Source: Holophagaceae bacterium
Lineage (GTDB): Bacteria > Acidobacteriota > Holophagae > Holophagales > Holophagaceae
Direction of reading: 5' to 3'
NCBI GenBank assembly: GCA_017859995.1
Contig: JAFJUR010000036.1
Location: 1 to 37,119 of the forward strand
Length of the DNA: 37,119 nucleotides
The notes below the pieces were generated by a model. The model worked only from the letters and a program-made list of their open reading frames with translations, was not told the origin of the DNA and did not search any database. This document shows, in pieces, positions 1 through 37,119 of this stretch. The translations under genes and the position numbers were made by a program. Within the stretch, counting starts at the first letter, position 1, and every line of letters starts with the position of its first letter.

Positions 1-119
1 TCGTTCACCGAGAGCCATCCAAGCGCGCCCACCAGGAGCAGGGCCATCGTCTGGATGGTAAGGAGCAGGTTGAATTTCCCCCTCATCCGAAGGTTGTCCA
101 GGAATTTTCCAAGGTTCAT
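1..119 (-). CDS. Membrane protein N-terminus, possible chemoreceptor/sensor (partial)
   Basis: Only the first 39 or so codons are inside the window; the gene runs off the left edge. It starts at the ATG whose A is at 119. The visible peptide has a short basic start (MNLGKFLDNLRMRGKFN) followed by a hydrophobic stretch (LLLTIQTMALLLVGALGWL), a cytoplasmic N-terminus leading into a first transmembrane helix. This layout is typical of methyl-accepting chemotaxis proteins and membrane histidine kinases, but no diagnostic domain is in view, so the family is inferred. It reads in the same direction as the E1-alpha gene upstream (54 nt gap). A weak promoter-like pair lies in that gap, so it may have its own promoter. 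Confidence 0.6.
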   Translation of the reverse strand, partial: MNLGKFLDNLRMRGKFNLLLTIQTMALLLVGALGWLSVN

Positions 120-138
120 AGGTCACCCCATTCCGGAC

Positions 139-167
139 CTTATCGGGGGGTGTTTGAGCCGGTTTAA
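139..167 (-). promoter_or_regulatory. Weak sigma70-like promoter candidate for the partial membrane protein
   Basis: On the minus strand TTAAAC (167-162) and GATAAG (144-139) are separated by 17 nt, about 20 nt upstream of the ATG at 119. The match to consensus is poor for the -35 (3/6) and fair for the -10 (4/6). It is listed because it sits in the only gap between two same-direction genes of unrelated function. Confidence 0.3.
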
Positions 168-173
168 TCCTGG

Positions 174-1115
174 TTATTCAGAGGCATAAACCCCGTTCGA
201 GAGTTTATGGGGTTCGGGCCAGGGAGCTTCGAGGGCCGCCTCCGCGGCGGCCGAGAGGTCCGCTTCCAGGCGGCGGCCGAGGTCAGAAGGTACGGACCAG
301 CCCCGCTGGGCCATCCAAGCCTCGAGGCGGGGCAGGGGATCCCTGGCGGCCCACTGGGCGATGAGCTCGAGATCCACATAACGCTGATCATCGTGCTCGG
401 CGTGGCCCTTCATGCGGAAGGTTTCGCAGACGATGAAGACGGGCCCCTTGCCCTCGAGGCAGCGCTGGCGACCCTGGGCCGCGGCCTCGAACACGGCCGC
501 CCCGTCGTTGCCGTCCACGGTGAGGGTGAAGGCCCCCTGGGACCGCATCGACATGCGGCCGGCCATCTGCCGGTCCGGTGGCGTGGAGAAGGCGAAACCG
601 TTGGATTCCCCCACCACGATGAGGGGCAGCTTCTGGACCACGGCGAAGTTGAGCCCTTCGTAGAAGGCGCCGGTGGAGCTGCCCCCGTCGCCGATCCAGG
701 TCATGGCCACCCGGCGCTCGCCCCGCTGGCGGAAGGAGAGGGCCACGCCCGCCATCACGGGAATGAGCGCGCCGAGCATGGAGGTCGGCGCGATGATGCC
801 CCGCGCCACGCTGCCGAAGTGGTTGTTGTGCTCCCGTCCTCCGCTGGGGCTGGTGGCCCGGCCGAGGTACTGCAGGAAGATCTCCTCCGGCGTGACGCCC
901 CGGACCAGCATGGAACCCAGGTTTCGGATCAAGGGCGCGATGACGTCGTCCGGGCCCAGGGCCATGGCCGTCGCGCAGGCGGTGGCCTCCTGGCCGAGGC
1001 TGCGGTAGACGCTGCCGAGGGTCTTGCCCTGGCGGAAGAGCTTCACCAGCCGCTCCTCCGTGAGACGGGTGAGCAGCATGGCCTCGTAGAGGCGGAGGGC
1101 GGTCTCGCGGTCCAT
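174..1115 (-). CDS. Thiamine diphosphate-dependent 2-oxoacid/acetoin dehydrogenase, E1 alpha subunit (orphan)
   Basis: This 313-residue protein is the alpha subunit of an E1 component, which decarboxylates a 2-oxoacid (or acetoin) with thiamine diphosphate and passes the acyl group to lipoyl-E2. The ThDP motif starts with GDG at residues 142-144 and ends with Asn172, the usual 30-residue spacing. The segment YRSLGQEA (37-44) and the loop GHAEHDDQRY (237-246) match the substrate and phosphorylation-loop regions of the PdhA/AcoA family. Length is slightly short for PdhA and fits AcoA-like proteins. No E1 beta, E2 or E3 gene is next to it: downstream is an unrelated membrane protein and upstream a divergent GNAT gene. 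The real substrate cannot be told from sequence. No Shine-Dalgarno precedes the ATG, so the mRNA may be leaderless. Confidence 0.88.
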   Translation of the reverse strand: MDRETALRLYEAMLLTRLTEERLVKLFRQGKTLGSVYRSLGQEATACATAMALGPDDVIAPLIRNLGSMLVRGVTPEEIFLQYLGRATSPSGGREHNNHFGSVARGIIAPTSMLGALIPVMAGVALSFRQRGERRVAMTWIGDGGSSTGAFYEGLNFAVVQKLPLIVVGESNGFAFSTPPDRQMAGRMSMRSQGAFTLTVDGNDGAAVFEAAAQGRQRCLEGKGPVFIVCETFRMKGHAEHDDQRYVDLELIAQWAARDPLPRLEAWMAQRGWSVPSDLGRRLEADLSAAAEAALEAPWPEPHKLSNGVYASE

Positions 1116-1116
1116 C

Positions 1117-1142
1117 GGGTTAGCATAGTCCCATGCTGACCC
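1117..1142. promoter_or_regulatory. Symmetric divergent -10 region between E1-alpha and GNAT genes
   Basis: Only 17 nt separate the two divergent start codons (1115 and 1133). The centre TAGCATA (1121-1127) reads TAGCAT on the plus strand and TATGCT on the minus strand. Both fit the TANNNT form of a -10 box, and each ends exactly six nt before its ATG. Flanking bases extend this to a 9/10 inverted repeat (1117-1126 with 1133-1142). Neither gene has a Shine-Dalgarno sequence. Inference: one shared promoter centre making two leaderless transcripts. Confidence 0.45.
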
Positions 1143-1615
1143 TCCGACCCGCCGTTCCCGCCGACGCCCCGTTGATCCTGCAGTACATCCGCGAGCTCGC
1201 GGAGTACGAACGGGAGCCGGAGGCCGCCGTCGCCACCGAGGCCGACCTCCAGCGCTACGCCTTCTCCGACCATCCGCTGGTGAAGGTCACCATGGCCGAG
1301 TGGGATGGCCAGGCCGCGGGCTTCGCCCTCTGGTTCCTCAACTTCAGCACCTGGGAAGGCAAGCCCGGCATCTACCTCGAGGACCTCTTCGTGCGTCCTT
1401 CCTTCCGCGGCCACGGCATCGGCAAGGCCCTGCTGCAGCACCTGGCGGCCCTGGCCGTGAAGGAGGGCTGGACCCGCTTCGTCTGGCAGGTGCTGGACTG
1501 GAACACGCCCGCCATCGCGTTCTACGAGGCCCACGGCGCGAAGGTCATGCACCCCTGGCTCACCTGCCGGGTGGAAGGCGAGGCCCTCGCCCGGCTCGCC
1601 GGGACGCCGGATTGA
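1133..1615 (+). CDS. GNAT N-acetyltransferase, spermidine/thialysine acetyltransferase-like
   Basis: This 160-residue protein is a single GNAT domain that transfers acetyl from acetyl-CoA to an amine. Motif A is clear: LEDLFVRPSFRGHGIG, with the acetyl-CoA pyrophosphate-binding loop RGHGIG at residues 92-97. The preceding FLNFSTWEGKPGIYLEDL and the later LDWNTPAIAFYEAHGA are characteristic of the diamine (SSAT) and thialysine acetyltransferase branch, so a small polyamine or lysine analogue is the likely acceptor; this is family-level inference. There is no Shine-Dalgarno before the ATG. The stop codon overlaps the TTG start of the CCA-adding enzyme, so the two are probably translationally coupled. 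Confidence 0.88.
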   Translation: MLTLRPAVPADAPLILQYIRELAEYEREPEAAVATEADLQRYAFSDHPLVKVTMAEWDGQAAGFALWFLNFSTWEGKPGIYLEDLFVRPSFRGHGIGKALLQHLAALAVKEGWTRFVWQVLDWNTPAIAFYEAHGAKVMHPWLTCRVEGEALARLAGTPD

Positions 1616-2964
1616 CCTGGGCGCCCCTGCTCCGTCTGCGGGAGGCCCTGGGGCCCGACGCGGAGCTGGCGGTGGTGGGGGGCGCCGTCCGGGATGAACT
1701 GCTGGGCCGGCCCCATGCCGACTGGGACCTGGCCACGCGGCTGCTGCCCCAGGCCGTGATGGACCGGGCGCGGACCGCGGGTCTGAAGGTCATCCCCACG
1801 GGACTCCAGCACGGCACGGTGACCGTGATCCTGGAGGACCGCCCCGTCGAGATCACCACCTTCCGCAGCGATGGCGACTACTTGGACGGCCGGCGCCCCG
1901 AGTCGGTGCGGCTCGGCGTGGACCTCCTGGAGGACCTGTCGCGCCGGGACTTCACCATCAACGCCATGGCGCTCCCGGTGGGCGGCGGAGCCCTGGTGGA
2001 TCCCTTCGGCGGCCAGGTGGATCTGGCGGCGAAGGTCATCCGGGCCGTGGGGGATCCCATGCTTCGCTTCGGCGAGGACGGCCTGCGGCCCCTCCGCGCC
2101 TGCCGGTTTGCTGCCCAGCTGGGTTTCGAGGTGGAGGCCGCCACCCTGGCGGCGATCCCCAGGCGGCTGGACGTTTCCCGGAAAGTCTCCGTGGAGCGGG
2201 TCTTCACGGAGATGGACAAGCTGCTGCGGGGCCTGGAACCGGCCCGCGGCCTGGACCTGCTGGCCCGCACAGGGCTGCTGGACCTGTGGCTGCCGGAACT
2301 GCGGTCCCTGATCGGCTGCGAGCAGAACCGCTATCACCGGCACGATGTGTGGATCCACACCCTGGAGGTGGCCGGGTTCGCGCCCCCGGAACCCGCCCTG
2401 CGCTGGGCCGCCCTCCTCCACGATGCCGGCAAGCCCGCGACCCGCATCACCGGGCCAGAAGGTGACGTGCATTTCTACGGCCACGAGGAGGCCTCCCTGG
2501 AGGTGGCCGAGGCGATCCTCGGGCGCCTGAAGGCCAGCCACGCGCTGCGCCAGGATGTCGCCGCCCTGATCCGCCACCACGGCATCCATCCTACGAAAGC
2601 CTGGGGCGACGCCGCCTGCCGCCGCTTCCTGCGCCGACTTGCCGACGACGGCCTGTCCCTGGCCCGGTGGGGCGCGTTCCGCCTGGCGGATCTCCAGGGC
2701 AAGGGTGTGGATGTGGACCAGAACCTGGCCGAGCATGGCGGCTGGATGGCTCGGCTCCAGGCCCTGGCCGCCACGACGCCGCCTCTGTCGGTGCGGGCGC
2801 TGGCCCTGGATGGCGCGGCCCTCATGGTCCTGGCGGGGCGGGGCGGGGGCCCCTGGCTTGGGGACCTGCAACGGCGCCTCCTGGAGGCGGTGATCGAGGA
2901 CCCCGGGACCAACACGCCGGAACGGCTTGCCGAGTTGGCTCGGAAGGAACTGGGACAGGCATGA
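1612..2964 (+). CDS. cca: CCA-adding tRNA nucleotidyltransferase / poly(A) polymerase family with HD domain
   Basis: About 450 residues. It adds or repairs the 3' CCA of tRNA from CTP and ATP in the cytoplasm. The nucleotidyltransferase head has GGAVRD (23-28) and the catalytic pair D37/D39 in HADWDLAT, followed by RRDFTINAMA (111-120) and the RFGEDGLRPLRACRFAAQLG segment. A C-terminal HD domain follows (H249, then LLHDAGKP with H270-D271), as in CCA enzymes with phosphohydrolase activity. The start is a TTG at 1612 whose last two bases begin the upstream TGA stop (TTGA overlap); residues upstream of it in this frame belong to the GNAT gene. A poly(A) polymerase cannot be excluded from motifs alone. 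The stop codon lies inside the terminator stem. Confidence 0.88.
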   Translation: MTWAPLLRLREALGPDAELAVVGGAVRDELLGRPHADWDLATRLLPQAVMDRARTAGLKVIPTGLQHGTVTVILEDRPVEITTFRSDGDYLDGRRPESVRLGVDLLEDLSRRDFTINAMALPVGGGALVDPFGGQVDLAAKVIRAVGDPMLRFGEDGLRPLRACRFAAQLGFEVEAATLAAIPRRLDVSRKVSVERVFTEMDKLLRGLEPARGLDLLARTGLLDLWLPELRSLIGCEQNRYHRHDVWIHTLEVAGFAPPEPALRWAALLHDAGKPATRITGPEGDVHFYGHEEASLEVAEAILGRLKASHALRQDVAALIRHHGIHPTKAWGDAACRRFLRRLADDGLSLARWGAFRLADLQGKGVDVDQNLAEHGGWMARLQALAATTPPLSVRALALDGAALMVLAGRGGGPWLGDLQRRLLEAVIEDPGTNTPERLAELARKELGQA

Positions 2965-2994
2965 AAACGCCCGGCGGGTGCCGGGCGTTTTCAT
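2961..2994. terminator. Bidirectional rho-independent terminator between cca and sdhB
   Basis: A perfect 15-bp stem (2961-2975 with 2980-2994) closes a 4-nt GGGT loop, with AAAA on the left arm and TTTT on the right, so it can end transcripts from both convergent genes. The TGA stop of the CCA gene (2962-2964) is part of the left arm. Confidence 0.9.
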
Positions 2995-3007
2995 GGAGCA
3001 GGGCAGA

Positions 3008-3796
3008 TCAGCCCGCGCCGCCGCCGCCGGCGACGGCGGGACGGTAGGTGAGGCTGGCCTTGATGAAGTCGCGGTTCATGCGCGCGATGTTCTCCATCTT
3101 GATGCCCTTGGGGCAGGCGATTTCACACTCGCCGTGGTTGGTGCAGGTGCCGAACTCCTCTGCGTCCATCTGGGCGACCATGTCGCGAACGCGGGTGTAG
3201 CGCTCGGGCTGGCCCTGGGGCAGCAGCGACAGCTGGCTGACCTTCGCCGACAGGAAGAGCATGGCGCTGGCGTTGGGGCAGGCGGCCACGCAGGCGCCGC
3301 ACCCGATGCAGGCGGCGGCATCCATGGCGAGTTCGGCATTCTCCTTGGGAATGGGCAGGGCGTTGGCATCCTGGGCCGAACCCGTGGGCACGCTGACAAA
3401 CCCTCCCGCGGCGATGATGCGATCCAGCGCGCCGCGATCCACCATCAGGTCCTTGAGCACCGGGAAGGCCTCGGCCCGCCAGGGCTCGAGGGTGATGCTC
3501 TCTCCATCCTTGAAGCTGCGCATGTGCAGCTGGCAGGTGGTGGTGCGCTCCTTCGGGCCATGGGGACGGCCGTTGATCACCATGCTGCAGGTGCCGCAGA
3601 TGCCTTCGCGGCAGTCATGGTCGAAGGTGATCGGGTCCTCGCCCTTGCGGATGAGGCCTTCGTTGACGATGTCCAGCATTTCCAGGAAGGACATGTCGGG
3701 GCTGATGTTTTCGGCGGGGTACTCGACGAACTTGCCGTCGCAGGTCGCATTCTTCTGCCGCCACACGTGGAGGGTGAGATTGAGGTGCTTGGACAT
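3008..3796 (-). CDS. sdhB: Succinate dehydrogenase/fumarate reductase iron-sulfur subunit
   Basis: This 262-residue subunit carries electrons from the flavin in SdhA to the quinone site in the membrane. The [2Fe-2S] ligands are C62, C67 and C70 (CREGICGTC) and C88. The ferredoxin-like half has [12 protein letters not shown] (163-174) and [12 protein letters not shown] (218-229), enough for the [4Fe-4S] and [3Fe-4S] clusters. It is the last gene of sdhCAB, 11 nt after sdhA. The long GS/A-rich insert between the cluster groups and a C-terminal glycine tail are within family variation. Whether it runs as succinate dehydrogenase or fumarate reductase cannot be told from sequence; the subunit set resembles the menaquinone-linked type B enzymes. 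Confidence 0.95.
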
Positions 3797-3807
3797 GGCT
3801 CAGATCC

Positions 3808-5751
<1,944 letters not shown>

Positions 5752-5769
5752 GGATGGCGCTCCTTCGGA

Positions 5770-6465
5770 TCAGCGGATGAAGCCAGTGAGGACGGCGAGG
5801 GGGTAGGTGATGTTCACGCCCACCACAAGCACGGTCAGCCCCGTGGCGAAGTTGCGCCGCAGGCTGTCGTAGCGGGGATGGGACAGGCCGAGGGTCTGGG
5901 TGACGCTCCAGACGCCGTGCCACATGTGCAGGCCGAGGCAGAGCTGGGCCACGATGTAGAACCCTGCGGCAGCGGGCACCTTGAAGCCGTTCACGAAGTT
6001 CGCGTACGGATTGGCATGGTCGAAGTTGGGATGCGCGTTGCCGATGGTCAGGTGCATCAGGTGGTAGACGATGAACGCGGCCAGGATGACGCCGCTCCAG
6101 CGCATGGTGCGCGAGGCCCAGGTGGAGGCCACGTTCTGCTGGGCGCGGTAGCCCACGGGGCGGGCGGCGCGGTTGTCCAGCGTGAGGGTCACGGCGGACC
6201 AGATATGCAGGCCCGTGGCGGCCAGCAGGACGGCGCGGAAGATCCAGATGCCGCCGCCATGCAGCATTGAGTGCAGGAACTTGGCGTAGGCGTTGAAGGT
6301 CTCGGCGCCCATGTAGGCCTGGGTGTTCCCGATCATGTGGACGGTGACGAACCCGAAGAGGATGATGCCGGTTCCGGCCATCACGACCTTTCGGCCGACC
6401 GAGGACGCCATGAAGCCGTGGCCGCGTGCTTCCGCGCCCGCGATGCTCTGTTCAGCGACGGACAT
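5770..6465 (-). CDS. sdhC: Succinate dehydrogenase cytochrome b subunit (single-subunit, type B)
   Basis: This 231-residue membrane anchor has about five hydrophobic helices. Histidines H43, H87, H135/H138 and H180/H183 fall in or beside them, in the pattern expected for two b-type haems in a single-subunit anchor. That, and the absence of any sdhD gene, suggests the type B complex that passes electrons between succinate and (mena)quinone. The ATG at 6465 is chosen over an upstream in-frame ATG because AAGGAG (6479-6474) lies 8 nt before it, and because homologues start close to this point. It is the first gene of the operon, with a sigma70-like promoter about 100 nt upstream. Confidence 0.92.
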   Translation of the reverse strand: MSVAEQSIAGAEARGHGFMASSVGRKVVMAGTGIILFGFVTVHMIGNTQAYMGAETFNAYAKFLHSMLHGGGIWIFRAVLLAATGLHIWSAVTLTLDNRAARPVGYRAQQNVASTWASRTMRWSGVILAAFIVYHLMHLTIGNAHPNFDHANPYANFVNGFKVPAAAGFYIVAQLCLGLHMWHGVWSVTQTLGLSHPRYDSLRRNFATGLTVLVVGVNITYPLAVLTGFIR

Positions 6466-6833
6466 AGGTGGACTCCTTGAAGAGGGCGAATAAAAAGAAC
6501 AGGGGTCCCAGGTGGGGCGGGGGACCGGCGTCATAGAGCAGGGTCATATGGGACCGATTATCTTCCTCGAGGGCAAGAATCCCAAGCCCCTTGCCGCTGA
6601 CCTCCGTCACAGTGCGGATCGGTTCCCAGCAGGCTGGCAGTTGTCCAGTCCGTCGGTCTTGCGGCACCCAGCCACCGTACGGTAGAGTCACACACGATCC
6701 AAGTATGATCTTTGGTGGCGTGCCCCCGGGTGGGGCTTGTGTTGCATGTGCACAGGCCATCTTCAGTCCAGTGGATCTCCCCCCGCTTTCCATCACCAAG
6801 CCCCCCTTTTATGAATCCATCTGGAGGAAACCC
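6466..6833. other. 368-nt divergent intergenic region between sdhC and hppA
   Basis: This region holds the promoters for both directions. On the minus strand there is a good sdh promoter (6557-6585). On the plus strand, weaker candidates are TTGCGG (6659-6664) with TAGAGT (6683-6688) at 18-nt spacing, and a lone TATGAT (6704-6709). A hairpin with an 8-bp stem (6734-6741 with 6751-6758, one G-T pair) lies in the presumed hppA leader. I recognise no known riboswitch and no convincing small gene. Confidence 0.6.
6557..6585 (-). promoter_or_regulatory. Sigma70-like promoter of the sdhCAB operon
   Basis: On the minus strand, TTGGGA (6585-6580) and GATAAT (6562-6557) are separated by exactly 17 nt; matches to consensus are 4/6 and 5/6. 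Transcription would start near 6550, giving a leader of roughly 85 nt before the sdhC ATG. Confidence 0.6.
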
Positions 6834-9185
<2,352 letters not shown>

Positions 9186-9217
9186 GATTCCAGCCCTACC
9201 TGACAAAGATTTAACGG

Positions 9218-9248
9218 ACGGGCCCCTCAACCGAGGGGCCCGTTCTTT
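9218..9248 (+). terminator. Rho-independent terminator of hppA
   Basis: An 11-bp perfect stem (9218-9228 with 9233-9243) and AACC loop are followed by TCTTT. It lies 33 nt after the hppA stop and before the next gene's ribosome binding site. Confidence 0.85.
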
Positions 9249-9286
9249 CGTGGTACGTTGGACACCATGTCCCACAGGAGCCTGCC

Positions 9287-11416
9287 ATGTCCTCCCGTTC
9301 CCTCCGCCTTGCGGGCCTGGCGGCCCTGGTGAGCGCCGCCATGGGTCTGGCCGCCCAGGGGCCCGTCCCCCCCACTGCCAAGCAGATCGAGCACCTCTCC
9401 ATCTGGCACGGCGAGAAGGTCAACGATCCCTGGTTCTGGCTGCGGGAGAAGGGGCATCCCGAGGTCGTCGGCTACCTGAACGCCGAGAACGCCTATACCG
9501 AGGCGGTGACCTCGGGGCTGAAGCCCTTTTCCGAGGCCCTCTACAAGGAGATGTTGGGACGCATCAAGCAGACGGACCTGAGCGTCCCCACCCGCCGGGG
9601 CGGCTACTACTACTATTCCCGCACCGAGGAGGGGAAGCAGTACCCCATCCAGTGTCGCCGGAAGGCAGGGAAGGGCCATGCCTACGACGAGAAGGCCCCC
9701 GAGCAGGTCCTCCTGGATCAGAACGAGCTGGCCAAGGGGCTGAAGTACCTGGGCGTGGGCAGCTTCTCCGTCAGCAACGACGACCGCACCCTCCTCTTCA
9801 GCACCGACACCACCGGGTTCCGCCAGTACAAGCTCTTCACCAAGGACCTCGCCACCGGCCGCGTCACCGGCCCTCTGGCCGAGCGGGTCACCTCCGTGGC
9901 GTGGGCCGCGGACAACCGCCATGTCTTCTTCGTGACCGAGGACGATGTCACCAAGCGCTCCAACCAGCTCTGGCGGCTCGACCTGAAGGCCGGGAAGCCC
10001 GAGCTGGTCTTCGAAGAAAAGGACGAGCTCTACCGCATGGATGTGACTCGCACCAAGGATCGCCAGTTCATCGTCGTGGCGTGCCAGTCCACAGACACCT
10101 GGGAGTGCCGCTACCTGGCCGCCGCCCAGCCGGCGGGCGCGTTCAAGGTCCTCCTGCCCCGGGAGAAGGGCCACAAGTACGACGTGGAGCATCGGGAGGG
10201 CACCTTCTACATCCGCACCAACAAGGATGCGAAGAACTTCCGCCTGGTGACCGCCCCGGTGGCCACCCCGGATCCCGGGCACTGGACCTCGCTCATCCCC
10301 CACCGGGCCGATGTCCTCCTCGAGCGGGTGGATCCCTTCCAGAAGTACCTCGTCGTGGCGGAGAAGCGTCAGGCGCTCTCCCGTTTCCGCATCCTGGACT
10401 TCAAGACCGGCGCCTGGAAGGAGGTGGCCTTTCCTGAGAGCGTCTACGCGGCTTTCCCCGGTGGCACGCCCGAGTTCACTTCCAAGGCCTTCCGTTTCGC
10501 CTACCAGTCCATGGTCACGCCGCCCAGCGTCTACGACTGCGACATGGCCACCGGCAAGCAGACCCTGCTGAAGGAGACGGAAGTCCTCGGCGGCTACGAC
10601 AAGAGCCAGTACGTGACCGAGCGGCTGTGGGCGCCGGCCCGGGATGGCGTGAAGGTGCCGCTCTCGGTGGTCTACAAGAAGGGCGTCAAGCGGGACGGCA
10701 CCGCGCCCGTCTTCCTCTACGCCTATGGCTCCTACGGCATCGGGATGGCGCCGACCTTCAACATCCCGCGCCTCAGCCTGCTGGACCGGGGCGTGGTCTA
10801 CGTCCTGGCCCACATCCGCGGGGGCAACGAGATGGGGGAGGGCTGGCACGACGACGGCATGCTCATGACGAAGATGAACACCTTCACCGATTTCATTGAT
10901 TCCGCCGAATTCCTGGTGAAGGAGAAGTGGACCGCCAAGGACCGCCTGGTCATCGAGGGCGGCAGCGCCGGTGGCCTGCTCATGGGCGCCGTCACGAACC
11001 TGAGGCCCGACCTGTTCAAGGCCGTCCACAGCGCCGTGCCCTTCGTGGACGTGATGAACACGATGATGGACGCCAGCCTGCCCCTCACCGTGGGCGAGTA
11101 CCTCGAATGGGGCAATCCCAACGAGAAGGCGGCCTTCGACTACATGCGGCGCTACAGCCCCTACGACAACCTCCAGAAGAAGGCCTACCCTTCGATCCTG
11201 GTCACCACCAGCTACAACGACAGCCAGGTGATGTACTGGGAACCCGCGAAATACGTGGCCAAGCTCCGCACCCTCAAGACCGATTCCAATCCCCTCCTGC
11301 TCCGGATCAAGATGGATCCGGCGGGCCACGGCGGCGCCTCGGGCCGCTATGACGCCCTGAAGGACCGGGCCTTCGAGATCGCCTGGATCCTCGATCAGGT
11401 GGGCATCACCAAGTAG
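9287..11416 (+). CDS. Secreted S9A prolyl oligopeptidase family peptidase, oligopeptidase B-like
   Basis: A 709-residue serine peptidase that likely trims short peptides. Residues 1-23 form a signal peptide (SLRLAGLAALVSAAMGLAAQ), so it probably acts in the periplasm, unlike cytoplasmic E. coli oligopeptidase B. The N-terminal half is the seven-bladed propeller region. The C-terminal alpha/beta-hydrolase has Ser560 in GGSAGGLLMG, Asp645 in YNDSQV and His681 in AGHGG, a full triad. The segment VPFVDVMNTMMDASLPLT is typical of the oligopeptidase B branch; whether it prefers basic residues is not shown. The ATG at 9287 has AGGAG (9276-9280) 6 nt upstream; the ATG at 9267 is out of frame. It is a single-gene unit between two hairpins. 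Confidence 0.9.
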   Translation: MSSRSLRLAGLAALVSAAMGLAAQGPVPPTAKQIEHLSIWHGEKVNDPWFWLREKGHPEVVGYLNAENAYTEAVTSGLKPFSEALYKEMLGRIKQTDLSVPTRRGGYYYYSRTEEGKQYPIQCRRKAGKGHAYDEKAPEQVLLDQNELAKGLKYLGVGSFSVSNDDRTLLFSTDTTGFRQYKLFTKDLATGRVTGPLAERVTSVAWAADNRHVFFVTEDDVTKRSNQLWRLDLKAGKPELVFEEKDELYRMDVTRTKDRQFIVVACQSTDTWECRYLAAAQPAGAFKVLLPREKGHKYDVEHREGTFYIRTNKDAKNFRLVTAPVATPDPGHWTSLIPHRADVLLERVDPFQKYLVVAEKRQALSRFRILDFKTGAWKEVAFPESVYAAFPGGTPEFTSKAFRFAYQSMVTPPSVYDCDMATGKQTLLKETEVLGGYDKSQYVTERLWAPARDGVKVPLSVVYKKGVKRDGTAPVFLYAYGSYGIGMAPTFNIPRLSLLDRGVVYVLAHIRGGNEMGEGWHDDGMLMTKMNTFTDFIDSAEFLVKEKWTAKDRLVIEGGSAGGLLMGAVTNLRPDLFKAVHSAVPFVDVMNTMMDASLPLTVGEYLEWGNPNEKAAFDYMRRYSPYDNLQKKAYPSILVTTSYNDSQVMYWEPAKYVAKLRTLKTDSNPLLLRIKMDPAGHGGASGRYDALKDRAFEIAWILDQVGITK

Positions 11417-11426
11417 CTGCAACACG

Positions 11427-11452
11427 GCAGGGGGCGCGAAGGCGCCCCCTGC
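11427..11452 (+). terminator. Strong hairpin after the oligopeptidase gene
   Basis: An 11-bp perfect GC-rich stem (11427-11437 with 11442-11452) with a GAAG loop. There is no T-tract after it, so termination is plausible but may be partial, or the hairpin may protect the 3' end. It ends only 18 nt before the next start codon. Confidence 0.6.
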
Positions 11453-11470
11453 GGTTGAAGGAGGTGGATC

Positions 11471-11902
11471 ATGGCCGTTTCTCCCGTACCCGAGGGCTAC
11501 CGCATGGTCACCCCCTACCTGGTGGTCGCCGACGGGGAGGGGCTCCTGGCCTTTCTCCGGTCGGCCTTCCAGGCGGAGGTGGTGAGCCGCTCGTTGCGCG
11601 CCGACGGATCCATCGCCAACGCGGAAGTTCGCATCGGGGATTCCATGGTGATGCTGGCCGAGGCGCGGGAGCCCTGGACGCCCATGCCGACCGGCTTCTA
11701 CCTCTACGTACCCGACACCGATGCGGTCTACCGCGCTGCCCTGGCGGCGGGCGGCAGCTCCCTCCTGGAGCCTTCGGACCAGTTCTATGGCGACCGCAAC
11801 GCCGGCGTGCAGGATCCCTGGGGCAACAACTGGTGGATCGCCACGCACATCGAGGATGTGGACGAGGCCGAGATCCAGCGGCGCCTGGCGGCCCGAGGTT
11901 GA
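11471..11902 (+). CDS. VOC superfamily protein (glyoxalase/PhnB-like)
   Basis: 143 residues forming the two beta-alpha-beta-beta-beta units of a vicinal-oxygen-chelate fold. The opening VTPYLVVADGEGLLAFLRSAF, the middle DGSIANAEVRIGDSMVMLAE and the end VQDPWGNNWWIATHIED are the typical PhnB/glyoxalase-like pattern. Such proteins range from metalloenzymes to binding proteins, and the substrate cannot be inferred here. A strong GGAGGTG (11460-11466) lies 4 nt before the ATG. It sits between two hairpins, and a promoter for the next gene overlaps its stop codon, so it is probably its own unit or weakly linked to the peptidase upstream. Confidence 0.82.
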   Translation: MAVSPVPEGYRMVTPYLVVADGEGLLAFLRSAFQAEVVSRSLRADGSIANAEVRIGDSMVMLAEAREPWTPMPTGFYLYVPDTDAVYRAALAAGGSSLLEPSDQFYGDRNAGVQDPWGNNWWIATHIEDVDEAEIQRRLAARG

Positions 11903-11927
11903 GTCCCAGGGGGTAAACGGGGACAAT
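11899..11927 (+). promoter_or_regulatory. Sigma70-like promoter candidate for prfC
   Basis: TTGAGT (11899-11904) and GACAAT (11922-11927) are separated by 17 nt. The -35 overlaps the stop codon of the VOC gene. The predicted start, near 11934, falls in the left arm of the hairpin just downstream. Confidence 0.45.
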
Positions 11928-11928
11928 G

Positions 11929-11957
11929 GACAAGCGCGGCGAACCGCCGCGCTTGTC
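11929..11957 (+). other. Perfect 12-bp hairpin just upstream of prfC
   Basis: Stem 11929-11940 with 11946-11957, loop GAACC, ending 14 nt before the prfC ATG. No T-run follows. It could end the VOC transcript, or, if transcribed with prfC, sit next to the translation start, where no clear Shine-Dalgarno is seen. Confidence 0.6.
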
Positions 11958-11971
11958 ATGTCTGGAACCTC

Positions 11972-13540
11972 ATGTCCCTCTCCGAAGAAATCCAGCGGCG
12001 GCGCACTTTCGCCATCATCAGCCACCCGGACGCCGGCAAGACCACGCTGACCGAGAAGCTGCTGCTCTACGGTGGTGCCATCGACCGGGCCGGCTCCGTG
12101 AAGGCCCGGGAGGGCGGCGCGGCGGCCCATTCGGACTGGATGAGCATCGAGCAGGAGCGCGGCATCAGCGTCACCTCCGCCGCCATGCAGTTCGAGTACC
12201 AGGGCCGGGCCATCAACCTGCTGGACACCCCGGGCCACCAGGATTTCAGCGAGGACACCTACCGGGCCCTCACGGCCGCCGACGCCGTGGTGATGCTGCT
12301 GGACTGCGCGAAGGGCGTGGAGGAGCAGACCAAGAAGCTCTTCCGCGTGGCCCGGGAGCGCCGGCTGCCCATCTTCACCTTCGTCAACAAGCTGGATCGC
12401 CCCGGCCGCGAGCCCGTGGAGCTCATTGACGAAGTGGAAGAGCTCTTCGGTCTCCACGCCGTGCCCATGACCTGGCCCATCGGTTCGGGCACCGACTTCA
12501 AGGGCGTCTACGTGCGGGCCACGGGCCAGATCCAGGTCTTCGAGCGGGCCAAGGCCGGCCGCAAGGCCCGGGTGGCCGGGCAGGGCGGGCTGGACGATCC
12601 CGAGATCGCCGCGTTGCTCACCCCCGCCGAGCTGCAGCAGCTCAAGGACGACGTGGACCTCATGGACCACGTGCTGCCCGCCTTCGACCGGGAAGCCTTC
12701 CTGCGGGGCGAGCAGTCGCCCATGTTCTTCGGCTCGGCCGTGAACAACTTCGGCGTGGCCGAGTTCCTGGAGGAATTCCTGGACCTGGCTCCGGCCCCGG
12801 GCGCGCGCCCCCTCATGAACGGCGGGGACATCTCGCCCGAGCAGCCCTTCACGGCCTTCGTGTTCAAGGTGCAGGCCAACATGAACAAGGCCCACCGCGA
12901 CCGCGTGGCCTTCGCCCGCATCGTCTCCGGCCGCTTCGAGCGCGGCATGGACGCCCTGCACGTGCGCGAGAAGAAATCCATCAAGCTCAACTACCCCCAC
13001 ATGTTCTTCGGCCGCGAGCGGCAGATCGTGGACGAGGCCTATCCCGGCGACATCCTGGGCCTCATCAACCCGGGCCTCTTCCGCATCGGCGACGTGCTGA
13101 GCGCCCAGGGCGCCGTCGAGTTCCACGCCGTGCCACGCTTCTCCCCCGAGCAGTTCGCCTCCGTGCGCCTCGCCGACCCCGGCGCCCGCAAGGGCTTCCT
13201 GAAGGGCCTGGGCCAGATCGCCGAAGAGGGCGTGGTGCAGGTGTTTTGGCCCAAGGGCGGCGCGCCCCTGCCCATCCTGGGCGCCATCGGCCGCCTGCAG
13301 TTCGAGGTGCTCCAGCACCGCCTCAAGGAGGAATACGCCTGCCCGGTGCTGCTGGAACCCCGGGGCTTCCAGATGGCCCGCTGGATTCAGGGCGGCTGGC
13401 CCGAGCCCAGCAAGTTTTGGGGCGAGTTGGTGGAAGATACGGAGGGCAATCCCGCCATCCTGTTCGAGAACGACTGGCAGCGGCGCACGACGGCGGAGAA
13501 ATGCCCGGGACTGACCTTCCTGGAACATCCCCCCAAATGA
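11972..13540 (+). CDS. prfC: Peptide chain release factor 3
   Basis: This 522-residue translational GTPase removes RF1/RF2 from the ribosome after peptide release. It opens with the characteristic EIQRRRTFAIISHPDAGKTT (P-loop near residues 18-25). The switch I region SDWMSIEQERGISVTSAA, DTPGHQDF (G3) and NKLDR (G4) are all present, followed by the EF-Tu-like domain II and the RF3 C-terminal domain. Length is normal. The start is fixed by this conserved N-terminus; the Shine-Dalgarno is poor (GGAA at best) and a 12-bp hairpin ends 14 nt upstream. It appears to be a single gene with its own promoter candidate. The stop codon lies in the terminator stem. Confidence 0.95.
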   Translation: MSLSEEIQRRRTFAIISHPDAGKTTLTEKLLLYGGAIDRAGSVKAREGGAAAHSDWMSIEQERGISVTSAAMQFEYQGRAINLLDTPGHQDFSEDTYRALTAADAVVMLLDCAKGVEEQTKKLFRVARERRLPIFTFVNKLDRPGREPVELIDEVEELFGLHAVPMTWPIGSGTDFKGVYVRATGQIQVFERAKAGRKARVAGQGGLDDPEIAALLTPAELQQLKDDVDLMDHVLPAFDREAFLRGEQSPMFFGSAVNNFGVAEFLEEFLDLAPAPGARPLMNGGDISPEQPFTAFVFKVQANMNKAHRDRVAFARIVSGRFERGMDALHVREKKSIKLNYPHMFFGRERQIVDEAYPGDILGLINPGLFRIGDVLSAQGAVEFHAVPRFSPEQFASVRLADPGARKGFLKGLGQIAEEGVVQVFWPKGGAPLPILGAIGRLQFEVLQHRLKEEYACPVLLEPRGFQMARWIQGGWPEPSKFWGELVEDTEGNPAILFENDWQRRTTAEKCPGLTFLEHPPK

Positions 13541-13568
13541 AAAACGGCGCCTCGGCGCCGTTTTTCAT
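13537..13568. terminator. Bidirectional terminator between prfC and the aldolase gene
   Basis: A perfect 15-bp stem (13537-13551 with 13554-13568), AAAAA on one side and TTTTT on the other, serves both convergent genes. The prfC TGA (13538-13540) is inside the left arm. Confidence 0.92.
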
Positions 13569-13584
13569 GGAACCGCAGTCGAAG

Positions 13585-14508
13585 CTACTTCGCGTTCTTG
13601 AACATGTCCATGACGGTGCGGAGCAGCTGAATGGCTTCGGCCTTGGGGCGCTGGAAGGCGTTGCGGCCCATGATGCTGCCGAAGGCGCCGCCGGCAGCCA
13701 GCTCGGCCACTTCCTTGAGCACGTCCTCGGTGCCCTTGGCTTCGCCGCCGCTGAAGATCACGATGCGGCGCCCGTTGAAGGCGCTGCGCACCACTTCCCG
13801 CACGCGGTCGGCCAGCGTCTCGATGACGATGCCGTTCTTCTCGAAGGCCGCGGCGGCCTCCTTCACTTCCAGGTGCTTCTTGGGCGGCTTCACCTTGATG
13901 ATGTGGGCGCCCAGCTGAGCCGCGATCTGCGCCGCGTAGGCCGCCACGTCCACGGCGGTCTCGCCGTCCTTGCTGAGGCCCGCGCCACGGGGGTAGGACC
14001 ACACGACGGTGGGCAGGCCCACGGCCTTGGCCTCGAGGATCAGCTCGCGCAGGTTCTCGTACTGCTCGTTGCGGGCGCCGCTGCCGGGGTAGATGGTGTA
14101 GCCGATGGCGGCGCAGCCCAGGCGCAGGGCGTCTTCCACGCTGCCGGTGATGGCGCTGCAGGGCTCGATGCCCTTGCTGAGGCAGTCGCTGTTGTTGAGC
14201 TTGAGGATGAGGGGGATGTCACCGGCGTAGTCGGAGGCCACATGCTCGATGAAGCCCAGGGGCGCGGCGTAGGCGTTGCAGCCGGCCTCGATGGCCAGCT
14301 CCACGTGGTAGCGGGGATCGTAGCCCGCCGGGTTGGGGGCGAAGCTGCGGGCGGGACCGTGCTCGAAGCCCTGATCCACGGGCAGGATCACGAACTTGCC
14401 GGTGCCCGCCAGGCGGCCCGAATTCATCAGCCGGGCCAGGTTGGCCTTCACGCCCGGGTTCTCCGAGCTGTACCAGGACAGGATCTCGCGCACTTTGGCC
14501 GTGGCCAT
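13585..14508 (-). CDS. fbaB: Class I (DhnA/FbaB-type) fructose-bisphosphate aldolase
   Basis: A 307-residue Schiff-base aldolase that interconverts fructose 1,6-bisphosphate with dihydroxyacetone phosphate and glyceraldehyde 3-phosphate. The opening GRLAGTGKFVILPVDQGFEH matches E. coli FbaB ([20 protein letters not shown]) and archaeal-type enzymes. The Schiff-base lysine lies in AHIIKVKPPKK (Lys205 or Lys207). Phosphate-binding glycines are in FSGGEAKG and GSIMGRNAF. The ATG at 14508 has a strong AGGAGGT just upstream, and an AT-rich palindrome follows immediately beyond that, suggesting specific transcriptional control. It lies downstream of the 3-hydroxybutyryl-CoA dehydrogenase gene on the same strand (58 nt gap) but probably has its own promoter. 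Confidence 0.92.
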   Translation of the reverse strand: MATAKVREILSWYSSENPGVKANLARLMNSGRLAGTGKFVILPVDQGFEHGPARSFAPNPAGYDPRYHVELAIEAGCNAYAAPLGFIEHVASDYAGDIPLILKLNNSDCLSKGIEPCSAITGSVEDALRLGCAAIGYTIYPGSGARNEQYENLRELILEAKAVGLPTVVWSYPRGAGLSKDGETAVDVAAYAAQIAAQLGAHIIKVKPPKKHLEVKEAAAAFEKNGIVIETLADRVREVVRSAFNGRRIVIFSGGEAKGTEDVLKEVAELAAGGAFGSIMGRNAFQRPKAEAIQLLRTVMDMFKNAK

Positions 14509-14522
14509 GTCGAACCTCCTAG

Positions 14523-14539
14523 AGATAAACGGTTTATCT
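14523..14539. promoter_or_regulatory. AT-rich perfect palindrome, operator candidate for the aldolase gene
   Basis: AGATAAAC-G-GTTTATCT is an 8-bp inverted repeat around one base. A one-base centre rules out a stem-loop and points to a site for a dimeric DNA-binding protein. It abuts the Shine-Dalgarno region and overlaps a TAAGAT -10-like sequence on the minus strand (14542-14537). Its low GC stands out in this window. The regulator is unknown. Confidence 0.55.
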
Positions 14540-14566
14540 TACACGGGATGGAAGGATGAGACGGGA

Positions 14567-15424
14567 TCAGGCCTTGGCATAGTCGTAGAAGCCGCGGCCG
14601 CTCTTCTTGCCGAGCCAGCCGGCATCCACGTATTTGATGAGCAGGGGGCAGGGGCGGTACTTGGGATCGCCCAGGCCCTCGTGCAGCACGTTGAGGATGA
14701 ATAGGCAGGTGTCCAGGCCGATGAAGTCGGCGAGGGTGAGCGGGCCCATGGGATGGTTCATGCCCAGCTTCATGATCCCGTCGATGCTCTCGACCGTGGC
14801 CACGCCCTCATACAGTGCGTAGATGGCCTCGTTGATCATGGGGAGCAGCACGCGGTTGCTCACGAAGCCCGGGAAGTCGTTGCAGGCGATGGGTGTCTTG
14901 CCGAGCTTCTTGGAGAGTTCCATGACGGCGTCGAAGGTGGCGTCGCCGGTGGCCAGGCCGCGGATGACCTCGATGAGCTGCATGACCGGTACGGGGTTCA
15001 TGAAGTGCATGCCGATGAAGGCTTCGGGGCGCTTGGTGACCGCCGCCAGCTTGGTGATGGAGATGCTACTGGTGTTGGAGGCCAGGATGGCGCCCGGCTT
15101 GCACACGGCGTCCAGCGTTTCGAAGATCTGCTTCTTGACCTCCCACTTCTCGGTGGCGGCCTCGATGACGATGTCGCAGGCGGCCAGATCCTCGAGCTTG
15201 GTGGTGGTGCGAATGCGGGCGAGGGTGGCGGCCTTCTCCTCGGCGCTCATCTTCCCCTTGTCCACGCCCCGCTGCAGGTTCTTGTCGATGGTGGCCACGC
15301 CCTTGGCGGCGAAGGCCTCGCTGATGTCCTGCATCCGCACGTCGAAGCCTGCCTGGGCGAAGACGTGGGCGATGCCGTTGCCCATCTGGCCGGCGCCGAT
15401 GACACCGATGGTCTGGATGCTCAT
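14567..15424 (-). CDS. hbd: 3-hydroxybutyryl-CoA / 3-hydroxyacyl-CoA dehydrogenase
   Basis: This 285-residue enzyme oxidises (S)-3-hydroxyacyl-CoA to the 3-oxoacyl-CoA with NAD, a step of beta-oxidation and butanoate metabolism. The NAD motif is GAGQMG (10-15). The catalytic His is in [18 protein letters not shown], with the paired Asn in [11 protein letters not shown]. The short monofunctional length fits Hbd/PaaH rather than FadB. The ATG at 15424 is chosen because GGAGGA (15436-15431) lies 6 nt upstream; an earlier in-frame ATG would add 45 residues overlapping the HAD gene. It follows the HAD gene by 49 nt. Its pathway partners, an acyl-CoA dehydrogenase and a crotonase, are elsewhere in the window. 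Confidence 0.93.
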
Positions 15425-15473
15425 GGGGGGTCCTCCAACCCTCAAGCTTACCCTCGGAATCCAGAGAAGGGCG

Positions 15474-16160
15474 TCACCAGCTGGCGAGGAGGGCCGGCAG
15501 GTCCCGGATGGAGTCGAGCACCGGGAAGGGGGAGTCTGCCGGGGCTTCCACCACCTCATGGGCCCAGGTCAGGTGGTAGGGAATGTGGATGGCCTGGGCG
15601 CCCAGGGCCAGCACGGGCAGAATGTCCGACTTCACGGAATTGCCCACCATGGCGAAGGCGGCGGCCGGGATTCCATGGCGCTGGAGGATCGCGGCGTAGG
15701 TGGCCTCGTCCTTCTCGGAGACGATCTCCACCGCCGCGAAATGGACGCCCAGCCCGGATCTCGCCAGCTTGGTCTCCTGGTCGAAGAGGTCGCCTTTGGT
15801 GATGAGCATGAGGCGGTACTCCCCGGCCAGGGCCTGCAGCACGTCGGCCACGCCGGGCAGGGGCTCCACGGGCTTGTCCAGCATGGCCTTGCCCAGGTCG
15901 AGCACTTGCTGCACGCCCGCGCCGTCGAGGCGATGTTCCGTGAGCTGCAGGGCGGTCTCGATCATGGAGAGGGTGAAGCCCTTGATGCCGTAGCCGTAGC
16001 GGCCCAGGTTGCGCATCTCGGTGTCATGGAGGCGGGCGTCGATCCAGGCGTCGTCGTGGAAGGGGCGCAGCAGGGCCCGGAAGGCCTCCTGGGTCTCGGC
16101 GTAGTGGGTCTCGTTGTGCCAGAGGGTGTCGTCGGCGTCGAAGGCGAGGGTATGGAGCAT
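15474..16160 (-). CDS. HAD-superfamily hydrolase (phosphatase-like)
   Basis: A 228-residue HAD protein with the nucleophile motif DADDT (Asp8 and Asp10), motif [10 protein letters not shown], a lysine in [11 protein letters not shown], and the acidic motif [18 protein letters not shown]. The large helical insert after motif I is a C1 cap. This suits a small-molecule phosphatase, but the substrate is not evident; similar proteins are often labelled haloacid dehalogenase-like without proof. Ribosome binding is weak. Upstream lies the structured non-coding region at 16193-16310. Confidence 0.85.
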
Positions 16161-16192
16161 GGAGATCCCGGGAGGAAAACACCCAGCCTACT

Positions 16193-16310
16193 GTGCCTCG
16201 CCTGAAATACACGGGTCATTCAATGTGGCTGGCGAGGCACACTTCCATCGGGGCATGGGCGCAGACGCGCCCATGCTGTCACCCCTCTGGGGGCACTGCC
16301 GTGCCCCCAG
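16193..16310. repeat. Three consecutive perfect 10-bp inverted repeats, non-coding
   Basis: Repeat 1: 16193-16202 with 16231-16240 (28-nt loop). Repeat 2: 16253-16262 with 16267-16276 (AGAC loop). Repeat 3: 16287-16296 with 16301-16310 (TGCC loop), followed by a C-rich run. The region lies between the divergent HAD and DoxX genes (239 nt gap). It could be a structured RNA, tandem terminators or a dispersed palindromic repeat. There is no T-tract. Confidence 0.75.
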
Positions 16311-16399
16311 ACCCCCCGCCACGTGGTGCCCTCAAAGGTTCTGAATGCACCAGCTATTTCGAGCGGGCACCACTACAATGGACGATTCCCGAGGATCCC

Positions 16400-16756
16400 A
16401 TGGCCGCTTCCAAGACCCGCATCGACTGGGCCCTGTTCCTGCTCCGCCTCGCCGTGGGCGGCATGGCCGTGGTGCAGGGTTTCGAGGTGCTCCGTCGCGC
16501 CCACGGCGCCATCACCATGGCCCACGCCGCCACCTGGGGCCTGGCCCTGGGCGAGATGATCTGCGGCGCCCTGATCCTCCTGGGACTCTGGGTGCCCCTG
16601 GCGGGTGGCCTCCTGGTGGCCGTGCTGGGGTGGCCCCTGGTGCACAGCTGGCTCCACGGCACCGGCCCCCTCGCCAACCTGGCCGGCCTCTTCCGACTGC
16701 TGGTGGGGCTGGCCTGCGCGGTGGGCGGCGGCGGCAAGTGGGCCCTGGACCGCTAG
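16400..16756 (+). CDS. DoxX-like small membrane protein
   Basis: 118 residues with about four hydrophobic helices (near 9-30, 45-68, 70-85 and 95-112). The pattern LRLAVGGMAVVQGFEVL...GEMICGALILLGLWVPLAGG is typical of DoxX/DoxD-type membrane proteins, whose roles range from thiosulfate:quinone oxidoreductase subunits to oxidative-stress complexes; the role here is not known. The ATG at 16400 is chosen because GAGG lies 5 nt upstream and hydrophobic, family-like sequence begins here; the upstream in-frame codons fall in the inverted-repeat region and look non-coding. The exonuclease gene starts 11 nt after the stop, so the two probably form an operon. Confidence 0.72.
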   Translation: MAASKTRIDWALFLLRLAVGGMAVVQGFEVLRRAHGAITMAHAATWGLALGEMICGALILLGLWVPLAGGLLVAVLGWPLVHSWLHGTGPLANLAGLFRLLVGLACAVGGGGKWALDR

Positions 16757-16766
16757 GCGTCCGCCC

Positions 16767-17582
16767 ATGCTGCGGCCGCCCCATCCCCTGATCTACGCCT
16801 TCGACGCCGAGTGGGTGCCCGATCCCCCCACGGGCCGGCGGGTGCTGGACCTGCCCGCGGACATGCCCGACGAGGAGGTGCTCGCCCGCATGTGGGCTCA
16901 CGGCGGCGCCACGGAGGCGGACCCCCGACCCTACCTCAAGACCGTGCTCTGCCGGATCGTGTCCATCGCGGCGGTGATCCGCACCGTGAAGCATGGAGAG
17001 GTGCAGCACAAGCTCTTCGCGCTGCCGGACGGGCCCGAGGCCCTGCCCGAGGGCGAGCTGCTCCGGCGTTTTCTGCTGGCCCTCGGTGACCGGAAGCCCC
17101 AGTTGGTGGGCTTCAACTCCCGGGATGCGGACCTCCCCATTCTGGTGCAGCGGGCCATGGTCCACCGGCTTTCGATTCCGGGCCTGGGCCGTAGCGCGGA
17201 GAAGTGGGCCCCGGGCGATTTCTTCGACCGCTACGGGAACCAGCACATCGACCTCCGGGAGATCACCGGCGCCTGGGGGAAGGCGTCCTCCACGCTGCAC
17301 GAGCTGGCCACGGCCTGCGGCATCCCCGGAAAGCTGGGCACCGACGGCAAAAGCGTCATCGAGCTCTGGCGGGCCGGGGACATCGCCGGCATCGTGCGCT
17401 ACAACCAGTTCGATGCGCTGACCACGTTCCTGGTGTGGCTGCGGGCCATGACCCTGTCGGGACACCTCACCCCGGAGCAGATGGAATCCGAGGAGGCCCA
17501 GATCCGCGCCCTGATCAGGCAGAAGGCCGTGGCCGATCCCGGCTTCGAGGTGTTCCTGGAGGGCTGGACGCGGCTCGGCTGA
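16767..17582 (+). CDS. Predicted 3'-5' exonuclease (DnaQ fold, PolB-exonuclease-like)
   Basis: A 271-residue protein with the DEDD exonuclease motifs: Exo I FDAEW (Asp13, Glu15), Exo II LVGFNSRDADLPIL (Asn117 to Asp122) and Exo III RYNQFDAL (Tyr212, Asp216). The order and wording match the stand-alone family related to the proofreading domain of family B DNA polymerases (Pfam DNA_pol_B_exo2). No polymerase domain is present. It likely removes nucleotides from DNA or RNA 3' ends in the cytoplasm; the physiological role is unknown. It starts 11 nt after the DoxX-like gene; codons upstream of 16767 in this frame overlap that gene and are rejected. Confidence 0.82.
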   Translation: MLRPPHPLIYAFDAEWVPDPPTGRRVLDLPADMPDEEVLARMWAHGGATEADPRPYLKTVLCRIVSIAAVIRTVKHGEVQHKLFALPDGPEALPEGELLRRFLLALGDRKPQLVGFNSRDADLPILVQRAMVHRLSIPGLGRSAEKWAPGDFFDRYGNQHIDLREITGAWGKASSTLHELATACGIPGKLGTDGKSVIELWRAGDIAGIVRYNQFDALTTFLVWLRAMTLSGHLTPEQMESEEAQIRALIRQKAVADPGFEVFLEGWTRLG

Positions 17583-17592
17583 GCGATTCCGG

Positions 17593-17620
17593 TTGATCCG
17601 GCCCCCGAGGGGGCTAGACT
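17593..17620 (+). promoter_or_regulatory. Sigma70-like promoter of aqpZ
   Basis: TTGATC (17593-17598), a 16-nt spacer and TAGACT (17615-17620). The spacer contains a 6-bp GC palindrome (17601-17614) that could also act as a weak terminator for the exonuclease gene. Transcription would start near 17627, about 40 nt before the GTG start. Confidence 0.5.
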
Positions 17621-17666
17621 GGGCGCGACTTTCATCAAAAGCTCGGTTCTTCCCAAGGGAGGGGTT

Positions 17667-18344
17667 GTGAACAAGCGGCTTGTTGCGGAATTTTTTGGAA
17701 CGCTATGGTTGGTGCTCGGCGGCTGCGGCAGTGCGGTGCTGGCCGCCGGCTTCCCCGGGGTGGGCATCGGCCTGCACGGCGTCAGCCTCGCCTTCGGCCT
17801 GACGGTGCTCACCATGGCCTTCGCCATCGGGCCCGTCTCCGGCTGCCATCTCAACCCCGCCGTGACCTTGGGCTTGGCGGTGGGCGGGCGCTTCCCCTTC
17901 AAGGACGTGGTGGGCTACTGGTTCGCCCAGGTGCTGGGGGCCGTGGCCGCCTCGGCCATCCTCTACGTCATCGCCACGGGGAACGGCGCGGCCATCGGCG
18001 GCTTCGCGGCCAACGGCTACGCGGAGCACTCCCCGGGCCGCTACGGCCTCGGCACCGCCTTCCTCACGGAAGTGGTGATGACCTTCTTCTTCCTGATGGT
18101 GATCCTGGGCAGCACCGCGAAAAAGGCGGCGCCGGGCTTCGCGCCCATCGCCATCGGCCTCTGCCTGACGCTCATCCACCTCATCAGCATCCCCGTCACC
18201 AACACCTCCGTGAACCCGGCCCGCAGCACGGGGCCGGCCCTCTTTGTGGGCGGGTGGGCCCTCTCCCAGCTCTGGCTCTTCTGGGTGGCGCCCCTGATCG
18301 GCGCGGTCCTGGCCGGGTTCGTTTTTCCGAAGCTGGAGGAATAG
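17667..18344 (+). CDS. aqpZ: Aquaporin Z
   Basis: This 225-residue inner-membrane channel conducts water. Both NPA motifs are present (63-65 and 183-185). The selectivity-filter residues line up with E. coli AqpZ: Phe43, His171 (IHLISIP), Thr180 and Arg186 (VNPARS), a water-specific rather than glycerol-type filter. Six hydrophobic helices are evident. The start is a GTG at 17667 preceded by AAGGGAGGGG; this gives the usual N-terminus ([20 protein letters not shown]). The TAG stop lies in the first copy of a 19-bp tandem duplication. It is a single-gene unit with its own promoter candidate. Confidence 0.95.
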
Positions 18345-18375
18345 CTCGACTTCGACGGAATAGCTCGACTTCGAC
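18338..18375. repeat. Two exact 19-bp tandem copies across the aqpZ stop codon
   Basis: Copies at 18338-18356 and 18357-18375 are identical. The aqpZ TAG (18342-18344) lies in the first copy, so the duplication does not change the protein. Each copy holds a small internal TCGAC repeat. Confidence 0.95.
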
Positions 18376-18381
18376 TGAGAT

Positions 18382-18467
18382 AAAGATCACCGCCAAGACG
18401 CCAAGGCGCCAAGAACTGCAAAGGCAGAGCTGCTGTTTTCCTGGTGTCTTGGCGGTGAGATCTTTTT
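18382..18467. repeat. 86-bp imperfect palindromic element with GCCAAG iterations
   Basis: The outer arms 18382-18402 and 18443-18465 are inverted repeats with one mismatch and a 2-nt bulge. The left side contains three successive 8-bp units ending in GCCAAG (18391-18413). A smaller inverted repeat lies in the loop (around CTGCAAAGGCAG). It is intergenic, between aqpZ and a small unknown gene. From memory, similar CTTGGCG-rich intergenic palindromes recur in several bacterial phyla; I cannot confirm that here. Confidence 0.7.
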
Positions 18468-18554
18468 GATGGATGGTGCCAATCCTCGCCGGTTTTGGCA
18501 TGGCTTGAGCAGACCCCTGAATGGGCCGATAGACTGTTGACCCGAGGAGCCGCC

Positions 18555-18857
18555 ATGACCCAGGAGATCCGACCCGAGGACCTCATCGTCACCGAGCAGG
18601 ACGGCACCCGCCGCATCAACCACGACGTGATCGAAAGCTACGGCCTGTTCAACCTGCCGCGCGCCACCATGCGCCAGGCCCTGATGGTCTACTACGACAA
18701 CGCCTCCCGCCAGGGCCGTGGCCCGGCCCAGGTGGTGCGCACCTTCATCACCCTCGCCAGCTCCATCACCCGCTTCCCGCGCCAGGTCGCCATCAACTTC
18801 ACCCGGGGCGTCGCCTACCGCCGGAACATGCGGATGTTGAGGCGCTTCAGCCGCTGA
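18555..18857 (+). CDS. Small basic protein of unknown function
   Basis: 100 residues; I do not recognise the family. The start ATG at 18555 has GAGGAG (18544-18549) 5 nt upstream, a strong site, and codon use matches neighbouring genes, so I think it is real. The N-terminal half is acidic and mixed (EIRPEDLIVTEQDG), the middle looks helical (ATMRQALMVYYDNASRQ), and the C-terminus is strongly basic (YRRNMRMLRRFSR). No signal peptide, transmembrane segment or cysteine. A basic tail could mean nucleic acid or membrane-surface contact, but that is speculation. It stands alone, downstream of the palindromic element and convergent with the disrupted ymdB homologue. Confidence 0.7.
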   Translation: MTQEIRPEDLIVTEQDGTRRINHDVIESYGLFNLPRATMRQALMVYYDNASRQGRGPAQVVRTFITLASSITRFPRQVAINFTRGVAYRRNMRMLRRFSR

Positions 18858-18962
18858 AGGCGGCTGACGGGTCGTGGAGCACGCGGCTGAATGCCGCGTG
18901 CGGAGCGGGGCCCCGTGCGCCGAGAACGCGCTTCAGCCGTTCGTGGCCTGGTCGAGGGATGA

Positions 18963-19695
18963 TCAGAGCGTCCGGAGGATCCGCTCGATGCCTGTGGCCT
19001 TCCGGCCATCGGTGGTGACCAGTACGGCGTGAAGCTGCAGGTCACCCTCGGCCACCTCGTACTTCGGCCGCTGCACCTTCAGGAAGCGGCCCAGGCTGGC
19101 TTCCTTCTTCATGCCGATGACGCCCTGGTACGGTCCGGTCATGCCGATGTCCGTGACATAGGCCGTGCCGCCAGGCAGCACCTTGGCATCCAGGGTGGGC
19201 ACGTGGGTGTGGGTGCCCAGCACCGCGGCGGCGCGGCCGTCCAGGTGGTGGCCCATGGCCTGGGCCTCGCTGGTGGCCTCGGCGTGCATGTCCACGATGA
19301 CCAGGTCGGCCCGCTCCTTCTGCAGGAGGGTGTCCACGCAGCGAAAGGGGCAGTCGCAGGGGGGCATGTGCACCCGGCCCATGAGGTTGACGACCAGCAC
19401 CTCGGCTCCGCCGGTCGTGTGCAGCTTCACCCAGCCGTTCCCGGCGGTGTCGGCCGGGTGGTTGGCAGGGCGCAGGATCCGGGGCTCCTGGCGGAAGTAG
19501 GCGTCGATGCCCTTCACGTCGAAGGCGTGGTTGCCGGTGGTGATGACATCCACGCCGTAGCGGTCGAACCACTCCCGGGCGATGGTGTCGGTGATGCCGT
19601 GGCCGTGGGCCGCGTTCTCCCCGTTCGGGCACGAAGGACTCCACGAGCCGCCGGCCCGGTTCGCCCACCACGTCACCCAAGCAGAGAATCTTCAT
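18963..19695 (-). pseudogene. ymdB: Disrupted YmdB/TIGR00282-family metallophosphoesterase
   Basis: The family are metal-dependent phosphodiesterases (YmdB hydrolyses 2',3'-cyclic nucleotides). The native start is clear: ATG at 19695 with GGAGGT (19706-19701) 5 nt upstream, then MKILCLGDVVGEPGRRL as in the family. After codon 23 (19627) the family sequence continues only in another frame, at NGENAAHGHGIT (from 19625). Homologues have about 13 residues between these points, so roughly 38 nt are missing and the frame is shifted. The rest is intact for 220 codons: GNHAFD, DMHAEATSEAQA, LGTHTHVPTLDAKVLPGG, TDIGMTGPYQGVIG. As read, translation from the native start gives nonsense. Either a recent inactivating deletion or an assembly error. 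Confidence 0.88.
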
Positions 19696-19838
19696 GCGGC
19701 ACCTCCGCCGGACGCGCGCGGCGCGCGCTCCCACTCGCTCCGCTCGCGGCCTCGGAGCCTCCTCGCGCCGCACCCTGTGGGCTTTGGCCTCGCCAATGTG
19801 GCACTCCGCTCCGGCTGCATGCTCATGTCTCCAGCGTA

Positions 19839-19874
19839 ACGAAAAGGGCGGCGCTGGTGCGCCGCCCTTTTCGT
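19839..19874 (-). terminator. Terminator of the TonB-dependent receptor gene
   Basis: A perfect 16-bp stem (19839-19854 with 19859-19874) with a 4-nt loop, ending in TTTTCGT in the minus direction, 13 nt after the receptor stop codon. It separates that gene from the ymdB homologue, which must therefore start from within 19696-19838. Confidence 0.92.
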
Positions 19875-19887
19875 GCTGCGGGTGGGA

Positions 19888-22839
19888 CTAGAACGAGAAG
19901 CGGGCGCCGACCTGGATCTGGCGGGCAGAACCGATCCACGTCTGCTGCTGCGTGAGCGCCGGGGACACCGCGTCCACCGTGGACGCGTTGGAGACCGACG
20001 GCGTCCGGTAGGACAGGTAGGTGTCCTGGCGGTTGAGCAGGTTGAACACGTCGGCGGAGAGGGTCATCTTGACCCGCTTGGTGAGGAGGAAGTCGCGGCG
20101 CAGGCCCAGGTCGAAGGTGAGCGTGGAGCCCGCGCGACGGGTGTTGCGGCCAGTGTCGACGCCGTTCTGGAAGTAACGGTCGTTGGTGGAGTTCGCATCG
20201 CCGTTCACGTCCGTGCCGTAGGTCAGGGTGTAGGGCGTGCCCGTCTGGTAGCGGATGGAAACGGAGGTCAGCAGCCCCGTGACTTCCTTGTCGAGGAAGC
20301 TGAAGTAGCCGGTGAGGACCTGCCGACGGTCGGTGTCAGCGTAGCCCCACTGGGCGCCCAGGTTGCCCTGGTCCTGGATGCCAACGCCCGAGTAGTTGCG
20401 CTCGTTGGAATCGCTGTCCTTGTTGATGGCGTAGGTGTAGTAAAGCTGGGCGTCGAAGGCGCTGCCGTCCTTGTGGTACTTCATGCTGGCCGTGTAGGCG
20501 TGGTACTGGCTGGTGGCATCGGACAGATACAGGCCCATGGTGCCGTAGGCGGCATTGGGGCGGACGGCCGTGTAGGCGCCGCTCCCGCTGATGGTGCTGG
20601 GGTAGATCAGGCGGCCCGAGGCGTTCGGGGTGGGGTTGCCGAGGTTCAGGTCCGCGGTGCGCTCGAGCTGCTTGGCCTTGGCGTAGGTGGCGGAGAGGCC
20701 CAGCACGAGATCGCCGAAGAAGGGACGCTCGGCGCCGATGTTGATGCGGTCGGTGTAGGGGTTCTTGAAGTCCGGGCTGAAGGACCAGATGTTGAACCCG
20801 GTGAGGGTCACGCCGGTGGGCATGGCCGAGATCCAGTAGGGGTTGGCGGCATTGAAGGTGGCGCCGCGGGGGATGCCGTAGGTGGCGGCTTCACCAGGCT
20901 GGAAGTCCTTGGAGCCCGTGCGGATGCCGTTGGCCGCGAAAGCCTGGTAGAGGAACACGGCGGGCGTGGTGCTCACGTAGCGGCCCACGCTGCCGCGGAC
21001 CACGGTCTTGCCCTGGTCGAAGGCGGGCGTCCAGGTGAAGGACACGCGAGGGGAGAACTGGCTGTCCGTGGGGATCTTGCCGGTCACGGGCATGGGAGAG
21101 GCGAGCCGGTTGCTCATGTCCAGGATCGGGAAGTCGGGGTTCTTCTGACGGTCCCAGCGGACGCCAACGCCCAGCTTGAAGGTGTCCGTCAGGCGCCAGT
21201 CGGTCTGGATGAAGGCGGCCATCTGCTTGTAGCTGGTGTCGAACAGGCCGGCGTCCTGGACGGGGCTATTGAGGCCGAAGTTCTGGCGGTAGTAGGACCA
21301 GTTGCCCGCCCGGAAGTTGGCCAGGGAGCTGAACTGGTAGATGCCCTGCCAGCTGCCGGCGAAGAACTCGGACACGTTGATGTCGTTGTAGTCGATGCCG
21401 GCCTTCACCTGGAAGGTGGGGGTGACGTAGCTGATGTTCTCCTGGAACTGCGTGCGCTTGGTGTTGTAGGTGCGGTCGAAGGGGTAGGCGCCGTAGTAGC
21501 CGACGTTGCTGATGCTGACTTCGGGGATCTTCGAATAGGTCGACCGGGGCATGTCGTCCTTGGTCTGGCTGATCCGGAACTCGTTCATCCAGTTCGCGCC
21601 GATCACCCAGTTCCACTGCAGGACGTAGGCGTCGGTCTTCACGTCGTCCGAGGCCAGGTTCTCATAGGCAGCCATGGTGCTGGCGCCGGTGGCGCCCTTG
21701 AAGCTGGAGTGGTTCACCCGCAGCTGGATGTTGTGGTCGATGGTGGGGTTCCAGTCGAAGCGGATGAAGTAGGTGTCGGAGTCCTCGGGAACCGAGTAGT
21801 TGCCGCCCTTGGCGAGGAGCACGGCGTCGTTGGCCTGGCCGGCGACGGTGGGGTCGAGGGCCACGGGCGTGTTGCCGCCCCAGACCTGGTTGATCGGGGA
21901 CTTCTTGCGCTGGGCGTCGTAGGCCACGAAGAAGAAGAGCTTGTCCTTGATGATGGGGCCGCCGATGCTGAAGCCGAACTGCTCCTGCTCGAAGGCGCCG
22001 ACGGGGAAGGTCGTGGTGGAGCCGTTGGGCTGCCGCAGGGTCGGGCCGGCTTCCACCCAGCCGCGGGGGCGCTGGTAGTAGAAGAGGCTGCCGCCGAGCT
22101 CGTTGGTGCCGTTCTTGGTGATGGCGTTCACGTAGCCGCCGCCCATGCGGCCGAACTCGGCGCTGGCACCGTCGGTGACCACCTGATACTCGCGGATGGC
22201 TTCGATGGAGATGGTGAAGGGCGTCTTGCCCTCGGCCGCACCGGTGGCGCCGCCGAAGAAGGGCTCGTTGTTGTCGCCGCCGTCGATGTTGATGGAAGTG
22301 TTCACGCCGCGCTGGCCGGCGATGGCGAGGTTGCCGCGGTTGCTGTCCACCACCACCTGGGGCGCGAGGGTGGCCAGGTTGGTGAAGTTGCGGTTGAACA
22401 CCGGCAGGTTGGTGAGGTTGTCGGGGGAGACGATGGCAGCCGCGCTGGCGCGCTCGGAATCCACCTGGGTGGCTGCGGCGATCACTTCCACCACGGCGCC
22501 GGTCTCAGGGGCCATCTTGATGGTCAAGGGGGCCGCGTCGCCCAGGTTCAGGTTCACCTTGACGTTGCTGGCGGTCTGGAAGCCGGCCTTGGTCACGGTC
22601 ACGGTGTAGGGGCCGACGGGCAGCAGCGTGGCGAGGTAGCGTCCCTCGCTGCTGGTCTGCAGGGTGCGGGTCAAACCGGTCTCACCGTTTCGGATGACCA
22701 CCGTGGCGCCGGCCACGGGCGCGCCTTTGGTATCGAGGACGCGCCCGCCCAGCTGGGCGGAAACACCCTGGGACATGAGCGGCGCCGCCGCCACGAGCAG
22801 GGCCGCAAGGGATGTGCAGGGCAAATGCCTAGAACGCAT
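19888..22839 (-). CDS. TonB-dependent receptor, Oar-like, with carboxypeptidase regulatory-like domain
   Basis: About 983 residues; an outer-membrane beta-barrel. Signal peptide at residues 1-28 (CTSLAALLVAAAPLMSQGVSA). Residues about 30-115 are a carboxypeptidase-regulatory-like beta-sandwich (GGRVLDTKGAPVAGATVVIR...GPYTVTVTKAGFQ). A plug domain follows, with NLPVFNRNFTNLATLAPQV and AGQRGVNTSINIDGGDNNEP, and then a long barrel ending in QIQVGARFSF with a terminal Phe for BAM-dependent insertion. This architecture is abundant in Acidobacteria and myxobacteria (Oar); the substrate is unknown, with peptide, glycan or adhesion roles possible. The ATG at 22839 is preferred over that at 22854 because GGAGGA (22852-22847) sits 7 nt before it. 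Divergent from the S55 gene. Confidence 0.93.
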   Translation of the reverse strand: MRSRHLPCTSLAALLVAAAPLMSQGVSAQLGGRVLDTKGAPVAGATVVIRNGETGLTRTLQTSSEGRYLATLLPVGPYTVTVTKAGFQTASNVKVNLNLGDAAPLTIKMAPETGAVVEVIAAATQVDSERASAAAIVSPDNLTNLPVFNRNFTNLATLAPQVVVDSNRGNLAIAGQRGVNTSINIDGGDNNEPFFGGATGAAEGKTPFTISIEAIREYQVVTDGASAEFGRMGGGYVNAITKNGTNELGGSLFYYQRPRGWVEAGPTLRQPNGSTTTFPVGAFEQEQFGFSIGGPIIKDKLFFFVAYDAQRKKSPINQVWGGNTPVALDPTVAGQANDAVLLAKGGNYSVPEDSDTYFIRFDWNPTIDHNIQLRVNHSSFKGATGASTMAAYENLASDDVKTDAYVLQWNWVIGANWMNEFRISQTKDDMPRSTYSKIPEVSISNVGYYGAYPFDRTYNTKRTQFQENISYVTPTFQVKAGIDYNDINVSEFFAGSWQGIYQFSSLANFRAGNWSYYRQNFGLNSPVQDAGLFDTSYKQMAAFIQTDWRLTDTFKLGVGVRWDRQKNPDFPILDMSNRLASPMPVTGKIPTDSQFSPRVSFTWTPAFDQGKTVVRGSVGRYVSTTPAVFLYQAFAANGIRTGSKDFQPGEAATYGIPRGATFNAANPYWISAMPTGVTLTGFNIWSFSPDFKNPYTDRINIGAERPFFGDLVLGLSATYAKAKQLERTADLNLGNPTPNASGRLIYPSTISGSGAYTAVRPNAAYGTMGLYLSDATSQYHAYTASMKYHKDGSAFDAQLYYTYAINKDSDSNERNYSGVGIQDQGNLGAQWGYADTDRRQVLTGYFSFLDKEVTGLLTSVSIRYQTGTPYTLTYGTDVNGDANSTNDRYFQNGVDTGRNTRRAGSTLTFDLGLRRDFLLTKRVKMTLSADVFNLLNRQDTYLSYRTPSVSNASTVDAVSPALTQQQTWIGSARQIQVGARFSF

Positions 22840-22995
22840 GGGAAGTTCCTCCATAGATCGAGGGTAGCTGGCCGGAGTCCCGGAAAGAAGGGGACCATTG
22901 GGTCAAGGAACGAAAGTCACGCCTGGGACACCTCAAGGTCACAGGGGGGTCCACGGGGGGCCGTCTGTTAGGCTTCTTCCTTTGTTGAGAACCCC

Positions 22996-24759
22996 ATGCA
23001 ACTGGCCGCTTCCGCCCTCGCCCTGCTGACCTTCCTGCTGCCGGGGATGCCCCTGGCGGCCCAGGCCCCGGCCCAGGCACCCGCCACCATGGGGGTCGCC
23101 GACATCCGGGCCGGCATGAAGGGCTATGGCCGCACGGTCTTCCAGGGCGGCAAGATCGAGCGCTTCGAGTTCGAGGTGCTGGGCGTCCAGAAGAACGCGG
23201 CGCCCGGACGCAGCCGGATCATGGTCCGGGCCTCCGGGGGGCCCCTGGCCGACACCGGGATCCTCGCGGGCATGAGCGGCAGTCCCTGCTACATCGACGG
23301 CAAGCTCATCGGGGCCCTGAGCACGGGCATCGCCTTCGAGAAGGAGCCCATTGGCGGCATCACCCCCATCGCCGAAATGCTCGATCAGCTGCGCGACATC
23401 CCCGAGACCAGCTCCAGCCGCACCCCCCTCATCCTGCCCAAACTGGAACCGCCGAAGGTGCTGAAGGCCGCGCTGGCAGGCCAGATGCTGGATTTCCGGG
23501 CCCTGATGGGAGAGGCCGATCCCCAGGCGCTGCCCATGACCCTGGCCGGCAGCGCGCTGGGCGCCGAGGCTCAGCGGCTCTGGACCGGCTGGCCCGTGAC
23601 CTTTGCCGCCGCGCCCACCCTCAGCGGGGGGCGCGAAGATGCCAGTCCACTGGAACCTGGCGGCATGGTGGCCATCACCCTCATGCAGGGCGACCTGGAC
23701 CTGGCCGCCTCCGGCACCATCTCCTATGTATCCGGCAAGCGGGTCCTGCTGTTCGGGCACCAGCTGTTCAACCTGGGCCCCGTGGACCTGCCCATGTGGT
23801 CGGCCACCGTGGCCACCACGGTCTCGAGCTACCAGAACTCCTTCAAGCTGGCCATGCCCGTGGCGCCCGTGGGGGCGCTGCGGCTCGACCGCAGCTCCGG
23901 CGTGGCGGGCCTCTTGGGGGCCGAAGCCCGGATGGTGCCCATGCGCATCGGCCTGAACCTGGGCGGCAAGCGCACCCTCCACTTCCGGTTCGAGATCATG
24001 GACCATCCCGTGGCCACCGCCGCCCTGGCCGCCACGGCTGTGGCCCAGACCCTGGACGCCCATGTCCGCGGCCTCGGCCTCCAGAGCCTCTCCATGCAGG
24101 GCAACATCAAGCTGGCCGGCCACCCCGCCATCCAGATCGAGAACGTGATCGCGGACTTGAACGCCTCCCGCATGGCCCAGTACGTGGGTGCCATGCTCCA
24201 GGGCATCTGCCTGAACCCCTTCGAGAAGCCCGTCTTCGAGGGCATCTCGCTGACCATCAAGGCCGAGGAGCGGCTGGACCTCACCGGCATCGTGGGGGTG
24301 CGCCTCCTGAAGGCCCGGGCCAAGCGCGGCGAGGTGCTGCCGGTGCTGGTGACCCTCCAGAACATCCAGGGCGTACGGGAGACGGCCACCTTCAACATCC
24401 AGGTGCCTTCCTCCGCCGCCAAGGGCAAGGCCACCCTCATGGTGGGCGACGGGTTCAGCCTCACGGCGGCGGATCCTGATGAGCGCGTGATCGAGGTCGC
24501 CAGCCTGGGCGACGTGGTCCGCATCCTGAACGGAGCCCTCCGGAACAACCACGCCTATGCCCTGCTGGTGCAGGCCCAGGCGGGCGCGGGTCTGCGCGGG
24601 AGCCGCATCGAGGGCATCCCGCCCACGGTGGCCAGCCTGGTGGGCGGCGATGGGGCGAGCAGCGACAATCGCCTGCAGCGGCGGATCGTCGGCCGGGCCG
24701 TGCTGCCCCTGGAACGGGAAGTGCGGGGCCTCAGCCAGCTGGAAGTGGAGATCGAGTAG
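22996..24759 (+). CDS. SpoIVB-type S55 peptidase-like secreted protein
   Basis: 587 residues with a signal peptide (ASALALLTFLLPGMPLAAQA, 5-24), so it acts outside the cytoplasm. An N-terminal module (33-130) includes GMKGYGRTVFQGGKIERFEF and the serine motif GMSGSP (92-97, probable nucleophile Ser94) followed by CYIDGKLIGAL. A second module has SGTISYVSGKRVLLFGHQLF with His255. These are the two hallmark segments of the S55 (SpoIVB) peptidase domain, but Ser comes before His, the reverse of Bacillus SpoIVB, and no PDZ domain precedes them. The rest (about 300-587) is unrecognised. Whether it is an active protease is unproven. The next gene begins 26 nt later, so the two are probably co-transcribed. 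Confidence 0.8.
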   Translation: MQLAASALALLTFLLPGMPLAAQAPAQAPATMGVADIRAGMKGYGRTVFQGGKIERFEFEVLGVQKNAAPGRSRIMVRASGGPLADTGILAGMSGSPCYIDGKLIGALSTGIAFEKEPIGGITPIAEMLDQLRDIPETSSSRTPLILPKLEPPKVLKAALAGQMLDFRALMGEADPQALPMTLAGSALGAEAQRLWTGWPVTFAAAPTLSGGREDASPLEPGGMVAITLMQGDLDLAASGTISYVSGKRVLLFGHQLFNLGPVDLPMWSATVATTVSSYQNSFKLAMPVAPVGALRLDRSSGVAGLLGAEARMVPMRIGLNLGGKRTLHFRFEIMDHPVATAALAATAVAQTLDAHVRGLGLQSLSMQGNIKLAGHPAIQIENVIADLNASRMAQYVGAMLQGICLNPFEKPVFEGISLTIKAEERLDLTGIVGVRLLKARAKRGEVLPVLVTLQNIQGVRETATFNIQVPSSAAKGKATLMVGDGFSLTAADPDERVIEVASLGDVVRILNGALRNNHAYALLVQAQAGAGLRGSRIEGIPPTVASLVGGDGASSDNRLQRRIVGRAVLPLEREVRGLSQLEVEIE

Positions 24760-24785
24760 CGATGCATTCACGAGGAAGGGAATCT

Positions 24786-26903
24786 ATGCGTTGGTTCAGT
24801 CTCGTTCTTTCCGCCGCACTGGGCGTGACCGCCCTGGCGGACCAGCCCACCGCCACCTTCTCGAGCTTCAATGACTGGCTCGGCTCAGAGACCCGGGGCG
24901 TGCGCATCGATGCGGACGGCCGCCTCCGCCTGGCGCCCAACCTGCGGCGCGTGGGCCAGCTGCCCGAGGGCGTGATCTGGGCCGCGGTGCCGGATGGCTC
25001 CGGCGGCGCCTACCTGTCGGCGGGCACCGACGGAAAGCTGTTCCACTACGTCGCGGGGCAGATGAAGCCCCTGGCCCAGGTGAAGGGCGGCATCGTCTTT
25101 GCCATGGCGCGCCTCGGCCAGGATCTGGTGGTGGCGCCCACCGGCGAGGGCAAGCTCTTTCGCGTCACACCCGGCGGGGACGTGAAGCCCTTCGCCGACA
25201 TCGATGCCCGCATCGTCTGGGCCCTTGCCACGGAAGGCGATGCCGTCCTCGTGGCCGGCGGCTCCGAAAAGGGGGCCGCGCTGGTGCAGGCCCGGGAAGG
25301 CAGCAGCCGCCGCCTGGCGGAACTGTCGGACGAGACGGCCTTCACGGCGATGGTCTCGGACGGGCAGGGGGGATGGTACCTGGGCAGCCATGGCCGAGGC
25401 CTGGTGCTCCGCTACAGCCGCCAGGGCGACCGCCTGGAGACTCTGATGGACACGCCCTTCGAGGAGGTGCGCGCCCTGGCCGTGGCCGACGGCCAGCTCT
25501 ACATCGGCGCCGACAACGGCCTCACGCCCAAATTCGCTACGGGTCAGCTGGAACGCCGCGAAGGCTACCTCCAGGCGGAGACCGCCACCGCGGCCCGTTC
25601 CGCCGTGCTCCGGATGGACAGGGAGCGGGTTCCGGAAGTCCTCTGGCAGAGCGCCCAGAGCCAGGTCTATGCGCTGACCGCCTGGAAGGGGCAGCTCCTG
25701 GTGGCCACGGGCAACCGGTCGCGGATCTTCTCCCTGCCGCTGGGGAAGGGGCGCGACGCCGATTCTTTTGCGCCCTTCGCCGTGGTGCAGGAACTGGGCA
25801 CGGCCCAGGCCACCGCCTTCCTGCCCTCGGGCGGCGACCTGCTGGTGGTGGGCTCGAATCCGGCTGAACTGCACCTGCTGTCCGAGGCGCAGGCCACGGA
25901 GGGCACCCTGGAGTCGCGCATCCTCAAGGGCGCGCCCATCGCCGACTGGGGCCGAGCCTACCTGGATGCGGAAACGCCCACGGGCACCAGCGTGGAGCTG
26001 CAGTTCCGCACCGGCAGCACCGAGGCGCCGGACGCCACCTGGAGCGCCTGGACGCCCCCGCTCCGCAGCGGCGAGCGGCCGGCCCTCCCGCCTTCCCGGT
26101 TCGCCCAGTTCCGGCTCCGCCTGGGCAGCACCCGGGGCGGCGCCTCGCCCATCGTGGAGACCGTGAGCCTGCACTGGGCCCACCGCAACCTCAGCCCCGT
26201 CTGGGAGGGGGTGGACCTCATGCCGCCAGGTCTCGTCATCACCCGCAACGCGCCGCCCGATGACATCGGCATCGAGCGCGTGCCGCTGGAGACGCAGAAG
26301 CTCATCCCGGCCCTGGGCTACATGGGCGCCGAGAAGCGCAGCTTCCGCCGAGGCGGCCAGAGCTTCGTGTTCCGCGTGAACGATCCGAACGGCGACACGC
26401 TTCGCTTCTCCATCTCGCTGGTGCCCGACCGGGGCGCGCCCATCCCCCTTGAGAAGGACTGGAAGGAGCGGTTCTTCAGCTTCGACACCCTGCCCGTGCC
26501 CGATGGGCGGTACCGGCTGGAAGTGGTGGCCTCGGACGCCCCCACGGCCGCCTTCAACACGGTCCTCACCAGCACCTGGCGCACGGCGCCATTCCTGGTG
26601 GACCACACCCCGCCCGCCATCTCCGACCTGAGCGCGGCCCTCGAAGGGGACAGCATCCGGGTGCGGTTCCTGGCCCGGGACGAAACCGGCATGTTGAAGG
26701 AGGCCGCCGTCAGCGCCGATGGCGAGCGCTGGCTCCAGATCGTGCCGGAGGACCGGGTCTTCGACCAGAAGGAGGAGCGCTTCGACGTGCTGGTGCCCCG
26801 GGATGCCGTCCGCGGCAGCCGCGTCCTCGTGCGGGTGGTGGACCAGCACAACAACGAGCAGACCGCGGCGGTCACCATCGGGGCCGTTCCCGCCAAGCGC
26901 TAG
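24786..26903 (+). CDS. Secreted beta-propeller-like protein with C-terminal Ig-like region, unknown function
   Basis: 705 residues, no family I can name. Signal peptide at 1-18 (MRWFSLVLSAALGVTALA). Residues about 45-370 contain repeated blade-like units (for example GVIWAAVPDGSGGAYLSAG, GIVFAMARLGQDLVVAPTG, IVWALATEGDAVLVAGG), suggesting a WD40/PQQ-like propeller. The C-terminal 300 residues look like two or more Ig/FnIII-type beta-sandwiches (DPNGDTLRFSISL, PDGRYRLEVVASD, HTPPAISDLSAAL). The ATG at 24786 is chosen for the signal peptide and the GAGGAAGGG 5 nt upstream. It follows the S55 protein by 26 nt and is probably its partner or substrate-binding companion; that is inference from position. 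Confidence 0.75.
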   Translation: MRWFSLVLSAALGVTALADQPTATFSSFNDWLGSETRGVRIDADGRLRLAPNLRRVGQLPEGVIWAAVPDGSGGAYLSAGTDGKLFHYVAGQMKPLAQVKGGIVFAMARLGQDLVVAPTGEGKLFRVTPGGDVKPFADIDARIVWALATEGDAVLVAGGSEKGAALVQAREGSSRRLAELSDETAFTAMVSDGQGGWYLGSHGRGLVLRYSRQGDRLETLMDTPFEEVRALAVADGQLYIGADNGLTPKFATGQLERREGYLQAETATAARSAVLRMDRERVPEVLWQSAQSQVYALTAWKGQLLVATGNRSRIFSLPLGKGRDADSFAPFAVVQELGTAQATAFLPSGGDLLVVGSNPAELHLLSEAQATEGTLESRILKGAPIADWGRAYLDAETPTGTSVELQFRTGSTEAPDATWSAWTPPLRSGERPALPPSRFAQFRLRLGSTRGGASPIVETVSLHWAHRNLSPVWEGVDLMPPGLVITRNAPPDDIGIERVPLETQKLIPALGYMGAEKRSFRRGGQSFVFRVNDPNGDTLRFSISLVPDRGAPIPLEKDWKERFFSFDTLPVPDGRYRLEVVASDAPTAAFNTVLTSTWRTAPFLVDHTPPAISDLSAALEGDSIRVRFLARDETGMLKEAAVSADGERWLQIVPEDRVFDQKEERFDVLVPRDAVRGSRVLVRVVDQHNNEQTAAVTIGAVPAKR

Positions 26904-26920
26904 CTCCGGCTGGCGAAAAC

Positions 26921-26956
26921 GCAGAAGGGCGCGGCCCGCGGACCGCGCCCTTCTGC
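26921..26956. terminator. Hairpin terminator between the propeller gene and the crotonase gene
   Basis: A perfect 14-bp stem (26921-26934 with 26943-26956) with an 8-nt loop between convergent genes. T-tracts are weak, but the position fits a shared terminator. Confidence 0.75.
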
Positions 26957-26967
26957 TGAGGGATGGC

Positions 26968-27744
26968 CTACAGGCCCTTGAACTGCGCCGCGCGCTTCTC
27001 CAGGAAGGCGCCCATGCCCTCCTGCATGTCGGTGGTGGCGGCCAGCAGGCCAAAGAGGGCGGCCTCGTACTGCAGGCCCTGGTCCTGGGGCATCTCGATG
27101 CCTTCGTTCACCGCGGCCAGGGCGCTGCGCAGGGCCAGGGGCCCGCGGGAGAGGATGGTCCTCGCCAGCTTCTCGGCGGTGGCCTTCAGGTCGGCCTGGG
27201 GCACCACGCGGCTCACCAGGCCCATGCGCAGGGCATCGGCGGCGGGGGTCATCTCGCCGCTGAGGATCATGTCCAGGGCCACGCCCTTGCCCACCAGGCG
27301 GGGCAGGCGCTGGGTGCCGCCGTAGCCGGGAATGATGCCGAGGCTCACTTCCGGCAGGCCGAAGCGGGCGGTCTCGCTGGCGACGCGGATGTGGCAGGCC
27401 AGGGCAAGTTCGCAGCCGCCGCCCAGGGCAAAGCCGTTCACCGCGGCGATCACGGGCTTGGGCATGGATTCAATGCGCTGGAAGACCGCCTGGCCGCGCA
27501 GGGCCTGCACCCGGGCGGAGGCCGTGTCGAGGCTCTTCAGCTCCGCGATGTCGGCGCCCGCCACGAAGGCCTTCTCCCCGGCGCCGGTGACCACCACCAC
27601 GCCCACCTCGGCATCCTGCTCCAGCTCGGCGAAGGTCTGCTCCAACTGCTGCAGCACCTCGTTGTTCAGGGCGTTGAGCTTTTCGGGCCGGTTGAGGGTG
27701 ACCCAGGCGATGCGGTCGGCTTTCTCGACGAGGACGAAGGACAT
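26968..27744 (-). CDS. Enoyl-CoA hydratase / crotonase family
   Basis: A 258-residue crotonase that adds water across 2-enoyl-CoA (for example crotonyl-CoA to 3-hydroxybutyryl-CoA). Both catalytic glutamates are present, Glu112 in GGGCELALA and Glu132 in FGLPEVSLGI; the oxyanion-hole segments are AFVAGADI and NGFALGGG. Length and motifs suit a short-chain hydratase. AGGAG lies 6 nt before the ATG, and a TACAAT -10-like box lies about 22 nt upstream. With the separate 3-hydroxyacyl-CoA and acyl-CoA dehydrogenases it could complete three steps of short-chain beta-oxidation. It is divergent from nadC, with only 47 nt between starts. Confidence 0.92.
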   Translation of the reverse strand: MSFVLVEKADRIAWVTLNRPEKLNALNNEVLQQLEQTFAELEQDAEVGVVVVTGAGEKAFVAGADIAELKSLDTASARVQALRGQAVFQRIESMPKPVIAAVNGFALGGGCELALACHIRVASETARFGLPEVSLGIIPGYGGTQRLPRLVGKGVALDMILSGEMTPAADALRMGLVSRVVPQADLKATAEKLARTILSRGPLALRSALAAVNEGIEMPQDQGLQYEAALFGLLAATTDMQEGMGAFLEKRAAQFKGL

Positions 27745-27765
27745 GGGGGCTCCTGGTTTCCGGTC

Positions 27766-27775
27766 ATTGTACGCT
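27766..27775. promoter_or_regulatory. Overlapping divergent -10 candidates for crotonase and nadC
   Basis: Minus strand TACAAT (27771-27766) is a near-consensus -10 for the crotonase gene. Plus strand TACGCT (27770-27775) overlaps it and is suitably placed for nadC. No convincing -35 is seen for either. Confidence 0.4.
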
Positions 27776-27791
27776 GGAGCCGGAGTGACCG

Positions 27792-28640
27792 ATGTTCCAT
27801 CCCCCGCATCCTGAGACCTACCGCGACCAGCTGCGCGCCTTCCTGCGCGAGGACTGGGGCACCCAGGACTGGACCACGGCCGCCGTGCCGGACCGGCCCA
27901 TGGTGGCGCGGGTGGTGGCCAAGGGAGACCTGGTGCTGGCGGGACTTCCCGTGGCGCAGGAGATGTTCCGGCTGGTGGATCCCGCGCTGACCGTGGCGGC
28001 CTCCGCCGCCGATGGACAGCGGGTGTCCAAGGGGACCGAGGTGCTGCGCATCGAGGGTTCCAGCCACGGCATCCTGCTGGCTGAGCGGGTGATGCTGAAC
28101 CTGCTGCAGCGCCTCTCGGGCACGGCCACCCTCACCCGGGCTTTTGCGGATGCGGTGGCGGGCACGGGCGCGCGCATCCTCGACACCCGCAAGACCACGC
28201 CGGGCCTCAAGCTGCTGGAGAAGTACGCCGTGCGCTGCGGCGGCGGCGTCAACCACCGGCTGACCCTGGGCGATGGCGTGCTGCTCAAGGAGAACCACCT
28301 CGCCGCGGCCGGAGGGGTCCGCGCCGCGGTGGAGGCCGCGCGGGCCGCCGCGCCCAACCTGGTGAAGATCGAGGTCGAGGTGGAAACCCTGGGCCAGCTG
28401 AAGGCCTGCCTGGATCTGCCGGACGTGGACGGCGTGCTGCTGGACCACATGAGCCTGGAGCAGATGCGCGAGGCGGTGGCCCTGCGGGACCGCAGCGGCC
28501 GGCGCCTGTTCCTGGAGGCCAGCGGCAACCTCGCCCTGGAGCGGGCCCGGGCCGTGGCCGAGACGGGGGTGGATTTCCTCAGCGTGGGGGCCCTCACCCA
28601 CAGCGCCCCGGCCGTGGACTTCAGCCTCAGGATGGACTGA
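27792..28640 (+). CDS. nadC: Nicotinate-nucleotide pyrophosphorylase (quinolinate phosphoribosyltransferase)
   Basis: 282 residues. It converts quinolinate and PRPP to nicotinate mononucleotide, CO2 and pyrophosphate in de novo NAD synthesis. Diagnostic motifs are [18 protein letters not shown] (98-115), DTRKTTPG (131-138), GGGVNHR (150-156) and KENH (166-169), which carry the quinolinate- and PRPP-binding arginines, lysines and histidine. Length is normal. GGAG lies about 7 nt before the ATG. The nadA and nadB genes are not in the window, so the NAD pathway is scattered in this genome. The peptidase gene follows 52 nt later without an intervening terminator. Confidence 0.95.
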
Positions 28641-28692
28641 CCGCGCCAGCTCGGACATGCTGTAGGCCTCACATCACGAGGCAGGGGGAGAC

Positions 28693-30927
28693 ATGCGTTC
28701 GATCCGAGGGGGATTGGTCCAGGCGGTCCTGGTGGCGGGCTGGGCTTCCGGGCTGCTGATGGCCCAGACGGCGACGCCCGCCGTGCGTCCCATGACCTTC
28801 ATGGACGTGATGGAGATGCGCGGCGTGGGCGCTGGTCAGCTCTCGCCGGACGGGGCTCGGGTGGTCTACACCGTGAGCCTGCCCCACTGGAAATCCGGCA
28901 AGGCCTATACAGATGTCTTCGTCGCGGATGCCGCCTCGGGGATCAGCCGCCAGATGACCTTCACGCGCGAGAAGCACGAAACGGCCCCCCAGTGGGCCCC
29001 GGACGGCCGCCGCGTCGCCTTCCTCAGCGACCGCGAGGGCGGCCAGCAGGTCTACCTGATGTCGGTGGATGGCGGCGAGGCACGGAAGCTCACAGAGGCC
29101 AAGGACGGCGTCCACGCCTTCGCCTTCAGCCGCGACGGGAAGTGGCTGGTCTTCAGCGCGGGCAAGCCCGAGGACCGGCAACTCTCCCTCGTGGAGCTGA
29201 GCTCCGGCGACTACGCGGTCACGGCCCTGCCCAAGCATGCGACGCCCATCCGCGATTTCGCCCTCGCCGAGGACAGCCAGCGGATCTACTTCACCAGTCC
29301 CGACCGTCTCGACAAGGATGACCAGAAGCGCAAGGAGAAGAAGTTCGACGTGCGCATCGCGGACCCCGAGCAGCCGCCGGCGCACCTGTGGTCCCTGGAT
29401 CTGAAGGACAAGGCCGAGAAGCGGTGGACGGACGGCACGGCCTTCACCGTCACCGCCTTCCAGCTCTCCAAGGATGGGCGCTGGGCTTCGTACCGGGCGA
29501 TGCCCGCCGCGCGGCGCGCGGGCGACATCACCCAGGAGGCGGCCAGCCTGCACCTGCTGGACCTGGGGACCGGCAAGGCGCGGCAGGTGTTCGAAAAGTT
29601 CGCCCGCTTCTCCGTCTTCTCGCCGGACGGCCATTGGCTCGCCTATGCCGCGCCCGAGCGCTTCGAGCGGCTCCGCAGCGACAAGCTCTGGGTGGTGCCC
29701 ACCGCGGGCGGACCCGCCAGGAACCTGCTGGCCGGGAAGGATCTGAGCGTTTCCTCCGCCAGCTGGCATGAGGATTCGAACACGCTCTACTTCACCGAGG
29801 CCGTGGGTGTGAACCAGCACCTCTTCTCCCTCGCGGTGGCCGACGGGGCGATGCGCCAGCTCACCCGGGAGACCGGCGTTCTCGGCGGCGCCTACCACCC
29901 GGAGGCGAAGGCGTTCCTGCTGAGCTTCAGCCAGCCGCGGAAGCCCATGGACCTCTACGTGGCCAAGCCCGCCACGGTGGGAACGACGGCGGCCTGGGTG
30001 AAGGTGTCCGACGCCAACCCCCAGGTGGCGAAGCTGGCCCTGGGCGAGACCGAGGCCGTGCGCTGGAAGGCCAAGGACGGCGTGGAGGTGGAGGGCCTGC
30101 TCATCAAGCCCCTGGGCTATGAGAAGGGGAAGCGCTACCCGCTCATCGTCCAGCTTCATGGGGGGCCCGCCGCCGCCGACATGAACGGCTTCCAGGGCCG
30201 GTACGTCACCTACCCCCACATCTACGCCGCCGCCGGGTACCTGGTGCTGCAGCCCAACTACCGGGGCTCAAGCAACTACGGCGAGGCCTTCACCCGCCAG
30301 ATCGGCGGCAACTTCATGCGTCTCTCCTACGGCGACATCATCAGCGGCGTGGATCACCTCATCCGCGAAGGCCTGGCCGATGCGGACAAGCTCGGCATGA
30401 TGGGCTGGAGCGCCGGCGGCCACCTGTCCAGCTGGACCCTCACCCAGACGGACCGCTTCAAGGCCATCAGCACCGGGGCGGGGGCCGTGAACTGGATCTC
30501 GATGTACGCCGAGAGCGACGTCCAGACCGTCCGCGAGTTCTACCTGGGCGGCAAGCCCTACGAGGCCTGGGACAACTTCGTGCGGGAATCCGCGCTGAAG
30601 TACGTCAAGAACGCCAAGACCCCCACCCTCATCCACGTGGGCGAGGCAGACCAGCGCGTGCCCAAGCCCCAGAGCGACGAGCTCTACATGGCCCTCAAGC
30701 AGCTCGGCGTGCCCGTGGAGTACATCGTCTACCCCGGCATGCCCCACGGCCTCACCGAGCCCCGCTACCAGCTGGTGAAGATGGTGAGCGAGTTCAACTG
30801 GTTCGAGAAATGGATCAAGGGCCAGAAAGGCTGGTTCGACTGGAAGGCCCTGCTGGACACCCTGCCGGCGGATCCCGAGGCGAAGCCTGAAGCACCTGCG
30901 GGCTCCACCGCCGAGCGGCGGAGGTAA
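28693..30927 (+). CDS. Secreted S9 family peptidase (DPP-IV/acylaminoacyl-peptidase-like)
   Basis: 744 residues with a signal peptide (GLVQAVLVAGWASGLLMAQ, about 7-25), so periplasmic or exported. The N-terminal two-thirds is a TolB/WD40-like propeller (repeats such as SPDGARVVYTVS, APDGRRVAFLSDREG, SRDGKWLVFSAG). The C-terminal alpha/beta-hydrolase has Ser573 in GWSAGGH, Asp653 in GEADQRVP and His685 in GMPHGL, a complete triad. The LQLHGGP-like and YRGSSNYGEAF segments suit the DPP-IV or acylaminoacyl-peptidase branch, which releases dipeptides or blocked residues; specificity is not shown. AGGGGGAG precedes the ATG. The C-terminal tail is low-complexity (EAKPEAPAG). It is distinct from the oligopeptidase B-like peptidase at 9287. 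Confidence 0.9.
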   Translation: MRSIRGGLVQAVLVAGWASGLLMAQTATPAVRPMTFMDVMEMRGVGAGQLSPDGARVVYTVSLPHWKSGKAYTDVFVADAASGISRQMTFTREKHETAPQWAPDGRRVAFLSDREGGQQVYLMSVDGGEARKLTEAKDGVHAFAFSRDGKWLVFSAGKPEDRQLSLVELSSGDYAVTALPKHATPIRDFALAEDSQRIYFTSPDRLDKDDQKRKEKKFDVRIADPEQPPAHLWSLDLKDKAEKRWTDGTAFTVTAFQLSKDGRWASYRAMPAARRAGDITQEAASLHLLDLGTGKARQVFEKFARFSVFSPDGHWLAYAAPERFERLRSDKLWVVPTAGGPARNLLAGKDLSVSSASWHEDSNTLYFTEAVGVNQHLFSLAVADGAMRQLTRETGVLGGAYHPEAKAFLLSFSQPRKPMDLYVAKPATVGTTAAWVKVSDANPQVAKLALGETEAVRWKAKDGVEVEGLLIKPLGYEKGKRYPLIVQLHGGPAAADMNGFQGRYVTYPHIYAAAGYLVLQPNYRGSSNYGEAFTRQIGGNFMRLSYGDIISGVDHLIREGLADADKLGMMGWSAGGHLSSWTLTQTDRFKAISTGAGAVNWISMYAESDVQTVREFYLGGKPYEAWDNFVRESALKYVKNAKTPTLIHVGEADQRVPKPQSDELYMALKQLGVPVEYIVYPGMPHGLTEPRYQLVKMVSEFNWFEKWIKGQKGWFDWKALLDTLPADPEAKPEAPAGSTAERRR

Positions 30928-30964
30928 CGAAAAACCGGGCCCCGAATCGGGGCCCGGTTTTTCG
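30928..30964. terminator. Bidirectional terminator between the S9 peptidase and TolC-like genes
   Basis: A perfect 17-bp stem (30928-30944 with 30948-30964), AAAAA left and TTTTT right, lies between convergent stop codons (30927 and 30978). Confidence 0.93.
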
Positions 30965-30977
30965 CAGGGGAATGGAA

Positions 30978-32507
30978 CTACTTGACCTCGAGCTTGCGGG
31001 CCTCGAGCAGGTGGCCCAGCGCCTTCTCCAGGGCGGTGACGGCCTTGGCGTAGGTGATCTGGGACTGCAGCTCGCTGCTCTTGGCGGTGTCCAGGTCGTT
31101 CTGCTTGGAGAGCACGAGGAAGTTCGTGCTCATGCCGTTCTCGAACTTCTTCTGCTCGGCCTCGAGGTCCTTCTCGCGGAAGATGCGGGTCTTCTCGGCG
31201 GCGGCCACGCCCTTGGTGGAGGCGTCCACGTTGCGGAAGGCCTGGCGAACCTCCAGGGTGATGCCCAGCTCCAGGTCGCGCAGCGAGAGCTCGCTCTGGC
31301 GGCGGTTGGCGCGGGCCTGGGCCTTGAGGCCCTTGGCGGCGCGGTTCTGGATGGGCATGGCGAACTGGAGCCCCACGGTGTAGCCGGGGTAGGCGCCCTT
31401 GGTCAGGTCCTTGTTCACGGCCGTGAGGCCCTCGGAGGGGATCTGCGAGGCCGCGTTGCCGTTGTAGCTGGCGAAGGCGTCGAGCTGGGGCAGGGTGCGG
31501 TTGCCGGCGGCGGTCTCGAGGACCTGCTTCGATTCCAGGTCCAGCCGGGCGCTCTTCAGCTCGATGCGGTTGGCCAGGGCCTGTTTCTCCGCGGCGGACT
31601 CGTTCATGTCGAGGGGCTTGACGCTGGGGGCGTCCGCCGGCTCAAGGCCCGCAGGACGCTCCGTGGAGGGGTAGAGGGCGCGGATGAGGGCATCCTTCGC
31701 GTTCAGGAGCTGCGCTTCGGCGGCGATGATGTCCTGCTCGCGCTGGGCCACGGAGGCCTCGGAGGAGGTCACCTCGATGGGGGCCAGGGTGCCCACCTGC
31801 ACGCGGATCTGGTTCTCCTTGAGCTGCTTCTGGGCCAGGGACAGCGCCTGCTGCTTGTTCTCGAGGTTGCGCTGGGCGAAGACCACATCCCAGTAGAGGG
31901 ATTCGGTGCTGGCCACCAGGTCGATGATGGCCTTCTGGAAGCCCAGGTCCGCGGCCTCGGCGCTCTTCCGGGCCACGATGAGCCGGCTCTCGGTGACATC
32001 GCGGCCGAAGTTCTTCAGCAGGCTCTGGGTGTAGGTGGCGGTGAAGCTGCCGTCGTAGGGGTTGGTGGTGAAGGGGGACTCGGGGCCGCCGTTCACGGTG
32101 CCCTTGCTGAAGCGGTAGGTGGGGGCGTAGTTCAGGCTCAGGTTGCCGCCCCAGCCGAAGGCTTTGGTGGAGCCCACCGTCAGGTTCCGGCTGAAGGTCG
32201 TGGATTCGGAGGTGGTGAGCGGGCCGCCGGGGAAGTTCTGGCCGCGGGTGGCATCCTGGGTCTTGCTCAGGCTCAGGCTGCTGGTCAGGTTCCAGTCGAA
32301 GGTGCCCTGCTCGATGGTGTAGCCGGCCCGGGTGAAGTCCCGCGTCTCGGCGGCGATCTGCACCTGCAGGTTGTTCTTCAGCGAGGTCTCGATGGCCGAC
32401 TGGAGGGTCAGCTTGAGCACCGGCTGGGTTCCATCGGCCTTGGGAGCTTCCTGGCCCACCAGGGAGAAGGCCACGAGCAGGGCCGGGAAGATCGGGAGAC
32501 GCGTCAT
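30978..32507 (-). CDS. TolC-family outer membrane efflux protein
   Basis: 509 residues. Outer-membrane factors of this family form trimeric channels for efflux pumps or type I secretion. Signal peptide at 1-18 (RLPIFPALLVAFSLVGQ). Two OEP repeats follow, each with long helices rich in Ala, Gln and Glu (IAAEAQLLNAKDALIRALYP; VSQLEK-type heptads later) separated by strand regions (WNLTSSLSLSKT; GYTVGLQFAMPIQNRA), the normal TolC pattern. The ATG at 32507 is chosen over an upstream one because AAGGAG lies 5 nt before it and the signal peptide begins here. No inner-membrane pump or adaptor gene adjoins it, so the partner system is unknown. Confidence 0.88.
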   Translation of the reverse strand: MTRLPIFPALLVAFSLVGQEAPKADGTQPVLKLTLQSAIETSLKNNLQVQIAAETRDFTRAGYTIEQGTFDWNLTSSLSLSKTQDATRGQNFPGGPLTTSESTTFSRNLTVGSTKAFGWGGNLSLNYAPTYRFSKGTVNGGPESPFTTNPYDGSFTATYTQSLLKNFGRDVTESRLIVARKSAEAADLGFQKAIIDLVASTESLYWDVVFAQRNLENKQQALSLAQKQLKENQIRVQVGTLAPIEVTSSEASVAQREQDIIAAEAQLLNAKDALIRALYPSTERPAGLEPADAPSVKPLDMNESAAEKQALANRIELKSARLDLESKQVLETAAGNRTLPQLDAFASYNGNAASQIPSEGLTAVNKDLTKGAYPGYTVGLQFAMPIQNRAAKGLKAQARANRRQSELSLRDLELGITLEVRQAFRNVDASTKGVAAAEKTRIFREKDLEAEQKKFENGMSTNFLVLSKQNDLDTAKSSELQSQITYAKAVTALEKALGHLLEARKLEVK

Positions 32508-32588
32508 CACCACTCCTTGAAGATCGAAAAGAGCCGCCACGGGGACAGGGTGCCTACGGGTGGAGCCGGGTCAAGGTTTAGACCGCGG

Positions 32589-32617
32589 TTCAAAGCAGCA
32601 TGGCTCCCTCGTATGAT
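32589..32617 (+). promoter_or_regulatory. Plus-strand promoter-like sequence facing into an antisense gene
   Basis: TTCAAA (32589-32594), a 17-nt spacer and TATGAT (32612-32617). It points right, into the acyl-CoA dehydrogenase gene, which is transcribed leftward. No sense gene follows, so it may be chance or drive an antisense RNA. Confidence 0.3.
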
Positions 32618-32654
32618 GAGGGCAAGTGGTATTTCATCGAGCGTTGAAAAGGGT

Positions 32655-33794
32655 TTATTTCAGCAGTTCCCGGGCGATGACCATGCGCTGGATCTCGCTG
32701 GTGCCCTCGTAGATGGTGGTCACACGCACGTCGCGGTAGAGCCGTTCCACCAGGTATTCCCGGGAATAGCCGTAGCCGCCGTGGATCTGCACGGCGCGGT
32801 CGCAGAGCCAGACGGCGCTCTCGGTGGTGAAGAGCTTGGCGGTGGCGGCCTCCACGGTGCAGATCTTCCCGGCCTCTTTCAGGGCCGCGGCCCGGTAGAC
32901 GAGCAGTCGGGAGGCCTGGAGCCGGGCCTCCATCTCGGCCAGGTAGGTCTGGATCATCTGATGCTCGCCGATGGGCTTACCAAAGGAAATCCGGGCCTTG
33001 GCGTAGGCCACGCTCTCGTCCATGGCCCGCTGGGCGATGCCGAGGGCCTGGGCGGCGATGCCGATGCGGCCGCCATCCAGCCCGCCGAAGGCCACCTTCA
33101 GGCCGTCCCCGGGCTTGCCCAGCATGGCGTCCTCGGGGACGAAGGCATCTTCGAGCGCCACCATGACGGTCTTGCTGGAGCGCAGGCCCATCTTCTCCTC
33201 GGGGCGGCCCATGACCACGCCGGGCTGGTCCGCGTCGAGGATGAAGGCGCTGATGCCCTTCTTGCCCTTGTCGGGATCGGTGCGCGCCATGGTGACGAAG
33301 TAGCGTCCCACGCCGCCGTTGGTGATCCAGGCCTTCGCGCCGTTCAGCTTCCAGCCGCCGTCCACCTTGGTGGCCCGGGTCTTCAGCGCCGCGGCGTCGG
33401 AGCCCGCGTCGGGCTCGGTGAGCATGAACCCGCCCAGCAGCTCGCCGCTGGCCAGGGGCTTCAGGTACTTCTGCTTCTGGGCTTCCGTTCCGAAGGCCAG
33501 GATGGGCGCGCAGGCCACGGAGTTGTTCACGCTCATGGTCACGGCCACGGAGGCGTCCGCGTAAGCGACCTGCTCGAGGGCCAGGATGTAGCTGAGGAAA
33601 TCCACGCCGGCGCCGCCGTAGGCCTCGGGCACGGTCATGCCCAGGAAGCCCATCTCGCCCAGCTGCTTCAGGATCGCCTTGGGGAATTCGCCGCTGGCAT
33701 CCCGCGCGGCGGCCCCCGGATCGATCTCGGCCATGGCGAAATCGCGGGCGGCCTCGCGGATCGCGGACTGGTCCTCAGTGAACTGGGGGAACAT
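32655..33794 (-). CDS. Acyl-CoA dehydrogenase (short/branched-chain type)
   Basis: 379 residues; a FAD enzyme that makes the 2,3-double bond in acyl-CoA and passes electrons to ETF. The signatures FMLTEPDAGSDAAALKT and QIHGGYGYSREYLVERLYRD are present, and the catalytic base is the Glu of TTIYEGTSEIQ near the C-terminus, the position used by short-chain and butyryl-CoA dehydrogenases. The ATG at 33794 is chosen because GGAG lies 5 nt upstream; the in-frame GTG at 33800 overlaps that site. ETF genes are not nearby. It lies between the LipB-Nudix gene (102 nt upstream) and the TolC-like gene. Confidence 0.93.
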   Translation of the reverse strand: MFPQFTEDQSAIREAARDFAMAEIDPGAAARDASGEFPKAILKQLGEMGFLGMTVPEAYGGAGVDFLSYILALEQVAYADASVAVTMSVNNSVACAPILAFGTEAQKQKYLKPLASGELLGGFMLTEPDAGSDAAALKTRATKVDGGWKLNGAKAWITNGGVGRYFVTMARTDPDKGKKGISAFILDADQPGVVMGRPEEKMGLRSSKTVMVALEDAFVPEDAMLGKPGDGLKVAFGGLDGGRIGIAAQALGIAQRAMDESVAYAKARISFGKPIGEHQMIQTYLAEMEARLQASRLLVYRAAALKEAGKICTVEAATAKLFTTESAVWLCDRAVQIHGGYGYSREYLVERLYRDVRVTTIYEGTSEIQRMVIARELLK

Positions 33795-33896
33795 GGACAC
33801 TCCGGAGAATGGCTCAGATTACCAAGGGGTGCGGAGCTTCGGGCAGCGGACACCCCGGGCCATGACGCGAATCACAGACCGCTGGGCCGGGAATGC

Positions 33897-35024
33897 TCAG
33901 GCTGAGAGCGCCTGCCGCAGCAGCTGGAGCGCCGCCTTCGAGCCCTCCCACTTCATGCGTGCGTAGGCCTCGTCCAGTCCGCACCAGAGGTATTCGCTGT
34001 GCTCGGAGGGCTCCAGGCGCACCTCCGCCCCGGGCGCGACCTCCATGGAGAAGCAGGTCTCCGTGTTGAACCGGGGTTCGGCATCGGGGAAATGGACGAT
34101 GGAAGGATCCACCCAGAAGCTGTGGGAAAGCCCCAGGGGCCGCAGCGTGCCGGTGAGGCCCGTCTCCTCCAGGAGCTCGCGGTGGGCGGTCTCCTCGGGC
34201 GTCTCGCCCGGCTCCATCATCCCCGTGACGCTCTGCCACCAGAGCCCGTGGGCCGGCACGCGGAGCATCATCAGCACCTCGGGGCCCTGGGCGCCCCGGC
34301 GCCAGGTCAGGGCGGACACGCTTCGGCTGGGCTCGCGGACGGGCTGGAAGGCCATGGCCAGGCAGGCGGTGAGGTGGGCCTGCAGGTGGTCCGCCGCCAC
34401 GTCCCAGCTGGGAGCCTGCTCGCCGAGCAGAGACCCCAGGCTGCAGACGCCCTTGTCCGTGAAGCCGCAGGGCGTGATCCAGCGGAAGTGGTCGAGGTTC
34501 GGGCGCACGTTGAAGGCGATGCCGTGGGTGGTGATCCAGCGGCTGAGGTGCAGGCCGATGGCGCCCAGCTTCTCGAGGCCCCGGGGGGTCTCCACCCAGA
34601 TGCCCGGCGCGCCCTTCAGGCGATCCGCCGTCACGCCGAACTCAGCGGCCGTGCGGATCATGGCCTCCTCCAGTCCGCGCACCAGCCGGCCCACGTCCTC
34701 GCGGCCCCCCCGGAGGTTGCAGATGGGATAGGCGACGATCTGGCCGGGGCCGTGGTAGGTCACCTCGCCGCCGCGGTCCGTGCGGTGGACGCTCACGCCC
34801 TGGGCGGCGAGGAAGTCCTCGCTCATGTGGATATCTGCCGGCGTGGCGTTGCGCCCCAGGGTGAAGACCGGATCGTGCTCCAGGATCACCAGCTGGTCCG
34901 GCCGGTCCTCCCCGTTCACGTACTCGGCTAGGGCCTTCTGCATGCGGAGGCCGGCTGGGTAGAACACGCGCTTGAAGCGGCGCAGCTGGGCGGGGCGGGG
35001 GGTGGCGAAGCCGATCTCGGACAT
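33897..35024 (-). CDS. lipB: Fusion of lipoyl(octanoyl) transferase LipB with a C-terminal Nudix hydrolase domain
   Basis: 375 residues in one frame. Residues 1 to about 230 are LipB, which moves octanoyl from acyl carrier protein to lipoyl domains: RGGEVTYHGPGQIVAYPI (84-101), the conserved lysine K152 in KLGAIGLHLSR and the catalytic Cys186 in ITPCGFTDKGVCSLGS. Residues about 233-375 are a full Nudix domain with box GMMEPGETPEETAHRELLEE then TGL (268-290), all G-x5-E-x7-REUxEExGU positions present. Its tail (EHSEYLWCGLDEAYARMKW) resembles NudB (dihydroneopterin triphosphate pyrophosphatase). LipB is normally a stand-alone protein of 200-250 residues. The Nudix substrate is unknown. Divergent from the kinase gene (58 nt). 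No lipA nearby. Confidence 0.93.
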   Translation of the reverse strand: MSEIGFATPRPAQLRRFKRVFYPAGLRMQKALAEYVNGEDRPDQLVILEHDPVFTLGRNATPADIHMSEDFLAAQGVSVHRTDRGGEVTYHGPGQIVAYPICNLRGGREDVGRLVRGLEEAMIRTAAEFGVTADRLKGAPGIWVETPRGLEKLGAIGLHLSRWITTHGIAFNVRPNLDHFRWITPCGFTDKGVCSLGSLLGEQAPSWDVAADHLQAHLTACLAMAFQPVREPSRSVSALTWRRGAQGPEVLMMLRVPAHGLWWQSVTGMMEPGETPEETAHRELLEETGLTGTLRPLGLSHSFWVDPSIVHFPDAEPRFNTETCFSMEVAPGAEVRLEPSEHSEYLWCGLDEAYARMKWEGSKAALQLLRQALSA

Positions 35025-35082
35025 GGATCGAGTCTACCCGCAGGCCCCGCCCCGCCGGGCCCTCTGCCATGATCAGGGACGG

Positions 35083-36540
35083 ATGAGCCTGGATCCCTCC
35101 ACCATCGGCCGCTACAAGGTCCTCGGCGCCCTCGGTTCGGGGGCGATGGGGACGGTGTACCTGGCGGAGGATCCTCTTCTCAAGCGTCCGCTGGCCATCA
35201 AGGTCGTGCGGGAGGGCACCGGCGACACGGAAGTCCTGCAGCGCTTCCAGCGGGAGGCGGAGGTCTCGGCCCGCCTGAACCATCCCAACGCCGTCACCGT
35301 CTTCGACGTGGGCGAGGAACCGGGGCTCGGCCCCTTCCTGGTCATGGAGTACGTCGACGGCGAGCGGTTGTCCGACCTGCTGAAGGTGGGTCCCATCGAC
35401 CCCGGCCAGGCTGCGGGTCTCCTGATCCAGGCCGCCGATGCGCTGGAGGCGGTCCATGCCCTGGGCATCCTCCACCGGGACGTCAAGCCCGAGAACTTCA
35501 TGGTCACCCGGGACGGTCGGATGAAGCTCATGGACTTCGGCATCGCCCGGGCGGACGGGGGGCGCCTCACCAGCACCGCCACCTTCCTGGGAACCCCGGC
35601 CTACGCCGCCCCCGACATCCTCAACGGCGCCCACGCCAGCGCCGCGGCCGACCGCTGGTCCTTCACCCTCGCCGCCTTCGAGATGCTGACCGGCCGGCTG
35701 CCCTTCGGCGGCGACAGCGTGGGGGCTGTGCTCTATCGCATCGTCCACCAGGAGCCGGCCTTCCCCGAGGACATGGCCCCGGAGGTGCGGGAGGTCTTCC
35801 AGCGGGCGCTCCAGAAGGACCCCGCCCAGCGCTTTCCGGATCTCCGGTCCTTCCTGCGGCCCCTGCTGGAGGCGCTGCCTCTGGAGCCGGAGACGCGACG
35901 GGGGTACCTCGCCCACCTAGAGGCCGCCACCACGGGGCGCCCGAGAACCACCCTGCGGCTCACCACTGCGCTCGGAATTCCAGCGTCCCGGCTGCGGTGG
36001 TACTGGGCCGGAGGCCTGCTGGCGGTGGGACTCGCCCTCGGCGCCGTGTACTTCCGGTCGGAGCCGAGCCGCCAGCTCTCCATCGAATCGCGGCCCGCGG
36101 GAGCGGAGGTGTTCCTGGATGGCACTCCTCTGGGCCGCACGCCCCTCCGCCAGGTGGTGGTCAAGGGCCAGGTGACCCTCCTGCGCCTTGAAAAGCCTGA
36201 TTACCAGCCCCTGGAAGTTCGCCTGAAGGATGAGGATCGTGACCTCTCGCTCCGGCTCGTGCCAGCGCCCTTCGAGGTCTCCGTGGTGAGCGAGCCGCCC
36301 GGGGCGGAGGTGAGCCTCGACGGCCAGGTCAAGGGGCGCGCGCCCCTGGTGGTCCAGGTTCCCGGCGAGGGGCCCCACACCCTGCGGCTGGCGCTCGACG
36401 GCTATCAGCCGTGGACGATGGTTCCCGACCGGCGCAAGGCGCCGCCCGACCCCATCCGCCTTCAGAAGCTCCGGCCCCGGAAGCCCGGGCAGGAAGACGG
36501 CAAGCTGAAGAAGTTCTTCAAGGGGATCTTCCAGAAGTAG
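35083..36540 (+). CDS. Membrane-anchored Ser/Thr protein kinase with two PEGA domains
   Basis: 485 residues. The kinase domain (10-262) has the glycine loop GSGAMGTVY (18-26), Lys40, the catalytic loop HRDVKPEN (131-138), DFG (151-153) and GTPAYAAPD (170-178), so it should be active. Residues about 305-324 form one transmembrane helix. Outside it are two PEGA repeats (331-395 and 398-460; SRPAGAEVFLDGTPLGRTPL and SEPPGAEVSLDGQVKGRAPL), beta-domains common on surface-facing proteins. The tail is basic (KLKKFFKGIFQK). The ATG at 35083 is chosen because AGGGACGG precedes it and family similarity begins here; codons upstream overlap the LipB start region. Substrates are unknown. Confidence 0.92.
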   Translation: MSLDPSTIGRYKVLGALGSGAMGTVYLAEDPLLKRPLAIKVVREGTGDTEVLQRFQREAEVSARLNHPNAVTVFDVGEEPGLGPFLVMEYVDGERLSDLLKVGPIDPGQAAGLLIQAADALEAVHALGILHRDVKPENFMVTRDGRMKLMDFGIARADGGRLTSTATFLGTPAYAAPDILNGAHASAAADRWSFTLAAFEMLTGRLPFGGDSVGAVLYRIVHQEPAFPEDMAPEVREVFQRALQKDPAQRFPDLRSFLRPLLEALPLEPETRRGYLAHLEAATTGRPRTTLRLTTALGIPASRLRWYWAGGLLAVGLALGAVYFRSEPSRQLSIESRPAGAEVFLDGTPLGRTPLRQVVVKGQVTLLRLEKPDYQPLEVRLKDEDRDLSLRLVPAPFEVSVVSEPPGAEVSLDGQVKGRAPLVVQVPGEGPHTLRLALDGYQPWTMVPDRRKAPPDPIRLQKLRPRKPGQEDGKLKKFFKGIFQK

Positions 36541-36560
36541 GCCTGGCGTCGCCCCAGGGC

Positions 36561-37052
36561 CTAGGGCAGCCGGTCGTTGAGCAGCACCTTCTGGGCCTGG
36601 GCCTCGCGGTAGGCCTTCAGGCGCATGAGCAGCGCCTGGTCCGTGCCGGCGAGGATGGCGGCGGCAAAGAGCGCGGCGTTCACGGCCCCGGCCTTGCCGA
36701 TGGCCAGGGTGCCCACGGGGATGCCCGCGGGCATCTGGACGATGGAAAGTAGGGAATCCATGCCGTTCAGGGCCTTGCTTTGCACCGGCACGCCGAGCAC
36801 AGGGATCAGGGTCTTGGCCGCGGCCATCCCGGGCAGGTGGGCGGCGCCGCCGGCGCCGGCGATGATGACGCGCAGGCCCCGGCTCTCTGCCTTCTCGCAG
36901 TATTTGAACAGCTTGTCCGGCGTGCGGTGCGCGCTCACCACCTCCGCCTCGAAGGGAATGCCGAGCTCCTTCAGCGTTTCGGCCGTGTGCTCCATGGTCT
37001 CCCAATCCGAGCGGGAACCCATGATGAGGCCGACGAGCGGGGCGGTGGACAT
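36561..37052 (-). CDS. purE: N5-carboxyaminoimidazole ribonucleotide mutase
   Basis: 163 residues. Class I PurE rearranges N5-CAIR to CAIR in purine synthesis. Motifs are GSRSDWETM (12-20), SAHRTP (40-45, with the active-site His) and [12 protein letters not shown] (65-76), followed by [20 protein letters not shown]. The start is the ATG at 37052, 6 nt after GGAGGA; the TTG at 37070 and the ATG at 37058 overlap or abut that site and are rejected. The usual partner purK is not seen; it would have to lie beyond the right edge or elsewhere. The remaining 67 nt to the edge hold no clear promoter. Confidence 0.95.
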
Positions 37053-37119
37053 GGACATTCCTCCAGGCAAAGTCGGTCGAGCGGAAGGTCGGATCAGAGG
37101 CCTGAGCCAGCGAAGTCGG

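Follow-up and report, generated by a model that had tools for sequence, protein, structure and literature searches.

LipB, the octanoyl-ACP:protein octanoyltransferase (TIGR00214), is known from the Thermus (2qhs) and M. tuberculosis (1w66) proteins and has a catalytic Lys/Cys pair and the motif RGGxVTYHGPGQ. To our knowledge, its chemistry yields no adenylate. The accessory-domain ligases of the LplA-LplB type consist of a LipB-fold domain and an extra C-terminal domain. The glycine cleavage system requires both lipoyl-GcvH and tetrahydrofolate. In the folate pathway, the FolQ step lies between FolE and FolB. FolQ and NudB (L. lactis FolQ; E. coli NudB, 2o1c and 5u7e) have a Nudix box accompanied by W-Q-x-V-T-G and E-H motifs. 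In 2007 the gene for the dihydroneopterin triphosphate (DHNTP) pyrophosphatase, folQ, was reported to be still missing in most bacterial genomes, the reason being that Nudix specificity is not readable from homology alone (PMC1971073).

A gene of a Holophagaceae bacterium joins these two families. It lies in the window, the whole 37,119-nucleotide stretch of DNA that was analysed. The N-terminal half has the catalytic residues, the fold and the motif of LipB, but a Nudix domain is added at the C-terminus. The layout thus resembles that of the LplA-LplB ligases, except that the extra domain is Nudix and not LplB. The added domain shares the box, both motifs and the fold with NudB/FolQ, from which it differs in its fusion to LipB, in sequence (26% identity), in the loop before the N-x-E motif and in a NudB model score below the cut-off. 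No paper describing a LipB-Nudix fusion was found in the literature searched. Both families are known, and what is new is their combination in one protein.

The fusion gene and its two domains

LipB with its Lys/Cys pair and an intact Nudix box are encoded in one uninterrupted frame, as the initial annotation had proposed (Table 1). The junction, which it had placed near residue 232 (about nucleotide 34328), falls within the boundary seen in the model. The strand, which it had left unstated, is minus. Both domains score far above the Pfam cut-offs (LplA-B_cat, 137.3 bits; NUDIX, 65.7 bits), and the TIGR00214 lipB model matches with 145.8 bits against a cut-off of 83.6. The closest solved fold for the LipB half is Thermus LipB 2qhs, with a TM score of 0.93. 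The fusion is the sole LplA-B_cat protein found in the window's genome, which is 88.7% complete, and is one of six Nudix genes there.

Table 1. Coordinates of the fusion gene, its parts and neighbours (positions in the window), and of the Nudix-FolP genes (positions in their own loci)
Feature	Position	Strand	Basis or remark
LipB-Nudix fusion gene, 375 aa + stop	33897..35024	-	single ORF, no internal stop
Catalytic domain of LipB, residues 25-212	34389..34952	-	PF21948, TIGR00214, 2qhs fold
LipB catalytic Lys152 codon	34569..34571	-	invariant alignment column
LipB catalytic Cys186 codon	34467..34469	-	invariant alignment column
Junction, about residues 213-234	34323..34388	-	AlphaFold model
NudB-type Nudix domain, residues 235-362	33939..34322	-	PF00293; NudB best in NCBIfam, PDB profile, fold
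Nudix box GMMEPGETPEETAHRELLEETGL, residues 268-290	34155..34223	-	catalytic residues invariant, 54/54 fusions
Acyl-CoA dehydrogenase, neighbour outside fusion	32655..33800	-	same strand, 96 bp downstream of fusion
PurE-like protein, neighbour outside fusion	36561..37070	-	translation
Nudix-FolP, L162 (G063)	1863-3251	+	
Nudix-FolP, L163 (G051)	1131-2492	-	
Nudix-FolP, L164 (G219)	1899-3320	+	

The Nudix box is complete (G268-x5-E274-x7-R282-E283-x2-E286-E287-x-G289), and the C-terminal half has both the superfamily pattern GX5EX7REUXEEXGU and the Nudix fold. The AlphaFold model of this domain has a pLDDT of 94.7 and matches Nudix folds with Z scores of 15-20. The model of the full fusion (pLDDT 95.2, pTM 0.91) forms a single compact unit, in which the helix that ends LipB runs straight into the Nudix strands with no disordered linker. 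The two domains are predicted to behave as one rigid unit.

Distribution and constraint

A first survey of 396 Acidobacteriota genomes found fusions across the window's own family and six other families, and whole-family and whole-class scans added one more family. Counted by listed rows, about 109 genomes in eight families encode the fusion at full length, in a single frame free of stops. In Holophagaceae it was found in 70 of 77 genomes, and each of the 48 with a completeness of 90% or more has a match. Whole-class scans found it in 18 genomes of a second class (that of G254) and 21 of a third (that of G331), again with no internal stops. Because so many genomes keep the stop-free frame, the fusion is not a sequencing error; a lost stop, the local artefact that the initial annotation had considered, is ruled out by the same intact copies, and the partial copies that were checked are contig breaks. 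Those in G642 and G406 run off contig ends, that of G361 is divided over two contigs, and that of G300 begins at base 3 of its contig. The fusion is also present on JANXXC010000122.1 (Holophagaceae bacterium), and at least two fusions, both from Holophagaceae, are among the matches listed in a wider contig scan.

Other families of the second and third classes, such as f22, f70 and f12, have LipB without Nudix. A pre-fusion state with a Nudix gene beside a separate lipB was not found: no gene matching the Nudix profile occurred in the flanking DNA covered for 16 unfused LipB loci of Acidobacteriota, nor in that of 78 further unfused loci among the matches listed, where up to 6 kb on either side was covered. 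A single origin of the fusion is not rejected by the LipB tree (p-AU 0.22) and is compatible with the Nudix tree, but support is weak; the patchy distribution may reflect either loss or transfer. One genome, G377, has both a free-standing LipB (L191, C20:63519-64166) and a LipB-Nudix fusion (L058, C22:98886-99968), the fused copy adjoining an E2 gene.

Both halves are constrained. The catalytic Nudix residues are invariant in 54 of 54 aligned fusions, and Lys152 and Cys186 are invariant in 30. Across 19 congeneric species, dN/dS has a median of 0.12 in LipB and 0.13 in Nudix; the Nudix half is thus under purifying selection, with dN/dS equally low in both halves. Decay of the Nudix residues in homologues, which would have undone the initial annotation's idea of an active second domain, was not seen, and a degenerate Nudix half is ruled out. 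Three fusions, L046, L048 and L051 (genomes G267, G346 and G051), have a GX7E in place of the GX5E box, the Gly being separated from the first Glu by two additional residues, and this subclade may have changed in activity.

Placement of the Nudix half in the NudB group

NudB (dihydroneopterin triphosphate diphosphatase, NF006961) is the first NCBIfam match of the Nudix half, with 67.8 bits for the whole protein and 70.6 for the domain, below the curated cut-off of 103. The same model matches 25 of 25 sampled fused Nudix domains and is their most frequent NCBIfam match. A PDB search with a profile of the 25 domains placed E. coli NudB 2o1c on top (E 5.8e-22), followed by an uncharacterised Listeria protein (1.1e-17) and human Ap4A hydrolase (1.2e-13). 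The top fold match is NudB 5u7e (Z 19.8 over 134 residues, rmsd 1.9 Å), with 2o1c at Z 19.7, in a narrow ranking where 3son is tied within 1 Z and MutT1 and one Ap4A hydrolase stand at about 18.5. By both sequence profile and fold, the closest solved structure is NudB.

The motifs point the same way. Fused domains retain the NudB-type W-Q-S/P-V-T-G and E-H motifs, where the Ap4A hydrolase sequence has P-K-G. The P-K-G that precedes the box in asymmetrical Ap4A hydrolases such as NUDT2 is V-T-G here, and Thr267 and Gly268 are invariant in all fusions aligned. CoA-Nudix enzymes carry the signature LLTxR...FPGG ahead of the Nudix box; a motif search of the fusion's Nudix half found neither this pattern nor FPGG. 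Sequence and fold alike place the Nudix half in the NudB group, and the "NudB-like tail" of the initial annotation was correctly recognised.

Function of the fusion protein

The best explanation, to which we assign a probability of about 0.55, is that the fusion is a bifunctional enzyme of cofactor synthesis, an octanoyltransferase joined to FolQ. We infer both activities, DHNTP as the substrate and any coupling between the halves. Judging from the family and the conserved residues, Cys186 and Lys152 would take the octanoyl group from octanoyl-ACP and load it onto the lysine of the lipoyl domain in E2 and GcvH proteins. The Nudix half would be a metal-dependent pyrophosphatase of the NudB group, most likely converting 7,8-dihydroneopterin triphosphate to the monophosphate and pyrophosphate.

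In a Nudix profile search across the phylum, the matches to the same Nudix group were almost exclusively LipB fusions, with a few other proteins. Among these others are in-frame fusions to FolP (dihydropteroate synthase) in G051, G063 and G219, with TIGR01496 scores of 289-307 bits, above the cut-off. Their Nudix domain shares its group with that of the LipB fusions, but the partner is FolP and the order is reversed, with Nudix at the N-terminus. A free-standing member of the group, L166, passes the NudB cut-off of 103 bits with a score of 140. In the Nudix tree one branch can part the LipB-fused domains from the FolP-fused and free-standing ones, with weak basal support. FolE, FolK and FolP are all present in the window's genome, in which neither a second match to the Nudix profile nor a separate NudB-like gene was found. 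The folate link guessed at in the initial annotation is supported by the FolP fusions and the NudB matches; they favour a biosynthetic FolQ step over its suggestion that a competing precursor is cleared. Counting against the folate reading are the NudB score below cut-off, the two-residue box insertion in one subclade, and redundancy in G051 and G063, each of which has a FolP-fused and a LipB-fused copy, so that FolQ would be redundant there.

The shared need of glycine cleavage for both cofactors may be the reason the fusion was kept; just as well, the halves may work independently in a gene fusion that has become frozen. FolK and GcvH do not discriminate, since nearly all Acidobacteriota tested have them whether or not they carry the fusion. 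GcvH occurs in 60 of 60 genomes irrespective of the fusion, and co-occurrence with glycine cleavage is uninformative as proof. A dual-cofactor control point, where rigid contact would let pterin or folate status affect octanoyl transfer, or the reverse, and so keep lipoyl-GcvH in step with the tetrahydrofolate available to glycine cleavage and one-carbon metabolism, is a very doubtful extension.

The gene neighbourhood also counts against the folate reading and brings in a different role. Outside Holophagaceae the fusion is often beside 2-oxoacid dehydrogenase genes, not folate genes. It is often near the E2 gene in families f25, f40, f60, f77 and f83, and directly after E2 in L048 and L059, where Pfam confirmed the lipoyl domain. 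E1-alpha and E1-beta lie upstream in several of these loci, and in f25 lipA comes next. The Nudix half might then have a direct part in lipoylation or in the upkeep of the 2-oxoacid dehydrogenases, for instance by removing CoA, acyl-CoA, lipoyl- or octanoyl-AMP or damaged thiamin diphosphate, and genomes with a second, FolP-fused Nudix do keep LipB-Nudix intact. The E2/lipA neighbourhood is, however, explained by the LipB half, which it fits; by itself it says nothing of the Nudix half. In Holophagaceae it is absent, the neighbours being acyl-CoA dehydrogenase, a TolC-like protein and PurE (a PurE-like gene is near the fusion in several family members, cluster WIN/L038/L043/L044). With no nucleotide intermediate in the LipB reaction and no CoA-Nudix signature, such a role appears rather unlikely. 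A second LplA/LipM-type protein was not found in the window's genome (88.7% complete), which argues against free lipoyl-AMP as a Nudix substrate and, together with the chemistry of LipB, leaves the acyl-adenylate by-product suggested in the initial annotation unsupported.

A house-cleaning hydrolase of Ap4A, dATP or damaged dNTP, fused to LipB by chance and with no folate role, would be in line with the Nudix clan tree, where NudB and the ApnA hydrolases cluster together, and with the original characterisation of NudB as a dATP diphosphatase (PMC5389931), as well as with the sub-cut-off NudB score and the Ap4A hydrolases close behind in fold searches. We consider it unlikely in view of the first place of NudB in PDB profile and fold (MutT1 and an Ap4A hydrolase being only about 1.3 Z lower in fold), the NudB-type motifs in place of P-K-G, and the FolP fusions within the same Nudix group. 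The rigid two-domain model (pTM 0.91) would also suit a Nudix half that has no catalytic role but, as a sensor or scaffold, controls LipB through nucleotide or pterin binding, and non-catalytic Nudix domains are typically found within multidomain proteins (PMC5389931). Pure binding would not need the catalytic residues that all 54 fusions retain, and this explanation is highly improbable.

If the octanoyltransferase/FolQ reading is true, a single gene contributes steps to the synthesis of two vitamin-type cofactors, and in about a hundred genomes a second activity goes unseen where the gene is annotated only as LipB. LipB-Nudix and Nudix-FolP, two different in-frame fusions, provide a concrete folQ candidate for a whole bacterial group.

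Several further observations concern folate genes and reduced genomes. G182 and G324 (family f1, genus g5) have reduced 1.2-Mb genomes on a long branch, with only three Nudix genes each, and keep the fusion; FolE and FolK are retained in G324, in favour of the folate reading, and FolK had no match in its sister G182 (96% complete). In four f25 genomes a gene for HPPK and the fusion are 14-23 kb apart, too loose an association to count as a link. A divergent FolE (about 140-180 bits) occurs in most fusion-bearing genomes versus about 230-266 bits in most others, an imperfect correlation in that the ordinary FolE occurs in G254, G230, G267 and G346, alone or beside the divergent one. The divergent loci include G000:C48:23347-23844 (L181), L183, L184 and L185; identity as QueF is ruled out, as they match FolE models and keep the conserved Cys/His residues. 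In G063 the Nudix-FolP gene is about 22 kb from LipB-Nudix on one contig. In G009, G259 and G339, all of family f12, about 9-12 kb separate gcvH from the free-standing NudB-like gene.
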